Shown piece after piece: positions 1 to 64,000 of a stretch of DNA of 64,000 nt. The stretch covers positions 2,976,001 to 3,040,000 of the forward strand of contig NZ_CP084472.1 of NCBI RefSeq assembly GCF_020405225.1. Reading direction: 5' to 3'. This DNA is from Natrinema sp. DC36 (GTDB taxonomy: Archaea > Halobacteriota > Halobacteria > Halobacteriales > Natrialbaceae). The notes below the pieces were generated by a model. The model did no database searches and was not told the origin of the DNA. It worked only from the letters and a program-made list of their open reading frames with translations. How positions within the stretch are numbered: the first letter of the stretch is position 1; every line of letters starts with the position of its first letter. Position numbers and translations under genes: made by a program.

Positions 1-278
1 TTCTTCTCCCGATCCGCCAGATAAAGATGACCCGTTCCGGTCGCCTCCATCACCGGCGTTCCCTCGCTCGTGGCTTTCTCCTTGAGGAAGCCGGTGATTC
101 CGCCTTCGGCGGAGGACTTCCCCTTGAAGGAGATATCCCCGTCGTACGCGATCATCGATCCGGCCTTGGCAGTTACCGAACCGTCGAGGTCGACGTCCAG
201 TAGCTTGCCGTTCTCGAGCTGGAAGGTCTCGCCGCCGTCTTTCGGTTCGTTCGCGCTGACGAATTCATCGACGTTCAT
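1..278 (-). CDS. AIM24 family protein, N-terminal part (gene runs off the left edge)
   Basis: The minus strand reads ATG at 278 and stays open to the window edge (92 codons). It begins MNVDEFVSANEPKDGGETF and continues with the beta-rich AIM24 pattern around SVTAKAGSMIAYDGDISF and a later GTGHLYLADREK. AIM24 (TIGR00266-like) proteins are small beta-fold proteins of unclear function, in eukaryotes linked to mitochondrial membrane organisation; the archaeal role is unknown. The C-terminal half lies outside the window. A purine-rich AGGAGAG lies about 20 nt upstream of the ATG. Family call from residue pattern only. Confidence 0.75.
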   Translation of the reverse strand, partial: MNVDEFVSANEPKDGGETFQLENGKLLDVDLDGSVTAKAGSMIAYDGDISFKGKSSAEGGITGFLKEKATSEGTPVMEATGTGHLYLADREK

Positions 279-380
279 AGTGTCTCGAGCCTGTTGGCTC
301 TCCTGACCCTTGGGCGGGTGCGAAGAAATAGTTACTGATACACCACTTTCAGGGCAGCGTGAACGACTGCCCGACATCGA

Positions 381-1976
381 TCAGGCACCGTTCCGAACGA
401 AATCGGCCGCCTTCTCGGCGATCATCGTCGTCGGCGCGTCCGTGTTGCCGCTCGTGATCGTCGGCATCACCGAGGCGTCGACGACGCGCAACCCCTCGAG
501 CCCGCGGACCCGGAGCCGGTCGTCGACGACGGCCGTGTCGTCGTCGCCCATCTTGCAGGTACCGACGGGATGGTACAGCGTCTCGGCCGTCTCGCGGATG
601 TGCTCGATCAGCCCCTCGTCGCTCTGCACGTCGGAGCCGGGGAGGACCTCCGCCCCGCGATACTCGTCGAACGGCTCCGCCTGCAGGATCTCCCGGACCA
701 GTTTGAGCCCCTCGAGAAGCACCTCGAGATCGTCGCCCTCGGTCAGATACTGCGGGTCGATGGCCGGTTCGTCGAAGGGGTCGGCGGACTCGAGCGCGAT
801 CCGGCCGCGGCTGTCGGGACGGAGCCGGAGCGCGCCCAGGGAGAAGCCGTGCCCGTCGGGGTTGTCGAACCCGTGATCGACGAAGTACGACGGTGCGAAG
901 TGAAACTGGATATCGGGCCGGTCGGCGTCCTCGGTGACGGTCGCGAAGCCGCCCGCTTCGGCGATGTTCGAGGTGAGCGGTCCCGTCTTCAACACCAGGA
1001 ACGTGAGGAGGTTCCGGATCGAGTCCGCGTCCGCGAGGGTGATCGGTTTCTCGCACGCGTAGTTGACCCCGACCTGCAGGTGATCCTGCAGATTTCGACC
1101 GACGCCGGGGAGGTCTTCGACGACGGAAATACCGTGTTCCGCGAGGTGGTCCGCCGGGCCGACGCCGGAGAGCATGAGCAAGTGGGGCGAGTTGACGGCA
1201 CCGGCCGAGAGGATGACTTCCTCGGTCGCATCGACCGTCGCGGGACTCCCGTCGGCATCGTCTCGAGCGTACTCCACGCCGACGGCGTTCGTCCCATCGA
1301 AGCGGACCCGCGTCACTCGCGCTCCCGTCACCGCGGTCAGGTTCGGCCGATCCAGCGCCGGTTTCAGGTACGCGTCGGCGGCGCTGTGGCGACGGCCGTC
1401 CTTCTGGGTGACCTGGTAGAAGCCGACCCCGTCCTGCTCGCCGGCGTTGAAGTCCTCGTTGTGGGGCAGGCCGACCGCCCGTCCGGCATCGACGAACGCC
1501 TCGCTGAGTTCGTTCGGCGACCGGAGGTCGGCGACGTGGCGCGGCCCGCTGATCGAGTGGGAATCCGAGGGGCCGCGCTCGTTGTCTTCGGCCCGCATGA
1601 AAGAGGGAAGAACTTCCTCGTACCCCCAGCCGTCGTTTCCCAGGTCCGCCCAGTGATCGTAGTCTTCGGGCTGGCCGCGTACGTAGATCATCGCGTTGAT
1701 CGAACTCGAGCCGCCCAGCGTCTTCCCGCGGGGCCAGTAGAGTTCCCTGTCGTTGAGTTCCGACTGGGCCGCGGTGTGATAGTTCCAGTCGACTCCCGAC
1801 TGGAACAGGTCCGAGAACGCCGCCGGAATGCCGATCTCGCGGTTCTCGTCCGGCGTCCCGGCCTCGAGCAGCAGTACCTCGGTGTCGGCGTCAGCCGACA
1901 ACCTGTTCGCGAGCACACATCCCGCCGGCCCCGCGCCGACGATCACGTAATCGGCGGATCGTTCTTCCCCTTCCAT
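381..1976 (-). CDS. GMC family FAD-dependent oxidoreductase (choline/alcohol dehydrogenase-like)
   Basis: This 531-residue protein is a full-length glucose-methanol-choline oxidoreductase. The Rossmann FAD motif GAGPAG is at residues 14-19, the GMC signature (WPRGKTLGGSSSINAM) near residue 80-95, and the catalytic pair is present: His469 in YHPVGTCKMG and Asn511 in TSGNTDAPT. Such enzymes oxidise alcohols to aldehydes with FAD; the closest textbook relative is choline dehydrogenase, but the substrate cannot be read from the sequence. It has no signal peptide, so it is probably cytoplasmic or peripheral to the membrane. The ATG at 1976 is supported by a TATA box 27 nt upstream, giving an essentially leaderless mRNA, and a dyad overlaps the predicted transcription start. 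Confidence 0.93.
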   Translation of the reverse strand: MEGEERSADYVIVGAGPAGCVLANRLSADADTEVLLLEAGTPDENREIGIPAAFSDLFQSGVDWNYHTAAQSELNDRELYWPRGKTLGGSSSINAMIYVRGQPEDYDHWADLGNDGWGYEEVLPSFMRAEDNERGPSDSHSISGPRHVADLRSPNELSEAFVDAGRAVGLPHNEDFNAGEQDGVGFYQVTQKDGRRHSAADAYLKPALDRPNLTAVTGARVTRVRFDGTNAVGVEYARDDADGSPATVDATEEVILSAGAVNSPHLLMLSGVGPADHLAEHGISVVEDLPGVGRNLQDHLQVGVNYACEKPITLADADSIRNLLTFLVLKTGPLTSNIAEAGGFATVTEDADRPDIQFHFAPSYFVDHGFDNPDGHGFSLGALRLRPDSRGRIALESADPFDEPAIDPQYLTEGDDLEVLLEGLKLVREILQAEPFDEYRGAEVLPGSDVQSDEGLIEHIRETAETLYHPVGTCKMGDDDTAVVDDRLRVRGLEGLRVVDASVMPTITSGNTDAPTTMIAEKAADFVRNGA

Positions 1977-2009
1977 GATATGCTAACACATATCAGAGAT
2001 AGATATAGT
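1977..2009 (-). promoter_or_regulatory. Promoter and candidate operator dyad of the GMC oxidoreductase gene
   Basis: Directly before the ATG at 1976 is the perfect dyad GATATG-N6-CATATC (1977-1994). Further upstream, 2002-2009, the minus strand carries a TATA-like CTATATCT. The spacing of about 27 nt from this box to the ATG fits archaeal TATA-to-start distance and a leaderless transcript. A dyad over the start site is where an archaeal repressor would block RNA polymerase recruitment. The binding protein is unknown. Confidence 0.5.
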
Positions 2010-2162
2010 AGTTCGCCTCGCGGAAACGGGCCGGCACCACTCCGTCGGGGTCCACCGGAGCGAGCGTGCCGCGACGGAGTACGCGGGTCCAGGGCCGCGG
2101 AGCGACCGATCGCGACCGAACGCACCGGTACGTCTATGTGGACGTTGTTCGTCCGCGCGTGT

Positions 2163-2762
2163 ATGCGACGCGAAACGTTCAATCGGGCCGGAAAGCGCGA
2201 CCTCGTCTTCGTGCTGGGGTGGGGGAACCGGATCGAACACGAGAACGTGCGGTGGCTCGTCGATCGGCTCGTCGAGGCCGACTACCGCGTCACCGTCTTT
2301 CAGATTCCGACCGTCGTCACCGACTTCGGAACGGAGTGGGTGAAGCCCGTCGCGGAGTACGTCGACGACCTCGAACACTATCGGCTGCTGACCCACAGCA
2401 CGGGCGGCCTCGTCGCCGAGTATCTCGAGGGGGCCGAGCACCGAGTCTACCTGAGTCCGTGGTGGGGGTTCCACGCGGACATGCGGAACCCGCTCGTCTC
2501 GCTGGCGATGAAGCTCCCTCTCCCATGGTCGATTCTCCCGACCGGGGGTACGGACCGCGAGATGCTGGGCGAGCTCGCCACCGACCGACAACTCGAGGAC
2601 ACCCCGAACCGCATCGCGCCGACCTTCCTGCGGGAGGCAAAGCGCGCCCAGTCACACCTGCCGCCGTTTCAATTCGAGGCGACCGGCGTCGTCTTCTACA
2701 CGCCGGACGACGCCGTCGTCAGCGCCGCGACGATCGAGGACGGCCCCGCGGCGCTGGAGTGA
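2163..2762 (+). CDS. Alpha/beta hydrolase-like protein, probably C-terminally truncated
   Basis: The ORF encodes about 199 residues from ATG 2163 (another ATG at 2136 would add nine). It has an early beta strand with VFVLGWGN, and a nucleophile elbow THSTGGLVAEY matching the x-H-S-x-G-G form of alpha/beta hydrolases. A later strand GVVFYTPDDAVVSAA carries the usual acid residue. It then stops after TIEDGPAALE, before any residue that could be the catalytic His. Intact hydrolases normally have tens more residues after the acid. I therefore read it as truncated or decayed; no matching continuation was seen in the other forward frames. It stands alone between the divergent GMC gene and the LEA-like gene. 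Confidence 0.65.
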   Translation: MRRETFNRAGKRDLVFVLGWGNRIEHENVRWLVDRLVEADYRVTVFQIPTVVTDFGTEWVKPVAEYVDDLEHYRLLTHSTGGLVAEYLEGAEHRVYLSPWWGFHADMRNPLVSLAMKLPLPWSILPTGGTDREMLGELATDRQLEDTPNRIAPTFLREAKRAQSHLPPFQFEATGVVFYTPDDAVVSAATIEDGPAALE

Positions 2763-2908
2763 GCGCTCGTTTCCCGTCGTCGACGGATGACCCGCGCCGT
2801 CACGGCGTTCCGCGTGGCTCGAGCACCGAGCGATCGATCGCCCCGGATTTCAATGGCATGAACGTGTAACGCGACGCCGGAACTACGGCCGCGTGGAAGC
2901 GTCGGCAG

Positions 2909-3895
2909 ATGGTCCGTCGTAGAACGGGAATCGTGATTTTCGTCGCAGTCGTCCTGCTCGTCGCAACCGCGGCCTACGGCGTCCTCGCCGTGGACCGCCC
3001 GCAGGTCGAATCGGTCGACAACGAGTGGGGAACCGTCACGAACGACCGAACCGAAGTCGAAACGCGGATCGGCGTCGACAATCCGCTGTTGCTCCGCGTC
3101 GGCGACGCCGCGGCGGACGTCTCGTACACGGTCTCGATGAACGACATCGAATTCGCGACGGAGCAGGAAAACCGCGTCCACCTCGCTGGCGACGAGAGCA
3201 CCGTCACCGTCTCGACGTGGCTCGACAACGACGAGATCCCGGCGTGGTGGGCCTCCCACATCAACAACAACGAGACGACGACGGTACGCGTCGAACCGGA
3301 CGTGGTCGTCGACTACGCCGGCATCCAACTCCCGGCAGACGACTGGACGCAAACCCGGACGGTCCACACGGACCTGCTCGAGCCACTCGAAACGAACGAA
3401 AGTCAGGAGTTTCAGGCGTTCGGCCGGACGGTGATGGTCGTCAACGACACGAACGCGGCGTGGGGGAACGCCACCGTGAACCGAACGCCGATCGACGCGT
3501 CAGCGACGGTGACCAACCCGACGCCGATCCCGGTACCGCTCACGGAAATCAGGTACACGGTCCAGTTGAACGGAATCGTCGTCGGACGGGGAACCGCCGC
3601 CGAACAGACCGTGCTGGAGCCCGACAGTACGCAACCGCTCGAGGCGACTGCGGCCATCAATAACTCCAGGCTCGACGAGTGGTGGGTCACGCACCTTCGG
3701 AACGACGAGACGTCGAATCTGACCGTCGACTTCGACGCGACCCTCGAGTACGGCGGCGTCGAACGTACGGTTCCGCTCGAGTTCATCTCGTACGAACGAA
3801 CCTTCCAGACGGACCTGTTCGGCACAGCGGACTCGAGTGCGAACGAGTCAGCGAGGAACGAGTCGACGAGTGCGATGAGGCCGATCGATCCGTGA
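2909..3895 (+). CDS. Membrane-anchored protein with two LEA type 2 (WHy-like) domains
   Basis: A 328-residue protein that starts with a basic N-terminus and one hydrophobic segment (about residues 6-27, IVIFVAVVLLVATAAYGVLAV), so it is probably anchored and faces outward. Two tandem beta-sandwich repeats follow, each with N-P-x-x-x-x-V strand patterns and a shared phrase: WWASHINNNETT in the first and WWVTHLRNDETS in the second. This resembles the LEA14/WHy domain found in haloarchaeal exported proteins and in desiccation-linked proteins elsewhere. Many N-x-S/T sites are present in the exported part, compatible with archaeal N-glycosylation. The function is unknown; a stress-related role is only suggested by the fold. 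Confidence 0.75.
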   Translation: MVRRRTGIVIFVAVVLLVATAAYGVLAVDRPQVESVDNEWGTVTNDRTEVETRIGVDNPLLLRVGDAAADVSYTVSMNDIEFATEQENRVHLAGDESTVTVSTWLDNDEIPAWWASHINNNETTTVRVEPDVVVDYAGIQLPADDWTQTRTVHTDLLEPLETNESQEFQAFGRTVMVVNDTNAAWGNATVNRTPIDASATVTNPTPIPVPLTEIRYTVQLNGIVVGRGTAAEQTVLEPDSTQPLEATAAINNSRLDEWWVTHLRNDETSNLTVDFDATLEYGGVERTVPLEFISYERTFQTDLFGTADSSANESARNESTSAMRPIDP

Positions 3896-3962
3896 ACGTC
3901 GATCGCGCCGAAGCGACTACCGTCCGGTCGGCTTTTTCGGACTCCGCCACGTGTACCCGGAC

Positions 3963-4427
3963 ATGACCGACTTCCGCGGAACGTGGACCGAAGACGAGGT
4001 CGAGGAGTTCCTGCAGGAGGCGACGATCCCGATCCGAATCGCCACCCGACGGCCGGACGACTCGCCGTGGCTCGTCACGCTGTGGTACCGCTATCGCGAC
4101 GGCGCGCTCGAGTGTGCGACGGGGGCGAACGCGGACGTAGTACGCTTCCTCCGACACGATCCCGAAGTCGCCTTCGACATCTCGACCAACGACGTCCCCT
4201 ACCGCGGGATCAGGGGGAACGGAACCGTCGAACTCTCGTCCGATAGCGACAAGACGGTCTTGCGAGACCTCATCGAGCGATACCTCGGCGGGACGGGGTC
4301 CCCGCTCGCACGGCGATTGCTCGACGACGACCGCGACGAGGTTCGCATCCGACTCGAGCCGCGAGCGGTCTACAGCTGGGACTATAGCGAACGGATGGGG
4401 AAAGGAACGGGCGAAAAATCCGAATAA
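3963..4427 (+). CDS. PPOX-fold (pyridoxamine 5'-phosphate oxidase family) protein
   Basis: A 154-residue protein with the flavin-split-barrel pattern IPIRIATRRPDDSPWLVTLWYRYRDGALECATGANADVVRFLRHDPEVAFDI (described here by its start at about residue 20). Members bind FMN, F420 or heme; the cofactor cannot be assigned here. ATG 3963 was preferred over an upstream in-frame GTG at 3951 because a TATA-like CTTTTTCG lies near 3929. A second member of the same family is encoded at 18197-18583. It converges with the Mqo-like gene, whose end is 43 nt away. Confidence 0.8.
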   Translation: MTDFRGTWTEDEVEEFLQEATIPIRIATRRPDDSPWLVTLWYRYRDGALECATGANADVVRFLRHDPEVAFDISTNDVPYRGIRGNGTVELSSDSDKTVLRDLIERYLGGTGSPLARRLLDDDRDEVRIRLEPRAVYSWDYSERMGKGTGEKSE

Positions 4428-4470
4428 CGTCCGGTAGTACGTCCGTTTCCGTCTCGCTGTGTCCGGGCGG

Positions 4471-5853
4471 TCAGTCGTCGGCGCTGGGTTTGACCGCCTT
4501 CGGTCCGTCGGAGTCGTCGCCGCGCGGGAAGTTGTCGATCGTCTCCTCGCGGAACGCCGACTCGTCGAACTCGTACTCGTCGCCGAGGAACTCGAGCACC
4601 GTGTGCGTGTCCCGCATCGCGTTCTTGAGACACGTCGAAGCGCCCGGCGACGGCGTGATGTTGAAGATGACGTCGTCGCCGACGATTTTCGCCTCGCCCA
4701 TATCGAGGGACTTGTTCTTCGTGTCGACGATCTGCGGGCGGACGCCGCCGTAGCCCTTGGCACGTTCGATGTCCTCGAGTTCGACGCTCGGGACGACCTT
4801 CTGGACGTGGGGCAGGAACTGTTTCCGGCCGACGTTCGGGAGGTCGTAGACGAGGTTCCGGAGCACGTACGGCAGGAGGATCCGATCCGAGAGGATGTTG
4901 GCGTAGCTCAGGAACGCCGCCGCGTTCAGTCCGAACACGTCGAGGAAGTCTTTGACGGTCGTGATACGGCCGCGCTCGAGCGTCGGGACGAGCTTCGCGG
5001 TCGGCCCGAACCGCGTGATCGAGGCGTCGTGGACGTCCGCGTCGCCGTGGACGGCGGCGAAGGGCAGCTTCTTCATCTGGAGCGTGTAAACCTTCCCGTT
5101 CAGGAGGTCGTCCGCGAGGAAGAAGCTCCCGGCGATGGGGAGCAGGACCTTGTCCTGGCCGTAGCCGAGTTCCTTCGCGATCTGGAGGCTGTGCGAGCCA
5201 GCCGCGACGACGGTCGCGTCACAGTCGAAGCGGCCGTCGTCCGTCTCGATCGTGTAGCCGTCCAGCGTCGGCGTGATGTCCGTGACTTCCGTGCCGGTGA
5301 AGACATCGACGTTCGCCTCCTCCTCGGCCTCGGCGACGAACGACTTCGTCGTCTCGCCGTAGTCGACGACGTAGCCGTCCGGCGTCTGCAGCGCGAGCAT
5401 GTCCTTCGAGGGATCGCGGCCCTCGACGACCTTCGGCTCGATCTCGCCGATCTCCTCGCGACCGATCGGTCGAAGCTTCGGGTAGAGGTCGCCGAAGCCG
5501 TCGTCCTCGTACCGTTGCTCGAGTTCCGCGACCTCCTCGTCACCGACGCCGAGCACCATCTTGCTGCGCTTGGCGTGCATCTCCCGGTCCGGATCGGTGT
5601 TCTCCAGATACCCCGCGAGGAGTTCCGCCCCCTCTTTGACCTCTTCGGCCTTCTCGAGCGTGTAGTTGGTCTCGATATCCCCGAAGTGGAGGGTCTGGGA
5701 GTTGTTCGTGTGGTGGGAGTTGATCGCTGCGATCTCCGATTCCTTCTCGATCAGCGCGATCGAGTCGATATCAGTGAACTTCGCGGTCGTGTATAGAAGT
5801 GATGCACCACTGATACCTCCGCCGACGATTACGAGGTCGTATTTGCCAGACAT
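4471..5853 (-). CDS. mqo: FAD-dependent malate:quinone oxidoreductase-like protein
   Basis: A 460-residue flavoprotein with the N-terminal FAD motif VIVGGGISGASLLY (from residue 8), a central VVAAGSHS segment and a C-terminal GGVRPQIVDTKNK block. The length and pattern match the archaeal/bacterial Mqo-like group, which oxidises (S)-malate to oxaloacetate and passes electrons to the quinone pool at the inner face of the membrane. 2-hydroxyglutarate oxidase is a related alternative that cannot be excluded by eye. It has no transmembrane helix. The gene is preceded by a long AT-richer stretch with a run of A on its sense strand (5904-5917) that could serve as the TATA region. Confidence 0.8.
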   Translation of the reverse strand: MSGKYDLVIVGGGISGASLLYTTAKFTDIDSIALIEKESEIAAINSHHTNNSQTLHFGDIETNYTLEKAEEVKEGAELLAGYLENTDPDREMHAKRSKMVLGVGDEEVAELEQRYEDDGFGDLYPKLRPIGREEIGEIEPKVVEGRDPSKDMLALQTPDGYVVDYGETTKSFVAEAEEEANVDVFTGTEVTDITPTLDGYTIETDDGRFDCDATVVAAGSHSLQIAKELGYGQDKVLLPIAGSFFLADDLLNGKVYTLQMKKLPFAAVHGDADVHDASITRFGPTAKLVPTLERGRITTVKDFLDVFGLNAAAFLSYANILSDRILLPYVLRNLVYDLPNVGRKQFLPHVQKVVPSVELEDIERAKGYGGVRPQIVDTKNKSLDMGEAKIVGDDVIFNITPSPGASTCLKNAMRDTHTVLEFLGDEYEFDESAFREETIDNFPRGDDSDGPKAVKPSADD

Positions 5854-6287
5854 TATTGATCGGTGTGGGTCGGTATTGCATTCGTTCGACTCCAGACTGA
5901 TAACTCATATTTTTTCGAGTGGGTTTTCGTCATTTGTCGTATCCCTCCTCGACGGCTGTATTCTCGGACCGCAGATACCAGGAAGAGAGTGCCCATACCT
6001 TCAGACAGAGGGGCCGAATCCGGGGATACAGCTGAGAGAACCCACTCGAAATCCGGCAATCTGCTCTCGTTCACGCCTCTCATCCCCGGCAATCCGGTGC
6101 CATTCAGCCCCTGTTGTATCGACAGTCGACGTACCGGTGACAACTCGTGCTCCCGAGCGCGGGAGTGACGAATCGCTCGTTGCACAGCGGCAGGAGGAAA
6201 ACGCGCGTACAGAACGGAAGTAAACCCTCGAGTCGTTGTCTTAGCTCTGTGGTCTCCGAGTCGGGACGATCCGTTTCCGGTTTCGGT
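5854..6287. other. Gene-free region with nested inverted repeats
   Basis: No convincing gene is present in these 434 bases, which are less GC-rich than the surroundings. It contains a 13-bp perfect inverted repeat, TTTCGAGTGGGTT at 5913-5925 and AACCCACTCGAAA at 6039-6051, and inside or beside it a second pair, CCGGGGAT at 6020-6027 and ATCCCCGG at 6082-6089. A 110-codon reading frame on the minus strand (to 6185) has no recognisable protein features and was not accepted. The promoter of the Mqo-like gene must lie at the left end of this stretch. Confidence 0.5.
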
Positions 6288-7127
6288 CTACTCGCGCGAG
6301 TCGTGCTCCTGATAGATGACGTGGCCACACGCCTTGCAGTGTGACGCATCGCGGTCGTGATACGAGAGCCCACAGTTCGGGCACGTGACGTTGATCTTCT
6401 CCCTATGGCTCCACTCGCGGATGATCTTGCTCGCCTGCCACGGGATAACGATGATACCGGCCAGGATCGCTGCCACCGTGACCCACCGTCCCGCGGTCGT
6501 AATCGGAACGATATCGCCGAATCCGACGGTCGACAGCGCTACCACGACGAAGTAGAACGCGTCGCCAAACGTACTGACGTCGGGGTTGACGACGTGTTCC
6601 GCGCTGTAGAACAGGCCCGCAGAGACGAAGAGGAGCACCAGCACCGTCAACAGCAACTGCAGCGCGCGTAAGGCGTTATCCGAAATCGTCCCGAAGAAGA
6701 ACTCCGCGTCCTGCGTAAAGCGGTAAAATCGGAGGACACGGACGACCCGAACCACGCGCAGGAAGCCGACGTTGGCGACCATCGCGACGCCCGGCAGCAA
6801 CACCACGAGGAACGTCGGAAGAATTGCGATCAGGTCGACCACGGTGTAGGGATCGGTGGCCTCCTCGAGGCGATTCGCCGCACCGTAGAGTCGAAGAACG
6901 TACTCCATCAGAAACACGACGGCGATCGCTATCTCGAGTTGCCAGAGCCGAGACTGAAGCTCGACGGAGAGCGGATAGGTTTCCGCGACGAAGACGGCGA
7001 CGAAGACGAGGTTGAGTACCAACAGCGTGATGTCGATCGTCTTTCCCAGCGCAGTCCGGTGATCCAGGAGATAGAAGCGGACGGTTTCCCGAACGTCACG
7101 GCCGCCGGGCGGCGATTCGATCGTCAT
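6288..7127 (-). CDS. Voltage-gated potassium channel (6-TM) with C-terminal zinc ribbon
   Basis: A 279-residue ion channel. Hydrophobic segments S1-S6 are visible; S4 at about residues 124-136 is RVVRVVRVLRFYR with regularly spaced arginines, and the selectivity filter is TVGFGD at 200-205. After S6 the tail carries CPNC (249-252) and CKAC (264-267), a four-cysteine zinc ribbon instead of the RCK or cNMP domains common in prokaryotic K+ channels. ATG 7127 was chosen because the longer frame upstream (to 7241) is arginine/proline-rich noise. The protein should form a tetramer in the cell membrane and conduct K+, important in a salt-in halophile. The zinc ribbon may be structural or regulatory; that is inference. 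Confidence 0.9.
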   Translation of the reverse strand: MTIESPPGGRDVRETVRFYLLDHRTALGKTIDITLLVLNLVFVAVFVAETYPLSVELQSRLWQLEIAIAVVFLMEYVLRLYGAANRLEEATDPYTVVDLIAILPTFLVVLLPGVAMVANVGFLRVVRVVRVLRFYRFTQDAEFFFGTISDNALRALQLLLTVLVLLFVSAGLFYSAEHVVNPDVSTFGDAFYFVVVALSTVGFGDIVPITTAGRWVTVAAILAGIIVIPWQASKIIREWSHREKINVTCPNCGLSYHDRDASHCKACGHVIYQEHDSRE

Positions 7128-7370
7128 TCGACAGTCGTACTCCGAGTGCGAGATACGTAGGCCCTCGGTTATCGGAGTGAGGGAAACCTTTCGGTTCCCG
7201 GCTCGTGATCGTCCCATCGGAGGGAGAGGCAATCGGTGCATTCACGCACGAAGCCAGCGTCGACGATGCCGACTGATTTCGCATCGAGAGCGAGACGCGG
7301 ATACGAACCGGGGAACAACGCCCGACGAGGACCAGACGGAGTCCGAGTAGACTTTAGGTGTTCACCGGCA

Positions 7371-8033
7371 ATGATACACGTGAATTCTAACGAGGTCCGT
7401 CGCCAGTGGGCAGAGCGGACCGGAGAGTACTCCCCGGAGTATTACGCCTACTACGGCCCTGACGAGCGGAGCGAGTCGATTCTCGAGCACCTCGTGCAAT
7501 TTGTCGACCGAGACGCGTCCATCCTCGAGCTCGGCTGTAGTTCGGGTCGGCACCTCGCACATCTCCACGAACACGGCTTCGACGACCTGACCGGGATCGA
7601 CGTCAACGACGACGCGTTCGACGTCATGGAAGAGACCTACCCCGACCTCGCCGCCGCCGGCACGTTCTACCACGACACCATCGAAGGCGTCGTCGGCGAC
7701 TTCGACGACGACCGGTTCGACGTCGTCTACTCGGTCGAAACGCTCCAGCACCTCCACCCCGACGCGGAGTGGGTTCTCGAGGATATCTCTCGGATCACCG
7801 ACGACCTCCTCATCACGGTCGAAAACGAAGGCGAAGACGAGGGCGAGGGCGAGGCCGATGAGCAGACCGATCACTCGGAGTCGACCGATCCCGACGTGAG
7901 CTACGTCAATGACGACTTCCCCCTCTACCACCGCGACTGGAACCGCGTGTTTACCGAGCTGGGGATGCTCGAGATCGATACCGAGGTGGGCAAGCGAGAT
8001 ACCGTCCGCGCGTTCCGAACTTCGCAGGAGTAG
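7371..8033 (+). CDS. Class I SAM-dependent methyltransferase
   Basis: A 220-residue protein with motif I LELGCSSGRHLAHL near residue 50, an acidic LTGIDVNDDAFDVM motif II and a motif-IV region FDVVYSVETLQHLHPD. These are the Methyltransf_11/25-type AdoMet-binding hallmarks. An acidic, low-complexity insert (EGEDEGEGEADEQTDH) interrupts the C-terminal half, typical of haloarchaeal surface loops. ATG 7371 begins at the point where the coding pattern appears. The substrate is unknown. It lies between the K+ channel and the voltage-sensor gene, but no functional link is visible. Confidence 0.85.
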   Translation: MIHVNSNEVRRQWAERTGEYSPEYYAYYGPDERSESILEHLVQFVDRDASILELGCSSGRHLAHLHEHGFDDLTGIDVNDDAFDVMEETYPDLAAAGTFYHDTIEGVVGDFDDDRFDVVYSVETLQHLHPDAEWVLEDISRITDDLLITVENEGEDEGEGEADEQTDHSESTDPDVSYVNDDFPLYHRDWNRVFTELGMLEIDTEVGKRDTVRAFRTSQE

Positions 8034-8103
8034 GTGATTTCTGGGCGGCTCGAGCGTTCGACGGACGCAAGGTTTTGAGTGGAGACGTGCTACGAGTCAG
8101 TAG

Positions 8104-8499
8104 ATGGACGCCGAACGCTGGTGGCCACCGTTCGTCGAGATCGTGGCGCTCGTGTGGATCGTCCTGTTCGTCGTCGACGTTGCGATCGGTTTTGAGCTAC
8201 TCGTCGTCTCCGAATCGCTCGCGACGACGGTTCGGGGCGTCCTCCGGTGGCTCCTCGTCGTCTTCCTCCTCGACGTCGCGCTCCTCTATCGGTGGTCGGA
8301 CCAGGGTCCGAGGGCGTTCGTTCGCTCGAACTGGTTCCTCATCCTCACCGTCGTCCCGTGGTTCCGACCGTTCCGTCTGTTCCGTCTCGGTCGGTCAATC
8401 CGCGCGTTGCGGCTCCTCACAGGGTCACGTCGGGTCGGCTCGTTCTGCAACAAGATCCGCCGGAAGTGCCACAGCCTGTGGCACCGACTGCGGAACTGA
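8104..8499 (+). CDS. Stand-alone voltage-sensor-like membrane protein without a pore
   Basis: A 131-residue protein with about four hydrophobic segments: 10-30 (VEIVALVWIVLFVVDVAIGF), 45-62, a WFLILTVVPWF segment near 80-90, and then RPFRLFRLGRSIRALRLL with an arginine at every third or fourth position, as in the S4 helix of voltage-gated channels. The chain ends about 25 residues later with a basic tail (CNKIRRKCHSLWHRLRN), so there is no S5-pore-S6. It therefore resembles an isolated voltage-sensing domain, as in Hv1 proton channels or sensor phosphatases, or the N-terminal part of the K+ channel encoded 1 kb away. The last 75 bases overlap the DUF389 gene on the other strand. Function unknown. 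Confidence 0.75.
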   Translation: MDAERWWPPFVEIVALVWIVLFVVDVAIGFELLVVSESLATTVRGVLRWLLVVFLLDVALLYRWSDQGPRAFVRSNWFLILTVVPWFRPFRLFRLGRSIRALRLLTGSRRVGSFCNKIRRKCHSLWHRLRN

Positions 8500-9861
8500 G
8501 GAGCCTGCCCAGCCCGGCAGCCACTCGTCGAGCGGCCACCACGCGCTCCGCCCACTGTCAGTCGCTCCGGTCGGCGCCGCGCGCTGGTAGTCGACGAACT
8601 GAACGTCGACGTGGACGGATCGGCTCGTCTGCGCATCGATCGCGGTCTGTAGATCCGCCGCCAGTTTCTCGTCTTCGAGACCGCTCGTGCGTCCGACGGT
8701 TACCGTCACCGAGACCTCGTCGCTGAACGCGCTCCCGTCGTTGTACTCGGTACCGACGCCGGCGAGTTCCAGCGTACTGTACTCGGGCTCCTCGAGGACG
8801 TCCTGGACCTCGCTGTTCACCTGCTGTTCGAAGACGAGGTGCTGGTACGTCCCGAAGGCGGTCACCACCACGACGATCAGGAACAACAGGACGATGATGG
8901 CGTACGCGCCCGTGCGCAGCGAGACGGTGGCGTTCTCGCGGACGTTTCTGATGACCGACGAGCGGTAGCCGAGCGCGATGAGCGTAAGGTACGCGGTGAG
9001 GTTGATGAACACGATGTTCATCAGGAGCAGGACGATGCCGCCCGCGACGATGAGCGGCTCGCCCCAGGCTGTGCCGATGCCGGCTGCCGCGGCGGCGGGA
9101 ACGATGGCCGCGGCGACGGCGACGCCGGCCAGCGAGACGGGAAGGTCGGTCGCGAGCGCGAGCGCCCCGGCGAACCCGGCCGCGATGGCGATGATGAGCG
9201 TCAGAAGGTTCGGCGTGGCGAACCCGCTCACCTGGCCGACGCGACCGACGGCCAGCGTCGACGGCACGAACCCGGTCTGTTGCAAGAACACGCTCATCAC
9301 GATAGCGCCGATGTAGGCGACGACGAGCCCCGTCACCTGTGACGTGGCGCTGTCGACGACCATCTCGCGGTCGCTGATGACGGCGCCGGCGCTCGCGGAG
9401 AGCGTCGACCCCGCGAACGGCGCGATCACCATCGCGCCGACGATGACGATGGCGGAGTCCAGCAGGAGGCCGGCCACCGCGACGATCGCGCTCGCGATGG
9501 CGAACGCGAGGTACGTCGCCGTATCCGGCGTCAGGTCCTTCGCGCGCTCGCGAATCTCGGCGTGCGAGGCGCCGCGCTTTCCTTTCGGACCCTCGACGTA
9601 GCGGTCCGTCAGCTCCTCGGCGTTCGGCACGGTCGCCCGATCGACCTCCGTGACGACGGTGTACGTGTCGTCCGCGAGGCCGGCGTCGTACAGGTGCTCG
9701 AGGACCGTGTCCACAGCCCCTGCCGGAACCGGGATGTTCGCCAGACTCCCGTCACGATGATCGTCGGCGTCGCTGAAGACGAACTCCACCTCCATCTCCG
9801 CGAGCGTCTCCCGTACCAGGTCGTGGTCGTCGCTGGGAACGAAGACCTGAATGAGTCGCAT
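8425..9861 (-). CDS. DUF389/TIGR00341 family integral membrane protein
   Basis: A 478-residue protein with a soluble N-terminal domain (MRLIQVFVPSDDHDLV, an ACT-like alpha/beta fold by appearance) followed by six to eight hydrophobic helices, including LLLDSAIVIVGAMVIAPFAGSTLSASAGAV, the most conserved block of DUF389 (residues about 130-160). A C-terminal soluble region ends with a Trp-rich tail. The biochemical role of DUF389 is unknown. A paralogue is encoded at 32058-33350. The start ATG 9861 gives the same N-terminus as the paralogue (MRLVQLTVP). The 3' end overlaps the voltage-sensor gene by 75 bases on the opposite strand. Confidence 0.9.
   Translation of the reverse strand: MRLIQVFVPSDDHDLVRETLAEMEVEFVFSDADDHRDGSLANIPVPAGAVDTVLEHLYDAGLADDTYTVVTEVDRATVPNAEELTDRYVEGPKGKRGASHAEIRERAKDLTPDTATYLAFAIASAIVAVAGLLLDSAIVIVGAMVIAPFAGSTLSASAGAVISDREMVVDSATSQVTGLVVAYIGAIVMSVFLQQTGFVPSTLAVGRVGQVSGFATPNLLTLIIAIAAGFAGALALATDLPVSLAGVAVAAAIVPAAAAAGIGTAWGEPLIVAGGIVLLLMNIVFINLTAYLTLIALGYRSSVIRNVRENATVSLRTGAYAIIVLLFLIVVVVTAFGTYQHLVFEQQVNSEVQDVLEEPEYSTLELAGVGTEYNDGSAFSDEVSVTVTVGRTSGLEDEKLAADLQTAIDAQTSRSVHVDVQFVDYQRAAPTGATDSGRSAWWPLDEWLPGWAGSSVPQSVPQAVALPADLVAERADPT
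8466..8484. repeat. Perfect 9-bp palindrome in the overlap of two convergent genes
   Basis: GTGCCACAG-C-CTGTGGCAC forms a perfect inverted repeat with a single central base. It lies inside the 75-bp tail-to-tail overlap of the voltage-sensor gene and the DUF389 gene, so it is coding on both strands. Its position suggests a role in mRNA 3'-end formation, or it may be a protein-binding dyad; a 1-nt loop cannot close as RNA without opening some pairs. Confidence 0.5.
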
Positions 9862-10098
9862 ACCGACCGGTCGGAGTAGAGGGCATTTACTAACTGCCGA
9901 CTAAACGCCGTAACAGTGTGCATATGGGCCCCCTCAGAAAGTTTCGTGATATAATGCCGATAAGTAGCCGACGTTCGAACGGCTCTCGTTCGACGACCGG
10001 CAGGCGGTCCAATCGATCACCAGAACGCTGGACTGACGCCGGGGGTCGAACAGTGCCACACCGGTACCGTCGATCGCGCTTCGAGACGATCAGTCGAC

Positions 10099-10845
10099 TC
10101 AGTTCGACTCGTACTCGACGAGTTCGACCTCGAGCTCGAGTTCGCCCTCCTCTGTGTAGGTGGCCACGTAGGGGGCACTCCCGCCGTCCGAGCCGCGGAG
10201 ACAGCTCTGCTGGGAGCGTTCGCCGTCGACCGTCGTCTCGACGAAGACGCACTCGAGCCCCGCGTAGGAGCGTTTCTCCGTGACCTCGGTGATCTGGGTC
10301 CCCTCGTCGGTGGTGGTCTGTTTGCGGTTACCGACCGCGGGGTTCGTAAAGCCCATCTCGAAGTAGTAGAGCACGGAGGCGCTCTGGAGGGCCAAGACCG
10401 GCGCGTGTGCGGGTGTGAGGAACAGCTGCCCCATCACCTCGTCACGGGGACTGGTTATCGTCGATTGATACTGCTCGTCGCCGAACTCGTAGTCGACGCT
10501 CACGGTCACCTCCTCGCCAGCGTCCTCGATATCGTATACCAGTTGCCCGGAGACCTGTTCGCCGGTCTCCTCGTCCATCCCCGCGAGGTCGAAGGCGTAG
10601 TGGCCCGGTCGACTCAGGTTGAACCAGTCGTCTTCCGCACCGACCATCGAGTTGAGGTCGTCACCGTCGCCAGTACTGCTGCCGGTTCCATCGTTTTCGC
10701 CGTCTCCACCGACACCGACTCCGCCCATCCCGGTACAGCCCGCGAGGGCGACCGAGAGGACGACCGCCAGCGTCAGCAGGGTGCGGGCAGTCAGTTTCGT
10801 GTTCGGGAATCGATCCAGTCCGGATTGTCCGCGTGATTTGTCCAT
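10099..10845 (-). CDS. Secreted lipoprotein, haloarchaeal, unknown function
   Basis: A 248-residue protein with a hydrophobic signal segment ending in a lipobox (LAVVLSVALAGC, Cys at about residue 36), followed by a Gly/Asp/Thr-rich linker and a soluble domain with FNLSRPGHYAFDLAGMDEETGEQ. It should be lipid-anchored to the outer face of the membrane. The ATG at 10845 is the first one giving a complete signal peptide; the frame upstream is noise. It is the last of three minus-strand genes (11860-11426, 11416-10868, 10845-10099) separated by 9 and 22 bases, which look like one operon. No catalytic motif is evident. Confidence 0.8.
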   Translation of the reverse strand: MDKSRGQSGLDRFPNTKLTARTLLTLAVVLSVALAGCTGMGGVGVGGDGENDGTGSSTGDGDDLNSMVGAEDDWFNLSRPGHYAFDLAGMDEETGEQVSGQLVYDIEDAGEEVTVSVDYEFGDEQYQSTITSPRDEVMGQLFLTPAHAPVLALQSASVLYYFEMGFTNPAVGNRKQTTTDEGTQITEVTEKRSYAGLECVFVETTVDGERSQQSCLRGSDGGSAPYVATYTEEGELELEVELVEYESN

Positions 10846-10867
10846 GTGTCGTGTCGTACTTCCGCGT

Positions 10868-11416
10868 TCAGTTCGTTTCGACGGCGAACGACTCGACGAT
10901 TCGCGCGGCGAGTTCGTCGAGTCCGTCGTCGTCGTTCCAGTCCACTCCGAGGACGTACCCGGTCTTGCCCTCGCGGACGAAGCGGTACGTGAGCCGCCAG
11001 CGCTCACCGTCGGGCTCGGCCCAGTAGGCGTAATCGATCACCTGACCCGTCTCCCCGGTCTCGAGGACGCTATCTCGGCGCTCGAGGCGCTCGATCGTTC
11101 GGACGTGCTCGTCGACCTCGAGGGCCTCGAGGAAGTCCGCGACGTAGTCCGCCAGCGTGAGGGTGACGCCCTCGTCGACGGAGACGGTCGCGCCGCCCGA
11201 GCCCGTCCGGTCGTCAAACGACGCCCCGCCCGCAGGCTCCGTCTTCGCGGACCAGGTCGTCGGATACGCGAGTCGGTAGCCGTACTCGTCGTCGGCGTAC
11301 GTCTCGAACGGCGGTGTCGATCCCACTCCGTCCATCTCATCGTCGCCGGTCCCATTCGCTCGGCGATCACTCGCTCGTCCTGCCGTATTCTCCGTTTCCT
11401 CCCGATTCGTGGGCAC
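10868..11416 (-). CDS. PsbP/DUF1795-like small protein
   Basis: A 182-residue acidic protein with an N-terminal unstructured stretch and then a domain starting YADDEYGYRLAYPTTWSAKTEPAGGASF, which resembles the strand-turn beginning of PsbP/DUF1795 domains (often written as ...GFSFEYPSGW...). The rest alternates strands and helices (DYVADFLEALEVDEHVRTIERLE; GYVLGVDWNDDDGLDELAARIVESF). No signal peptide is evident. The gene sits in the middle of the three-gene set with a DUF4870 membrane protein and a lipoprotein. The fold call is by appearance only. Confidence 0.65.
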   Translation of the reverse strand: MPTNREETENTAGRASDRRANGTGDDEMDGVGSTPPFETYADDEYGYRLAYPTTWSAKTEPAGGASFDDRTGSGGATVSVDEGVTLTLADYVADFLEALEVDEHVRTIERLERRDSVLETGETGQVIDYAYWAEPDGERWRLTYRFVREGKTGYVLGVDWNDDDGLDELAARIVESFAVETN

Positions 11417-11425
11417 GCCGTCACC

Positions 11426-11860
11426 TCAGACCAGCTTGTCGGCGATTCCAGCGACTACGGGCAGGCGGATCGTCTCGCCTCGGTAGGACGTGACTACGAG
11501 GTAGGCCCAGATCGCGAACCCGCCGAGCGCGAGTCCCAGCCAGATCAGCCCGAGGAACAACGAGATGATGCTCCCGACGATGAACGTGTTCATACTGGCG
11601 AACAGAATCGTGAGGATCGTCCCGACGACGCTCACCGCGATATACGCCAGGACGAACAGGCCCGACACGACCATGCTCTGGGCGGCGTGAAACCGCACGA
11701 ACCGGTTGTCCCCTTCGATCACGAAGAAGAGCAGTCCCGTGATAAATCCGAACAGATACGAGAGCGCCCCCGCGATGTTCGGCTCGAGCCCCGATTCGGT
11801 TTCCGCTGCTTCCGTCGCGCGTTCGGCCTCGATATCGACGTCTTGTGTATTGCTTTCCAT
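11426..11860 (-). CDS. DUF4870-like membrane protein
   Basis: A 144-residue protein with the DUF4870/Tic20-like pattern: GALSYLFGFITGLLFFVIEGDNRFVRFHAAQSMVV, two more hydrophobic segments, and a final WAYLVVTSYRGETIRLPVVAGIADKLV. In this family the R-x-H-A-x-Q-S motif follows the first helix pair. ATG 11860 was selected; an ATG at 11890 in frame would add ten residues. It probably starts the three-gene minus-strand operon and is divergent from the FilR1-type regulator, sharing a 251-bp intergenic region. Function unknown. Confidence 0.85.
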   Translation of the reverse strand: MESNTQDVDIEAERATEAAETESGLEPNIAGALSYLFGFITGLLFFVIEGDNRFVRFHAAQSMVVSGLFVLAYIAVSVVGTILTILFASMNTFIVGSIISLFLGLIWLGLALGGFAIWAYLVVTSYRGETIRLPVVAGIADKLV

Positions 11861-12111
11861 TGGTGGTATCGGTGAAGGATCCGTTGTCATTCCCTCTCCA
11901 GTACCAGTCAGCAGGCGCGACAGTCGGTTATATGAACCGAGTGGGATCATTTCAGCCGGTGACATCGTCTCAAATCGTGAGACGACGTTCGGCAGGTGGT
12001 GCAGTTTCTCTCGATATAGCGGCCAGAGAAGCGAGTTGCCCGTCTCACTGCCGCGAAATCGATAACTGACCAATGGACTTAATATCATCATGAGTCACTA
12101 TCAGCGTGCGA

Positions 12112-12894
12112 ATGGATGCCGAGGGACTCATCGAAATCGTCAGGCAAAAGCCGGTACTCGACGCGCTCCGCGAGGAAGGTGGGATAGATCGACGAGAGTT
12201 AGAACAACGCCTGAACGTCTCTCGATCGACCGTCCACCGATTCACCCGATCGCTCAGGGACAGTGGCTTGATCGAACGCACCGACGGAGAGTTCGTCCTC
12301 ACGCCGTTCGGTGAGGTAACCGCTGCGGAGGTCGCCGAATTTCAGTCGACGATCGAGGCAGCGTCGGAACTCGCCCCCATCCTCCACACAGCGGCCGCTC
12401 ACGACATCGACATCGATATCGCGGCGTTCACGGACGCGACCGTGACGACCGCTGCACCCGGGGATCCCTATCGCCCGGTGAATCGATTCATGTCGCTGGT
12501 GAAAGCGACTGAGACGTTGCGGGGGCTCGACCCGGCGACCATCAACCCGCTGCACATAGACGAGTTGTCCGACCGCATCAATGCCGGGATGGAAACGGAG
12601 GCCGTCTATCCGTCGGCGGTACTCGAGGAGATCCTTACGTCGAACCCGGAACGGGCACGCACAGTCATCGGAAACGGAAATCTGACGTTTTGGATCCACG
12701 ATGACATCCCGTTCGGTCTAACGCTCTGTGACGACCGAATCGGAGTCGGCATCTACGACGATGAGACGGGTCTGCTACGCACGTACGTCGATACCGATTC
12801 ACAGACCGCACGCGAGTGGGCCGAAGGTGTCTATACGAAATATCGCACCGAAGCGACTCCCCTCACGGAGAAGTTCGACCTCTCTCGGTTGTAA
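12112..12894 (+). CDS. Winged-helix regulator with FilR1-type sensor domain
   Basis: A 260-residue protein. The first 70 residues form a winged helix-turn-helix (IDRRELEQRLNVSRSTVHRFTRSLRDSGLIERTDGEFVLTPFGE). The C-terminal half has the FilR1 middle-domain signature FWIHDDIPFGLTLCDDRIGVGIYDDETGLLRTYVDTD. FilR1 regulators in methanogens respond to carboxyl-acyl homoserine lactones; many haloarchaeal paralogues have unknown ligands. ATG 12112 is used instead of GTG 12106 because a TATA-like TTAATATC lies at about 12080. It is divergent from the envelope operon at 11860 and is the obvious candidate to control it, which is inference. Confidence 0.82.
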   Translation: MDAEGLIEIVRQKPVLDALREEGGIDRRELEQRLNVSRSTVHRFTRSLRDSGLIERTDGEFVLTPFGEVTAAEVAEFQSTIEAASELAPILHTAAAHDIDIDIAAFTDATVTTAAPGDPYRPVNRFMSLVKATETLRGLDPATINPLHIDELSDRINAGMETEAVYPSAVLEEILTSNPERARTVIGNGNLTFWIHDDIPFGLTLCDDRIGVGIYDDETGLLRTYVDTDSQTAREWAEGVYTKYRTEATPLTEKFDLSRL

Positions 12895-12980
12895 CACGCC
12901 TCGAATTCGGCAGGGCGGGGTCTGTCTGTCGCACGGTACTCACACGGAGCTGTCGCCACCAGCCGTTAAGAACGTCCACG

Positions 12981-14247
12981 ATGAACCGTCGGACGATGTG
13001 TCGTTCTCGATCGGGCGACCGCGACGATCCGACGCTAGTGGCAGCCGAGTGCGAGGGGGCGACCGGGCTGCAGATCGACGTGGGGGTGCTGGTCGCGCAC
13101 GCACCGGGAACCGACCCGGGCCGGCTCCAGTCGTTTGCGACGCAAGCTGCCGAAGATACGGTCGACGAACTCGCGTCGGTCACGGACGTTACCTGGCGGT
13201 TCTACCTCGAGGACGCGGTCGCGCTCGCAGACAATGACAGGCGACGGCCCTCGGAGTTCCTCGACCGCGCCACACACCAGATGGTCGAGGGGCCGTACGA
13301 CTTCGTCTTCGTCGTGACGGACGTTCCGCTCGTCTCGAGCACGGAGCGGTTCGTCCCCGGACTGGCGTCGCCGCTCTCTCGCGTCGCGATCGTCTCGACG
13401 AACACCCTCCGCAGTGCGCCCCGCAACGAACCGCGACGCTCGCTCGAGGACGCCGCCGTCCGCTGGAATACGGCGACGCTCGTGGTCCACCTCGTCGGGC
13501 ACATGCTGGGCGCTCGCCATCGCGACGCCGACGGGGGCGTCATGGAGCCGTTCCGATTCGATCCGGAACGACGGGCCGTTCCGCCGATCGACGCGGACGT
13601 CGAGCGGGATCTCCATCGGATCGCCGCGGAGCTCTCCGCGGCTGAGGCCCGCCCGCGCGGTCCGGGAGAGCGGCTGACCTTCCACGCGGCCAGTGCCGTC
13701 CGAAACCCCGGACCGGATCCTGCAGGCGCTCGAGAACAGCCGAGCACCGTTGTTGCCGCTCTCGTTACCGAAGCTATCGACGGCCGCGCTGGCACCGACG
13801 CTCGTCATCGTCTTCAGCGCCGAATCCTGGGACGTCGGCTTCCACATGAGCAACGTGACGGCAGCGCTGTTCGCGACCGTCAGTATCGTCACTGCGACGC
13901 TCTATCTCCTGTTCGTCCAGAACCTCTCCTTCCCGCGGAAGCGACATCGGATCGTCACCGAACACACGGCTCTGGTTAACGTCACGGTCTTTTTCGTCCT
14001 CCTGCTGGCGATGATCGGCTTATTCGGACTCGTGTGGACGATCATCCTCGTCATCGAACTGGTCGTCTTCCCGCCGAATCTGATGTCCAACTGGCCGAGC
14101 CTGGAGGAGCCGACCGTGGGCTTCATCGATCTCGTCCGGACCGGTGCGTTCATCAGCACCATCGGGGTCCTCTCGGGCGCGTTGGCAGGTGGGCTGGAGA
14201 GTCGAATCATCATCAGCCACCTCGCGCTGTTCCCCGACCGACCGTAG
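12981..14247 (+). pseudogene. Frameshifted gene: metzincin-like domain plus C-terminal membrane domain
   Basis: Frame one from ATG 12981 encodes a soluble domain with HLVGHMLGARH (13490-13522) followed by GGVMEP, which looks like the HExxHxxGxxH zinc site and Met-turn of metzincins, but Leu replaces the catalytic Glu. The sequence then reads ...FHAASAVRNPG and loses sense. The continuation RILQALENSRAPLLPLSLP, then about five transmembrane helices to 14247, is in the next frame. An extra C at 13713-13714 explains the switch exactly: removing it joins NPG to RILQ. The total of 1267 bases is one more than a multiple of three. The intact product would be about 421 residues. Either a real pseudogene or a sequence error. 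Confidence 0.8.
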
Positions 14248-14365
14248 CTTCCCCACTCGAATTCGAATGCGCCGATTTCCGGGAACGACAGTTCTGGTCC
14301 GGTCCGACGTGCATTCAGATATCGCTAAACGGAGGGACGTAGAACTGACGGCGAGTGGCAGTCGA

Positions 14366-15088
14366 ATGTCCTTCACAGAACCCCAGACGATCGGCATCCT
14401 CGGCGGAATGAGCAGCGAGTCGACTCGGACGTACTACCGGCTCATTGATCGCAAAGTAAACGATGCGCTCGGCGGGCACAACGCGGGTGACATCCTCATT
14501 CGCAGCGTTAACTTCGCCCGGATCGAACGCTGTATTCGGGACCAACGGTGGGAAGAGGCGGGTGAGCTACTGGTCGACGCGGCGCTCGATCTAGAAGCCG
14601 GCGGTGCCGACTTCGTCGTCATGGCGACGAACACAATGCATCGCGTCGCTCCGCGACTCGTCGACGAGCTGTCGATCCCGTTTCTCCACATCGTCGACGC
14701 CGCGGTTGATGCGATCCGCGCCGACGGGGTCGAGACGGTCGGGGTGCTTGGGACGAAAGCCGTGATGGAGGGGGCGTTCTACCACGAGCGGTTCGGCTCG
14801 CGCGGAGTCGAAACGGTCGTGCCCGGTATCGACGACCGCGAAGCCGTCGACCGGATCATCTTCGAGGAACTGACGACTGGACAGGTGCGAGAGGAGTCTC
14901 GAGGGCGATATCTCGACGTGATTGACGGTCTGGTCGAGAAGGGTGCCCGGGGAATCGTCCTCGGGTGTACCGAAATCGAGCTCCTGGTCGAGCAACGGGA
15001 CTGCCCCGAGATCCCGCTGTTCGATACGACTGCACTTCACGTCGACCGTGCCGTCGAGCGGAGTCTTCGCCCCGTCCTCGACGATTGA
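14366..15088 (+). CDS. Aspartate/glutamate racemase family protein
   Basis: A 240-residue protein beginning TIGILGGMSSESTRTYYRLID, the classic N-terminus of the Asp/Glu racemase superfamily. The first active-site loop reads MATNTMH (Ala87-Thr88-Asn89), without the usual cysteine, while the second has LGCTEIELL with Cys201. A Thr/Cys pair in place of Cys/Cys is known in the E. coli YgeA-type L-Asp/Glu racemase, so the protein may still be active on L-amino acids. This is an inference from the residues. ATG 14366 is the only start giving the canonical N-terminus. It lies downstream of the frameshifted membrane gene with no clear operon link. Confidence 0.88.
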   Translation: MSFTEPQTIGILGGMSSESTRTYYRLIDRKVNDALGGHNAGDILIRSVNFARIERCIRDQRWEEAGELLVDAALDLEAGGADFVVMATNTMHRVAPRLVDELSIPFLHIVDAAVDAIRADGVETVGVLGTKAVMEGAFYHERFGSRGVETVVPGIDDREAVDRIIFEELTTGQVREESRGRYLDVIDGLVEKGARGIVLGCTEIELLVEQRDCPEIPLFDTTALHVDRAVERSLRPVLDD

Positions 15089-15620
15089 GGCTCCCGGTCA
15101 CGCCAGCCGATCAAAGGATGTGGTACATGTACATCGGTGGCCTCGGCACTCGAACAGGAACGGCTTACACGTATTCTTGAAGTGAATCAGATTTTGATCT
15201 GAAGACGTTAGCCGACAGGACCACTCGAGAACGAGGACGGCTACGTACGCCTTATCGCACAAATTTCTGGGGTAGGTGAATCGTCATACGCCGGCTGATT
15301 TCACTGTCTGACAGCACGGTTGAGACTATAGACGACACGCGCTAGGGCGATTTATAGAACTCTCGGTACCAGCACCGCGCACGCAGACCTGCTGCCGACG
15401 GTCAAGTCAATTCCGTATGTGATTACGGACCAAGAGAGCCACATCGTACACGTCATAGATATTACTATTGTGCTCGTTTCCGAACTCGAGAGACTAACGC
15501 CTGCCCAACCAGGACGTATCAGTTCGGACCGAATGCAACTTATGTTCCTGATCGAAGTAGGGCAGAATTATGTTCTGGCCTATGGCACACAACGGCCGAG
15601 AGACCGGAGGGAGACCGTAG
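15089..15620. other. Gene-free region
   Basis: No supportable gene was found in 532 bases. A short dyad TCAGAT-TTTG-ATCTGA at 15187-15202 may be a terminator or operator behind the racemase gene. A TATA-like TTTATAG lies at about 15351, but nothing convincing starts 25 nt after it. The next gene starts at 15621, so a long leader or an unseen small RNA is possible. Confidence 0.4.
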
Positions 15621-16616
15621 ATGTGTACGCGATTAGTGTATCTCGGACCCGAGAATATCGTGCTCACTGGCCGGTCGATGGACTGGCACGGCAAGATCGG
15701 AACGAACATTTGGGGCTTCCCACGCGGAATGGAGCGAACGGGCGAAGTCGGTCCTGCCTCGATACGGTGGACCGCCGAGTACGGCAGTGTCGTCGCATCC
15801 GCGTACGACATCGCGACGACCGACGGGATGAACGAGGCGGGTCTAGTCGCGAACGTCCTGTGGCTCACCGAATCCGACTATCCCGAGTGGGATGGCGACA
15901 GACCTGGACTGTCGATTTCGCTGTGGGCGCAGTACGTCCTCGACAACTTCGCGACGGTGGCCGAGGCAGTCGAGAACCACCGGAACGAAGAATTCGTGGT
16001 CGTTTCCGACGAAATCCCGGACGAAGGCCGGTTGGCCACCCTCCACCTGTCCATCTCGGACGCCACGGGTGACAGTGCCATCCTCGAGTACGTCGACGGC
16101 GAGTTGACGATCCACCACGGTCGGAAGTATCAGGTGATGACGAATTCCCCGACGTTCGACCAACAACTCGCACTCGACGAGTATTGGTCGGAGATCGGCG
16201 GAACAGTCATGCTACCGGGGACGAATCGTCCGGCTGACCGATTCGCCCGCGCGAGTTTCTACGTGAACGCGATCCCACAGACCCAGAACCGTCGAACCGC
16301 AACGGCGAGCGTCTTCGGCGCGCTCCGCAACGTCTCCGTGCCGTACGGGATCAGTACGCCGGACGCACCGCATATCTCCTCGACGCGTTGGCGCACGGTC
16401 GCCGATCACCGTGACCGACGCTACTACTTCGAGTCGGCGCTCTCACCGAACGTTTTCTGGCTGGACCTCGACGGGATCGACTTCGAAGCCGATGCCGGAG
16501 TTCGATCGCTGTCGCTCGGTGAGAACCAGGCGAACGTCTTCGCCGGCGATGTCGCCGACGAACTTGTCGAGACTGAGCCGTTCGAGTTTCTTGGTGTCCC
16601 GGCTCCATCGGGCTAA
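15621..16616 (+). CDS. Linear amide C-N hydrolase (choloylglycine hydrolase / penicillin V acylase family)
   Basis: A 331-residue Ntn-hydrolase. The protein starts Met-Cys-Thr-Arg, so Cys2 becomes the N-terminal nucleophile after Met removal. Family residues follow: GRSMDW (about 18-22), GMNEAGL near residue 68 and NSPTFDQQL near 175. These enzymes cleave linear amide bonds in bile-salt conjugates, penicillin V or N-acyl homoserine lactones. No signal peptide is present, so it is cytoplasmic. The substrate in a haloarchaeon is unknown; acyl-homoserine lactone cleavage would be of interest but is not shown. ATG 15621 is fixed by the Cys2 requirement. No neighbours suggest an operon. Confidence 0.9.
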   Translation: MCTRLVYLGPENIVLTGRSMDWHGKIGTNIWGFPRGMERTGEVGPASIRWTAEYGSVVASAYDIATTDGMNEAGLVANVLWLTESDYPEWDGDRPGLSISLWAQYVLDNFATVAEAVENHRNEEFVVVSDEIPDEGRLATLHLSISDATGDSAILEYVDGELTIHHGRKYQVMTNSPTFDQQLALDEYWSEIGGTVMLPGTNRPADRFARASFYVNAIPQTQNRRTATASVFGALRNVSVPYGISTPDAPHISSTRWRTVADHRDRRYYFESALSPNVFWLDLDGIDFEADAGVRSLSLGENQANVFAGDVADELVETEPFEFLGVPAPSG

Positions 16617-16661
16617 TCCTAGCTGCTTCCGGCGCATTCTTACATGGAACGCAGGAGAAAG

Positions 16662-16681
16662 CCCACGACTTCAGTCGTGGG
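16662..16681. mobile_element. Solo IS200/IS605-type terminal hairpin (relic)
   Basis: CCCACGACT-TC-AGTCGTGGG is a perfect 9-bp stem, preceded by GGAGAAAG and followed by AGTAGTCAC. This arrangement, a GAAAGCCCACGACTTCAGTCGTGGG-like hairpin just before the element edge, is how right ends of haloarchaeal IS200/IS605 and IS1341 (tnpB-only) elements look. No tnpA or tnpB reading frame is present nearby, so this is a solo end or PATE-like palindrome. Identification from memory of the pattern, not from a match to a named element. Confidence 0.45.
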
Positions 16682-16934
16682 AGTAGTCACTACGGATACA
16701 TCGGTAGTTAGTGACGTTGGCGACCGGCCGTTCTCGAGTGGCGGAACCAATCGAGAAACGGCGGTGGTACAAGCGTAACGAGTGAATCGAAGGCCTCGGC
16801 ACTCATAGGGCTCGTCACCACCGGATGCCGAGTCCGGCTCGGAGCGGGTGCATCGTCATCGGCCACGCGATCCTACCGCCGTCGCTCCAAAGACGGTTTG
16901 GATTCGGCAGCGAAAACCATATCGAACCTCGGCC

Positions 16935-17159
16935 TTACCGGCCGCGTCCCGCGTCTTCGTTCGCGAAAGCCGCGTTCCACTCGTCGATCAGGTTCTCGAG
17001 TCGCCCCGTACTCTGCTGCGAGAACGTTCGGGGAGCGCGGTCGGTGGCCGTTCGCGGGTCCTCGGTGACGGCGCTCGAGGGAGCCGGTTGCGTTCGGGTC
17101 GCGGTTCGATTCGGTGTCGGTTCGGCGTCGGTCGTGGACTGCAGGCGTTGTGTGCTCAT
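16935..17159 (-). CDS. Small hypothetical protein
   Basis: A 74-residue frame from ATG 17159. The first 50 residues are Thr/Pro/Ser/Arg-rich and disordered; the last 25 form a likely amphipathic helix (GRLENLIDEWNAAFANEDAG). A minus-strand TATA-like TTTATAACC at about 17262-17270 would give a leader of about 80 nt. It is the only plausible gene in the 826-bp stretch between 16617 and 17442; the rest of that stretch has no gene. Family unknown. Confidence 0.4.
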   Translation of the reverse strand: MSTQRLQSTTDAEPTPNRTATRTQPAPSSAVTEDPRTATDRAPRTFSQQSTGRLENLIDEWNAAFANEDAGRGR

Positions 17160-17442
17160 GTCGGTCGGGTGTGGGATATCGTCGAAAATCGGTACTCGTC
17201 GGCAACGAATTCAGGCTGCTACGTGTACGACCGACATCTGTACTCACCCCTACTGAGCCCATGGTTATAAAAGTTCATGATAGATATGGTCTCTGCGGGT
17301 AGCTGCCTGAAAACAAGTGCCATGGAGCTGTTCGCACGGTCTGTCGCGGCCACCGACTCGCTCAAACCGCGGGTCGACGCTCGTTTCAGCCCGCACAAGT
17401 CCGATAGCTTGAGAACCCGTCCCCGTAATCACTCGAGTACTG

Positions 17443-18123
17443 ATGACTGGCGACGAGCGCGACGGCAACGCAGACGTCAGTTTCGTGGTGCCGGCGCGAA
17501 ACGAGGCGGACTACCTCCGGGGAACCCTCGCGAGCCTGACCGCGCTGGATACGGCCTACGAGTACGAGATACTCGTCGTCGACGGCGACTCGAGCGACAC
17601 GACCCGAGAGATCGCCCGCGAATACGACGCGACGGTCGTCCCCGAATCCGGCGGAGGGATCGCCGCGGCGCGGAACCTCGGGGCCGAACGCGCGTCCGGC
17701 GAGTGGCTGGCCTTCGTCGATGCGGACACGCGGGTGCGGGCGAACTATCTCACCGAACTGCTCGGCTTCGTCGAGGCCAACACGCTCGCGGCCGCCAGTT
17801 CCTACTGTCGGATCACCGGTCCCCGCCGAGCGAAGCTCATGGAAGTGACGATCAACCACGTCTTCTCGCGGCTCGAGCGGCCGATCCTGCCGGGGTTCAA
17901 CTGCTTCGTCCACCGGCGGGCCTTCGAGGAGATCGGTGGCTTTCCCGACGTGTCGAACGAGGACACGGCATTCAGCCGACGGCTCGCGCGCCGCTACCCG
18001 ACGGCCTACTGCCCGACCGTGCTGGTCGAAAGTTCGGGCCGGCGAATCTCCGAGGACGGGTTGACGGGGACGCTGTGGCATTACGCGCGACTCGACCTCG
18101 AGCGGCTCAGAGCGGAGTACTGA
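17443..18123 (+). CDS. Family 2 glycosyltransferase
   Basis: A 226-residue GT-A fold protein. The N-terminal strand DVSFVVPARNEADYLRGTLASL, the nucleotide-binding VVDGDSSDTT and the metal-binding motif FVDADTRV (about residues 88-95) are the family-2 hallmarks. A later GFNCFVHRRAFEEIGGFPDVSNEDTAFSRRLAR contains the ED-x-x-F-x-x-R acceptor-side motif. It has no transmembrane helix, so it probably acts at the inner face of the membrane, adding sugar to a lipid carrier or glycan. The substrate is unknown. Translation ends 73 bases before the PPOX-like gene. Confidence 0.9.
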   Translation: MTGDERDGNADVSFVVPARNEADYLRGTLASLTALDTAYEYEILVVDGDSSDTTREIAREYDATVVPESGGGIAAARNLGAERASGEWLAFVDADTRVRANYLTELLGFVEANTLAAASSYCRITGPRRAKLMEVTINHVFSRLERPILPGFNCFVHRRAFEEIGGFPDVSNEDTAFSRRLARRYPTAYCPTVLVESSGRRISEDGLTGTLWHYARLDLERLRAEY

Positions 18124-18196
18124 TCGAGGCCCGATCGCTCGCAACCTGCCGCTTCGAGGTCCCACTCTTTTACCGCTCGGCGTGGCCGATACCATC

Positions 18197-18583
18197 GTGT
18201 CGAACGTACCACCGGAGGCGGAACGCCTGCTCGAGAGCGAGCCGCTGATGGCCCATCTGGGAACCTGCGCCGAGGGACGGCCCCACGTCGCGCCGGTCTG
18301 GTACCGGTACGCGGACGGCGTCGTCGAGATCGTGACAACTGGTCGGAAGCTGGCGAATATCAGGAAGAATCCGCGGGTCGCCATCTCGGTACAGAACGAC
18401 GAGGCGGGGCACGCGCAGTGGATGGTATCGCTACTCGGCACGGCGACGGTCGTCGACGACGAAAGCGAGACGGCCGCGGCTCGCCGCCGGATCAACGAGA
18501 AGTACGACGCGGAGTCCGACGCGTACGCCGAAAACACGCTGGTCCGGATCGAGGTCGGCTCGGCGACGTACCAGACGTACTGA
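18197..18583 (+). CDS. PPOX-fold (pyridoxamine 5'-phosphate oxidase family) protein
   Basis: A 128-residue split-barrel protein: LMAHLGTCAEGRPHVAPVWYRYADGVVEIVTTGRKLANIRKNPRVAISVQ is the typical core (starting near residue 18). It resembles F420- or FMN-binding PPOX proteins. The GTG at 18197 is chosen over GTG 18182 because a TATA box TTTTAC (18168-18173) places transcription start at about 18196, so the mRNA would be leaderless from 18197. The other PPOX gene here (3963-4427) shares the WYRYxDG motif. Confidence 0.82.
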   Translation: MSNVPPEAERLLESEPLMAHLGTCAEGRPHVAPVWYRYADGVVEIVTTGRKLANIRKNPRVAISVQNDEAGHAQWMVSLLGTATVVDDESETAAARRRINEKYDAESDAYAENTLVRIEVGSATYQTY

Positions 18584-18632
18584 TGAGCGCTCGAACGAGG
18601 GAGGCGCTATCGCTCCCTCGAGCGCCGTGAAA

Positions 18633-19712
18633 TCAGTTTTCGAGCCGTTCTCGAGCGGCGGCGACCACGAGGGGCAGCGTGATCGTCGCGTCGGCGTACA
18701 CCGAGACGTTCTCGGCATCTTTTTCGAGTTTGCCCCACGAGCGGGCCTCGTCCAGCGTCGCGCCGGAGAGGCCGCCGGTCTGTTTGGGGTCCATCGTCAG
18801 CTGGACGGCGTAATCGTAGGCGTCGGGCGAGACGAGCATCGTCTGGAGGGTGAAGTTCTTGGGAACGCCGCCGCCGACGACGAACGCACCGGCTTCCTCC
18901 GCGTGGTAGGCGATGTCAGTCAGCGGCGTCATGTCAGCCAGCGCGTCCAGCGAGAAGGCCGACGTCTGGGAGTACATCCACGCCTGCAGGCCGAGCACGG
19001 AGTCCTGGATGGCGGGACAGTAGATCGGCACGTCGTTCTCGGACGCTGCGGCGGCGATCCCGGCGTCTTCCGCGATCTCGTCGCGTTCGTTCACCTCGGC
19101 GTTCGCCCGGCCGAGTTCCTCCGTGAGCCGCTGGATCGAGACGAGGTCCCCGTCTTCGCATTCGGCCTCGAGCACTGGGAAGACCTCCTCGCGGAGGTGC
19201 GACTCGAAGTCGGCGAAGAACTCCTGGGGGAGATAGACGTTGTAAATGCGGTCGACGCCCTCGTCGCGCAGCGTCTCGTCGTGTTCCCGTTCGGTCTTTC
19301 CCTCGGCGTGGACCGCGCCGTGGTGGTGTTTCCCGCCGATGGCCTCGATGGAATCGTGCGTGAGGTTCGCGCCGGTCGTGACGAGGACGTCGATGTAGCC
19401 GTCCCGAATCAGGTCGGCGACGATCGCTCGCATCCCCGTCGGGACCATCGCGCCCGCGAGGCCGAAGAAGACGGTCACGTCGTCATCGAACATCGCTTCG
19501 GTGACGTCGACGGCCTCGTGGAGGTCCGCCGCGCCGACGCCCGCGTTGCCGTACTCGTCCGCGAGTTCGCCGACCGTCATTCCGGCGCGGACCTCGGCGT
19601 GGCCGATCGGGTCGTGCGAGAAGGTCTCCCGGTCGGGGTCGTGGTGGTCGTTCGCCTCGTCGCCGGCGTCGGGAGCGTCGCTCCCGTTGTCGCCCTCGTG
19701 CTCGTCGCTCAT
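18633..19712 (-). CDS. dys: Deoxyhypusine synthase
   Basis: A 359-residue enzyme. After an acidic, disordered haloarchaeal N-terminus (first 35 residues) comes the conserved chain FFGLAGAMVPTGMRAIVADLI, TTGANLTHDSIEAIGG, IYCPAIQDSVLG and GGGVPKNFTLQT, which carries the active-site lysine region. It uses NAD and a polyamine (in archaea, spermidine or agmatine) to modify one lysine of aIF5A, starting hypusine formation; haloarchaea are thought to use agmatine. Cytoplasmic, probably tetrameric. It stands alone, convergent with the PPOX gene. Confidence 0.95.
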   Translation of the reverse strand: MSDEHEGDNGSDAPDAGDEANDHHDPDRETFSHDPIGHAEVRAGMTVGELADEYGNAGVGAADLHEAVDVTEAMFDDDVTVFFGLAGAMVPTGMRAIVADLIRDGYIDVLVTTGANLTHDSIEAIGGKHHHGAVHAEGKTEREHDETLRDEGVDRIYNVYLPQEFFADFESHLREEVFPVLEAECEDGDLVSIQRLTEELGRANAEVNERDEIAEDAGIAAAASENDVPIYCPAIQDSVLGLQAWMYSQTSAFSLDALADMTPLTDIAYHAEEAGAFVVGGGVPKNFTLQTMLVSPDAYDYAVQLTMDPKQTGGLSGATLDEARSWGKLEKDAENVSVYADATITLPLVVAAARERLEN

Positions 19713-19797
19713 GTCCTCGAGTGGGCGGGCGAGCGGTTTGAACGTCGCGGTCCAGCTCCGTCTCGCTGGTCCGCCGATGATCGGTTTCGACTCCGTG

Positions 19798-20109
19798 TCA
19801 CCCCTCGGGCTCGAGCGCCCCCGTCACGCTCCGTCGCCAGTAATCGACGGTGCGATACAGGAGATAGAGGATCGCGTTGAGCAGTCCGGTCAGTGCGAAG
19901 AGCGCGCCGAGTTGGGGACCGATCGTTTCGAAGAGGCTCCCCGGCCCGCCGATCTCGGCGATGCCGTAGGCGAAAAACGCGGCGATAACGCCCCAGACGA
20001 GCAAGATCGCGGCGATACGAGCGCCCTCCTCGACGTAGGTCGATACTGAGAGAGTCGTCGGCAGTGTCGATGACGAAGCCACGACGCGTCGTTTCGACGC
20101 GTCTGACAT
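19798..20109 (-). CDS. Small integral membrane protein, haloarchaeal
   Basis: A 103-residue protein with two hydrophobic segments, IAAILLVWGVIAAFFAYGI (about 30-48) and LGALFALTGLLNAILYLLY (about 66-84), a likely hairpin with a short basic C-terminus (RTVDYWRRS). ATG 20109 (MSDASKRR...) is selected; the longer frame to 20238 uses a GTG and is proline/glycine-rich noise that overlaps the Nif3-like gene. The hydrophobic pattern is typical of small haloarchaeal membrane proteins. No function can be assigned. Confidence 0.7.
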   Translation of the reverse strand: MSDASKRRVVASSSTLPTTLSVSTYVEEGARIAAILLVWGVIAAFFAYGIAEIGGPGSLFETIGPQLGALFALTGLLNAILYLLYRTVDYWRRSVTGALEPEG

Positions 20110-20192
20110 AACGGACGGGGTACCTGAAAGAGGGATTTCACCCATCCCCGCGACCGGCGTCGACTCCCCCGAGCCGGATCCAGGGACCGGTG

Positions 20193-20960
20193 CTACAGTC
20201 CCGTCGGCACGTCGAGGAAGGTCGTCTCGTGCCCCCACTCCTCGACCAGATCCCGCAGCGAACGCACGCCGAACGTCTCCGTCGCGTAGTGACCCGCGAG
20301 GAAGACGTGAATCCCGGCTTCACGGGCCTCGTGGTAGGCCTTTCCTTTCCCCTCGCCGGTCACCAGCGCGTCCGCGCCGGCGTCGACGGCCTCGTCGAGC
20401 CAGTCGACCCCGCTGCCGGTGACGATTGCGACATCCTCGATCTTGTCGGGGCCAAAAGCGAGGTGCTGGACGGGCTGGCCGCCGGTATCCAGATTGGTCT
20501 CGAGGCGCTCTTGGAGCTCGTCAGGGGTGTAGGAACCAGCTGCCGTTCCGCGCTGGCCGATGTGCTCGGAGCCGAGTTCGCCGAAGGGAGCGCGGTTCTC
20601 GAGTCCGAGCAGGTCGGCGACGCCGGCGGCGTTGCCCAGTTCCGGGTGCCCGTCCAGCGGGAGGTGCGAGACGTACAGCGCGAGGTCGTTCTCGATCAGG
20701 GGCGCGATTCGGTCGTACGTGCGGCCGGTCACGCGGTCGAAGCCGCCCCACGAGAGCCCGTGGTGGACGACCAGCAGGTCCGCGTCGGCCTCGACGGCGC
20801 GGTCTACCGTTTCGCGGACGCCGTCGACGGCGAACGCGACGCGATCGATATCGGCCTCCTCCGGGCCGACCTGCAGCCCGTTCGCGCTGGCGTCGACGTC
20901 GGCGTAGTCTGCGGTTCGAAGCTCTTCGTCGAGTCGATCGACGACGCTCGAGAGGTTCAT
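20193..20960 (-). CDS. Nif3-like dinuclear metal centre hexameric protein
   Basis: A 255-residue protein with the family's metal ligands: His66-His67 in LLVVHHGLSWG, and the C-terminal FLAGHYATETFGV with His and Glu. NIF3/YbgI proteins form toroidal hexamers holding a di-metal site; the reaction is uncertain, with a GTP cyclohydrolase-like or DNA-associated role proposed for some. Length matches the single-domain archaeal type. It starts 104 bases after the cytochrome oxidase stop, on the same strand. Confidence 0.9.
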   Translation of the reverse strand: MNLSSVVDRLDEELRTADYADVDASANGLQVGPEEADIDRVAFAVDGVRETVDRAVEADADLLVVHHGLSWGGFDRVTGRTYDRIAPLIENDLALYVSHLPLDGHPELGNAAGVADLLGLENRAPFGELGSEHIGQRGTAAGSYTPDELQERLETNLDTGGQPVQHLAFGPDKIEDVAIVTGSGVDWLDEAVDAGADALVTGEGKGKAYHEAREAGIHVFLAGHYATETFGVRSLRDLVEEWGHETTFLDVPTGL

Positions 20961-21063
20961 GTTCCGCCGTTCGACGGCGGACCCCTTGTATCCGGCTGAT
21001 TCCCAGCGGGACCGGGGCGGTTCGGGCGACCGCCGCGTGCGGAAAAAGCGGAAGAGGGGCGCG

Positions 21064-23535
21064 CTACATCAGGTAGAACAGCGGGAAGAGGATCACCCAG
21101 ACGATGTCGACGAAGTGCCAGTAGAGCCCGAAGTACTCGACCGGTCGATCGTCCTCGAGGTAGGCGTCGACGGTCACGATCCGGTAGATCATGAACGCCG
21201 CGATGAGCAGGCCGAGGATGACGTGGAGCGCGTGGAGGCCGGTCGTCACGAAGTACATCGAATACTGGAGGTCGGTGAACCAGTAGATATCGTGGGCGAA
21301 CTCCAGACTCCACTCGTAGCCCTTGACGGAGAGGAACGTGAGTCCGAGTAGCAGCGTGACCGCCATCGACGCCAGCAGCCCGCGCTTGTTCCCGCGTTCG
21401 GCCATCACCAGCGCGAGGATGACCGTGAAACTCGAGGTGAGCAGTACGTAGGTGTTGATCAGACCGATCGTCGCCGACGGCGGCACGGTCTCGATCTCGC
21501 CCCAGCCGGTGTGGAGCCGTATGAACACGTACGCCCCGATGACGGCACCGAAGACGACGACGTCCGAGGCCAGGAAGAACCAGACGCCGGTCTTCGTCGT
21601 GCCGACCCCCTCGAACGGCCAGCGCTCGGCGATGGCCATCTCGGGTGCGTTGAACTCCTCGCGCCCGTACTCGAAGAGCGTGACTCCCAGGATGCCGACG
21701 CCGACGAGCGAAAGCACGGGGTAGAGGATGTTCTCCGATCCGGCGGTGTTCCCGGCGAGTTCCACGCCACGTGCGGTCGCGAAGTCGACGACGAAGGGCG
21801 TCAGTCCCGACAGGCCGAGGAACGTGACGAACATGCCGATTCCGATTCCGAACGGCCAGATACTCGCGTGATCCTCGTGGTCCGCCTCGAGCGGCTCGGC
21901 CTGTCCGGTTCGCTCGTGAGCGACCGCACCGCCGTCGGCTGCCGTCGCGTCGTCGACGAACTGGAGCTCCCCGCTCGCATAGCTGGGCCGGTTCGGCCAG
22001 TTCTCGAGCGGCGGCGGCGACGTGGTCGCCCACTCGGCGGTCCGCGAGTACGCCCACGGGTTATCGGGCGCGTCGGGGCCCGAGACGAAACTCTTCGCGA
22101 GCGTGATGAAGACGAGCAGGACCGACGTGGCGATGACGAAGGCCCCGACAGTCGCCATCTGGTGGTAGAGTTCGGTCCCCTCCGGGAAGTGGAAGACGCG
22201 ACGGGGCGTCTCCCAGGCGAGGAACATCGGGAAGTACAGCAGGTTGAAACCGACGAAGTAGACGGCGAAGCTGAGCTTTCCGAGCCGTTCGTCGTACATT
22301 TTTCCGGTGAACTTGGGCCACCAGTAGTAGAGGCCGCCGATCAGCGCGGTGACCCCCGCAACCATGACGTAGTGGAAGTGCGCGACGACCCAGTAGGTCC
22401 CGCGGAACGAGTAGTCCAGCACGACGGCACCGAGGAAGACGCCGGTGATCCCGCCGATGATGAACAGCACGAGCGCGCCGAGATTAAACAGGAACGGCGT
22501 CGTAAAGCGCACGCGGCCCTTAACCATCGTGTAGATCAGCGCGAAGACCATCAGGTCGAAGGGCAGCGAGATGCCGATCGTCGTCGCCATAAAGAGCGTC
22601 TTGATCGGGAGGTTGATCGTCGTCAGGAACATGTGGTGCATCCAGACCAGGAAGGACTGCACCGCGACGAGCACCATCGCGATGATGACCCACTTCCGCC
22701 CGACGAGCCGCCGACCGCAGAAGGTTTGGAACGTCTCGAAGATGATCCCCAGCGCGGGGAAGAAGACGATGTAGACCTCCGGATGCCCGAAGAACCAGAA
22801 GATGTGTGCCCACAGCAGGCTCGAGCCCTGCTCCGGTGAGGAGAAGTACTGCGTGAGCAGGAGACGGTCAGTGAGCATGAGGATCAGCGCGGCCAGCAGC
22901 GCCGCGAAGGCAAAGAGCATCATCCAGACGGTCAGCAGCGTCGCCCACGTGAACAGCGGCATGTTCCACGTACCCATTCCCTCGGCGCGACAGCGGTGGA
23001 TCGTCGTCAGGAAATTCACCGAGCCGAGGGTGACCGACATGGTAAACAGGGCTAACGCGAGAATCGTCGTGTTACCACCCATCGTCAGCGTGTAGCCGGG
23101 GTTGTAGATCGGCACGTTCAGCGGCGCGTACATGTACCAACCGTTGGCCCACGTCGTCCCCTGAAAGAACGAGAACAGGACGAGGAGTCCCGAAAACAGG
23201 TAGAACCAGTAGCTCAGCGCGTTCAACCGCGGGAAGGCAAGATCCTTCGCCCCGATCTGGAGCGGGACGATATAGTTCGCGAAGCCGAAGCCAAAGGGCG
23301 AGATGAACCAGAACACCATCAACAGCCCGTGGATCGAGACCGACTGATTGTACTCGGTGTTGGTGAGGAGTCCGGTGCCGCCGAACTCCCAGAGGTGAGC
23401 GCGAAACAGCAATGCGAGGACGCCGCCGGCGACGAGGAAGAACAGCGCCGTCGCCAGATAGAGAAGGCCGACGTCCTTGTGATTGGTCGTCACCAGCCAC
23501 CGCTTGATCGTCGTCCGCGGTGGAAAATCACTCAT
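21064..23535 (-). CDS. coxA: Cytochrome c oxidase subunit I+III fusion, A-type heme-copper oxidase
   Basis: An 823-residue fusion. Residues 1 to about 500 are subunit I: His69 (SIHGLLMVFWF) and His388 bind the low-spin heme, His386 the high-spin heme, and His251, His300 and His301 bind CuB; Tyr255 in GHPEVY is the cross-linked tyrosine of A-type enzymes. A loop rich in Asp and Pro joins to residues 560-823, which have the seven-helix subunit III pattern (WPFEGVGTTKTGVWFFLASD; GLHALHVILGL; YWHFVDIVWVILFPLFYL). It reduces O2 to water and pumps protons. Subunit II is not encoded nearby. I+III fusions are known in haloarchaea. A short coupled frame lies directly upstream. Confidence 0.95.
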   Translation of the reverse strand: MSDFPPRTTIKRWLVTTNHKDVGLLYLATALFFLVAGGVLALLFRAHLWEFGGTGLLTNTEYNQSVSIHGLLMVFWFISPFGFGFANYIVPLQIGAKDLAFPRLNALSYWFYLFSGLLVLFSFFQGTTWANGWYMYAPLNVPIYNPGYTLTMGGNTTILALALFTMSVTLGSVNFLTTIHRCRAEGMGTWNMPLFTWATLLTVWMMLFAFAALLAALILMLTDRLLLTQYFSSPEQGSSLLWAHIFWFFGHPEVYIVFFPALGIIFETFQTFCGRRLVGRKWVIIAMVLVAVQSFLVWMHHMFLTTINLPIKTLFMATTIGISLPFDLMVFALIYTMVKGRVRFTTPFLFNLGALVLFIIGGITGVFLGAVVLDYSFRGTYWVVAHFHYVMVAGVTALIGGLYYWWPKFTGKMYDERLGKLSFAVYFVGFNLLYFPMFLAWETPRRVFHFPEGTELYHQMATVGAFVIATSVLLVFITLAKSFVSGPDAPDNPWAYSRTAEWATTSPPPLENWPNRPSYASGELQFVDDATAADGGAVAHERTGQAEPLEADHEDHASIWPFGIGIGMFVTFLGLSGLTPFVVDFATARGVELAGNTAGSENILYPVLSLVGVGILGVTLFEYGREEFNAPEMAIAERWPFEGVGTTKTGVWFFLASDVVVFGAVIGAYVFIRLHTGWGEIETVPPSATIGLINTYVLLTSSFTVILALVMAERGNKRGLLASMAVTLLLGLTFLSVKGYEWSLEFAHDIYWFTDLQYSMYFVTTGLHALHVILGLLIAAFMIYRIVTVDAYLEDDRPVEYFGLYWHFVDIVWVILFPLFYLM

Positions 23536-23651
23536 CGAACCCCACCTCCTGACCGGCGCCTCGAGTAGACATCGTCTCGGAACGTGGCAGGGCCGGTTTC
23601 GCCCGCGAACCCACGGTCGAAACGGCTCTCCGAACGCGCGACGAGATACAT
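23532..23651 (-). CDS. Possible small leader ORF coupled to the oxidase gene
   Basis: A 39-residue reading frame from ATG 23651 (MYLVARSESRFDRGFAGE...) ends in TGA overlapping the ATG of the cytochrome oxidase gene (ATGA at 23532-23535). It is Arg/Gly/Ser-rich with no recognisable domain. The 4-bp overlap is the same coupling used by real operons in this window, but the peptide looks low in information. Could be a leader peptide or chance. Confidence 0.3.
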   Translation of the reverse strand: MYLVARSESRFDRGFAGETGPATFRDDVYSRRRSGGGVR

Positions 23652-23771
23652 AGTCAACACTTCCTCTGCACGATTTGTCGTATCAAAGTATCCGGCGCAG
23701 TTGCAGGCAGTACTTGCCATCCGGTGACGACGCTGGGATCAAATCGCGCGATATCGCGCCGATCGCCGTCG

Positions 23772-24602
23772 TTATCGGCCGCTCGAGTCCCCACTCAGTC
23801 CGGGATAGTCGGCGACGATCCCGTCGACGCCGGCCGCCGCGAGTTGGTCGAACTGGACCCAATTCGTCGCCGTCCAGACGTTGACCGCTCGCCCCGCCGC
23901 GCGGGCCGCCTCGAGGACGTCGATATCGGGTTCCCCCGCCGAAAAGCCGGCGTACGTCGTTCCGGCGAGTTCCGTCCCGATGATCGCGTTCCGCGGCGGG
24001 TGGATCGCCTCGCAGTCGTAGCGGCGCGCGATCTCGAGGCCGGCCTCGAGATCGTCCCACACCAGCGGTGCTGCAGCGTAGTCGGCGACCTCGCGCAGCG
24101 CCGCGATCGCTCCCTCGCAAAACGACGAGAAGAGGAGTTCGCCGCGGAAGGCCTCGCAGTCGGCGACGACGCGCTCGACGAACGGCAGCCAGACCTCGCA
24201 GCGCTCGGCGCGTTCGCTCCCCGAAAGCGACTCGCCGACCCGCAGGTCCGATCGGCCGGGCGTCTTCAGTTCGACGTTGAGACCCACCGTCTCGGGGACG
24301 GCCTCGAGCACGTCCGCGAGCGTCGGCACCGTCGCGTCGGTGCCGAGGACGCGCGCCGATCGAAGCTCCGCGAGCGGCGTCTCCCACACGAGCCCTGTAG
24401 CGTCGGTCAGTGGCCGGCCGTCGCGGACCCCCTCGAGGTGCTCGTCGTGGACGACGACCGGGGTTCCGCAGGCGGCCGGCTGGACGTCGATCTCGAGCAT
24501 CGCGGTCTCGTCGCGGTCGGCCGCTCGAGTCACCGCCTCGATCGTGTTCTCGGGTGCGACGCCGGCGTAGCCGCGGTGAGCGATGACGGCGGGGCGTGCC
24601 AT
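23772..24602 (-). CDS. Glycerophosphodiester phosphodiesterase
   Basis: A 276-residue TIM-barrel protein with the GDPD signature VIAHRGYAGVAPENT (residues 6-20: HRG...PENT), EIDVQ (metal-binding Glu/Asp), VVVHDEHLEGVRDG (second His) and the C-terminal VNVWTATNWVQFDQLAAAGVDGIVADYP. It hydrolyses glycerophosphodiesters to glycerol phosphate and an alcohol. There is no signal peptide, so it probably handles internal phospholipid breakdown products. The ATG at 24602 begins directly with the first barrel strand. A single gene, divergent from the small coiled-coil gene at 24710. Confidence 0.93.
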   Translation of the reverse strand: MARPAVIAHRGYAGVAPENTIEAVTRAADRDETAMLEIDVQPAACGTPVVVHDEHLEGVRDGRPLTDATGLVWETPLAELRSARVLGTDATVPTLADVLEAVPETVGLNVELKTPGRSDLRVGESLSGSERAERCEVWLPFVERVVADCEAFRGELLFSSFCEGAIAALREVADYAAAPLVWDDLEAGLEIARRYDCEAIHPPRNAIIGTELAGTTYAGFSAGEPDIDVLEAARAAGRAVNVWTATNWVQFDQLAAAGVDGIVADYPGLSGDSSGR

Positions 24603-24709
24603 ACCGGATCGACGGGGAGCCGGGTAACGAAACCTGTGGGTCGGCCGCGAGTCGCCAACGTGGCGCTTCCCGGCCGGCCTTTGATGCGTGTTCCCCGCGA
24701 ACCGCCGCT

Positions 24710-24967
24710 ATGACCGAGACCACGCTCGCGGGCGTCGAGCGCGCGCTCGATCGCGCGGACGACCTCGAGACCGAGGAGGCCGTCTCCGTCCTGCGAACGG
24801 CCCGACAGGACCTGCGAAATCTGGGGACCGACGCCGACGTGGACGAGCAGCGGCGGCAGGAACTCGAGGACCGACTCGAGCAGCGGATCCGCGAGGTGAC
24901 CGAGCGCGACGCCTACGACGGCGGGCTGGGCGCGGCGATGAACCCGACCGAGGACGACGCGCCGTAG
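24710..24967 (+). CDS. Small helical (coiled-coil) protein, haloarchaeal
   Basis: An 85-residue protein that is almost entirely helical by appearance: GVERALDRADDLETEEAVSVLRTARQDL and DEQRRQELEDRLEQRIREVTERDAYDG form heptad-like amphipathic helices, followed by a short tail (MNPTEDDAP). It is strongly acidic. ATG 24710 (MTETTLAGVERAL) marks where the coding pattern starts. No domain was recognised; similar short proteins are common in haloarchaeal genomes. It precedes npdG by 179 bases. Confidence 0.65.
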   Translation: MTETTLAGVERALDRADDLETEEAVSVLRTARQDLRNLGTDADVDEQRRQELEDRLEQRIREVTERDAYDGGLGAAMNPTEDDAP

Positions 24968-25146
24968 TCACACCCGTCGCAGTCGGACGTGTGGTGGCCC
25001 GTTCGGACTCGTCACCCGAGGACCGATGTCGGTCCACTCGAGGGCGGGCGACGTTCCCCTCTCTCGCGTTCAGTCTCCCGTCCGAGAACCCGGCGATATC
25101 GGCCGATCTCCGGCCCTTTTATTCGGGTGCCCTCCCGAGAGTAGGT

Positions 25147-25815
25147 ATGCGAATTGCACTGCTCGGCGGCACCGGCGACATCGGCGAAGGGCTCGCACTG
25201 CGGTTTGCCCGGGACACGGACCACGAGATCCTCATCGGCTCGAGGGATCCCGAGAAGGCTCGCGACGCGGTCGCGGAGTACGAAGACGAACTCGAGGCGC
25301 GCGGTGCCGACGCCGACGTCAAGGGCTTCGGCAACGAGATGGCGGCCGATCGAGCCGACGTCGTCATTCTCAGCGTCCCGCCGTACTACGTCGGCGACAC
25401 CGTCGAAGCGGTCGCCGACAGTCTCGACGCGGAGACGGTCCTCGTGACGCCCGCGGTCGGTATGCAGGGCGACGAGGACGGCCTGCACTACCACCCGCCG
25501 TCGGCGGGCAGCGTCACCGAACTCGTCGCCGGGCGGGCCCCCGACGAAGTGCCGGTCGTCGGCGCGTTCCACAACCTCGCGGCCGACGCGCTGTCGAACC
25601 TCGATAACGACCTCGGGCTCGACACGCTCGTCGTCGCGGACGACGACGACGCGAAAGAGACCGTCCTGTCGATCGCGAACGAGATCGACGGCCTGCGCGC
25701 GCTCGAGGCCGGACCGCTGGCTAACGCGGCCGAAGTCGAGAGCGTTACGCCGCTGGTCATCAACATCGCGAAGTACAACGAAGATATGCACGACGTCGGC
25801 GTGAAGTGGCTCTAG
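25147..25815 (+). CDS. npdG: NADPH-dependent F420 reductase
   Basis: A 222-residue Rossmann protein starting MRIALLGGTGDIGEGLALRFARDTDHEILIGSRDPEKA, which is the typical Fno/NpdG N-terminus with the GGTGDIG dinucleotide site and SRDPEKA for NADP 2'-phosphate contact. Later ADVVILSVPPYYVGDTV and GAFHNLAADAL (F420 side) also fit. It transfers hydride between NADPH and coenzyme F420, so it supplies F420H2 to enzymes such as the LLM oxidoreductase at 46517. A TATA-like CTTTTATTCG at 25114-25123 is about 27 nt before the ATG, suggesting a leaderless mRNA. Confidence 0.93.
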   Translation: MRIALLGGTGDIGEGLALRFARDTDHEILIGSRDPEKARDAVAEYEDELEARGADADVKGFGNEMAADRADVVILSVPPYYVGDTVEAVADSLDAETVLVTPAVGMQGDEDGLHYHPPSAGSVTELVAGRAPDEVPVVGAFHNLAADALSNLDNDLGLDTLVVADDDDAKETVLSIANEIDGLRALEAGPLANAAEVESVTPLVINIAKYNEDMHDVGVKWL

Positions 25816-25985
25816 ACGGCGTCGGCTGAGCCGATGCGACCACTTCCTGGTTCGATCCACTCGCGTTCTCACGGTTCGACCCGCTCGAGGAGCACCTGCG
25901 CCTCGAGCGATCGCGCCGAGCGAACGCGGCCGGCGCGGTCGCTCGTCGATCACGAAAACGGGAAGAAATCGCCCGTACGCGTCGT

Positions 25986-26255
25986 CTATGCGCCAGCCGA
26001 CTCGAGGGCGTCCTCGATGTCGTTGCGCTGGGTGACGCCGACGAAGCGTTCGACGATGCCGTCGTCGTTCTCGATGATCAGCGTCGGCAGCGACCGAACC
26101 TGGTACTCGTTCGCGATATCCTGTTGCTCGTCGACGTTTACTTTCTCGACTTCGAATCGCCCCTCCCAGTCGTCCTCGAGGTCCTCGAGGATCGGATCCT
26201 GGGTCTTGCAGGGGCCACACCAGTCTGCGTAGAAGTCCTTGAGTGTGACAGTCAT
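25986..26255 (-). CDS. Thioredoxin
   Basis: An 89-residue protein with the active site WCGPCK (Trp12, Cys13, Cys16) right after the first strand (MTVTLKDFYAD), the conserved NVDEQQDIANEYQVRSLPTLIIENDDGIVERFVG with its cis-proline (SLPT), and a final helix. It is shorter than E. coli thioredoxin (108) because it lacks the first strand-helix, as is common in archaea. It reduces protein disulfides in the cytoplasm. The ATG at 26255 is preferred over an upstream in-frame start at 26306. It is divergent from secG. Confidence 0.93.
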   Translation of the reverse strand: MTVTLKDFYADWCGPCKTQDPILEDLEDDWEGRFEVEKVNVDEQQDIANEYQVRSLPTLIIENDDGIVERFVGVTQRNDIEDALESAGA

Positions 26256-26373
26256 GCGGTCAGCGCTAGTTGCCACGCGCTGCGCATAAGGGTTTCCCAC
26301 TGCCAACCCATTGCCGTGATCGACGACGGGCTCCGGTCGAAAGGTTTAGTTTCAGGGGCCCATAGAGACGGGT

Positions 26374-26535
26374 ATGGACAAAGGACAGAACACCGGCGGG
26401 CTGATGTCCAGTGCCGGACTCGTCCGGTACTTCGACTCCGAGGACTCGAACGCCATCCGTATCGACCCCAAGACGGTCATCGCGTTCGGCGTCATGCTGG
26501 GCGTGCTGGTCCAGTTGCTGACGTTCGTCTCGTAA
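26374..26535 (+). CDS. secG: Preprotein translocase subunit Sec61-beta (SecG)
   Basis: A 53-residue protein with the archaeal Sec61-beta pattern [45 protein letters not shown]: a short cytoplasmic N-terminus with the conserved GLVRYFDxED box and one C-terminal transmembrane helix (about 34-52). It is the small, non-essential beta subunit of the SecYE-beta protein channel. A TATA-like TTTAGTT at 26345-26351 is about 26 nt upstream of the ATG, so the mRNA is probably leaderless. Its small size would make it easy to miss in automatic annotation. Confidence 0.92.
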
Positions 26536-26664
26536 CGCATCGGCTCCCTTCTTTCAGCATCGCCTCGAGTAGCCACAGCACTGTTGGAACCCCGTTGTGA
26601 GAGGGAAACGGTCGGTACGAGTCGGTCACCGCGACCGAACTCGGATCGGCAATCCGAATCGTCG

Positions 26665-27735
26665 CTACCGCTGGGAGTTGCGGAGGATCAGCGGTTCGAT
26701 CGCGAGCGTTCGCTTGGCGACCGTCACGATTCTGAGGACGTAGGACGCGAACAGCAGAAACGGCACGAGCGTCGCCGTAAACGCCGCGCCGACAGCCCAC
26801 GTGATATTCGCCACGCCGAGCGTTCGCCCGGGGAACGTGCCCGCGTCGACGACCATGAGCATAATACCGGCGAGGACCAGCGCCGGAATTGCCGCGTAAA
26901 TTATCATCTGCGAGAGCGTGACGAGTTCCCACTCGAAGTACAGCGTCTTGACGTGCTCTCGCGCCGGCCCGAACAGGCTGAGCGACGTCTTCAGATCGTC
27001 CAGATTGGACAGCTCTTCGTCGCTCAGGCTGTCTTCGAACTCGTTGGCGATCCGTTCGACCTGGAAGATCTTCCAGCCGTAGTTGAAGTTCAGCGCGGCG
27101 AACAGGACGCTGAAGTTCCCGAACGTTGCGTCCTCGAGCTGATCGATGACCAGTTCGGCGTTGCCCACGAGGCTGTCGGTGAACTCGTCGACCTCCGCGC
27201 GGAGCCGGTCGTCGTCGTTGTCGGCGACGCCGTCGCGAAGCGCCTTCGCCCGCAGTTCGGCCACGAAGACGAGTTGACGGAGGAATTCCGACGGATCCGC
27301 CGGACTGGGCGACCCGATGAGCTCCTCGGTGTAATCGCGGAAGTCCATCGAGTTCTCCATCCGGTCGCGCTGTTCGCCGAGCGGGCCGTTCTCCTGGGAG
27401 AGCACCAGCTGGCCGATGGTGACGACGAGCGTGGCGCCGGTGATGATCGCCCCGATCATCGTGGAGAACATCGTCTCGATGGTGTCGCCGGTCTGGAGCT
27501 GCGCGTGCAGGGGCGACGGCGTGAGGGTGACGAACACGACGAACGCGACGAACACGCTGAGCGCCAGGACGGCGGTCACCTGCAGCCGAGAGGCGGCGAG
27601 CAGGAGCCAGATTTTGAGCCGACTTTCGCCGGCGCGTTCGCGCATCGTGTTTGCCGTGCTGATGTCGGAGTCGCCGTCCGTCTCGGTGTCGGCGTCGTCA
27701 GCTATCTCACTATCGAGGTCGTCGGTGTCGGTCAC
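26665..27735 (-). CDS. Four-helix integral membrane protein, haloarchaeal, unknown function
   Basis: A 356-residue protein with an acidic N-terminal tail (first 35 residues), two hydrophobic segments (about 53-75, ALSVFVAFVVFVTL; about 88-112, MIGAIITGATLVVTIGQLVL), a long charged helical central region of about 130 residues, and two more hydrophobic segments near the end (AAIPALVLAGIMLMVV; AFTATLVPFLLFASYV). The central domain would face the cytoplasm. It does not match a family I know. It follows the DUF4177 gene by six bases on the same strand, so the two are probably co-transcribed. Confidence 0.75.
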   Translation of the reverse strand: MTDTDDLDSEIADDADTETDGDSDISTANTMRERAGESRLKIWLLLAASRLQVTAVLALSVFVAFVVFVTLTPSPLHAQLQTGDTIETMFSTMIGAIITGATLVVTIGQLVLSQENGPLGEQRDRMENSMDFRDYTEELIGSPSPADPSEFLRQLVFVAELRAKALRDGVADNDDDRLRAEVDEFTDSLVGNAELVIDQLEDATFGNFSVLFAALNFNYGWKIFQVERIANEFEDSLSDEELSNLDDLKTSLSLFGPAREHVKTLYFEWELVTLSQMIIYAAIPALVLAGIMLMVVDAGTFPGRTLGVANITWAVGAAFTATLVPFLLFASYVLRIVTVAKRTLAIEPLILRNSQR

Positions 27736-27741
27736 AGCGAT

Positions 27742-27957
27742 TCACCCGTCATCGGCACCGGTGCTCGTCTCGGCGGGGCGTTTGAATATCAAATACTTGG
27801 TCCCGCCGCCCGTGTAGTCGATCGTCTCGACGAGTTCCCAGCCGTCAGCGCCGTGCTCGTTCAGCGCCGCTTGGGGGTCCTCGGCCTCTTTTTTCGTTTC
27901 ACCGCGAATCGGTCTGAGCGTCCTGTACTCCCATCGAGGCGCGTCGGATTGACTCAT
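27742..27957 (-). CDS. DUF4177 family small protein
   Basis: A 71-residue protein: RWEYRTLRPIRGETKKEAEDPQAALNEHGADGWELVETIDYTGGGTKYLIFKRP. The W-E-Y start, the LNE-x-G-x-x-GWELV core and the final Y-L-I-F-K-R-P strand are characteristic of DUF4177, a small alpha/beta protein of unknown role. ATG 27957 gives the expected length. It is the first gene of a two-gene unit with the membrane protein at 27735-26665, whose ATG lies six bases after the stop. Confidence 0.85.
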   Translation of the reverse strand: MSQSDAPRWEYRTLRPIRGETKKEAEDPQAALNEHGADGWELVETIDYTGGGTKYLIFKRPAETSTGADDG

Positions 27958-28083
27958 CTCTGGTTCGTCTGATGTGGCCGAGGGCAGTAAGGATACGGCA
28001 GACATGTCCCAACCGACCGGGTCCGACGGCGCGGCCGGTTCCGATGGCGCGACGTTTTTGACGACCCCCTCCGTAGCCGGGGC

Positions 28084-28701
28084 ATGTCACTGATTGCGGG
28101 CGTCGTCGCGGTTCAGGGCGACGTCGAGGAACACGCAGCGGCCATCGAGCGCGCCGCCGCGGTTCGCGACCGCGAGGTCACCGTCCGCGAGATCCGCGAG
28201 CCGGGAATCGTCCCCGACTGCGACCTGCTGGCGATGCCCGGCGGCGAGTCGACGACCATCTCCCGACTGATCCACAGCGAGGGGATCGCCGCCGAAATCC
28301 GAGAGCACGTCGCCGCCGGCAACCCGCTGCTCGCGACGTGTGCCGGGCTGATCGTCGCCTCGAGCGACGCCGGCGACGACCGGGTCGAGGAACTCGGCAT
28401 CCTCGACGTGAGCGTCGAGCGAAACGCATTCGGGCGGCAGAGAGACAGCTTCGAAGCGCCGCTCGCGGTCGCGGGCCTCGACGAGCCGTATCCCGCGGTG
28501 TTCATTCGCGCACCCGCCATCGATTCGGTCGGCGACGCCGAGGTCCTCGCGTCGTGGGACGACCGCCCGGTCGCCGTTCGGGACGGACCGGTCGTCGGCA
28601 CCTCGTTCCACCCGGAACTGACGCCGGACAGCCGGATTCACGGGCTGGCCTTCTTCGAGAACGACGCGGCGACGACGCCGGCGCTCGAGGAGCCCCGATA
28701 A
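28084..28701 (+). CDS. pdxT: Pyridoxal 5'-phosphate synthase glutaminase subunit
   Basis: A 205-residue class I glutamine amidotransferase of the PdxT/SNO type. GVVAVQGDVEEHAAA is the standard N-terminus; MPGGESTTISRLI is the PdxT oxyanion region; the triad is Cys86 (LLATCAGLI), His176 and Glu178 (TSFHPEL). It releases ammonia from glutamine for PdxS, which builds PLP from ribose 5-phosphate and glyceraldehyde 3-phosphate; pdxS is not in the window. A TATA-like GTTTTTGA at about 28053 sits 27 nt before the ATG. It is followed 113 bases later by the DUF151 gene. Confidence 0.95.
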   Translation: MSLIAGVVAVQGDVEEHAAAIERAAAVRDREVTVREIREPGIVPDCDLLAMPGGESTTISRLIHSEGIAAEIREHVAAGNPLLATCAGLIVASSDAGDDRVEELGILDVSVERNAFGRQRDSFEAPLAVAGLDEPYPAVFIRAPAIDSVGDAEVLASWDDRPVAVRDGPVVGTSFHPELTPDSRIHGLAFFENDAATTPALEEPR

Positions 28702-28814
28702 CGCCGCGGCTCGAGGACGACATCCCGGCGCTGCGTTCGATGGCGCTCCCGGGGCGCTCCGTGCATGCATTCGCGACCGGACATGTTTTCTCCCTCCTTC
28801 CCCACGGTACGGGT

Positions 28815-29282
28815 ATGCAGGCATCCATCGACGCGGTTCGCGTCGCGGGGACCCCCCAGGGACCGGTCCCAGTCGTCGTTCTCACCGTCGACGGCGAGGA
28901 CGACGTCGTGCCGATCTTCATCGGCTTCAGCGAGGCGACGAGCATCGCCCGCGGGCTCGAGGCCGAGGACATCGGACGGCCGCTGACGCACGATCTCCTG
29001 TTGGACGTCATGGAGGAGCTGGGCAGTCGGATCGACCGCGTCGTCGTCAACGAAATCAAGGAACGCGACGACGGACAGGGCGGGACCTACATCGCCGACC
29101 TCCACCTCGAGACGGCCCGCGGCGAGACGGTCGTCGACGCCCGGCCGAGCGATTCGCTCGCACTGGCGGCCCGGACGAACGCGCCGATCGAGGTCACCGA
29201 AGCGGTCTTCGAGGACGGCCGAGACGATAGCGAGAAGTTCGACGAACTCGAAGACATCCGCAACGTGTCGGGTGAGATGTAG
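28815..29282 (+). CDS. Bifunctional nuclease family protein (DUF151)
   Basis: A 155-residue protein with the DUF151/BFN pattern: VVVLTVDGEDDVVPIFIGFSEATSIARGLEAEDIGRPLTHDLLLDVMEELGSRIDRVVVNEIKE and ARPSDSLALAARTNAPIEVTEAVFED. In plants and some bacteria such proteins have been described as nucleases; in archaea the role is unproven. The stop codon ends at 29282 and hisE starts at 29283 with no gap, so the two are read from one mRNA. Confidence 0.9.
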   Translation: MQASIDAVRVAGTPQGPVPVVVLTVDGEDDVVPIFIGFSEATSIARGLEAEDIGRPLTHDLLLDVMEELGSRIDRVVVNEIKERDDGQGGTYIADLHLETARGETVVDARPSDSLALAARTNAPIEVTEAVFEDGRDDSEKFDELEDIRNVSGEM

Positions 29283-29567
29283 ATGGACGAGACGCTCGAG
29301 GAGCTGTTCGCCGTGATCGAAGACCGGAAGGAAACGCTGCCCGAGGGCTCCTACACCGCGTCGCTGTTCACCCACGAGAAGGGCGAGAACGAAGTGTTAG
29401 AGAAACTCGGCGAGGAGACGACCGAACTCGTGCTGGCCGCAAAGGACGACGACCGCGAGGAGATCGCCCACGAGGGGGCCGACATCGTCTACCACCTGCT
29501 CGTCTTGCTCTCCATGAAGGACATGGAGCTATCGGATCTCGAGGCGGAACTCGAGGCGCGGCGCTAG
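29283..29567 (+). CDS. hisE: Phosphoribosyl-ATP diphosphatase
   Basis: A 94-residue MazG-like all-alpha protein: LEELFAVIEDRKETLPEGSYTASLFTHEKGENEVLEKLGEETTELVLAAKDDDREEIAHEGADIVYHLLVLL. The EKLGEE-x-x-E and E-x-AD-x-x-YH metal-binding pattern is diagnostic for HisE. It hydrolyses phosphoribosyl-ATP to phosphoribosyl-AMP, step two of histidine synthesis. No other his gene is nearby, which is normal for scattered his genes in haloarchaea. It starts immediately after the DUF151 stop. Confidence 0.95.
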   Translation: MDETLEELFAVIEDRKETLPEGSYTASLFTHEKGENEVLEKLGEETTELVLAAKDDDREEIAHEGADIVYHLLVLLSMKDMELSDLEAELEARR

Positions 29568-29683
29568 CGGCCGCGATGGGCCGCCGCTCCGGCGTTCGAT
29601 TTCGCCGCTCCGTCGCACACATTCGCCGACGCTTGCATTCGCCGCGGCTACCTTGAATCGGCTGGGCAATAGAGATACTGGCG

Positions 29684-30037
29684 ATGGCACTACAACAACT
29701 CGAAAACGCGCATTCGAACGAGCAGATGCAGGAGTGTATCGACAACTGTCTCGAGGCCGCGCAGGTCTGCGAGTGGTGTGCTGACGCCTGTGCGGACGAG
29801 GGCGAAGGCATGGGTCGGTGCATCCGCCTCTGCCGGGACGTGGCCGACATCGCGTCGCTCCACGCGCGGTTCATGGCGCGGAACTCGGGCTACCAGGACG
29901 AACTGGGCGAGCTCTGCGCCGATCTCTGCGAGGAGTGTGCCGAGGAGTGCGAACAGCACGATCACGACCACTGTCAGGCCTGTGCCGAGGTACTGCCGAA
30001 GTGCGCCGAAAGCTGTCGGGAGATGGCGTCGGCCTGA
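29684..30037 (+). CDS. Four-helix bundle Cys-rich protein (copper storage Csp / DUF326-like)
   Basis: A 117-residue protein with 15 cysteines, mostly as C-x3-C or C-x-x-C on helices: QECIDNCLEAAQVCEWCADAC, GRCIRLCRDVADI, LCADLCEECAEECEQHDHDHCQACAEVLPKCAESC. This is the DUF326/Csp architecture, in which Cys residues line the core of a four-helix bundle and bind many Cu(I) ions. There is no signal peptide, so it is cytosolic, as in Csp3. The role as a copper sink is an inference from the family. A TATA-like stretch lies at about 29651. The gene is monocistronic. Confidence 0.9.
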   Translation: MALQQLENAHSNEQMQECIDNCLEAAQVCEWCADACADEGEGMGRCIRLCRDVADIASLHARFMARNSGYQDELGELCADLCEECAEECEQHDHDHCQACAEVLPKCAESCREMASA

Positions 30038-30124
30038 AACGACGCGCCGAGCGGCCCGAATCGGAACGCGAGCGATCCTGACACACCAGCTCCATTTTTC
30101 GAAGCGATCAGACGCTGACCGCGA

Positions 30125-30496
30125 TCAGCTACTGACCGCGGCACCGACGGCACCGGCGACCGCGCTCTCGAGTGCCATCACGATCGAAATCGTGACGGCG
30201 AGCAGGAAGATACCGATCCCGGCAGCGCCGGAGATCGCTCCGCCGAGCGGTCCGAGCGCGAGACCCGCGAGACCGACGGCGACGGCGAGGAGCAGGCCGC
30301 CGATGATCCCGCCGAGCGAGCCGGCGAGCAGCCCGTGCCAGACGCCGCTACCGATACCGCCGCCGGCCATGTAGCCGGCGACGAAGCCGCCGAGCAGCCC
30401 GGCGGCGAGCTGGCCGACGCCCGGAACGACGAGGCCGACGATTCCGAAGACGGTCGCGATCAGGAACCCGACGAAGACGGCGCGCCAGTTTGTCAT
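30125..30496 (-). CDS. DUF5518-like glycine-rich membrane protein
   Basis: A 123-residue, highly hydrophobic protein: VGFLIATVFGIVGLVVPGVGQLAAGLLGGFVAGYMAGGGIGSGVWHGLLAGSLGGIIGGLLLAV and two further hydrophobic segments. The G-F-V-A-G-Y-x-A-G-G block followed by G-x-x-H-G-L-L-A-G is typical of DUF5518 haloarchaeal membrane proteins. About four helices are predicted. ATG 30496 (MTNWRAVFVGF) was chosen; the frame upstream is noise and would overlap the Nog1-like gene. Function unknown. Confidence 0.82.
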   Translation of the reverse strand: MTNWRAVFVGFLIATVFGIVGLVVPGVGQLAAGLLGGFVAGYMAGGGIGSGVWHGLLAGSLGGIIGGLLLAVAVGLAGLALGPLGGAISGAAGIGIFLLAVTISIVMALESAVAGAVGAAVSS

Positions 30497-30578
30497 GCTA
30501 GACCGAAGGACAGCGACGGGGATAAGTTCGCGGCGGACAACGAACGACCTTTTATGACCGCGCGTTCTACTCGTAGCC

Positions 30579-31568
30579 ATGATTTTCGAAGACCTTCCGA
30601 CGACGCCCACGTCGGAAGAGCTGATCGACAAGGCGTTTTCGCGGGCGGCGCGGGCCGGCAAGGCCAAGGGCGGCCTCGAGGCTCAGCAGTCGATGCTCCA
30701 GACGGCGGCCAACATCATCTCGGACAACCTCGAGAACGTCGTCACGGCGTGGCCGGACTTCGAGTACGAGGACGACGTCCATCCCTTCTACTACGAGTTG
30801 GCCGACGCGATCGTCGACGTGGACAAACTCCGACAGGCGCTGTCGGAAGTGATGTGGGCCAGCCGAAAGGCCCGCGAGATCCACGAGGAGTACCAGCCCC
30901 GGCTCCGGAAGACCGACGTGGACACGGCGCGCAAGCACCGCAAGCAGGCCTTCGCCCGGCTCGCCGACATCGTCGAGCAGGTCGACGACCACCTGCTGTA
31001 CATCAACAAATCGCGTAACGACCTGCGCGACCTGCCGGAGATCAACCCCGACGAACCGACGATCGTCGTCGCCGGCTACCCGAACGTCGGCAAGTCCTCG
31101 TTCGTCAATACCATCACGAACGCTCGCGGCGAGACCGCCTCCTACCCCTTCACGACGAAGGGGATCGGCGTCGGCCACTTCGAGCGCGACCACATCCGCT
31201 ACCAGATCGTCGACACCCCCGGGCTACTCGACCGCCCGCCACAGGATCGCAACGAGATCGAGTCACAGGCGGTCAGCGCCATCGAGCACCTCGCCGACTG
31301 CATGCTCGTCATGGTCGATCCCACCGGCGAGTGTGGCTATCCGATCGGCCCGCAACTCGAGCTTCGGGACGCGATCTCGGCCCGGTTCGAGGACATCCCC
31401 GTGTTCACGATCGCGAACAAGGAAGACCGGTTCGAGGAGGGAGACCTGACCGACGCCGTCGCGGCCGATTTCACCATGAGCGTCGAGACCGGCGCGAACC
31501 TCGAGAGAGTCGTCGACGCCACCGTCGAGGCGATCGGCTACGAGCCTGAGTTGCCGTTCGACGGATAG
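30579..31568 (+). CDS. Nog1-like GTP-binding protein
   Basis: A 329-residue GTPase of the archaeal Nog1 group. The N-terminal helical domain (residues 1 to about 155) is followed by the G domain with G1 GYPNVGKSS (166-174), G2 in the ASYPFTTKGI loop, G3 DTPG and G4 NKED. In eukaryotes Nog1 helps assemble the 60S ribosomal subunit; archaeal homologues probably act in large-subunit assembly. A TATA-like CTTTTATG at 30550-30557 lies about 26 nt before the ATG, fitting a leaderless transcript. Length matches the archaeal form, without the eukaryotic C-terminal extension. Confidence 0.93.
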   Translation: MIFEDLPTTPTSEELIDKAFSRAARAGKAKGGLEAQQSMLQTAANIISDNLENVVTAWPDFEYEDDVHPFYYELADAIVDVDKLRQALSEVMWASRKAREIHEEYQPRLRKTDVDTARKHRKQAFARLADIVEQVDDHLLYINKSRNDLRDLPEINPDEPTIVVAGYPNVGKSSFVNTITNARGETASYPFTTKGIGVGHFERDHIRYQIVDTPGLLDRPPQDRNEIESQAVSAIEHLADCMLVMVDPTGECGYPIGPQLELRDAISARFEDIPVFTIANKEDRFEEGDLTDAVAADFTMSVETGANLERVVDATVEAIGYEPELPFDG

Positions 31569-31638
31569 CGATCGTCACACCTTCGGACAGCGGGCTCAAA
31601 GAACAACCCATGATCGCGATCGAACTCGAGTCCCGGCA

Positions 31639-31959
31639 ATGAAAGGGCCCGGTATTCTCTGGCTGCTCCAGACCGCCGCGGGACTCTCGATGGCGGGACC
31701 GATGTTCGTCGTCGGCGTCGGATTCCTTCGGAGCGGGCAGCTCGTCGGAGGGATCGGATTTCTTGCGCTCGGCGCAGCGACGCTCTACTTCCCGACGTAT
31801 CTCGTCAATCGTATCGGCGGGCCGAGAACGTGGCTTCGGCGACGGATCAGCCGTCCCGGCCGTACCGACCGCGACGGTCCCACGACCGATTCCGACTCCG
31901 GATCCACGCCCGAATCCGAATCCGCCCGCTCGAGGATCCTCGAGCGGTTTCGGCGATAA
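31639..31959 (+). CDS. Small membrane protein, haloarchaeal
   Basis: A 106-residue protein with two hydrophobic segments (LLQTAAGLSMAGPMFVVGVGFL at about 9-30; LVGGIGFLALGAATLYFPTYLV at about 35-56), then a basic patch (GGPRTWLRRRISRPGR) and a disordered Ser/Asp/Glu-rich tail. The topology suggests a membrane hairpin with a cytoplasmic basic tail. Haloarchaeal genomes contain many such proteins. No function can be assigned. It converges with the second DUF389 gene. Confidence 0.7.
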   Translation: MKGPGILWLLQTAAGLSMAGPMFVVGVGFLRSGQLVGGIGFLALGAATLYFPTYLVNRIGGPRTWLRRRISRPGRTDRDGPTTDSDSGSTPESESARSRILERFRR

Positions 31960-32057
31960 CGGGCGACGAACCGTCGGTCTCGTCGGTGTCAAGTCACGGA
32001 CTGGGAGCGGCTCCCGAACGGGTTACTGGCCGCAGGCGAGTCGCGAATCCGCAGCGG

Positions 32058-33350
32058 CTACCGCTTGAGAATTTGGACGTACCTGATTTCGACCGAGACC
32101 GACTGATCGGTATGGTCGTTGATCCGTTCGTGGAGGATATCGGCCAGTTCGGGTGCCGACTCGTCCGGCGGGCCGCCGATCGTCACGACTACCCGCTCCG
32201 GATTCCGAAACGGATAGTTGTCGTCCATTACGACCTCGAACTCGAGCAGTTCGTAGTTTTCGTATTGCCCGTCCGTGAGGACTGTCTCTACTTCGTCACG
32301 GGCGTCCTGTTCGAAGTTCCCCGCCTCGTAGGAGGCGTAGGTGATCCCGCCGAGGAACACCGCGAAGATGAGGACGATAACGATGAGTCCGACGATCCGA
32401 TGGCGAACGCGCTGTTCCGTCTCGCCCATCTGGAACAGGTTCTCCGGGCGGTAGCCGGCGTACCACAGCGTCAACAGGCCGGCGAGGTTCACCGACAGCA
32501 GGTTGACGAGGACGAGAACCGTCGCCCCGATCGCGGCCGTCGGTTGTCCCCACGCGAGCGTGATCCCCGCGACGCCGGCGGGCGGAATCAACGCCGCCGC
32601 GATCATCACGCCGACGAGCGCGACGGAGGTTCCCGTCGCGATGCTGACGACCCCCGCGATGCCCGCGCCGAGCGCGATCGCGAGCGACAGCAAGTCGGGC
32701 GCGAGTCGTTCGGAGATCTCGCCGACGCTCGAGAGGACGAGGCCGGGCGGGACGATGTTCATCGACCGAACCAGGACCGCGAAGATCGCCGCTGCCCCGA
32801 TCGCGACCACGACGCCGAGGATCTGGTAGGTGATGCTCTCGATAAACAGTTCCTCGTCGTCGATCACCGTGCCGACGCTGGCCCCTAGCGCCGGCCCGAT
32901 TAGCGGCGCGATCACCATCGAGCCGACGACAACCGCAGGCGAGTCCAGCAGCAGTCCCGCGGTCGCGACGACGGCGCTGATGACCGTCATCACCACGTAG
33001 ACGGGAAAGCTCGGCGTCAGATCGTCGGCCTCCGCCTGTAGCTCCTGGCGGGAGATTCGATCCGAGCCGACATCGCCTTCCTCGTACTCCTCGCGCAACG
33101 CCTCAAATCGACGGGAGACGACCGTTTCGGCGTCGACGACGACCGTGTAGGCGTCCTCATCGACGCCCGCCTCCTGTAGTTCGTCGAGTACCGGTTCGAC
33201 GGCCGCGTCCGGTAACGGAAAATAGATGACTGCCGTGTACTCACGGCTACCGGTCTCGTCAGTCACGACGTAGTCGATCTCCCGATCGTCGAGGGTCTCG
33301 AGGATAGTCTCTCGCTTCCCCGTCGGTACCGTCAACTGTACGAGCCGCAC
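32058..33350 (-). CDS. DUF389/TIGR00341 family integral membrane protein
   Basis: A 430-residue paralogue of the protein at 8425-9861. It has the soluble N-terminal domain (VRLVQLTVPTGKRETILETLDDREIDYVVTDE) and the conserved membrane block LLLDSPAVVVGSMVIAPLIGPALGASVGTVIDD, then further helices and a soluble tail ending YVQILKR. GTG 33350 is chosen over GTG 33368: a minus-strand TATA-like GTTATGAC near 33371-33379 puts the transcription start at about 33350, and this N-terminus aligns with MRLIQVFVP of the paralogue. Function unknown; members are integral membrane proteins of the cell membrane. Confidence 0.9.
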   Translation of the reverse strand: MRLVQLTVPTGKRETILETLDDREIDYVVTDETGSREYTAVIYFPLPDAAVEPVLDELQEAGVDEDAYTVVVDAETVVSRRFEALREEYEEGDVGSDRISRQELQAEADDLTPSFPVYVVMTVISAVVATAGLLLDSPAVVVGSMVIAPLIGPALGASVGTVIDDEELFIESITYQILGVVVAIGAAAIFAVLVRSMNIVPPGLVLSSVGEISERLAPDLLSLAIALGAGIAGVVSIATGTSVALVGVMIAAALIPPAGVAGITLAWGQPTAAIGATVLVLVNLLSVNLAGLLTLWYAGYRPENLFQMGETEQRVRHRIVGLIVIVLIFAVFLGGITYASYEAGNFEQDARDEVETVLTDGQYENYELLEFEVVMDDNYPFRNPERVVVTIGGPPDESAPELADILHERINDHTDQSVSVEIRYVQILKR

Positions 33351-33476
33351 GTGTCCGTCTGAGACCACGGGGGGTCATAACTCCGGGGCATTCCGTCCCA
33401 CCGCGGCGGACGGTTCCGTCTCGAGGGGATCGAGTCGTTTCGTCGTTTTCTTATAGTAATTTCTGGGAGTGTGCGT

Positions 33477-33950
33477 ATGATACGGCGTCTCGCCTCGGTA
33501 GCCGGTGCGGTGATACTGGTGTTCGCCGGCGGCCTCCTCGCAGTCGTCGGGCGCGACGTTCTCACCGATCCCGTCACCGCGACGGTCGTCGCCGGTCTCG
33601 TCCTCGCGTCGCTCCTGTGGATCACCGGCAGCCTCGCGGATTCGGTCTCGATCGGCCGACGAGCCGTGCCCTGGAACGTCTTCGTCGGAGCCGGGAACGT
33701 CGTCCTCTCGGTCGCAGTCGTTCTCCTGACGGTTCGGTCCGCCGTCGCCACCGATGATACGAGTTCGTGGCTCATCGCCGCGGCGATGCTCGCCGGCGGC
33801 ACCTCGCTGTCCTGGCAGGGCGGCCAGATCGCCTTCGACAGCCGCCACGTCGACCTCGAGGCGACGCCCTCGAGCGGACGGGTTCTCGCCGTCGCGTTGC
33901 TCGTCGCCGGGGCGTTCGGCGTCGGATTGCTCGCGGGGACGGTGGTATAA
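33477..33950 (+). CDS. Five-helix membrane protein, haloarchaeal
   Basis: A 157-residue protein with about five hydrophobic segments (SVAGAVILVFAGGLLAVVG; ATVVAGLVLASLLWITGSL; NVFVGAGNVVLSVAVVLL; SWLIAAAMLAGGTSLSWQGG; VLAVALLVAGAFGVGLLAG). ATG 33477 is preferred to GTG 33471: the TATA box TTATAG at 33451-33456 lies 24 nt upstream, so transcription starts at or next to the ATG. No family recognised. Divergent from the DUF389 gene. Confidence 0.75.
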   Translation: MIRRLASVAGAVILVFAGGLLAVVGRDVLTDPVTATVVAGLVLASLLWITGSLADSVSIGRRAVPWNVFVGAGNVVLSVAVVLLTVRSAVATDDTSSWLIAAAMLAGGTSLSWQGGQIAFDSRHVDLEATPSSGRVLAVALLVAGAFGVGLLAGTVV

Positions 33951-34002
33951 CGGTTCGTCCGCACGTCGGCGAGCGCGATCGAGCGCTCGACTCCGTTCAG
34001 TG

Positions 34003-34010
34003 TATATAAA
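34003..34010 (+). promoter_or_regulatory. TATA box of engB
   Basis: TATATAAA lies 28 nt (from its centre) before the engB ATG at 34035. It is a near-consensus archaeal TATA box, among the best in the window, and predicts a leader of a few bases at most. Confidence 0.75.
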
Positions 34011-34034
34011 GGGACGAGACGCCTACACTGGGAC

Positions 34035-34652
34035 ATGTTCGATACTCGCCCCAACCGAGGGGCCGAAATGGCCCTCGTCGGCCGCTCGAACGTGGGCAAA
34101 TCCACGCTCATGCGCGAGCTGACCGGCCACAGCTTCGACACCGGCGGCAAACCCGGCGTCACCCGCTCGCCCAACCACTACGACTGGGCCCCCGAGGACT
34201 TCGTCATCACCGACCTCCCCGGCTTCGGCTTCATGAGCGGCGTCGACGAGGAGCACCGCGAGCAGATCAAGACCGACATCGTTCACTACCTCGAGGAGTA
34301 CGCCGACAACGTCCTCGTCGCGATTCTCGTCGTCGACGGCAAGAGCGTCATCGACATCATCGACCGCCACTCCGGACCCGACGAGATCCCCTACGACGTC
34401 GAGATGTTCCACTTCCTGCGCGATCTCGACGTCCCGACGATCGTCGCCGTCAACAAGATGGACAAGGTCGACGACGAGGACGAGCGCCTCGACGCCCTCT
34501 GCGACCGCCTCGGCCTCTACCCGCCCTGGAAGCAGTGGCAGGACACTATCGCCCCCATCAGCGCGAAGAAGGGGCAACTCGAGCCGCTGAACGAGGCCGT
34601 CCGGAGCCACCTGCACGAGCAGAACAGGGACGATCTGTTCAAATTCTTCTGA
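34035..34652 (+). CDS. engB: GTP-binding protein EngB (YihA family)
   Basis: A 205-residue TRAFAC-class GTPase. G1 is GRSNVGKS (residues 16-23), G2 is in KPGVTRSP, G3 is DLPGFGFM and G4 is NKMDK. The PGVTR and PGFGF phrases are diagnostic of EngB/YihA. In bacteria EngB is needed for 50S ribosomal subunit assembly; archaeal members are assumed to act similarly. A strong TATA box lies directly upstream. Its stop at 34652 is followed by the hairpin cluster, and it converges with the D-2-hydroxyacid dehydrogenase gene. Confidence 0.93.
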
Positions 34653-34670
34653 CCAACCTTTTGCGCTGCG

Positions 34671-35016
34671 TGCGGTCGCTTCGCGACCGCACTCGGCAAA
34701 ATCTCGAGAGAGCGCGGAGCGCTCTCTCGGACCTCGCGGGAGCTCCGCTCCCGCTTAGCGTTGATGAAAAGCACTCTTCCCTCCGTTCCGAGCGCTTCGC
34801 GCTCTCCACATCGGTCATCGGCCCGCTCGCTCCCTGACTCGCGGCCGTTGGCCGCTCGTCTTTGCGCGGCGCGAAGCGCCGCGCGTTCGGTCGCTCGCGG
34901 TGATTGACTGGGAAACGCCTGCCCTTCCCCGCTGAGCGGACGCAACGCGTCCGCGATGCTCGGAAGAGCTTGCTCTTCCGTTGGGTTGCACGACTCGAGT
35001 ACTACGAGAGTCGTGC
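34671..35016. repeat. Cluster of nine short perfect hairpins between convergent genes
   Basis: This 346-base, gene-free stretch contains nine perfect inverted repeats with mostly 3-nt loops: 34671-34691 (9 bp, loop TTC), 34706-34728 (10 bp, GGA), 34736-34754 (8 bp, TCC), 34790-34804 (6 bp, TTC), 34841-34855 (6 bp, GTT), 34864-34884 (9 bp, GAA), 34936-34954 (8 bp, AAC), 34961-34980 (9 bp, TT) and 34988-35016 (9 bp, 11-nt loop). The stem sequences differ from one another, so this is repetition of form and not of sequence. Being symmetrical, the same hairpins form on both strands. The bases on either side (34653-34670, 35017-35071) also contain no gene. Confidence 0.85.
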
Positions 35017-35071
35017 GCCCGGCCAGTGATTCGAGGCCAGTGTCGTCTCGGACTCCAAATCGGGACCGTCC

Positions 35072-36013
35072 TCAGACGACTCGGTTGTGAAGCGCCTCGT
35101 CGTCCTCGATTCGGTGGACGTTCTCACGGACGATATCGCCCACATCTCGGAAGTAGTCTCGCGTGTACGCGGCGCAGTGCGGTGAGATGAGTACCTCGTC
35201 TAGCTCCCAGAGCGGCGAGTCCTCGGGTAGCGGCTCCTCCTCGAAAACGTCCAGCGCCGCTCCCGCGAGCGAATCCGCCTCGAGGGCGTCGATCAGCGCC
35301 GGTTCGTCGACGACCGGCCCTCGAGCGACGTTCACGAAGTACGCATCGTCGCGCATGGCGTCGAACGTCTCGGCGTCGAAGAGGTGATGCGTCTCGTCGG
35401 TCAGCGGCACGGTAACGATCACGAACTCGGCGTCAGCGATCGCTTCGAACAACCGGTCGTTCGCGTAGATCTCGTCGAAACCGGGAACCGGATCGTCGGA
35501 GCGCCGGACCCCCGTCACGCGGACCCCGAGCGCGCCCAGCGTTTCCGCGACACCGCGACCGAGCGTGCCTGTTCCGACGACGCAGGCCGTCGACCCGGGG
35601 AGCGTGAACGCTTCGTTCCACGCCGGTCGCTCCCACCGGCGTTCCCGCTGGTTCGCGACGTGGTCGTGGAGCCGCCGAGCGAACGTGAGCAGGTAGCCCG
35701 CGACCGTCTCGCCGACGGTTCGGTCGTGAATGCCCGTGCTATTCGTGAGGACGACGCCGCGTTCCTCGAGGTCGTCAAACGGAAATCTGTCGACTCCCGC
35801 CTGAATCGAGTGGACCCACTCCAGATCGAGGAACGCCTCCCGGTACTCGAGGGTGACGACCGCGTCGCAGCCCGCGATCCCGTCGTCGTCGATGACCTCG
35901 ACCTCGATCGGGAGATCGGTGAGGTGCGTCGCGAGCTCCTCCGGCGGAAAGACGTCGCGGACCGACTCGTGGATGCCCAGACTGTCGACCGGCGACTCGA
36001 GTTGGGTACGCAT
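35072..36013 (-). CDS. D-2-hydroxyacid dehydrogenase
   Basis: A 313-residue NAD(P)-dependent enzyme. The substrate-binding domain contains HSIQAGVDRFPFDDL and NSTGIHDRTVGETVAGYLL; the Rossmann motif is VVGTGTLGRGVAETL (the usual GxGxxG). Catalytic residues fit the family: Arg in VNVARGPVVDEPAL, Glu in DVFEEEPLPEDSPLW and His in LISPHCAAYT. It interconverts a 2-keto acid and a D-2-hydroxy acid. The substrate (glyoxylate/hydroxypyruvate, phosphoglycerate or other) cannot be assigned. ATG 36013 is used instead of GTG 36019. Its 3' end abuts the hairpin cluster. Confidence 0.93.
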   Translation of the reverse strand: MRTQLESPVDSLGIHESVRDVFPPEELATHLTDLPIEVEVIDDDGIAGCDAVVTLEYREAFLDLEWVHSIQAGVDRFPFDDLEERGVVLTNSTGIHDRTVGETVAGYLLTFARRLHDHVANQRERRWERPAWNEAFTLPGSTACVVGTGTLGRGVAETLGALGVRVTGVRRSDDPVPGFDEIYANDRLFEAIADAEFVIVTVPLTDETHHLFDAETFDAMRDDAYFVNVARGPVVDEPALIDALEADSLAGAALDVFEEEPLPEDSPLWELDEVLISPHCAAYTRDYFRDVGDIVRENVHRIEDDEALHNRVV

Positions 36014-36144
36014 ACGCACCGCTACGAACGAGGCGAGATTGAACCTTTGGTCGATTGCGATCCGGAAACCGACCCCATCGACGGGTTTTCTGACTCGGAG
36101 ACCACTCTTTCATATTGATATACTACCGGTCGTAACGTCCTGCT

Positions 36145-36648
36145 ATGCAACAACGAACTGACACCGGTTCGAACGGCGAGCACGGGATCGAAACGAGTCG
36201 CGTCACTCGACGGAGCACACTGATCGGAGTCGGAACGATGGCCGCTACTGGGTTGGCCGGGTGTTCGGCCAGGGCAAACGAGAGACTCGAGGACGTGGCC
36301 GTCTTCAACGAGACCGACGAGCCGATCGACGGGACGATCGACATCATCGGTCCGGACGACGAGATCGCTCTCTCGGACGCGTTCGACGTCGCATCGCACG
36401 ACGAGGAAGCCGACGTGGACTCGAACGCGTCGGCATCCTACGAGGGAGTCTGGGGAACCATCGGCGACTACGACGTTTCCGTCCAACTGGCTGACGGGTT
36501 CGACATCGACGGGAAAACGCGTGCGAACGAAACGGTGACGATCGAGGACACGGATAGCGCACTGCTCGCCGTCGTTCTCGGCTCGGACGACCGCGACGAC
36601 GAGATCGGTTTCGCCGTGGGAGAACGCTGGACCGACTTCGAGCGGTAA
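36145..36648 (+). CDS. Tat-exported lipoprotein, haloarchaeal
   Basis: A 167-residue protein with a twin-arginine signal (SRVTRRSTLIGVGTMAATGLAGC): the RR pair at about residues 22-23 and a lipobox LAGC at about 37-40, typical of haloarchaeal Tat lipoproteins. The mature part is a beta-rich domain (VAVFNETDEPIDGTIDIIG; GDYDVSVQLADGF; GFAVGERWTDF) that resembles small Ig-like or ligand-binding folds. Role unknown. A TATA-like CATATTGATA at 36111-36120 lies about 28 nt upstream of the ATG. Confidence 0.82.
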   Translation: MQQRTDTGSNGEHGIETSRVTRRSTLIGVGTMAATGLAGCSARANERLEDVAVFNETDEPIDGTIDIIGPDDEIALSDAFDVASHDEEADVDSNASASYEGVWGTIGDYDVSVQLADGFDIDGKTRANETVTIEDTDSALLAVVLGSDDRDDEIGFAVGERWTDFER

Positions 36649-36929
36649 TCGCGGTACGGGCGACCGCGGAACTCATCCGTCAGGTCACCACGGGACCCCA
36701 TCCGTCGCGCCACATCGGATTCGACAGGATCGCAGGGAGATACGTCTCCGGGCCGCTGAGACGGTGGCTCGGTGAAAGCTATCATCACAAGGGGCTAAGC
36801 GGGGGTAACTCTCGTCATCGCCACCGATCGATGATACCCCCGTCGGACGCAAAAGCCTCACGGACATCCGTTCGCGTCCGAAAATCCGCTGCGTCACGAG
36901 CCCCGATGGGCAGCCGCGTCCGAATACCG

Positions 36930-38272
36930 CTACCACTCCTCGAGCCCGCGCAATTCCGCGGCCAGGTCACCCACAGCATCGGGTTCAAGTGCTCCGCGTT
37001 CGGTCACGATCTCGGACACGCAGTCGGCGGGCGTTACGTCGAACGTCGGGTTCAGGACATCGATCGACGCGTCGCCGGCGTAAACCGCCGATCGATCGCC
37101 GGACTCGAGGTTCACGGCCTCGCGGGTCGAGACCTTGTCCGTCGCCGCGACGACGGACACCGGAATCCCCTCGCGGTCGGCGGCGATCGCCAGCGCTCGC
37201 GTTCCGGTCTTGTTTACGACGGCGCCGTCGGGCAGGACGGTGTCGGCGCCGACCACGACGCGGTCGACGTCCTCTCCGGCGAGCACGTACGCGGTCGCCG
37301 CGTCGGTGTGGACCGTCACGGCGCTCGCCGTCGTTTCGGCCAGCGTTTCCGCGACGTCGATCCCCTCGCGAGCCGGCCGCGATTCGGCGACGAAGACGCG
37401 CGACGGCTCGCTCGTTCGGAGCGCCTCGAGGACGGTCCCCGATCGCGAGAGGGTCGCGACGCTGCCCTCGAGGCGCTCGCTCGCGTTTTTCGCGGCGGCC
37501 TCGTCGGCCGCGAGGGCTCGATCGACGTTCGACAGCGCGGACTCGAGCACCGCGGCGGCACCCGTCTCCGCGCCCTCACCACCGTCCGCACGGCCATCGT
37601 CCGATTCACTCGGTTCCGGAGAACGGCCATCGACGGCCTGGCCTCGAGCAACCGGCCCGCGAGTTCGGCGAGTTCGTCCCGCTCGCCCTCGGGATCGCCA
37701 CCGGACGAGCCGCGTTCGGCCACGAGCAGCCCCGCTCGATCGCGCAGCACCTCGAGCGCTCGTATGGACAGGAACGCGGCGCCGTGCTCGTCGTCGGCCG
37801 CGATCGATCGAACGGTGGGTGCCACGCGCTCGTACGCGGTCCACAGTTCGGGGACCGTCTCGCCGTCGGGTCCCTCGCGGTCGTCGCCGACGCCCTCGAG
37901 GATCGCGGTCGGCGGAACCCACTCGGCGGCGTCGTGTTCCTCGCTCAACTCGATCTCCCGGGCGTCGCAGGCGAACAGATAGGGGTGGACGACCCACTCG
38001 CGCTCGAGATCGGCGTCCTCGAATTCGACCGGCCGTCCGGATCGAACGAACGAAACCGTCTCTCCGGGCGCGAGGCCGGTCTCCTCGCGGATCTCCGTGC
38101 GGACCTGTTCGTCGGGGTCGCCCTCCGCAAACCCGGAGACGCCGCCCCACCGGCCCCGGTAGGTGCCGACGGCGTCGCTGCGGCGCAAGCAGAGAACGTC
38201 GCCCCGATGGCGGAGGAACGCGGTGACGACGTGAGCCGGGTCATCGCTCGGGGTGTCGGTGTCCGGGCACAT
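36930..38272 (-). pseudogene. Frameshifted fusion of a NUDIX domain and an eIF-2B/ribose-1,5-bisphosphate isomerase-like domain
   Basis: Frame one from ATG 38272 encodes a NUDIX-like domain (GRWGGVSGFAEGDPDEQ... IREETGL; the box is imperfect, with Thr for Arg) and then ...MAVLRNRVNRTMA. At about 37590 sense is lost, and the continuation GAAAVLESALSNVDRALAADEAAAKNASERL... through VDRVVVGADTVLPDGAVVNKTGT and VLNPTFDVTPADCVSEIVTERGAL to stop 36930 is in another frame. The second part is the eIF-2B alpha / R15P isomerase fold. The span of 1343 bases is one short of a multiple of three, so one deleted base (or two inserted) explains it. Haloarchaea do carry this fusion intact. Real decay, programmed -1 shift and sequence error are all possible. 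Confidence 0.78.
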
Positions 38273-38428
38273 ACGATGGCCCACGGCGACCGGGAAGGTG
38301 TCGCTTTCGAACGCGCCGCTACGGACCGCGAGGGACTCGCCCCGAGCCCGTCCTCGAGTGAGCGAAACGGACGACCAGGGGTCGTCCGCTGACGAACGCT
38401 TTTCGGAACTGCAGACGAACGCACGGCT

Positions 38429-38980
38429 ATGACGCGTATCGCGATCGTTTCCGACACCCACGTGCCCACTCGAGAGCCGGAGCTTCCCGCGTGGGTCGTC
38501 ACCGAGATCGAGGCGGCCGATCACACCATCCACGCGGGCGACTTCGAGTCGTTCGGAGCCTACGAGCAGTTCGTCGACCTCACGGGCGGCGAGTTGACGG
38601 CCGTTCGAGGCAACGTGGATCCGGCGACGCTCGACGCGCCGACGACGGCCACCCTCGAGGTTGACGGCGTGACGTTCGTCGTCACCCACGGCGACGGATC
38701 GTCGGGCGACTGGCGGGAGCGAGTCGTCGAGACGGCCCGCGAGAAAGCGGGCGCGGAGGCCGACACGAATCTCGTCGCCGTCGCCGGTCACACCCACGCG
38801 GTGGTCGACGAGACCGTCGCGTTCGACGAGTCCCGTCCGGCCGACGAGGGCCGCGCCGCCGGTCGCATCCGGGTACTCAATCCGGGGAGCGCCACCGGCG
38901 CTGCACCCACGACTCGCGAGACGATGTTCGTCGCGACCGTCGCCGACGGGGACGTGACCGTCGAGTTACGAACCGGGTGA
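38429..38980 (+). CDS. Calcineurin-like metallophosphoesterase (YfcE/MJ0936 family)
   Basis: A 183-residue protein with all metal-binding motifs of the family: VSDTHVP (residues 7-13), HAGDFES, VRGNVD, VVTHGDG and VAGHTHA, ending with LNPGSATGA. The YfcE/MJ0936 group are manganese- or nickel-dependent phosphodiesterases active on model substrates, with unknown natural targets. Cytoplasmic. It is divergent from the NUDIX fusion and is followed 80 bases later by the RHH gene. Confidence 0.92.
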   Translation: MTRIAIVSDTHVPTREPELPAWVVTEIEAADHTIHAGDFESFGAYEQFVDLTGGELTAVRGNVDPATLDAPTTATLEVDGVTFVVTHGDGSSGDWRERVVETAREKAGAEADTNLVAVAGHTHAVVDETVAFDESRPADEGRAAGRIRVLNPGSATGAAPTTRETMFVATVADGDVTVELRTG

Positions 38981-39060
38981 GGACTCCGAAACCGCGAGGG
39001 GAGTGCGGGCGACGCCGCTCGAGCGTGAACTATACCCGTCTCGGGTACCCCCGTGAGACC

Positions 39061-39606
39061 ATGACACAGCGCGTAACGGTATCGCTCGACGACGACTCGG
39101 CCGCGGCCCTCGAGACGCTGGTCGCCGAGACGGGCAACGGACAGAGCGAGGTCGTCCGCCGCGCGCTCACCTTCTACGCGGCGAACTTCGAGGCGGCCAA
39201 CGAACGGCCGAGCGAGAACCTCGAGCGGTACTACCGGATGCTCTCCTCGGGGGAGCACGTCCTGCTCGATATCGACTTCCTGCACGCCTTCCTCGAGCAC
39301 TGCTACGCCGGCGGCGATCCCGATCCGGCGTTCGTCGAGGCGGCCGATCGGGTCTCCGACTACCACGCCCGCGAGTACGAGGCCCGATTCGAGGAAGTCG
39401 GCGACCTGCTCGAGTGGCTCTCCTTCTGTGGCTTCCTCGATGTCCGCGAGGAGGGCGAGGGCGTCTACCACCTCGTCTTTCCCTCGGAGGCCGTTCGCTG
39501 GTTCATGACCCGGTTCATCGAGCGAAGCACCGTCGAGTTGCCGACGGAGATCGAACTCGAGGGCGGCGTCTCGAAGGTGATCGTCACCGAACGGGCGGCC
39601 GACTGA
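39061..39606 (+). CDS. Ribbon-helix-helix (CopG-like) regulator with C-terminal domain
   Basis: A 181-residue protein. The first 45 residues (MTQRVTVSLDDDSAAALETLVAETGNGQSEVVRRALTFYAANFE) form a ribbon-helix-helix DNA-binding domain. The rest is mostly helical (LLDIDFLHAFLEHCYAGGDPDPAFVEAADRVSDYHAREYEARFEEVGDLLEWLSFCGFLDV) and ends with a short beta segment; it may be a ligand-sensing domain. A haloarchaea-specific architecture, I believe; the targets are unknown. ATG 39061 is fixed by the RHH strand. Confidence 0.85.
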   Translation: MTQRVTVSLDDDSAAALETLVAETGNGQSEVVRRALTFYAANFEAANERPSENLERYYRMLSSGEHVLLDIDFLHAFLEHCYAGGDPDPAFVEAADRVSDYHAREYEARFEEVGDLLEWLSFCGFLDVREEGEGVYHLVFPSEAVRWFMTRFIERSTVELPTEIELEGGVSKVIVTERAAD

Positions 39607-39875
39607 CGCGAACGGATGGCCGACTGATGCGAACAGGCTATCGACTACCGATCGCTCGGCACGAACGCCGGTTTGCAATAGACGATTGACGGATGAATGC
39701 GCTCAGCAGCTATCAGTGAACGCGCTCGAACACTGCGAACGGACCGTGACGATCACACGGGTTCATACGAACTCATACGACGATCACAGCGCCTCGAGTC
39801 GCCGGAGCGTCCGTATGTTCGACTCTTAACAACCCTTTTGGGAATCTCGGAGAGTGGTGCATGTGAGTACACATC

Positions 39876-41081
39876 ATGGGCGTCATCGACCGAGTGAAGG
39901 CGATCGGACCGGGCGCGCTCGTCGCGGCGGCGTTCGTCGGTCCGGGGACGGTAACGACCGCGAGCGTGATCGGTGCCGAGTACGCGTACCTGCTCGTGTG
40001 AACGATCGCGTTCTCGATCCTGGCGACGATCGTGCTCCAGGAGATGAGCGCGCGGCTGGGACTGATCACGCAGGAAGGGCTGGGCGAAGCGTTCCGAAAC
40101 GAGTTCGATAACCCGATCCCGCAGGCGATCACCGTCGCACTCGTCGTGAGCGCGATCGGCATCGGAACCGCGGCGTTCCAGACGGGCAACATCGTCGGCG
40201 GCGCTGCCGGCCTGGCGACGATCACCGGCGTTAGCGAGAACATCTGGGGACCGATTATGGGTCTCGTCGCCGCCGGCCTACTGTGGACGGGGAGCTACAA
40301 GCTGATCGAGCGGGTCTTCATCGGCCTCGTCACCGTCATGGGACTGGCGTTCGTGGTCAACGCGATCATGGTCCGGCCCGATCTCGGCTCCCTGGCGGGC
40401 GGACTCGTCCCGGCCGTCCCCGAGGGATCGGCGTACCTCATCGCCGGCCTCGTCGGGACCACCGTCGTCGGCTACAACCTGTTCTTGCACGCGAGCACCG
40501 TCCAGGAGCGGTGGGACGGTGCCGAAGACCTCGCCGAGTGTCGCGCGGACACGATCGGCATGGTCATCGTCGGCGGCATCATCACGACCGCGATCGTCGT
40601 CACGGCCGCCGCGGTGTTCCCCGAAGGAACCTCGATCAGTAACGTCGGCGAGATGGCCGACCAACTCGAGCCGGTCTTCGGCGGCTACGCGCTCACGTTC
40701 TTCGCGATCGGCCTCTTCGCGGCCGGCTTCACGAGCGCGATGAGCGCGCCGCTCGCGGGTGCCTACGCCACCGCCGGCGCGCTGGGCTGGGAGCGGGACC
40801 TGACGTCGACCCGGTTCCGGGCGATCTGGATGACGATCCTCGGCGTCGGCATCGTTTTCTCGGCGCTGGACTACAACCCCGTGCAGGTGATCGTCTTCGC
40901 ACAGGTCGCCAACGGGCTCTTGCTGCCGATTCTGGCGGTGTTCCTCATCTACGCGATGAACAACGACGAGCTGCTGGGCGAGTACACGAACAGCACCCTC
41001 CAGAACGTTCTCGGCGGGCTCGTCACGCTCGTCGTGATCGGTATCGGCCTCCGAACGCTCTACGACGTGTTGCTCGTCTAA
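39876..41081 (+). pseudogene. Nramp-like transporter with in-frame TGA at codon 42
   Basis: From ATG 39876 the frame reads MGVIDRVKAIGPGALVAAAFVGPGTVTTASVIGAEYAYLLV, then TGA (39999-40001), then TIAFSILATIVLQEMSARLGL to stop 41081 in the same frame. The stop replaces what should be a Trp (TGG) in the first helices. The full protein would be 401 residues with about 11 helices. It is Nramp-like, yet the metal-binding DPGN of TM1 reads GPGT, and the MPHN of TM6 reads VGYN before LFLHAS. It is 12 bases upstream of hyuA, so they share an mRNA. The part after the stop could restart at ATG 40032. Its true substrate is unknown. Confidence 0.82.
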
Positions 41082-41093
41082 CTAACGGATCGA

Positions 41094-43171
41094 ATGACAG
41101 ATTCAAACGCACACGACTCGAACGCGGACGCATCGATGGATACCAACGAATCGACGGGGGACGGTAACACGCGCATCGGTGTCGACGTCGGCGGCACGTT
41201 CACCGACGTGGCGCTCTCCGTCGACGACCGGCTCGTCACCGCGAAAGTGCCGACGACCGACGACCAGCACGTCGGCGTCCTCGAGGGAATCGACAAGGCC
41301 TGCGACCGCGCCGGGATCGCGCCGAGCGAGATCGACGGCTTCGCGCACGCGATGACCGTCTCCGTCAACGCCCTGCTCGAGCGCGACGGCGCGAAGACGG
41401 CGCTCGTGACGACCGAGGGCTTTCGCGACGTCCTCGAGATCGGCCGCCAGGACCGACCCGATCTCTACGACCTCGAGGCCGAGAAGCCCGACCCGCTGGT
41501 CCCTCGCGAACTGCGGTTCGAAGTCGACGAACGGACGACGACCGAGGGAGTCGAGCGGTCGGTCGACGCCGACGCGGTCCGCGACATCGCAGCAACCCTG
41601 CGCGAGCGCGATGTCGAAGCGGTCGCTGTCTGCCTGCTGCACGCGTACGCCGATCCGGATAACGAGCGAGCCGTCGCCGAGACGCTGCGCGAGGAGCTCG
41701 CGGTGCCGATATCCGCGTCCCACGAGGTGCTCGCCGAGTTCCGCGAGTTCGAGCGGACGTCCACGACGGCCGTCGACGCCTACCTCCGACCGGCCATCGA
41801 CGGCTACGTCGGCCGGCTGGTCGAGGAAGCCGACGCGGCGGGGATCCCGGCACCGTGGATCATGCAGGCCAACGGCGGTATCGCAGACCCCGAAACGGTT
41901 CGCGAGCACGCCGTGACGACGACGCTCTCGGGGCCGGCCGCCGGCGTCGTCGGCGCTGCGGCGACCGTCGACGACGCCGACGTCGAGGGGCTCGTCACCT
42001 TCGACATGGGCGGCACCTCGAGCGACGTGAGTCTCGTCCGGGACGGGCGAGCGGAGCGGACGACCGACGCCGAGGTGGACGGAATACCGATCCGGACGCC
42101 GATGGTCGACGTGAACACCGTCGGCGCGGGCGGTAGCTCCGTCGCCTGGGTCGATCCCGGCGGCGCGCTCCGGGTCGGCCCGCGCTCTGCGGGCGCCCAG
42201 CCCGGTCCCGCCTGCTACGGTCGCGGGGGGACCGAGCCGACCGTCACCGACGCCGCCGTCGTGCTCGGCTACATCGGCCCCGACACCGCGCTGGGCGGGG
42301 AACTGACGCTCGACGTCGACGCCGCCCGCGACGCACTCGAGGGACTGGCGGACGAGGCCGGCCTCGAGGACGCGCTCGAGGCCGCTCGCGGGGTCTACCG
42401 CGTGGCGAACGCGACGATGACGCGGACGATCCGGTCCGTCACCGTCGAGCGCGGGCACGACCCACGCGAGTTCGCACTCGTGGCCTTCGGCGGCGCGGGC
42501 CCGATGCACGCCGCGGCGCTGGCGGACTCGCTGTCCGTCGACCGGGTCGTCGTCCCGCGACCGAGCGGGGTCCTGTCGGCCTTCGGCCTCCTCGCGGCCG
42601 ACGAGAGCTACGACGCGGCTCGGACCGTCGGAGCGGACCTCCGGGCGGCCGATCCGGCCGATCTCGAGGGCGTCTACGACGACCTCGTGGCGGACGTCCT
42701 CGCGGACGCGTCCGATCCGGACGCGGCGCGGGTCGAGCGCGCCGCCGACTGCCGGTACGCGGGCCAGAGCTTCGAGCTGACAGTAGCCGTCGACGACGAG
42801 TTCGACGCGGACGAGGTTGCGGAACGCTTCCACGACGCTCACGAGCGGGCCTACGGCTACGCGATGGACGACTCGATCGAGATCGTTACCCTCCGCGCGA
42901 CGGCGACGGTTCCCGGCTCGGAGCCGACCGTCCGGTACGACGGCGCGGGCGACGACATCATCGGCACCCGGCGAGTGCACTTCGCCGACGGCGCGCGGTC
43001 GGCGACCGTCTTCGATCGGGATCGGCTCGCACCCGGCGCGACGGTGTCCGGACCGGCGATCCTCGAACAGGCCGAGAGCACGACCGTCATCCCGCCCGCG
43101 TGGACCGGCGACGTGCTCGCTGACGGCACCCTGGTACTGACTCGAGCGAGCGACACGGCGGAGGGACACCA

Positions 43172-43175
<4 letters not shown>
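41094..43175 (+). CDS. hyuA: Hydantoinase/oxoprolinase subunit A
   Basis: A 693-residue ATP-grasp-like/actin-fold protein. IGVDVGGTFTDVALS (about residue 24) is the phosphate-binding start of the Hydant_A_N domain; TFDMGGTSSDVSLV near residue 300 and FGGAGPMHAAALADSLSVDRVVVPRPSGVLSAFG near 465 mark the Hydantoinase_A domain, followed by the C-terminal domain. Together with HyuB it should hydrolyse a cyclic amide (N-methylhydantoin, 5-oxoproline) with ATP, or carboxylate a ketone as in acetone/acetophenone carboxylases. It overlaps hyuB by ATGA and follows the Nramp-like gene by 12 bases. Confidence 0.93.
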
Positions 43176-44824
<1,649 letters not shown>

Positions 44825-44897
44825 GCGCTCGAGAACAGTACTATCAGGCGGCTTTTGGGGGACGACTGAGGACCAATCGATCGTTCTCGAGAGACGG

Positions 44898-45230
44898 TTA
44901 CTCTCGTAGATAGCCGACGAGTCTGTCGACCGTTTCGTCTAGCGGTGTCTGTTCCACTCGGCCGAACCAGTCGAGAATATCGGCGTGAGACAGCGAGACG
45001 ACACCCCAGGGGACGAGGGAGCTCCGTTTCGGGAGCCCGCCATCGAGAAAGTCGTCCTCGCCGAGCGGAATCGTCTCGTCGTATCACGTTCGCGTCGTCA
45101 ACGTGACTGCGATGTACTGTTCTCCGTCGAACGGATGGGCAGTGGTGCTGACGATCACGAACGGGCGACTCGGTTTCTCCTCGTTGAACGGATCACCGGC
45201 CTCGACGACGTCGCCGCGTTCGTACTTCAT
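44898..45230 (-). pseudogene. PemK/MazF-like toxin gene with in-frame TGA at codon 49
   Basis: The minus strand from ATG 45230 reads KYERGDVVEAGDPFNEEKPSRPFVIVSTTAHPFDGEQYIAVTLTTRT, then TGA (45086-45084), then YDETIPLGEDDFLDGGLPKRSSLVPWGVV and on to TAA at 44898, all in one frame. The start (RGDVV...RPFVIVS) is the PemK/MazF pattern. The TGA sits where Trp would be expected (TTRT-W-YD). The full product would be 110 residues. Its ATG overlaps the stop of the MarR-like gene, a toxin/antitoxin-like pair. If TGA stops translation, the toxin is inactive. Confidence 0.78.
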
Positions 45231-45598
45231 TCGCCGTCCGTCCCCCGTTGGCTCGGATGCTGCTCGTCAGCGCCGGCGTCACGCCACGCGTCCATATCTT
45301 CCGTGCCGAGTTGCTCGTTGAGCGTATCGAGGCTGCGACGCAGGTCGATGGCGGACCGAACGCGTTCCGGATCACCGGCGGCCCAGTACGGTGGCTTGTG
45401 TCGCACCAGATCTCTCTCCTTCAATCGGCTCAGTACCGCGCTGACGACGTTCGGATCGATACCCGTCGAATCGGCGATTTCCCGTCGCCTGAACGCTTTA
45501 TCCTCATTCGAAACGAGAAAGAAGAGTACTTGCTCCGCCTGAGTCCGGTCCCCTTCGAACTCCGTTTCCCGTTCGAACGTGTCGATATCGATCGGCAT
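45227..45598 (-). CDS. MarR-type winged helix protein, probable antitoxin/autorepressor
   Basis: A 123-residue protein: RTQAEQVLFFLVSNEDKAFRRREIADSTGIDPNVVSAVLSRLKERDLVRHKPPYWAAGDPERVRSAIDLRRSLDTLNEQLG. Residues 20-75 form a winged helix; the C-terminal part is a helix that could contact the partner. It ends with TGA overlapping the start of the PemK-like gene (ATGA), as in haloarchaeal regulator/PemK pairs. It is likely to bind the dyad that spans its own TATA box and start codon. Confidence 0.82.
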   Translation of the reverse strand: MPIDIDTFERETEFEGDRTQAEQVLFFLVSNEDKAFRRREIADSTGIDPNVVSAVLSRLKERDLVRHKPPYWAAGDPERVRSAIDLRRSLDTLNEQLGTEDMDAWRDAGADEQHPSQRGTDGE

Positions 45599-45626
45599 AT
45601 CTACGTTTTCGTGTTTGGAAGATATG
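45596..45626 (-). promoter_or_regulatory. Dyad over TATA box and start codon of the MarR/PemK operon
   Basis: CATATCT at 45596-45602 and AGATATG at 45620-45626 form a perfect 7-bp inverted repeat with 17 bases between. One arm includes the start codon (45596-45598), the other the minus-strand TATA-like element (CATATCTT, centre about 27 nt upstream). Such placement fits an autoregulatory operator. Confidence 0.5.
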
Positions 45627-45749
45627 TTTGTTTTCCTCGTTTGTACCCTTTGTCTCGATTCGTTGCTCGGTGATCGGGACGAATCGGCCGTCGGTGGCTC
45701 CATTCTCCGGTGACGGTGCGTTTTTAGCGCCGCTCGCCCACCCTCCGGT

Positions 45750-46520
45750 ATGGAACTCAACGGCGTGGCGGACCTGCCCGAGATCCGCTCCGGCGACGAC
45801 ATCGCCGAACTCGTCGCGGATCGGGCCGCCCTCGAGCCCGGCGACGTGCTCACCGTCGCCAGCACGGTCGTCTCGAAGGCGGAGGGCCGGACGGCGAATC
45901 TCGAGGACTACCCGGTCAGCGGCCGGGCGCGGGAGATCGCCGACCGGATCGCGGAGTTGGCCGACGAGGAGAAGGACCCGCGATTCGCGCAGGCGGTCCT
46001 CGAGGAGAGCACGGAACTGCTGATCGACGCTCCCTTTCTGCTGACCGAGACCAGGTTCGGCCACATCTGCGTCAACGCGGGGATCGACCGCTCGAACGTG
46101 CCGGATCACGACCTGTTACTCCTGCCGAAGCGACCGACCGAGAGCGCCGAGCGGATTCGAGCGGGGCTCGAGCGGCGGGGCCTCGAGGACGTCGCGGTGG
46201 TCGTCACGGACACCTGCGGCCGGCCGTTCCGACACGGCCAGCGCGGCGTCGCGCTCGGCTGGGCCGGGATGCCCGCGAGCAGGGACTGGCGGGGCGAACT
46301 CGACCGGGACGGCCACGAACTCGGCGTCACCGTCCAGTCGGTCGTCGACGAACTCGCCGCCGCCGCGAACCTCATTACTGGCGAGGGAGCAGGCGGGACG
46401 CCCGCCGTCGTCGTCCGGGGCTGGGAGTTCGGCGAGCACGAGGGGAGCGACGAGCTCTTTCGATCCGTCGAGAGCGACTTCGTTCGTCAGTCGCTTCGAG
46501 AGTGGAGGTTCAGTGAATGA
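45750..46520 (+). CDS. cofE: Coenzyme F420-0:L-glutamate ligase
   Basis: A 256-residue enzyme with the CofE pattern: GDDIAELVADRAALEPGDVLTVASTVVSKAEGR, RFGHICVNAGIDRSNVP and VVVTDTCGRPFRHGQRGVALGWAGM. It adds L-glutamates to F420-0 with GTP, the last step in F420 synthesis. Its stop overlaps the ATG of the F420-dependent oxidoreductase gene (ATGA at 46517), linking cofactor finishing and use. The start of the MarR gene is 151 bases away on the other strand. Confidence 0.95.
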   Translation: MELNGVADLPEIRSGDDIAELVADRAALEPGDVLTVASTVVSKAEGRTANLEDYPVSGRAREIADRIAELADEEKDPRFAQAVLEESTELLIDAPFLLTETRFGHICVNAGIDRSNVPDHDLLLLPKRPTESAERIRAGLERRGLEDVAVVVTDTCGRPFRHGQRGVALGWAGMPASRDWRGELDRDGHELGVTVQSVVDELAAAANLITGEGAGGTPAVVVRGWEFGEHEGSDELFRSVESDFVRQSLREWRFSE

Positions 46521-47545
46521 GTGAGAACACCGACTCGAGCAACGATCCGACCTGGGGCATCGAGCTCACGCCCGAACACCCGCCCGAACGAGTGGCCGAC
46601 CTGGCCGCGCTCGCGGAGGACGAGGGGTTCGACATCGCGTTCGCGAGCAGCCACTACTTCAATCGCGATCCGTTCGTGGTGCTCTCCCGGATGGCCGACG
46701 CCACCGACGAGATCCGGCTCGGGCCGGGCGTCGTCAATCCGTACGAAACGCACCCCGTGAAACTGGCCGCGCAGACGGCGACGATCGACGAGATCAGCGA
46801 CGGCAGAGGCGTCTTCGGCGTCGGCGCGGGCGACCGCTCCTCCCTGTCGAACCTCGGTCTCGAGCGCGACAGCCCGCTCCGGCGCGTCCTCGAGACGTTC
46901 GATCTCGCTCGAGAGCTCTGGGACGGCCGGACGGTCACCCACGAGGGAACGTTCACCGCGCGGGACGCGTCGCTCAACCTCGAGCCGCCGTCCGAGGAGA
47001 TTCCGGTCTACGTCGGCGCGCAGGGCCCGCACATGCTTCGGATGAGCGCGAAACACGCCGACGGCGTGCTGGTCAACGCCGCCCACCCGCGGGACCTCGA
47101 GTGGGCGGCGGGCCAGCTCGAGCGGGGGAGTGAGGAACGACCGGACGAGCGCGGCGAGTTCGAGTCGCTCGCGTTCGCGAGCGTCAGCGTCGCCGGCGAC
47201 GAAGCCGCGGCGCGCGAGGCCGCCCGGCCGCCCGTCGCCTTCATCGTCGGCGGGGCCGCCGAGCCGGTCCTCGAGCGTCACGATATCGACCGCGACGCCG
47301 CGACCGCGGTGAGCGAGGCGCTCGAGCGGGGAGCGCTTCCCGAGGCCTTCGATCGCGTTACCCCGGCAATGATCGACGCGTTCTGTATCGCGGGAACGAC
47401 TGATACGGTCGCGGACCGGTTCGCCGCGGCGCTCGAGCACGTCGACGGGATCGTCGTCGGCTCGCCGCTGGGTCCGGATCTCGAGGACGCGATCGATCGG
47501 GCGAGCGAGGCGCTCGCTCGGGCGAACGAGATGCAACGCGAGTGA
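46517..47545 (+). CDS. LLM class F420-dependent oxidoreductase (Mer-like)
   Basis: A 342-residue TIM-barrel protein of the luciferase-like monooxygenase class: TPEHPPERVADLAALAEDEGFDIAFASSHYFNRDPFVVLSRMADATDEIRLGPGVVNPYETHPVKLA, GRGVFGVGAGDRSSL and PVYVGAQGPHMLRMSAKHADGVLVN. It is closest to methylenetetrahydromethanopterin reductase (Mer) and its haloarchaeal relatives, which use F420H2. Haloarchaea use folates instead of methanopterin, so the substrate may be methylene-THF or something else. Coupled to cofE by a 4-bp overlap. Confidence 0.9.
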   Translation: MSENTDSSNDPTWGIELTPEHPPERVADLAALAEDEGFDIAFASSHYFNRDPFVVLSRMADATDEIRLGPGVVNPYETHPVKLAAQTATIDEISDGRGVFGVGAGDRSSLSNLGLERDSPLRRVLETFDLARELWDGRTVTHEGTFTARDASLNLEPPSEEIPVYVGAQGPHMLRMSAKHADGVLVNAAHPRDLEWAAGQLERGSEERPDERGEFESLAFASVSVAGDEAAAREAARPPVAFIVGGAAEPVLERHDIDRDAATAVSEALERGALPEAFDRVTPAMIDAFCIAGTTDTVADRFAAALEHVDGIVVGSPLGPDLEDAIDRASEALARANEMQRE

Positions 47546-47562
47546 AAAGTCAGTCGTCGCGG

Positions 47563-47766
47563 TCAGTTCGCGGTGAAGAGGTTGCCGACCGCACCGAGGG
47601 TGAGGACGCCGAAAACGCCCATCGAGACGGCGACGAGGAGCGCGCCAATCAGGACGAGCAGCGGTGCGAGTCCCGCGCCCATCGCGACGTCAGTGAAGAG
47701 TTCGGTCATCTCGAAGAGATCGTCCACGACGCGGTTCGCGACGTTCAGCGGTGTGACGGTGTCCAT
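47563..47766 (-). CDS. Small membrane protein, haloarchaeal
   Basis: A 67-residue protein: an amphipathic start (MDTVTPLNVANRVVDDLFEMTELFTDVA), then a single hydrophobic helix (LAPLLVLIGALLVAVSMGVFGVLTLGAVGNLF, about 33-64). No domain recognised. It stands alone, convergent with the Mer-like gene, 17 bases apart. Confidence 0.7.
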   Translation of the reverse strand: MDTVTPLNVANRVVDDLFEMTELFTDVAMGAGLAPLLVLIGALLVAVSMGVFGVLTLGAVGNLFTAN

Positions 47767-47892
47767 ATTCTGGCGTTGTGACCCGTGCTACTTGGCCGTA
47801 CCGGTCCCGTTCCCCGTTCAACGCCGGTCGCTGTACGTCGTCCTCGGGAGCGGAGGCGAGCGATTAAGCCGCCGGCGCTCGTACTCCCGTCC

Positions 47893-48276
47893 GTGACCGA
47901 CGACGCGACGCTCTCGGATTTCGCGTCCGCCGCTACCGACGAACCGGACGCCGACTCGAGTACCGACGGAGACGGCGACAGCGACGGCAACAGCAACTCG
48001 ACAGCGGGAACCGACGACGAGCCAACGCCGGAAACTACTGCCGACCCCACGCCGAAAGTCGACGCCGAACCAGCATCGAGTGTCGACTCCGACGCTCCGT
48101 CAGCGGGCGCGGACGACTCCAACAGACCGTCAGCGGGCGCGGACGACCCCACTGGCGATCCCGGACTCTCCACGTACGCCTGGGGCGAGTTCGACTGTAG
48201 TCGGTGCGACGGCGCGACCGACCGCGTCTGGCGTTCGAACGGCGATCTGGTCTGTCCCGACTGCAAGGAGTGGTAA
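47893..48276 (+). CDS. Disordered acidic protein with C-terminal zinc ribbon (DUF7573-like)
   Basis: A 127-residue protein from GTG 47893 (VTDDATLSDFASAATDEPDAD). Most of it is a low-complexity Asp/Ser/Thr/Pro linker; the end is a conserved ribbon, STYAWGEFDCSRCDGATDRVWRSNGDLVCPDCKEW, with CSRC and CPDC. This layout (short N-terminal box TLSDF, long acidic linker, TYAW + ribbon) is common in haloarchaea. It probably binds zinc. A tandem 30-bp period repeat lies in the linker. Role unknown. Confidence 0.78.
   Translation: MTDDATLSDFASAATDEPDADSSTDGDGDSDGNSNSTAGTDDEPTPETTADPTPKVDAEPASSVDSDAPSAGADDSNRPSAGADDPTGDPGLSTYAWGEFDCSRCDGATDRVWRSNGDLVCPDCKEW
48097..48147 (+). repeat. Direct repeat inside the acidic linker
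   Basis: The 21-base unit CCGTCAGCGGGCGCGGACGAC occurs at 48097-48117 and again at 48127-48147, a 30-base period that duplicates ten codons (PSAGADD plus linker). It is an in-frame expansion, probably by slippage, in an already disordered region. Confidence 0.85.
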
Positions 48277-48339
48277 CGAATGACTGGCCGGGGTAATAGC
48301 GGACTTCTCGAGGGGTGCCTGCGAATGTGCTCCCGAAGA

Positions 48340-48346
48340 TTTATAT
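48340..48346 (+). promoter_or_regulatory. TATA box of the cold-shock gene
   Basis: TTTATAT is centred 30 nt before the ATG at 48373, in an otherwise GC-rich stretch (CGAAGATTTATATCTTCG, itself a dyad). It predicts a very short leader. The surrounding dyad CGAAGAT/ATCTTCG could also be a binding site. Confidence 0.7.
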
Positions 48347-48372
48347 CTTCGTCGCGGTTCTATTGAGATGCA

Positions 48373-48567
48373 ATGGCGAAAGGTACGGTCGACTTCTTCA
48401 ACGACACAGGCGGCTACGGATTCATCGAAACTGACGACGCGGACGACGACGTGTTCTTCCACATGGAAGACGTCGGCGGCCCGGACCTCGAAGAGGGGCA
48501 GGAGGTCGAGTTCGATATCGAGGAGGCCGAAAAAGGGCCACGCGCGACGAACCTCGAGCGAGTCTAA
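48373..48567 (+). CDS. cspA: Cold-shock domain protein
   Basis: A 64-residue protein: AKGTVDFFNDTGGYGFIETDDADDDVFFHMEDV has both RNA-binding motifs (RNP1-like GYGFIE and RNP2-like VFFHM), and the rest matches a CspA beta barrel (GQEVEFDIEEAEKGPRATNLERV). It binds single-stranded RNA or DNA and acts as an RNA chaperone. It has its own strong TATA box and is monocistronic. Haloarchaea usually carry several copies. Confidence 0.95.
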   Translation: MAKGTVDFFNDTGGYGFIETDDADDDVFFHMEDVGGPDLEEGQEVEFDIEEAEKGPRATNLERV

Positions 48568-48831
48568 GCTGTTCCGTCGAGTGGTATCGTTTTCTGATTG
48601 CTACTCGGGTAGCGACGGCTCTCGGGTGTGAGTGGAACGAGTCTCGTGTGAGATCGTTCGCGACTCACTCGAGGATCGCGCTCGTCCCGAGCGGAGCGTT
48701 ACGACAGGGACGACAGCGGCGGCGTCTTCTCACATAACTGGTAGTTCATGTGACACAAAGCATATGTTCCGGAGCAACGGATGTCGTCGTAATGACCGGG
48801 TCGGCCGGGTCCCCGCAGACACTTCGACAGT

Positions 48832-49812
48832 ATGACTGATGCAAACCCGACAGTAGACGCAGGCACCGAGTTGACGGCCGACGGCGACACCCTCCGAATT
48901 TCGACGGTCGAACGACTGTGTGCCGCCATCGAGACGAACGTTTCGCGCGTAATCGTCGGCCACGACGATGTCATCGAGCACGTCGTTACCGCCGTCCTCG
49001 GGCGCGGACACGTCCTGCTCGACGACGTTCCCGGCGTCGGCAAGACCATGCTGGCGCGCTCGATCGCCAAATCCGTCGACTGCACGTTCAGTCGCGTCCA
49101 GTTCACGCCGGATCTCCTCCCCACCGACGTCACCGGTGTGAACATCTTCAACCAGCAGACACGCGAATTCGAGTTCCAGTCCGGCCCCGTCTTCGGAAAC
49201 ATCGTCCTCGGCGACGAGATCAACCGCGCACCGCCCAAGACGCAGGCCGCGCTGCTCGAGGCCATGGAGGAGGGGCAGGTCACCACCGACGGCCGGACGC
49301 GCGAGCTGCCGACGCCGTTTACCGTGATCGCGACCCAGAACGCCGTCGAACCGAATCGTACCTACGATCTGCCCTTCGCCGAACTCGACCGGTTCATGAA
49401 GAAGCTCCACCTCGGTTATCCGGAGCCCGAGGAGGAGGCGGAACTGCTCGGCCGGACCGTCGGCGACCATCCCATCGAGTCGCTCGAGCCGGTGACCGAC
49501 CGCGAGACGCTCGTCGCCGCCCGCGAAACCGTCTCGACGGTGCAAGTCGCGGAGCCGGTTCGAGCGTACGTGACGCGGCTCGCGGCGTACACCCGCGAGC
49601 ACGCGCACATCGGCGTCAGTCCCCGCGGGACGATCTCGTTGCTCCGGGCGGCACAGGCCCGCGCCGTCACGAACGGCCGGGAGTACGTGACTCCCGACGA
49701 CGTGCAGGCCGAGGCCCCCGTCGTCATGAGCCACCGGATCAAGACGGACGGTCGCGACCGCACCGGCGACGCGGTCGTCGAGGACGCACTCGAGCGCGTT
49801 CCCGTCGAATGA
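48832..49812 (+). CDS. MoxR family AAA+ ATPase
   Basis: A 326-residue AAA+ protein with Walker A DVPGVGKTM (66-74), Walker B NIVLGDEINRA (about 121-131), sensor-1 TVIATQNAVEP and a sensor-2 region SPRGTISLLRAAQARA. MoxR ATPases act as chaperones that insert metals or mature partner proteins, usually with DUF58/vWA partners. It is the first gene of a three-gene unit; its stop overlaps the DUF58 start by ATGA. Confidence 0.95.
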   Translation: MTDANPTVDAGTELTADGDTLRISTVERLCAAIETNVSRVIVGHDDVIEHVVTAVLGRGHVLLDDVPGVGKTMLARSIAKSVDCTFSRVQFTPDLLPTDVTGVNIFNQQTREFEFQSGPVFGNIVLGDEINRAPPKTQAALLEAMEEGQVTTDGRTRELPTPFTVIATQNAVEPNRTYDLPFAELDRFMKKLHLGYPEPEEEAELLGRTVGDHPIESLEPVTDRETLVAARETVSTVQVAEPVRAYVTRLAAYTREHAHIGVSPRGTISLLRAAQARAVTNGREYVTPDDVQAEAPVVMSHRIKTDGRDRTGDAVVEDALERVPVE

Positions 49813-50969
49813 GGGCCCCACCTCGACTGCGGCTGACGCACCGCGGCTGGACCGTCGTCGTGGCCGTGCTCGTTGCCGTCGCGCTGAGCTGGGGGTTCGG
49901 CCCCCGTGCGTTGAACGCGATCGTCGTCCCGCTGGTCGTCGTCCTGCTCGCCGGCCTCGTCACGACCGCCCGAACCGACCGACCGCGCGTCGACCGGCAG
50001 CCCGTCAGTGAGGGGTTCATCGGCGAGCAGCGACGGGTCGAGATCGCGATCGAGACCGACGGCGCGATCGCCGCAACTGTCCGCGACACCGTCGGTGACG
50101 GCCTCTCGTCGACCGCGGAACCCGTCGCCGAGACGACTCTCGAGGGCGATGAAACGGTTACCTACGACGTGCGACTCGAGGCGCGGGGCCGTCACCGGGT
50201 CGGTCCACTGTCGATCGTCGTCAGCGACGTCGTCGGCCTCGTCGAGCGCCGATTCGAGTACGAGGAAATGACGCCCGTGCTCGTCTATCCGTACGTTCAC
50301 GAGCTGGGCAACGGCCCGGCCGCCGACCTTCGAGCCCTCACCGGCGTCGCCGATCGGCGCGACCGCGAGGAGTTCGATCACCTTCGAGAGTACCAACGCG
50401 GGGATCCGCTCCGCGACGTCCACTGGAAGACCGCCGCCAAGCGCCCCGACGACGAACTGGTCGTCGCGGAGTACGCTGACGACGAGGCGGTCGGAGCCGT
50501 CACGGTCGCCGCGGAGTGCCGTTCGCGTCGATTCGACGAGCTCGCCGATCGCGACGATGAGTGGGCGGCGGCCACCGCAAGCGTTGTCACCGTTCTCCTC
50601 GAGCGAGGCGCGCCGGTCGGGCTCAGCCTTCCCGACGAGACGCAGCAGCCGGGAGACGGCCGAGAACACCACCGCGAACTGCTGGGACTGCTGGCCGTCG
50701 CCGGGCCCGGCGAACTCGACGACCGGACGCGGCGGGACGCCGACGTGCTGGTTCGAACCGACGCCGACGGGACGACGATCGTCGTCGACGACCGCGAGAT
50801 CCCCTTCGACCGGCTCCGCGGTCGAGATCGAGGGCGAGGAGAGGGAAGCGGCGATGGCGATCACGACGAGCGACGCGGCGGGGGGGATCACAACGCGCAA
50901 CGCGGCCAGGGCGATTACGACAGTCGACGCGAACGCGACGACGGCGGACGATCGGAGGTGAGTCCATGA
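49809..50969 (+). CDS. DUF58 domain protein
   Basis: A 386-residue protein: two hydrophobic segments near the N-terminus (TVVVAVLVAVALSWGF; ALNAIVVPLVVVLLAGLV), a beta-rich region, and the DUF58 block FDHLREYQRGDPLRDVHWKTAAKRPDDELVVAEYADD near residue 195-230. The tail (about 340-386) is Asp/Gly/Arg-rich and disordered. The usual partner of MoxR ATPases, predicted to hold a vWA-like fold. Coupled by ATGA both to MoxR and to the transglutaminase gene. Confidence 0.92.
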   Translation: MRAPPRLRLTHRGWTVVVAVLVAVALSWGFGPRALNAIVVPLVVVLLAGLVTTARTDRPRVDRQPVSEGFIGEQRRVEIAIETDGAIAATVRDTVGDGLSSTAEPVAETTLEGDETVTYDVRLEARGRHRVGPLSIVVSDVVGLVERRFEYEEMTPVLVYPYVHELGNGPAADLRALTGVADRRDREEFDHLREYQRGDPLRDVHWKTAAKRPDDELVVAEYADDEAVGAVTVAAECRSRRFDELADRDDEWAAATASVVTVLLERGAPVGLSLPDETQQPGDGREHHRELLGLLAVAGPGELDDRTRRDADVLVRTDADGTTIVVDDREIPFDRLRGRDRGRGEGSGDGDHDERRGGGDHNAQRGQGDYDSRRERDDGGRSEVSP

Positions 50970-53269
50970 GTACGGACTCGTCCGGACGCGTCGGCGATCG
51001 GACGATATCGCTCGATACGGACCGATCCGTCGACTCCGACATCGTCCGGCCCGTCGCCCTGGGCTGCGTGCTTGCTCTAACGGCGTCGTACGTGAGCGTC
51101 CTCTACGGAATAACGCAGGTCGTCGGCGGCAGTCAGACACTGTTCGCGCTCGTCGCGGCGATGCTCGTCGCGGCGACGGTACTCGCGCGGCTGATCCGGC
51201 CGCTGACCGCGGCGGTCCTCGCGCTGGCAGCGACCGGAATCGGCTTCAGCTACTACCTCACGTCGGCCGGCGTCGATCCCGGCGTCGTCTTTACGGCCAC
51301 CGACGCACTCGTCTCCGATACCGTCGCGCTCGCGACCGGTCTCCCCCTCCTCCGGATGCTGCAGGCGGGCGTCTGGACGCTGGGATTCGCGCCCGCTCCC
51401 GTCTTCCTCTCGTGGTATCTCGCCCTTCGAGGCCGGTACGCGCTCGGCGTCATCCCCGGCGGGGCCGCGCTGGGCTTTCTCGTGTTGACCGGCGACGCGG
51501 GCACGCTCACCACCCTGGCCGGCACCCTCGCCGCCATCGGCGCCGTCGCCGCCGGCGAACTCGAGAAACGGGGCGGCTCGATCCGGCAGGCGGACCTGCT
51601 CGCGGCCCTGTTCGCGCTGATCGTCGTCCTCTCGATGACGGTCACGATCGTCCCCGGCCAGCCGTCCGGGCCGACCCACCTCGTCCAGGGCGAACCCGGC
51701 ACGCTCGAGGCGACGCTCGATACCGCGCCCCAGCGGTCGGGAATCTCCGGACAGGTCGATCTCTCACCGGAAGTGCGGTTTACGGTCGAGTCCGACCGAC
51801 AGTCGTACTGGCGCACGGGCGTCTACGATCGCTTCACCGGCGACGAGTGGATCCGGACCGGGCAGAGCAACCGGTACGACGGACGGATCGGATCGCCGCC
51901 GGGCAACTACGACCGGGTCGAACAGACCATCACCGCCGAGACGAAACTGGGGATCATGCCCGTCGCCCCACAGCCGATCTCGCTCGGCGGCGACGTGACG
52001 CGGCGGACGAGCGTTTCCACCCACGGCCAGCCGCGCCCCGAAACGCCGCTCGAGGCGGGTGACAGCTACAGGGTCGAGAGCGCGATCGTCGACCCCAGTC
52101 CGTCCGCGCTCCGGGCCGCCGGGACGAACTATCCCGACGACGTCACCGACCACCACCTGCAGACGCCCGAAGGTACCTCGAGCGAGTTCCGGGAGCGCAC
52201 CGCCGAGATCACGGCCGACGCCGCCAATCCGTACGAGACCGCGGTCGCGATCGAGCGCCACCTCGAGTCCTCGAAGGAGTACTCGCTGGAGGTCTCCAAG
52301 CCCCCCGGAAACGCCGCCGAGGAGTTCCTGCTCGAGATGGACGAGGGCTACTGCGTCTACTTCGCGACGACGATGGCGCAGATGCTCCGCGAGGAGGGCG
52401 TCCCGGCCCGCTACGTCACCGGCTACACGAGCGGCCAGCAGGTCGACGACGATAGATACGTGGTCCGCGGGCTCGACGCCCACGCCTGGGTCGAGGTCTA
52501 CTTCCCCGACCACGGCTGGGTCCAATTTGATCCGACGCCAGGGGACGGCCGCAACGACGTCCACACCGACCGGCTCGAGGAGGCCCGCGAAAACGGCAAC
52601 GAGGACGCGGACACCGAGGAAAGCGCCCACGTTCCGGCTCGCGACGATTCGTCCGACGATCCCGATGACGACTCGAGCGATCCGTCCGAACCCGACCCCG
52701 ACGACCCGAACGATCCAGGCACTCCGGGCGACCCCAACGAACCGAGCGAGCCGAACGGTTCGCCGAACGAGCCGGTCAACGGAACGAACGAGAGCCCGTC
52801 CGACCGCACCGAGGGCACCGAGTCGAACGACGCCGAGCCGCTCGTCACGGTCACGCGCGAAACGGCGGCGCTCGGGTTCGTCCTCTTCCTCGGACTCGCC
52901 GCGGGCGTGCGCCGGATCGACGCGACGACGCGCGCTCGTCGCGAACTCGGGGTCTACTGGCACGGCCGCCGTCGCGACCCCGATCGAGACGCCGAACGCG
53001 CATTCGCCCGGCTCGAGCGGCTACTCGCACGCCAGTATCGGCCGCGGCGGCGGTCGGAATCGGCTCGAGCGTACCTGGCGGCACTGTCGGCAGCGACGGA
53101 CGACGCGGCCGACGCGGAGCCGATCGACCCGCGGACCGAACTGGTCGTCGACTACTACGAGCGAGCGACCTACGGCGGCGGTATCAGCCGAGCGGACGCC
53201 GACGAAGCGATCGAGATCGTCGACGATATCGCTCGAGAGTCCCTTCCAGTAGTCGGTCGACTCCGATAA
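50966..53269 (+). CDS. TgpA-like transglutaminase, integral membrane protein
   Basis: A 767-residue protein. About seven hydrophobic helices fill residues 25-215; an external transglutaminase-like domain follows with the catalytic triad Cys463 (EGYCVYFATT), His506 (DAHAWVEV) and Asp522 (QFDPTPG). A long acidic Asp/Pro/Ser/Asn linker (about 540-630) leads to one last transmembrane helix (LGFVLFLGLAAGV) and a cytoplasmic tail with a DUF4129-like arginine-rich helix. In bacteria TgpA/MoxR/DUF58 modules are linked to cell-envelope processes. Third gene of the coupled operon (ATGA with DUF58). Confidence 0.93.
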   Translation: MSTDSSGRVGDRTISLDTDRSVDSDIVRPVALGCVLALTASYVSVLYGITQVVGGSQTLFALVAAMLVAATVLARLIRPLTAAVLALAATGIGFSYYLTSAGVDPGVVFTATDALVSDTVALATGLPLLRMLQAGVWTLGFAPAPVFLSWYLALRGRYALGVIPGGAALGFLVLTGDAGTLTTLAGTLAAIGAVAAGELEKRGGSIRQADLLAALFALIVVLSMTVTIVPGQPSGPTHLVQGEPGTLEATLDTAPQRSGISGQVDLSPEVRFTVESDRQSYWRTGVYDRFTGDEWIRTGQSNRYDGRIGSPPGNYDRVEQTITAETKLGIMPVAPQPISLGGDVTRRTSVSTHGQPRPETPLEAGDSYRVESAIVDPSPSALRAAGTNYPDDVTDHHLQTPEGTSSEFRERTAEITADAANPYETAVAIERHLESSKEYSLEVSKPPGNAAEEFLLEMDEGYCVYFATTMAQMLREEGVPARYVTGYTSGQQVDDDRYVVRGLDAHAWVEVYFPDHGWVQFDPTPGDGRNDVHTDRLEEARENGNEDADTEESAHVPARDDSSDDPDDDSSDPSEPDPDDPNDPGTPGDPNEPSEPNGSPNEPVNGTNESPSDRTEGTESNDAEPLVTVTRETAALGFVLFLGLAAGVRRIDATTRARRELGVYWHGRRRDPDRDAERAFARLERLLARQYRPRRRSESARAYLAALSAATDDAADAEPIDPRTELVVDYYERATYGGGISRADADEAIEIVDDIARESLPVVGRLR

Positions 53270-53395
53270 GACAGGGGCCAATCCGAACGTCACCGCGATC
53301 GAACGGGAACTGAGTTGTTTACCGGCGGCCAGTCGCGGATAACTCCCTCGCCTACTCAAAAAGAACCGCGCGAAAGCATGCGGGTCCCGATAGTG

Positions 53396-53403
53396 TTTAA
53401 TAT
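53396..53403 (+). promoter_or_regulatory. TATA box of the aIF1 gene
   Basis: TTTAATAT is centred 28 nt before the ATG at 53428, predicting a leaderless or nearly leaderless transcript for the translation factor gene. Confidence 0.65.
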
Positions 53404-53427
53404 GCCCGTTTCATAGCTACGAACGTA

Positions 53428-53721
53428 ATGTCGGAAGTCTGCTCGACGTGCGGGCTGCCCGAGGAACTCTGCGTCTGTGAGGACGTGGCCAAGGGACAAC
53501 AGCAACTCACCATCCGCATTGACGAGCGCAGATACGGGAAAGAGGTAACGATCGTCGAAGGATTCGATCCGAAGGACGTCGATCTGGACAGTCTCTCGTC
53601 GGATCTCAAATCGAAGTTCGCCTGTGGCGGCACCGTCGAGGACGACCACATCGAACTCCAAGGCAACCACACCGGTCGCATCGAAGAGTTCCTTCGGGAC
53701 CGGGGCTTCAACGTCGCCTGA
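53428..53721 (+). CDS. Translation initiation factor aIF1 (SUI1 family)
   Basis: A 97-residue protein with an N-terminal [13 protein letters not shown] zinc-ribbon-like box and the SUI1 fold: [71 protein letters not shown]. aIF1 binds the small ribosomal subunit near the P site and checks start-codon pairing. The KFACGGT-x(n)-I-x-LQG core is diagnostic. Monocistronic with its own promoter. Confidence 0.95.
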
Positions 53722-53906
53722 TACCCGCAATGCGCTGAGACGACTTCCGAACCCACGACCGCATCGCAATACTCTTATCCGTTTTTTCACGCCGATCGAC
53801 CAGTCGAATCGCCGAATCGCTGCGTCGAACTGCCGACTGACCGACGGGGATCCGACGCGAGGCTCCGTGGGAGACGGAGTGTGCGCTGACCCCGTGACCG
53901 AACCGA

Positions 53907-54272
53907 TCAGAACGGCGATTCGCGGTCGGTCGGTTCGTCGCGCTGTTCTTCCTCGCGAACGAGCCCGAATTTCATGCCGTACTTGTCGAGTCCACCCGCC
54001 ATGCTCTCGACGCGCGCATCGGCGGTTCCCTCGTAGGAACCGATGAGCTGTGCGGCCTGCACGCTCGCCTTCCCGTGCGGACAGACGGTGACGATGTGAT
54101 CGTCGTCTTCGAGTTCGTCCACACGGTCCGTGAGCTCGTGAAAGGGAATGTTCTCGCTGCCCGGAATGTGGCTGTGTTTGAAGTTCCGCTCGTCGCGGAT
54201 GTCGACGATGCGAACGTCCGCATCGTCCTCGAGGAGTTCCTTGACCTCGTCGGTGGAGATTTCGCCGTCCAT
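53907..54272 (-). CDS. Rhodanese domain protein
   Basis: A 121-residue single-domain rhodanese. ADVRIVDIRDERNFKHSHIPGSENIPFHEL is the conserved first half; the active-site loop is CPHGKAS (Cys64-Ser70), where the cysteine carries the persulfide. The six-residue loop CPHGKA is the size of classical rhodaneses, used for thiosulfate or persulfide sulfur transfer. Cytoplasmic. It converges with aIF1. Confidence 0.92.
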   Translation of the reverse strand: MDGEISTDEVKELLEDDADVRIVDIRDERNFKHSHIPGSENIPFHELTDRVDELEDDDHIVTVCPHGKASVQAAQLIGSYEGTADARVESMAGGLDKYGMKFGLVREEEQRDEPTDRESPF

Positions 54273-54365
54273 TACCGGCGCGTTAGGTCGCGAGCTGAAT
54301 AAGAATACGGTTCCGGTCGCGTCCGGCCGAGCCGTCGGAGATGGCGTCGGCGAATCGCAATCGCG

Positions 54366-54953
54366 CTACAGGACGCCGTCCTCCGCCGCGAGCAACAGCG
54401 CCGACAGCGTCGAATCGTTCGCCGGCTGTTCGCGGGCGCGTTCGAGCGCCTCGCTCACCGGCACCGTCGTCACCTCGAGGAACTCGTTGTTGTCGAGTTC
54501 TCGCTCGCCGGGCTCGAGTCCCTCAGCGTAGACGACGCCGCGGTCGTGGCGCAAAACGCCGGTCGCGACCGCGTACTCTTGGAGGAGCGCGGTGCTCGAG
54601 GGGCGAAAGCCGGTCTCCTCCTCGAGTTCTCGGGTCGCCGCCCCCGTGTAGGACTCGCCGTCCTCGACGATCCCCGCGGGGAGCTCGAGGTGCGTCTCGC
54701 GGATCGCAGGTCGATACTGTTCGACGAACAGGAGGCGGTCCTCGTCGCCGCCAGCGTCACCAGCGCTCTCCGCGTCCGCGAGGACGCTCCCGTCGATCCG
54801 CGCGACCACGACGACCGCGGGAGGGAGGTCGGCCCAGTAGTACCGCTTCCGGCTCCCGTCGGGCTGTTCGAGCAGATCGTAGCCGCCGTCGTACCAGCCC
54901 GTCTCGTACTCGGTTCGCTCCTCGAGCAGGTCCCACTCGTCGGGTACAGGCAT
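54366..54953 (-). CDS. NUDIX hydrolase (ADP-ribose diphosphatase-like)
   Basis: A 195-residue protein with the full NUDIX box: GIVEDGESYTGAATRELEEETGF (G-x5-E-x7-RE-x-x-EE-x-G), preceded by LELPAG, which is typical of ADP-ribose pyrophosphatases. It probably splits ADP-ribose or related nucleoside diphosphates, with Mg2+. The ATG at 54953 matches the start of the family's N-terminal strand. It is the last gene of a minus-strand series starting with DUF892. Confidence 0.9.
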   Translation of the reverse strand: MPVPDEWDLLEERTEYETGWYDGGYDLLEQPDGSRKRYYWADLPPAVVVVARIDGSVLADAESAGDAGGDEDRLLFVEQYRPAIRETHLELPAGIVEDGESYTGAATRELEEETGFRPSSTALLQEYAVATGVLRHDRGVVYAEGLEPGERELDNNEFLEVTTVPVSEALERAREQPANDSTLSALLLAAEDGVL

Positions 54954-55020
54954 CGTGGACACGTGGGCGCTCGAGCGGATAATAGGTGCTGGTCGCTCCG
55001 CTGGCTGCGACGGAACACAG

Positions 55021-55293
55021 TTACTCGTCCAGGCAATCGGACAGCCAGTCGGCTCGCAGGTTTGTCGGATCGATCGATGGTGCGTCTTCGATCGTCGACT
55101 CCTCGGTGAGACAGCCCCGCATCGCGTCCGCGAATGCCGATCGGGACAACCGAGGCCGGAGGACGATTCGGCCGTCCTCGACATCGACGCGAACGCGGTC
55201 GCCTGGCTCGAGATTTATTCGACCCCTGATCCGCTTCGGGAGCGCTATCGTTCCGTTTTCATCGAGTCGACAGTCCGTTCCGTCGTCGGTCAT
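55021..55293 (-). CDS. AbrB/SpoVT-type DNA-binding protein
   Basis: A 90-residue protein with the swapped-hairpin fold: CRLDENGTIALPKRIRGRINLEPGDRVRVDVEDGRIVLRPR (residues 8-48), the same as MazE/AbrB antitoxins and transition regulators. The C-terminal 40 residues are helical and acidic, a place where antitoxins usually wrap their toxin. No toxin gene is adjacent, so it may be a plain regulator or an orphan antitoxin. It follows the DUF5809 gene by 23 bases. Confidence 0.88.
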   Translation of the reverse strand: MTDDGTDCRLDENGTIALPKRIRGRINLEPGDRVRVDVEDGRIVLRPRLSRSAFADAMRGCLTEESTIEDAPSIDPTNLRADWLSDCLDE

Positions 55294-55316
55294 GGATGTG
55301 AGTACACTGCGGTCGC

Positions 55317-55727
55317 CTACACGATATCTCGGTACAACCGCCCAAACGCCTGCCGGCGAAGCGTCGCGATAGCCGCCTCCTCCTCGTTCTGAAACGTCGC
55401 CGCGACGGCCTCGCCGTCCGGCCCCGCGTGCCAGACGACGCGGTCGACGTCCTCGTGGCCCGCCATCGTCACCTCGCCGTCGTAGTCGTCGCGCCAGCCC
55501 TCGAACTCCTCGCGGGAACCGACGCGAACCTCGAGCAGGCTCGCGAAGAGGGCGTCGCGTGCGGTTTCGACGACATCCCCCGTGACACGCTCGCCGTACT
55601 CCTCGCGGTCGAACTCCATGGCCTTCGCGACCTCGCGGACGACCGTCTGGGCCGCGGGACCGACCGACTCGTACTCCGCGCGTGCGTCCGCGACCGACTC
55701 GAAGGTGAACGTCCCCACTGTGTGCAT
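55317..55727 (-). CDS. DUF5809-like haloarchaeal protein
   Basis: A 136-residue alpha/beta protein: MHTVGTFTFESVADARAEYESVGPAAQTVVREVAKAMEFDREEYGERVTGDVVETARDALFASLLEVRVGSREEF (in part) and a final EEEAAIATLRRQAFGRLYRDIV. It always occurs, as far as I remember, next to DUF5810 in haloarchaea, and here the two are separated by only 25 bases. No known catalytic residues. Unknown function. Confidence 0.82.
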   Translation of the reverse strand: MHTVGTFTFESVADARAEYESVGPAAQTVVREVAKAMEFDREEYGERVTGDVVETARDALFASLLEVRVGSREEFEGWRDDYDGEVTMAGHEDVDRVVWHAGPDGEAVAATFQNEEEAAIATLRRQAFGRLYRDIV

Positions 55728-55752
55728 ATCCGTCCAGTCGGCAGAGACGCAG

Positions 55753-56223
55753 TTACGCGTTTTCGTTCTCGTCGATGTCGCTCTCCACGCTCTCGCCTTC
55801 CTCGCTGTCGTCCGCGTTCGATGGCGATTCGTCGTCCGCGTCGCTCTCGCCCGTGGGCTGCATCTCTCGAGTCAGTTCGGCGGCTTCCTGGAGGACGTTT
55901 TCGGCTTCGGCGGTCATCGAACCGCGGCCGGGCTGACGGCTCTGGCGGGCGATCCCCTCCTCGAGCGAGTCCGGTCGCCCGGGCTCGCGGCCATGGCCGT
56001 GGTCGTGGCCGGACCCCGCGAACTCGGGCGTATCGATTTCCCGTGCGTGCGGACTGACGATTTCGCCGAGCTCCTCGGGACTGCAGTCTCCCCAGTGGGG
56101 TGCGTGCTCCTCGAGCCACTCGCGATGATTTTCGCGGCCGAGTGACGCAGTGATCGCGAGGTGATTCGCGAGGTGCACCGCGTCGGCCTCTTCGGCGTCA
56201 CAGACCGGACAGGCGTATCCCAT
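55753..56223 (-). CDS. DUF5810-like protein with C2H2-type zinc site
   Basis: A 156-residue protein. The start MGYACPVCDAEEADAVHLANHLAITASLGRENHREWLEEHAPHWGD has CPVC and two spaced histidines (HLANH), a C2H2-like zinc site. The middle is Gly/His/Pro-rich and the last 60 residues are disordered and acidic. ATG 56223 is fixed by the zinc motif. It lies between rimI (64 bases away) and DUF5809 (25 bases), so they are likely co-transcribed. Confidence 0.85.
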   Translation of the reverse strand: MGYACPVCDAEEADAVHLANHLAITASLGRENHREWLEEHAPHWGDCSPEELGEIVSPHAREIDTPEFAGSGHDHGHGREPGRPDSLEEGIARQSRQPGRGSMTAEAENVLQEAAELTREMQPTGESDADDESPSNADDSEEGESVESDIDENENA

Positions 56224-56287
56224 ACGAGACCGTACGGGTTCGGACGGTAAAACGTGCCGCAACCCGCTACCGCAGTCCCGCAACTCG

Positions 56288-56761
56288 CTATCGCAGTTTC
56301 CGAATCATCACGATCGCGTCCTCGCCGTCGCCGTAATAGTTGGCGACCCGCCGAAGCGGATCGAAGCCGAAACCTCGATACAGCCGTTTCGCTCCGTCGT
56401 TCGACCGCCGAACCTCGAGTTTGACCGTCTCCGCACCGTGGGCCGCGAGCACGCCGAGCGATCGGGAGAGCAACGTGGAGGCGACACCTGCCCGACGGTG
56501 CTCCGGGTGAACGGCAACATCCTTGACGTGGCCGAGCGCGCGACCGATCTGCTGTGTCACGTCGGCGACGACGTAACCGGCGATCTCACCGTCGATCTCC
56601 GCGACGAGAAACCCCGGTTCGCCGAGAAACCGCTCGAAGGCGTTGTACGGCCAGGCCTGTGCGAACGACGCGTTCTCGATACGAACGACTGCGAGTAAAT
56701 CCGCACGCTCTGCCGGTCTAATCGACACCTCCTCGCGTCTTTCCGGGGCGGGCGTCGTCAC
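56288..56761 (-). CDS. rimI: Ribosomal protein alanine N-acetyltransferase (RimI)
   Basis: A 157-residue GNAT. SIRPAERADLLAVVRIENASFAQAWPYNAFERFL is the RimI start; the acetyl-CoA motif VKDVAVHPEHRRAGVASTLL (V-x-x-x-x-RR-x-G-x-A/G) and RSNDGAKRLYRGFGFDPLRRVANYYGDGEDAIVM are clear. It acetylates protein N-termini; archaeal RimI/Naa10-like enzymes act broadly. GTG 56761 is selected because a minus-strand TATA box TTTTACTG (56783-56790) is 26 nt upstream. Confidence 0.9.
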   Translation of the reverse strand: MTTPAPERREEVSIRPAERADLLAVVRIENASFAQAWPYNAFERFLGEPGFLVAEIDGEIAGYVVADVTQQIGRALGHVKDVAVHPEHRRAGVASTLLSRSLGVLAAHGAETVKLEVRRSNDGAKRLYRGFGFDPLRRVANYYGDGEDAIVMIRKLR

Positions 56762-56865
56762 ACGCGAGGGTAACACACCGAACAGTAAAAGCCGTACGCG
56801 TCGCGGCAGAGCCACTCGAGTTCGAGGCGTGATCGACTCCGCCGCGAAAACGGATCGCACACACC

Positions 56866-56985
56866 CTACTCGTCGTCGCTTGCTTCGCCTTCGTCCTCGT
56901 CGAGATCGGTCGTCGATCCCGCGTCTTCGGTGCCCCCATACTGTGTCTGGCACTCGTCGTCTCGGGCGTCGGAGTCGTCGGCCAT
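56866..56985 (-). CDS. Very small acidic protein
   Basis: A 39-residue reading frame: MADDSDARDDECQTQYGGTEDAGS, then a run of Asp/Glu. It starts five bases after the stop of the DUF892 gene, on the same strand, and ends in TAG at 56866. The composition (almost all acidic) is typical of haloarchaeal small proteins. It lies in the same transcription unit as DUF892, so a linked role is possible. Too short for most gene finders. Confidence 0.5.
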   Translation of the reverse strand: MADDSDARDDECQTQYGGTEDAGSTTDLDEDEGEASDDE

Positions 56986-56990
56986 GCGAC

Positions 56991-57485
56991 TCACTCGGCC
57001 GGGATCGCGTCCATCTCGAACTCCTCGGTCAGTCCCTTGAGTTCGTCGAGGGCATCCTGCTCCTCCCGGAGGTTCTCCTCGAGCAGATCGGCCGCGTCGT
57101 CCATTCCGAGTTGGTCCGCCAGCGGGATCAGATTGCCGTAGGCGGCGATTTCGTAGTGCTCGGTCTTCTCAGCGGCCGCCATGTTGTGATAATCCATCAC
57201 CTCCTGCGCGGGATCCATCGACGTGAACTCCTCGTACTCCTCGAGGAGCCCTTCGATGCCCTCGCACTCCTCCTTCTCGGGCGGCTCGCCGAACATATCG
57301 AAGACCTCCTCGAGCCGGTCGATCTGGTCTCGGGTCTCCTCGTGGTGCTCCGAGAACGCCTGAGAGATCTCGTCGCGATCGGTGTTCGCCTCGAGTTCCT
57401 CGAGCGCGTCGAGCAACTGGTGCTCCGCGTGATAGATGTCTTCGAGACCGTGCTCGAACAGGTCCTGGATAGTGTCCATGCTCAT
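56991..57485 (-). CDS. DUF892 (YciF-like) ferritin-fold protein
   Basis: A 164-residue four-helix protein: TIQDLFEHGLEDIYHAEHQLLDALEELEANTDRDEISQAFSEHHEETRDQIDRLEEVF (with E-x-x-Y-x-x-E-x-x metal-binding pattern) and later AEKTEHYEIAAYGNLIPLADQLGMDDAADLLEENLREEQDALDELKGL. DUF892 proteins are stress-induced di-iron/ferritin-like proteins. It leads the series that continues with the small acidic frame and perhaps rimI. Confidence 0.92.
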   Translation of the reverse strand: MSMDTIQDLFEHGLEDIYHAEHQLLDALEELEANTDRDEISQAFSEHHEETRDQIDRLEEVFDMFGEPPEKEECEGIEGLLEEYEEFTSMDPAQEVMDYHNMAAAEKTEHYEIAAYGNLIPLADQLGMDDAADLLEENLREEQDALDELKGLTEEFEMDAIPAE

Positions 57486-57584
57486 GGTGTGACCACTCTA
57501 TCGTTCGCTACCCGAGTGAAAAAGACGGGAGCCTGCGACGGCAGGCGCCGATGCGGACCACCTTCGCCGCCAGCACAGCCCCAG

Positions 57585-57866
57585 CTACTCCGTCGCGTCC
57601 TCGACTCGACCCGCGTGTTTCTCGAGGTCCGCGGCCAGCGTACGGGCTTGCTCCGGCGTCAACTCGAGTTCGTCCGTATGCTTTGGCAGGTGCTCCTCGG
57701 CGAGATTATCGAGCTCCACCTGGAGGCGAACGCTGTCGGGATCCTCGCGATCAGCGGTCGCGTTCACGACGGCGACCGACTCCCACTCGAAGCTCTCACC
57801 CACTGCTTTCCCCTCGACGTAATCCAACGTCGTGTACGCGGTAACCGACATCAATCGATCGGACAT
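57585..57866 (-). CDS. DUF6360-like haloarchaeal protein
   Basis: A 93-residue beta-rich protein: MSDRLMSVTAYTTLDYVEGKAVGESFEWESVAVVNATADREDPDSVRLQVELDNL and a helical end LTPEQARTLAADLEKHAGRVEDATE. The pattern resembles haloarchaeal DUF6360. The ATG at 57866 is the natural start; a longer frame to 58250 is noise. Function unknown. Confidence 0.75.
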   Translation of the reverse strand: MSDRLMSVTAYTTLDYVEGKAVGESFEWESVAVVNATADREDPDSVRLQVELDNLAEEHLPKHTDELELTPEQARTLAADLEKHAGRVEDATE

Positions 57867-58648
57867 ATCGGTTCGATCCTCAGTCTCCGAGCACTTATAC
57901 TGCCGGCCGTCTCGAGCGACGACACCGAGAACGGCACCAAAACGATCACGAGGCACGGTCGTCGACACGCTCCGCGAAACGGGTACCAGACGTGAACGGG
58001 CGGACGTTCGGGACCACGTTCCGAATCGTCCGACCGCTGTCCGAGTTTCGAACGCGGATACGAACGGATTCGAGCCACCACTACCCGCGGCAATCATCCC
58101 ATCCAGCGCCCCATCTATCGGCCGTTTTTGCCCCAACTTCCTCGCAGTAATCCGGTTACTGACTCGAAGCGTACACAGGGAACTCGGTTCAAGAAGCGTG
58201 GACAGTCCATCACAACGCCACCGGTCGACGAGAGTAGCGGAGAATTCCACGCGACCGTTTGCATTCCCTCTCGCTCAACAGCTCTCCAACTGTGCTAACA
58301 CGACCGATCTCGTCACACTCACATCGAAAGAAGCAAACACTAGCACCCGTTCCAACCGAGATCTGTCGAATCGAGACACTCGCCCCGCTCGAGCCGAACG
58401 GCCAACTGTGCAGTATTTCAGGCTCGAGTGACGGCCGCTTATCGTTCGTCAGTTCCGTGAGTTTCACACGGATCTAGGTCATCACTATCGGTCCGATGAG
58501 ACGCGATTCGATACCAGACGGGTATCGAACAGCTGTCGTGAGAACTCTATTCGTCAGAGATAGCGGCAGAAAGATCCCATAAGACAGAGCACGGGTATCG
58601 TTTGCAGCCGAAGCGATACTTATACCTACGGGGTTCGAATGACCGCCA
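57867..58648. other. Gene-free region
   Basis: No supportable gene was found in about 780 bases. Base composition changes: from about 58240 it becomes less GC-rich than neighbouring genes. Reading frames of up to 199 codons (plus strand) exist but are Ser/Arg/Thr-rich without any fold. A minus-strand frame ending at 58210 (85 codons from 58467) was also not accepted. At the right end, CTTATACC (58619-58626) is the TATA box of the small gene at 58649. Confidence 0.45.
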
Positions 58649-58789
58649 ATGACTGATACAGCCGAATGCAAACCAGAGCCGATCGAGCAGGAAGCGGAGG
58701 AGCGTGATGACGCTCATCTCGACGATATCGAAGAAGGGGCCGGCTGTACGGAGATCTGGGAGCACCTCGCCGAACAGCGAGAGGAATAA
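58649..58789 (+). CDS. Small acidic protein with two cysteines
   Basis: A 46-residue protein: MTDTAECKPEPIEQEAEERD, then DAHLDDIEEGAGCTEIWEHLAEQREE. It is acidic with Cys7 and Cys35 and a helical end. The TATA box CTTATACC (58619-58626) lies about 26 nt before the ATG, strong support for a leaderless real gene. It resembles small conserved haloarchaeal proteins with the GAGCTEIWEHL phrase. Function unknown; the two Cys could bind a metal in a dimer. Confidence 0.72.
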   Translation: MTDTAECKPEPIEQEAEERDDAHLDDIEEGAGCTEIWEHLAEQREE

Positions 58790-58845
58790 CTGAGTCTTCC
58801 GCCCCGATACCGACCTTTTTGACGGCGGAACTCCTACCGAGGTTC

Positions 58846-59541
58846 ATGACCGACAATCGGCCCGTTGATCGTTCGCACCGACGCGACGAGAGCGATCGAT
58901 CGATCCCGACGGACCGCGAATCGCCCGTCGGTTCACCGGTTATCCGGGGCGACGAATCGGTCGCCGGAACCCGCGCCCGCGAAGCCGTCCAGTTCGATCC
59001 TGACGACCCCGAGAGCCTCGCAGACGCCGCCGAAACCGTCCGCCGGTTCGCCGGCGGTGAGACCAACGACGATCACCTCTACATGCTTCGCGGTGCAGCC
59101 GCCTGCGCTGCCCTCGTTCGCGGCGAAGGCTCCTACAAGGCCGCCGCCGAACGCGCTGGCGGCGACGCCACCGTCTCCTTTATCCGCAAGTGGGCCCGCG
59201 TCCACGACCTCCCGCGTTCAGTCCGCAAACAGGTCGCACTCGGTCAGATCGCACCGACAGCCGCCAAACACATCGCCCGCGTCGGCGGCGAATCACGGCT
59301 CCTCCTCGCGTGGGCCACCCTCGACGGAGACCTCACCGTCCGCGACGTCCGCAGCGTCGCCAGCGCAATCAACAACGGCGCCTCCATCGACCAGGCCCTC
59401 AACGAACACGATATTACCCTCGGCCGACTCGAGCTCACCCTCTCACCGACGACATATCGGGATCTCCGGCGGCGTGCATCCATCGAAAACGCCGATCCCG
59501 GTCAGCTCGTCACCGAGGCGCTCGAACAGTACTTCGAATAA
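58846..59541 (+). CDS. DUF7119-like haloarchaeal protein
   Basis: A 231-residue protein. After a disordered N-terminus (about 40 residues), it is helical: DDPESLADAAETVRRFAGGETNDDHLYMLRGAAACAALVRGEGSYKAAAERAGGDATVSFIRKWARVHDLPRSVRKQVALGQIAPTAAKHIARV, which looks like helix-turn-helix modules related to ParB-type KorB segments. The end (LELTLSPTTYRDLRRRASIENADPGQLVTEALEQYF) resembles a ribbon-helix-helix. DNA binding is likely by appearance. ATG 58846 follows a TATA-like CTTTTTGA at about 58815. Confidence 0.82.
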   Translation: MTDNRPVDRSHRRDESDRSIPTDRESPVGSPVIRGDESVAGTRAREAVQFDPDDPESLADAAETVRRFAGGETNDDHLYMLRGAAACAALVRGEGSYKAAAERAGGDATVSFIRKWARVHDLPRSVRKQVALGQIAPTAAKHIARVGGESRLLLAWATLDGDLTVRDVRSVASAINNGASIDQALNEHDITLGRLELTLSPTTYRDLRRRASIENADPGQLVTEALEQYFE

Positions 59542-59588
59542 AGGGTATCGGACCGGAGAGGTCAATATCGAAGCAGTGGAGAAAGAAA

Positions 59589-59596
59589 CGTTTAAC
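59589..59596 (+). promoter_or_regulatory. TATA box of tRNA-Lys
   Basis: CGTTTAAC is centred about 31 nt upstream of the mature tRNA 5' end (59624), the normal position for an archaeal stable-RNA promoter. Confidence 0.6.
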
Positions 59597-59623
59597 CGCT
59601 GTTCCCCGAAAAAGGAAACTACA

Positions 59624-59697
<74 letters not shown>

Positions 59698-59737
59698 CTT
59701 TCTGCCGACGAATCACTTCGGGAGTCGTCAGTACCGA

Positions 59738-59834
59738 AACCGGCGGGATTTGAACGAAGGGGGGTCGCGCGCAGCGGAGTGAGCAGGTTCTCGGACAGGG
59801 TTCATATCGCACCCGATCCGCTTTCTATCAACGA
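59738..59834. repeat. Relics of tRNA 3' ends, including a degraded copy of the tRNA-Lys end
   Basis: The 34 bases at 59801-59834 match the tRNA-Lys 3' end and its flank (59678-59711) at 27 positions; the mismatches are mostly G-to-A and C-to-T changes. In addition, 59740-59756 (CCGGCGGGATTTGAACG) is the reverse complement of a tRNA T-arm and acceptor end. The whole stretch 59698-59972 holds no gene. This looks like scars of integration at tRNA genes. Confidence 0.6.
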
Positions 59835-59972
59835 TCGTTTCTCAGAACTACCAAGATACACTATTAAAATCGAGTATCGCGAGTGATGGCTATGAGGACG
59901 AAAAGCAAATCCGAGACATCGTATCCAAGTACTCGAAAGCAGCAGCCACTGCGCTCTGGCAGGGGAAAGAAA

Positions 59973-60048
59973 AGCCAAGGGCCGGATTTGAACCGGCGGT
60001 GGGCGGCTCTGCAGGCCGCTGCGTTCGGCCGGACTCTGCCACCTTGGC
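59973..60048 (-). tRNA. tRNA-Cys (anticodon GCA)
   Basis: A 76-nt cloverleaf on the minus strand: acceptor GCCAAGG (60048-60042) pairs with CCTTGGC (59980-59974), discriminator T; anticodon arm GCGGC-CTGCAGA-GCCGC with GCA; T-arm CCGG-TTCAAAT-CCGG. It lies after 5S rRNA, as usual in haloarchaeal rrn operons, but has its own TATA-like CTTAAA (60075-60080) about 29 nt upstream. Confidence 0.97.
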
Positions 60049-60131
60049 GCGTTCTATCGTTGTTACTGCGTTCGTTTAAGCGTAGCGGTACGGCACAAGC
60101 CGCTATAAGTCGCTGTAGCGTGCATAACTGC

Positions 60132-60176
60132 AAAAACCCCACACAGCCAACGCCGGAGCGGTGGCTCTGTGGGGTT
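60132..60176 (-). terminator. Hairpin with T-run behind 5S rRNA
   Basis: AACCCCACA-G-AGCCA (minus strand, 60176-60162) can pair with TGGCT-G-TGTGGGGTT (60149-60135), with one mismatch, followed by a run of five T (60136-60132). It stands between 5S rRNA and tRNA-Cys, so it is either a terminator/attenuator or a processing stem. Confidence 0.6.
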
Positions 60177-60193
60177 GAAGTATGAATATGAGT

Positions 60194-60315
60194 GGAGGCG
60201 GCGAAACGAGTTTCCCAGAGGCTCGCGCACTCCAGTACTCACCGTAACGCTGGCGAGCTTATCTTCCGTGTTCGGGATGGGTACGGGAGGAACCTCGCCG
60301 CTGTGGCCGCCCTAA
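60194..60315 (-). rRNA. 5S ribosomal RNA
   Basis: The minus strand from about 60315 (TTAGGCGGCC-type start, here TTAGGGCGGCCACAGCGGCG) runs through CCTCCCGTACCCATCCCGAACACGG, the universal 5S loop, to GCCGCCTCC near 60194. About 122 nt, the normal length for haloarchaeal 5S. The exact ends are estimated to within a few bases by pairing of the two ends. Confidence 0.93.
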
Positions 60316-60418
60316 CGCCGACCAACGGAATCGAACCGTTGTCCAACGGAAGACTATGTCACGTCTTCCGAGCCTTGGACTTCCGCCCAAGAAACCGTAA
60401 TCGGTGGTGTGTCTCAAA

Positions 60419-60458
60419 CCGTGTGTATGTGTAGTCCAGTTTACGTCCGGACCCGTTC
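60419..60458 (-). other. Right arm of the 23S rRNA processing stem
   Basis: This sequence (3' flank of 23S) pairs with 63460-63498 (5' flank): 60419-60439 with 63478-63498 (21 bp with one G-U), and 60449-60458 with 63459-63468. Between them are a short central helix (GGACGT/GCGTCC) and two 3-nt bulges on opposite strands (AAA here, ACT on the 5' side). That is the bulge-helix-bulge substrate of the archaeal splicing endonuclease. Confidence 0.8.
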
Positions 60459-60491
60459 TCGCGTCACGGATCCAATGCGATGTAATGTATG

Positions 60492-63408
<2,917 letters not shown>

Positions 63409-63458
63409 TTCATCGGATCTGAATTGCAACCTGCAGTTGTAATTCAAGAGTGACCCGG

Positions 63459-63498
63459 GAACGGGTCCAGTGGACGCCTGGACTACACGTACACACGG
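63459..63498 (-). other. Left arm of the 23S rRNA processing stem
   Basis: 5' flank of 23S. It pairs with 60419-60458, as described for the other arm, and contributes the ACT bulge and the GCGTCC half of the central helix. Between this arm and the mature 5' end (63408) is a GAATTGCAAC/GTTGTAATTC hairpin (63421-63445). Confidence 0.8.
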
Positions 63499-63639
63499 TC
63501 TCATTTGCACGCCGTAGACGCGGCATGCATTAACCCTTCCCAGCCACGTTTACACGGGCTGGTGCATCGGTTGTTGTTCGGATTAAACCGAAATCGTCTG
63601 CCCCACTTAAGGGGCACGATTCGGTTGTCCTCCGAGACA

Positions 63640-63711
63640 TGGACCCACAGGGATTCGAACCCTGGGCATCCTCCTTGCAAAGGAGGCACTCTACCACTGA
63701 GCTATGGGCCC
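63640..63711 (-). tRNA. tRNA-Ala (anticodon TGC)
   Basis: A 72-nt tRNA in the 16S-23S spacer: acceptor GGGCCCA (63711-63705) pairs with TGGGTCC (63647-63641; one G-U), discriminator A; anticodon arm CCTCC-TTTGCAA-GGAGG, anticodon TGC; T-arm CAGGG-TTCGAAT-CCCTG. tRNA-Ala(TGC) is the standard spacer tRNA in haloarchaea. Confidence 0.98.
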
Positions 63712-63863
63712 ACGCCCGTCTCATGATCGAGACAGGCACGGAGTTGGATGTGAACCTTGGTAGTTCTAAGGTGCCCGATCGGCCGGTCGCTGGTCGATCG
63801 AACGTGGAACCGCAATCGCAATCCGCTAAGGTGGGTCGGGGCGACGCCCCGATCCCGGTCTGT

Positions 63864-64000
63864 GGAGGTGATCCAGCCGCAGATTCCCCTACGGCTACCT
63901 TGTTACGACTTAAGCCCCCTTGCGGAGCCCAGATTCGACCCTGGAATCAGGGCCTCATCCGGACCCCACTCGGGTGCTTTGACGGGCGGTGTGTGCAAGG
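63864..64000 (-). rRNA. 16S ribosomal RNA, 3' end (runs off the right edge)
   Basis: The last 137 bases of 16S on the minus strand. The 3' end TGGATCACCTCC, with the anti-Shine-Dalgarno, is the complement of GGAGGTGATCCA at 63864-63875. The conserved AAGTCGTAACAAGGTAGCCG (as complement 63886-63910) and CCTTGCACACACCGCCCGTC (63981-64000) are present. Most of the gene lies outside the window. Confidence 0.97.

Follow-up and report, generated by a model that had tools for sequence, protein, structure and literature searches.

A dispersed haloarchaeal 3'-end element with a conserved scaffold and exchanged hairpin stems

Introduction

Why should a series of small hairpins, each of a different sequence, stand side by side between two genes? 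We analyzed a 64,000-nucleotide stretch of the Natrinema sp. DC36 genome (the window), in which an earlier reading, made from the letters alone (the sequence-only reading), had singled out nine inverted repeats between the convergent genes for EngB and a D-2-hydroxyacid dehydrogenase. The questions are whether this array belongs to a wider family, how its stems come to differ and what it might do.

Results

Hairpin array of the window

The nine repeats are present, and the stretch that they occupy is gene-free. Eight perfect inverted repeats with GC-rich stems lie at 34670-34980, with loops of 3 nt in seven of them and of 2 nt in one; the ninth, at 34988-35016, has a perfect 9-bp stem and an 11-nt loop. 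The sequence-only reading was right about perfect stems and mostly 3-nt loops, but its stem range of 6-10 bp has to be widened to 6-11 bp. Shuffled sequences do not give comparable clusters: 2,000 dinucleotide shuffles of the intergenic region (IGR) contained 0.66 hairpins on average and four at most, compared to the eight observed, and when the whole window was shuffled 60 times, no more than six were found per 350 nt, again compared to eight. Sister strains are not unstructured here, as most Natrinema relatives have the element described below after engB. RNA folding of the array gave z = -7.7. Two open reading frames (ORFs), one of 142 aa on the minus strand (34517-34945) that overlaps the structured repeat and one of 100 aa on the plus strand (34535-34837) that overlaps the element, look spurious; ORFs of this kind may be annotated as hypothetical proteins in other genomes.

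Plan of the element

The window IGR had 29 partial matches in its own genome, and matches were found in 39 of the 61 genomes searched (DC36 and relatives). It should be noted that the matches were modular (query positions 1-49, 6-132, 40-132, 111-180, 115-279, 171-249 and 236-344), which was the first hint of a scaffold with interchangeable parts. The base of the element is a T-tract palindrome (P1), i.e., (stop codon)-N0-4-CNANNTTTTGC ... GCAAAANNTNG. Its order is TTTT arm, hairpin, AAAA arm, which places TTTT on both strands around GC-rich hairpins; downstream of P1, conserved linkers bear interchangeable hairpin cassettes. Orthologous comparison located the same element directly 3' of the engB stop codon in about 16 Natrialbaceae. 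The engB copies follow the order P1 5' arm with TTTT, apical hairpin, P1 3' arm with AAAA, linker GATSAAAAGCACTCCTCCCTCC, slot-2 hairpin, linker ACATCGGTCGTCGGCCCGCTCGCTC, slot-3 hairpin(s), GCTCGCGG, linker GCCTGCCCTTCCCC and terminal hairpin, and the shortest of them (L010) is about 190 nt long.

The window copy (Table 1) is enlarged by three cassettes: X in the P1 3' arm, the halves of which (GCAAAA and GTTG) it separates, Y in slot 3 and Z in slot 4. Cassette X was also found in L020, both L153 copies, L113, L111 and L116. Cassette Y stands at slot 2, not slot 3, in L020, L136 and L158, and its place in L020 indicates that cassettes move between slots. Copy L148 has two extra hairpins between those of cassette Z, and the P1-apical stem of the window recurs in other copies with the loops AGA, AAA, GAA and others.

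Table 1. Features of the window copy and its neighboring genes (window coordinates)
Feature	Positions	Strand	Remark
engB	34035-34652	+	PF01926; upstream neighbor of the array
engB stop codon TGA	34650-34652	+	element begins 1 nt downstream
P1 5' arm CAACCTTTTGC	34654-34664	+	plus-strand T-tract; invariant TTTT at 34659-34662
P1-apical hairpin GTGCGGTCGC-TTC-GCGACCGCAC	34670-34692	.	perfect inverted repeat
P1 3' arm, first half, GCAAAA	34696-34701	+	T4 on the minus strand
Cassette X, two hairpins	34702-34759	.	inserted within the P1 3' arm
Cassette X hairpin 1, CGAGAGAGCGC-GGA	34705-34729		
Cassette X hairpin 2, GCGGGAGC-TCC	34736-34754		
P1 3' arm, remainder, GTTG	34760-34763	+	by alignment with copies without cassette X
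Conserved linker 1, GATGAAAAGCACTCTTCCCTCCGTTCC	34763-34789	+	second minus-strand T4 (GCTTTTCATC)
Slot-2 hairpin GAGCGC-TTC-GCGCTC	34790-34804	.	
Conserved linker 2, CCACATCGGTCATCGGCCCGCTCGCTCCC	34806-34834	+	
Slot-3 cassette Y, two hairpins	34835-34886	.	
Cassette Y hairpin GCGGCC-GTT	34841-34855		
Cassette Y hairpin GCGCGGCGC-GAA	34864-34884		
Conserved linker 3, ending GCCTGCCCTTCCCC	34900-34930	+	
Slot-4 cassette Z, two hairpins	34931-34981	.	
Cassette Z hairpin GCGGACGC-AAC	34936-34954		
Cassette Z hairpin CGGAAGAGC-TT	34961-34980		
Terminal hairpin GGGTTGCACGACTC...GAGTCGTGCGCCCGGCC	34983-35023	.	9-bp stem at 34988-35016
D-2-hydroxyacid dehydrogenase gene	35072-36019	-	PF02826; convergent with engB

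Distribution and sites

We built a covariance model of the element (R1, 140 positions), which had 27-37 matches in the DC36 genome and matched 29 of 29 genomes of the genus and 116 of 125 Natrialbaceae genomes. The R1 E-values are rough throughout. In the class survey, where per-genome match counts are to be read as "at least", matches were found in 198 of 292 sampled Halobacteria genomes and 61 of 77 genera; the suspicion of the sequence-only reading that similar clusters may be frequent in haloarchaea was thus borne out. The T-tract/hairpin/A-tract plan was found directly 3' of engB in Halomarina, Halostella, Halosimplex, Halorarius, Haloarcula rara and Salinibaculum, and slightly farther from the stop codon in Halorhabdus; several of these engB assignments outside Natrialbaceae rest on position and sequence reading, the R1 score alone not being significant. 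The same plan follows homologues of the thermosome, TFS and PAN genes in genomes of other haloarchaeal families. Judged by these sequence comparisons, the array is one copy of a dispersed, ancient and class-wide haloarchaeal 3'-end element. No Rfam covariance model matched at the gathering threshold at 10 loci, and the window gave only sub-threshold noise. The element is apparently undescribed, as our literature search met no description of it in openly accessible papers; subscription papers could hold an earlier one.

The 207 copies that we collected fall into 25 multi-member orthologous clusters and 15 single copies. We searched explicitly for coding ORFs that terminate beside P1. In 137 of 198 de-duplicated copies, and in 22 of the 25 clusters, the distance from the coding stop to the start of P1 is -3 to +4 nt, with all three stop codons represented. 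The upstream genes, identified through Pfam for ten proteins and by reading translations for the others, have housekeeping roles and include engB and those for the large and small subunits of PolD, PAN, the thermosome, PurF, diphosphomevalonate decarboxylase, uL16/L10e, TFS, TbsP, aIF1A and TrkH. Convergent genes flank 17 of 25 sites, compared to 228 of 443, a mild enrichment (P = 0.15). Several sites lie between co-directional genes (8 of 25), and a model restricted to convergent genes was therefore rejected.

Some copies depart from the plan. In L157, L107, L124 and L133, the P1 5' arm is replaced by a conserved hairpin module, GATGACGAAAGACGCC-NNN-GGCGTCTTTCGAACCAC. In Natrinema pallidum (L011:1373-1590), an insertion with the ends ATGTGTTTACCCCCA / TGGGGGTAAACACAT interrupts the engB 3' region, and an identical end was seen within another copy of the element (L135, about 1394-1424, G001). 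Such elements could be hot spots for insertions.

Covariation and turnover of stems

We compared the two arms of P1 across copies. Cells with both partners changed numbered 29, compared to 9.3 in shuffled data, and the P1 pairs of 127 copies comprised 1,338 Watson-Crick, 4 G.T and 2 A.C pairs. No G.T intermediates were seen at the covarying positions 2, 4 and 10. The T4/A4 tracts are near-invariant, T4 being kept in 132 to 134 of 134 copies while adjacent P1 positions covary.

Orthologues with nearly identical flanks show how fast the stems turn over. Among 145 orthologue pairs with flanks 90-99% identical, the apical hairpin differs in 142 and P1 in 107, and 197 P1 positions changed on both sides, compared to 23 changed on one side. 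Only 1.5% of orthologous pairs share an identical apical segment. Some swaps have sharp borders: in the comparison of L012 with L234, the two arms of P1 and the apical hairpin have been replaced, and the swap stops at linker sequence, the next ~90 nt being essentially identical. Stems are thus swapped wholesale between close orthologues, with G.T and A.C intermediates almost absent. Identical P1 types are shared across sites (up to 12 clusters each), and their presence at many sites fits an exchange between copies. We consider it nearly certain that this is a conserved family that evolves with its scaffold kept and its stems swapped. The conserved linkers and swapped stems agree with the earlier impression that form is kept while sequence varies. 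The accompanying statement on origin fared less evenly: the stems do differ within the array, but the idea that no unit had been copied fails, as scaffold and hairpin cassettes recur in ~30 copies in the DC36 genome and in most haloarchaea.

Inversion and chemistry of loops

After removal of exact duplicate genomes, 27 same-stem orthologous loops with all three bases different were available, and in 18 of these comparisons one loop reads as the exact reverse complement of the other (null mean 8.2, P = 0.002, 10 clusters). Larger segments are inverted as well: compared to L140, copy L146 has the 32-nt interior of P1 in exactly inverted form, and that of L138 is inverted with diverged sequence. 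Loop inversion and stem perfection are indicated, by analogy to rRNA hairpins (PMC8794818), as signatures of template switching, which the sequence-only reading had proposed to occur at small loops. Template switching is probably a major contributor to hairpin turnover. The symmetry of the loop pool could come partly from conversion by copies that already bear the inverted loop. In one copy (L159:1834-2023), the usual TCTGCG/CTCGG internal loop has turned into a perfectly paired stem, which looks like the product of copying one arm onto the other.

The oligonucleotide d(GCGAAGC) is an exceptionally stable DNA mini-hairpin (cited in PMC10527192). Of the 268 element hairpins whose stems reach 8 bp, 205 have 3-nt loops, compared to no preferred loop length in background hairpins. 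The loops of the element are closed by C-G in 96-99% of cases, and GNA/TNC loops make up 68% in the element compared to 19% in the background. The rule of stable mini-hairpins extends to d(GCGNAGC), and the C-G-closed GNA/TNC loops of the element are of this type on one of the two strands.

Discussion

Possible function of the element

In Haloferax volcanii, T-stretches terminate transcription with about 95% efficiency, and a hairpin alone terminates as well (59%; PMC7237163). Together with these data, the least variable T4/A4 tracts, their position ~6 nt past the stop codon and TTTT on both strands favor a two-way T-tract transcription terminator or insulator, the role that the sequence-only reading had listed among others. 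This appears to be the most likely function, with a probability of roughly 0.5, termination being suggested by sequence and by analogy to Haloferax. RNA polymerase leaving the upstream gene would meet T4 about 6 nt past the stop codon, pause before the hard-to-melt, GC-rich hairpin DNA and then release; polymerase from the opposite direction would meet the T4s of linker 1 and then P1, and the downstream hairpins might act as a pause and read-through trap. As the form alone would matter, the hairpin sequences would turn over rapidly. Small loops would be the sites of template switching, which would invert loops and perfect stems, and short-tract conversion between copies would swap whole hairpin domains. 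We infer these molecular agents of turnover; the family, its position, the covariation, the stem swaps, the loop inversions and the loop chemistry were directly observed. Several points count against termination. The T4 of P1 falls short of the T5C assayed in Haloferax, the enrichment of the sites for convergent genes is mild, with several sites between co-directional genes, and an end of transcription already at the first T4 would leave the linkers conserved 100-300 nt farther on unaccounted for. It should also be noted that no more than about 30 genes per genome have the element, which is therefore not the general terminator.

Conserved linkers would find a natural place if the array were transcribed with the upstream gene and acted as a structured 3'-UTR or processed non-coding RNA, the linkers being recognized single strands and the roles including protection from 3' exonucleases and binding of proteins or sRNAs. 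The constant orientation and placement of the element 3' of the upstream gene, the covariation of the stems, the RNA fold score and the median length of first 3' UTRs in Haloferax (97 nt; PMC7237163) are consistent with it. However, G.U pairs are nearly absent and no commoner than A.C (4 versus 2 among 1,397 P1 pairs, 1 versus 3 in hairpins, numbers too small to show whether one kind is better tolerated), the covarying P1 positions changed without G.T intermediates, loops occur in both orientations, the C-G-closed GNA/TNC triloops fit the DNA mini-hairpin rule and Rfam returned no match; we regard an RNA role as unlikely.

In a third reading, the element is a repeat of the REP/BIME or MITE kind that a transposase acting in trans has spread and that is tolerated as parasitic DNA. 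This would explain the dispersal of the copies, the presence of cassettes at more than one slot and a short, nearly identical subfamily with variable flanks, one copy of which is on contig C2 and which has three identical copies in G025 and four in G080. Most copies, however, abut stop codons and are found at orthologous sites shared by different genera and families, and the stems are not the conserved part, unlike those of REPs; the reading is rather improbable as a whole. Recent mobility as the main explanation was rejected because the copies are orthologous. The short subfamily itself (L140-L144 and L146 in the DC36 genome, L249-L251 in G025) has a near-identical core of ~125 nt, lies away from stop codons (L143 at C2:310628-310752) and shares outer flanks that resemble inverted TTTCTTTATTC... 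ends; it has the appearance of a MITE-like carrier that moved the element recently.

We give little chance to a DNA landing or folding site (nucleoid, SMC, replication or a supercoil-absorbing cruciform), for which single-stranded or extruded GNA mini-hairpins would be the functional form: the loop length, C-G closure and GNA/TNC bias fit exceptionally stable DNA mini-hairpins, the stems are perfectly Watson-Crick without G.U and the hairpins flip freely, but a purely architectural site needs neither a position tied to stop codons nor an orientation tied to the upstream gene.

Comparison with known systems

Like the REP/BIME repeats of enterobacteria, the element has tens of palindromic intergenic copies per genome, in arrays and often at gene 3' ends (survey in PMC12306157). 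It differs in that conservation lies in the unpaired scaffold and variation in the stems, whereas the stem sequence is conserved in REPs, and in that its copies are fixed at orthologous sites, starting at the stop codon. A search of the main text of that survey (RepRanger, PMC12306157) found no haloarchaeon named. With the T-stretch terminators of Haloferax volcanii (PMC7237163), the element shares the T-tract right 3' of the gene (in the window, the TTTT downstream of the engB stop codon) and hairpins, which occur near some Haloferax termini. Here, in contrast, T4 before and A4 after the hairpin form one covarying palindrome, and a conserved scaffold of 200-400 nt is restricted to about 30 sites. 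Bacterial bidirectional intrinsic terminators also have a GC hairpin between A/T tracts that serves both strands; however, the order in P1 is reversed (T-tract, hairpin, A-tract instead of hairpin, U-tract), and a scan for bacterial intrinsic terminators gave two weak matches, compared to 0.4 expected, neither at P1.

Template-switch RNA hairpins (PNAS 2022, PMC8794818) show the same mutational signatures, loop inversion and stem perfection. In rRNA, loop inversions are rare, with 69 loop-inversion-only cases (Table 1 of PMC8794818), whereas in the element they account for two thirds (18/27) of the fully different same-stem orthologous loop changes. Integron attC sites resemble the element in conserving form over sequence, in their place just 3' of an ORF and in their DNA hairpins; the attC boxes RYYYAAC / GTTRRRY were not found in the P1 types, most P1 arms being CGAAA.../...TTTCG.

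Significance

A wider, more tentative proposal, which we hold possible yet somewhat doubtful, is that of a hitherto undescribed kind of class-wide archaeal element with plan and place conserved through the whole history of Halobacteria and with hairpins free in sequence. For its function, perfect GC stems that end in C-(GNA/TNC)-G DNA mini-loops would be sufficient, and its sequence would be continually rewritten, behind essential genes, by loop inversion and copy-to-copy exchange.

The element would add a conserved, structured 3'-end component to the archaeal gene plan and would link archaeal termination with hairpin DNA. Across hundreds of genomes, it also provides a natural system of numerous replicate sites from which events of hairpin birth, loop inversion and stem exchange can be traced, so that the template-switching model of hairpin evolution becomes directly testable.

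Follow-up and report, generated by a model that had tools for sequence, protein, structure and literature searches.

A clade of NRAMP-family proteins without metal ligands, linked to hyuAB in haloarchaea and to HyuAB or PxpABC in bacteria, as putative importers of 5-oxoproline

Described relatives and lactam-opening enzymes

PxpT of Corynebacterium glutamicum, a member of the NRAMP family, is required for growth on 5-oxoproline, with complementation, and in the available part of the report its authors leave metal transport possible (PMC13274462). Overexpression of its Bacillus subtilis homologue, YcsG, raised cellular manganese, and this protein was claimed to be a manganese importer and renamed MntG (available sections of PMC10448178). 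MumT of Acinetobacter baumannii, the loss of which lowered cellular manganese, was also reported as a manganese importer (PMC5050338, in part) and is described in a manganese-and-urea operon (mum). At two A. baumannii mum loci (L093 and L116), MumT was encoded beside homologues of PxpA, PxpB, and PxpC, so that 5-oxoproline, and not urea, may be what this operon handles. The cargo of such motif-less NRAMP relatives, metal or organic lactam, is disputed for YcsG/MntG/PxpT. Among the 80 PxpT loci collected, 79 contained pxpA, pxpB, and pxpC within the flank and none contained hyuA or hyuB, and the metal ligands were lost in all 18 aligned PxpT rows, which read GxxF-GxxG. The YcsG chain in 9a52 was not recovered by sequence with a PxpT query.

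Canonical Nramp/MntH proteins (DraNramp, E. coli MntH, and BfraNramp of clade B) are defined by DxxN and A/CxxM, and the NRMT proteins by DxxG-TxxA/T (PMC8806188, in the portion available). EleNRMT, an NRMT magnesium transporter, is described as moving magnesium and manganese with a changed site. A 2026 preprint gathers Nramp-related proteins that lack the metal motifs of TM1 and TM6 into "G-motif" groups and calls them uncharacterised, except for the NRMT-like proteins and the MntG-containing group (PMC12873925, excerpt). These groups, which can be likened to the family reported here by description only, also lack the metal motifs, and none of them is tied to HyuAB in that excerpt.

PxpABC, an enzyme with 5-oxoproline as its established substrate (PMC13274462 and PMC10448178, available parts), is described as having no similarity to the ATP-dependent carboxylases, relatives of the HyuAB family. 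The latter family includes hydantoinases and caprolactamase and opens hydantoins and other lactams; its HyuB-family subunits are described with a conserved metal site, modelled with zinc in CapB and with manganese in acetone carboxylase. Sulfolobus acidocaldarius grows on pyroglutamate, and a two-subunit HyuAB-type pair is its predicted 5-oxoprolinase (PMC6507225, in part). Further sources, likewise available in part, are PMC8453981 and PMC9606685.

Here we report an NRAMP clade with GPGT in TM1, the loss of all four metal ligands in it, its linkage to hyuAB, and the exchange of its enzyme partner. Databases name the proteins of this clade "divalent metal transporter". Because its members pair with two lactam-opening enzymes that are unrelated to each other, this second clade provides independent evidence on the dispute outlined above, as well as intact proteins. 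Within open-access PubMed Central, no combination of NRAMP and hydantoinase was found, only the PxpT and YcsG papers were judged relevant for Nramp with oxoprolinase from the text available, and nothing on haloarchaeal 5-oxoproline uptake was found by title or start of abstract. As far as searched, the link of the GPGT clade to HyuAB or PxpABC is not in print; NRAMP-family uptake of 5-oxoproline is itself known from PxpT.

The transporter locus of Natrinema sp. DC36

The window, a stretch of 64,000 nucleotides from Natrinema sp. DC36 (NZ_CP084472.1, positions 2,976,001 to 3,040,000), contained a frame of 401 codons (39876-41081, + strand) that was assigned to the GPGT clade of the NRAMP family by its Pfam match, motifs, and predicted fold. 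It matched PF01566 (Nramp) over nearly its full length (321.7 bits, E 7.5e-96, cut-off 29.8). TM1 reads AFVGPGTVTTAS, with GPGT where canonical proteins have DPGN, and TM6 reads GLVGTTVVGYNLFLH, with VGYN where they have MPHN. The sequence thus bears out the initial annotation, which had noted the absence of both canonical metal motifs and a distance of 12 bases to hyuA; the stop codon of the transporter ends at 41081 and the ATG of hyuA lies at 41094. Two intact genes for an ATP-dependent hydantoinase/oxoprolinase follow on the same strand, namely hyuA for the large subunit (41094-43175, +; PF01968, E 1.3e-95; PF05378, E 1.4e-51) and hyuB for the small subunit (43172-44824, +; PF02538, E 7.5e-206). 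The Hydantoinase_A and Hydantoinase_B domains cover the full length of the two products, which are full-length members of the HyuAB/CapAB/OplAH group of ATP-dependent lactamases. The best solved relative of the hyuA product was 7hk5, labelled N-methylhydantoinase (E 2.3e-143), and the family relatives of the hyuB product included 7hk5 and CapB. A gene for an F420 ligase and a luciferase-like gene were located 3' of hyuB. A gene resembling NUDIX and initiation factor 2B (named by eye; 36933-38284, - strand) contained a frameshift near 37590 relative to its ortholog in L203, a related locus without the transporter.

The transporter gene of the window is interrupted by an in-frame TGA at codon 42 (39999-40001, +), after which an open frame resumes only at the GTG at 40032 and would encode 349 amino acids without TM1. 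Orthologs of at least 88% identity were present in 16 of the 29 same-genus genomes, and of these 14 were intact, the window copy had one stop, and the copy of G022 was split by an insertion. Values of dN/dS between the window copy and seven orthologs were 0.08-0.19, with no decay besides the single stop, which indicates purifying selection on the gene until recently or an error at the stop, so that the interruption would either have arisen very recently or stem from a sequencing error. Provided that the stop is genuine, the strain is probably without the uptake step. Because the window copy is broken, the functional claims below rest on intact relatives. In G022 (L021 and L033), the insertion measured 1.17 kb and carried transposase-like frames; the 4-kb stretch was present identically on two contigs of this genome, and a third contig carried pieces of it.

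A structural model of the window protein, computed with the stop read through as one residue and from an alignment that included 23 distant PxpT rows, had a pLDDT of 74 and a pTM of 0.76, with helix breaks after residues 19 and 196. It superposed on 6c3i with Z 41.0 and an rmsd of 3.0 over 371 residues, on near-full-length DraNramp chains with Z 37.6-41.0, and its best Foldseek match was EleNRMT (TM 0.83), as for an NRAMP fold. The protein is predicted to adopt an NRAMP fold of the LeuT type in which TM1 and TM6 are broken; the model is silent on the substrate.

Metal-site residues and gene neighbourhoods of the clade

In all 32 aligned haloarchaeal rows (DraNramp numbering), the replacements D56G, N59T, A227T, M230V, P231G, and H232Y were found, so that the four metal-ligand positions (D56, N59, A227, and M230) were replaced in 32 of 32 and held no acid, asparagine, methionine, or cysteine; the uniformity of the change indicates that it is not due to chance. 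Glu134 was also replaced in every row, by asparagine in 31 and by aspartate in one. The family therefore has the Pfam family and predicted fold in common with canonical Nramp proteins but lacks DxxN, A/CxxM, His232, and Glu134. It has an altered metal site in common with the NRMT magnesium transporters, whereas these keep the TM1 aspartate (DxxG-TxxA/T) and the window family, a separate clade in the tree, reads GxxT-TxxV. The PxpT clade is about 22-25% identical to the window protein and carries the GxxF-GxxG signature instead of GxxT-TxxV. Besides membership in the NRAMP family, the two have in common a TM1 GPG without aspartate, a TM6 tyrosine for histidine, a TM3 asparagine for Glu134, and linkage to an established or putative ATP-dependent 5-oxoprolinase; the operon partner is pxpABC for PxpT, hyuAB for the window protein, and pxpABC for some bacterial GPGT members. 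Among 12 diagnostic states, PxpT held five in common with the haloarchaeal family and other groups one to four. Placement of the window gene within the YcsG/PxpT clade was considered and set aside, since the best trees separate the PxpT clade and the window family (each 100/100), although a joint clade was not rejected (AU p 0.366), and the likeness of the two may be either inherited or convergent. Loss of the TM1 aspartate is common among NRAMP-like haloarchaeal proteins, and ligand loss was rejected as proof of function because several such clades lack this residue. In the flanks read for these other ligand-less clades, no HyuAB or PxpABC neighbours were found, and the argument accordingly rests on linkage and partner exchange, not on the motif. 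Further NRAMP-like clades of haloarchaea, in which DPGN is replaced by GPAT, GAGS, or GSGS, were represented by L002, L003, L004, L022, L025, L028, and L034, and L022 was adjoined by genes that resembled, by eye, those of coenzyme biosynthesis.

The transporter family was detected in 112 of the 391 Halobacteria-class genomes (E up to 1e-60). HyuB was mapped in all 112, and in 106 of them, a phylogenetically non-independent count because many of these genomes are closely related, hyuB lay 1988-2377 bp downstream on the same strand. The genus-level and class-level genome samples overlap. In G386 and G261, the two genes were on different contigs, with a contig end close by on at least one side, as would be expected for an assembly break between them, and in G343 hyuB lay at base 34 of a contig whose opposite end was 2075 bases past the transporter, an arrangement consistent with a circular replicon. 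The exceptions were G243, in which hyuB was convergent and 3 kb from the transporter, and G070 and G100, in which no hyuB was found near it. The enzyme is far commoner than the transporter, as a HyuB relative was present in 343 of the 391 genomes (E up to 1e-160), and eight same-genus genomes without the transporter kept a HyuB 85-91% identical to that of the window. The hyuAB surroundings were read in 19 transporter-lacking genomes; in a gene-by-gene comparison with the window, made for L203, the flanks were syntenic and the regulator-transporter cassette was missing.

The order regulator-NRAMP-hyuA-hyuB also occurred in Haloferax mediterranei, Haloarcula, and Haloferax gibbonsii, with two glutamate dehydrogenase genes upstream in the Haloarcula locus, and Natrononativus contained the regulator and the transporter with no hyuAB in range. 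A gene of the superfamily of arylmalonate decarboxylase and Asp-Glu-hydantoin racemase, which is cofactor-independent, was present within 15 kb in 13 of 20 diverse haloarchaeal loci (12027-12797 in L072, and 12 further loci among L063-L082). In L064 it was directly 3' of the transporter, with no hyuAB in range. Such a neighbour fits an organic, chiral substrate better than a metal. PxpA was absent from the window genome when this was searched; PxpA (LamB/YcsF) was found in 51 of the 391 haloarchaeal genomes, also on a Natribaculum plasmid. Its distribution was not complementary to that of HyuB in haloarchaea, as it occurred in 7 of the 48 HyuB-lacking genomes and in 44 of the 343 HyuB-bearing ones. 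Both types of 5-oxoprolinase may coexist in some haloarchaea. By eye, no NRAMP gene was seen in the haloarchaeal pxpA neighbourhoods L097, L223, and L225, and the viral contigs contained no relative of the transporter.

At E up to 1e-40, matches were found in 4 of 219 Pseudomonadota and 17 of 198 Actinomycetota genomes, and the regions of 20 of these 21 (all except G790) were read, 14 of which had a GPGT- or GPGS-type TM1. HyuAB lay beside the transporter in L242, L243, L244, L245, and L252, pxpABC in L247, L251, and L253, and pxpA alone within range in L249 and L250; neither enzyme was found at L254 and L255 or at L246 and L248, whose contigs measure 6.4 and 8.6 kb, respectively. In a tree from which L248 was left out and in which L255 fell outside the clade, 12 bacterial and 10 haloarchaeal rows formed one clade (99/98). 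Within it, L252, with the order hyuA-hyuB-transporter, and L253, with the order transporter-pxpA-pxpB-pxpC and gaps of 19-26 bp between matches, were sister rows (100/98). For Bacillota, hyuAB or pxpABC neighbours had been predicted and the prediction recorded beforehand; eight of 256 genomes gave a match (E up to 1e-60), and seven of these eight loci, which were placed by identity and not by tree, contained complete pxpABC in the region. Neither hyuAB nor pxpABC was found in the region of the most divergent one, L277, which has a GTGT motif. Over the bacterial GPGT-type loci, L255 being left out as outside the clade, 17 of 21 were beside HyuAB (5) or PxpABC (12, two of them with only pxpA in range), and the four with neither were L246, L248, L254, and L277. 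On the other hand, hyuA, hyuB, pxpA, pxpB, and pxpC were all absent from the flanks of 37 other NRAMP-family loci, of which 27 were read with flanks of about 1.5-2 kb or shorter and ten with flanks of about 5-7 kb. Since PxpABC acts as a 5-oxoprolinase and HyuAB enzymes as a family open lactams, the point common to the two partners is the substrate.

Probable substrate of the clade and its uptake cassette

From the intact relatives and their gene neighbourhoods, we consider it likely that the substrate imported by the GPGT clade is 5-oxoproline (pyroglutamate) or a closely similar lactam, which the adjacent HyuAB or PxpABC would open. The initial annotation had proposed import of either an organic substrate or a cofactor ion for the hydantoinase/oxoprolinase; the neighbours favour the former and weaken the latter. 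The check that it suggested, whether hyuAB or other amide-hydrolysing genes are enriched next to homologues, was made with the above counts in haloarchaea and bacteria, which favour the organic substrate. Homologues mostly distant from hyuAB would have spoken against its proposal; those of haloarchaea are not, and most of the bacterial homologues lie beside PxpABC instead. A HyuAB neighbour alone leaves the substrate unfixed, since enzymes of this family also open hydantoins and other lactams. The exchange is most simply explained if the transporter supplies 5-oxoproline to either enzyme, according to which one the cell has. The GPGT protein, having lost the four metal side chains, would move 5-oxoproline by LeuT-fold alternating access, and the enzyme of the adjacent genes, ATP-dependent HyuAB in haloarchaea and some bacteria and PxpABC in others, would then open the lactam ring to give glutamate. 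The substrate, the direction and driving ion of transport, and the role of haloarchaeal HyuAB as a 5-oxoprolinase are what we infer here from comparative data.

The transporter might still import a divalent metal (manganese, magnesium, zinc, or other) through the altered site and be linked to HyuAB and PxpABC because these would need that metal. The conserved divalent-metal site of HyuB-family subunits means that metal supply could explain the linkage, cellular manganese is affected by two members of the separate PxpT clade (YcsG/MntG and MumT), and EleNRMT is an example of transport of magnesium and manganese through a changed site. However, EleNRMT keeps the TM1 aspartate and the GPGT clade does not, position 56 being glycine in 32 of 32 rows and the ligand positions being without the residues listed above. 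What the two unrelated partner families have in common is more plainly a class of substrate than any known metal, the neighbour in L064 belongs to the racemase superfamily with no hyuAB in range, and none of six canonical and NRMT-like loci with 7-kb flanks was linked to HyuAB or PxpABC; metal import therefore appears unlikely. Slightly more doubtful still is the import of another cyclic amide, such as a hydantoin, another lactam, or a cyclic imide, for opening by HyuAB. The range of the HyuAB family, with its hydantoinases and caprolactamase, the label of the nearest solved HyuA relative, and the racemase-superfamily gene, which would also fit hydantoins or dicarboxylates, are consistent with it, but bacterial relatives of the same clade pair with PxpABC, which points to 5-oxoproline, and the neighbour families that recurred in at least 3 of the 22 clustered loci included no carbamoylase-like gene. 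That the linkage reflects common descent of a single operon whose transporter and enzyme are functionally unrelated is very improbable. Adjacency in close relatives, as among the 112 genomes, is not independent evidence, but the unit recurs in different replicons and settings, including Haloferax and Haloarcula plasmids, and in Actinomycetota and Pseudomonadota, and the exchange of the partner enzyme within the clade already disfavours this account.

Import of 5-oxoproline by the GPGT clade would also provide a substrate hypothesis for the hyuAB pair that most haloarchaea keep. A broader scenario, to which we give even chances, would have two NRAMP clades (PxpT with GPGF, and GPGT) become importers of cyclic amino acids, the GPGT clade exchange PxpABC and HyuAB, the haloarchaeal HyuAB serve as the archaeal 5-oxoprolinase, and a CopG-controlled cassette be gained and lost. 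On the likelier reading given first, the transporter and the CopG regulator of haloarchaea would form an optional uptake cassette before a hyuAB pair that most haloarchaea retain in any case, presumably for the salvage of 5-oxoproline formed inside the cell.

The regulator of this cassette, a ribbon-helix-helix protein of the CopG type (39061-39606, +; PF01402, E 9.6e-10), accompanied the transporter in 18 of the 20 diverse haloarchaeal loci (L063-L082). Metal sensing of the NikR type was considered for it and rejected, as only the 35-residue ribbon-helix-helix part matched (18.7 bits against a cut-off of 83). Between the regulator gene and the transporter, three TTCAYAC-like half-sites with 10-bp spacing (39752-39778, +) form a candidate operator that may be bound by the CopG regulator. 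Of the same-genus loci with the transporter, 14 of 15 contained tandem TTCAYAC half-sites, as against none of 19 hyuAB loci without it. An alignment of 19 upstream regions also revealed a conserved TCTTAACAACC box (39824-39834, +) upstream of the transporter, which is a candidate archaeal promoter element.
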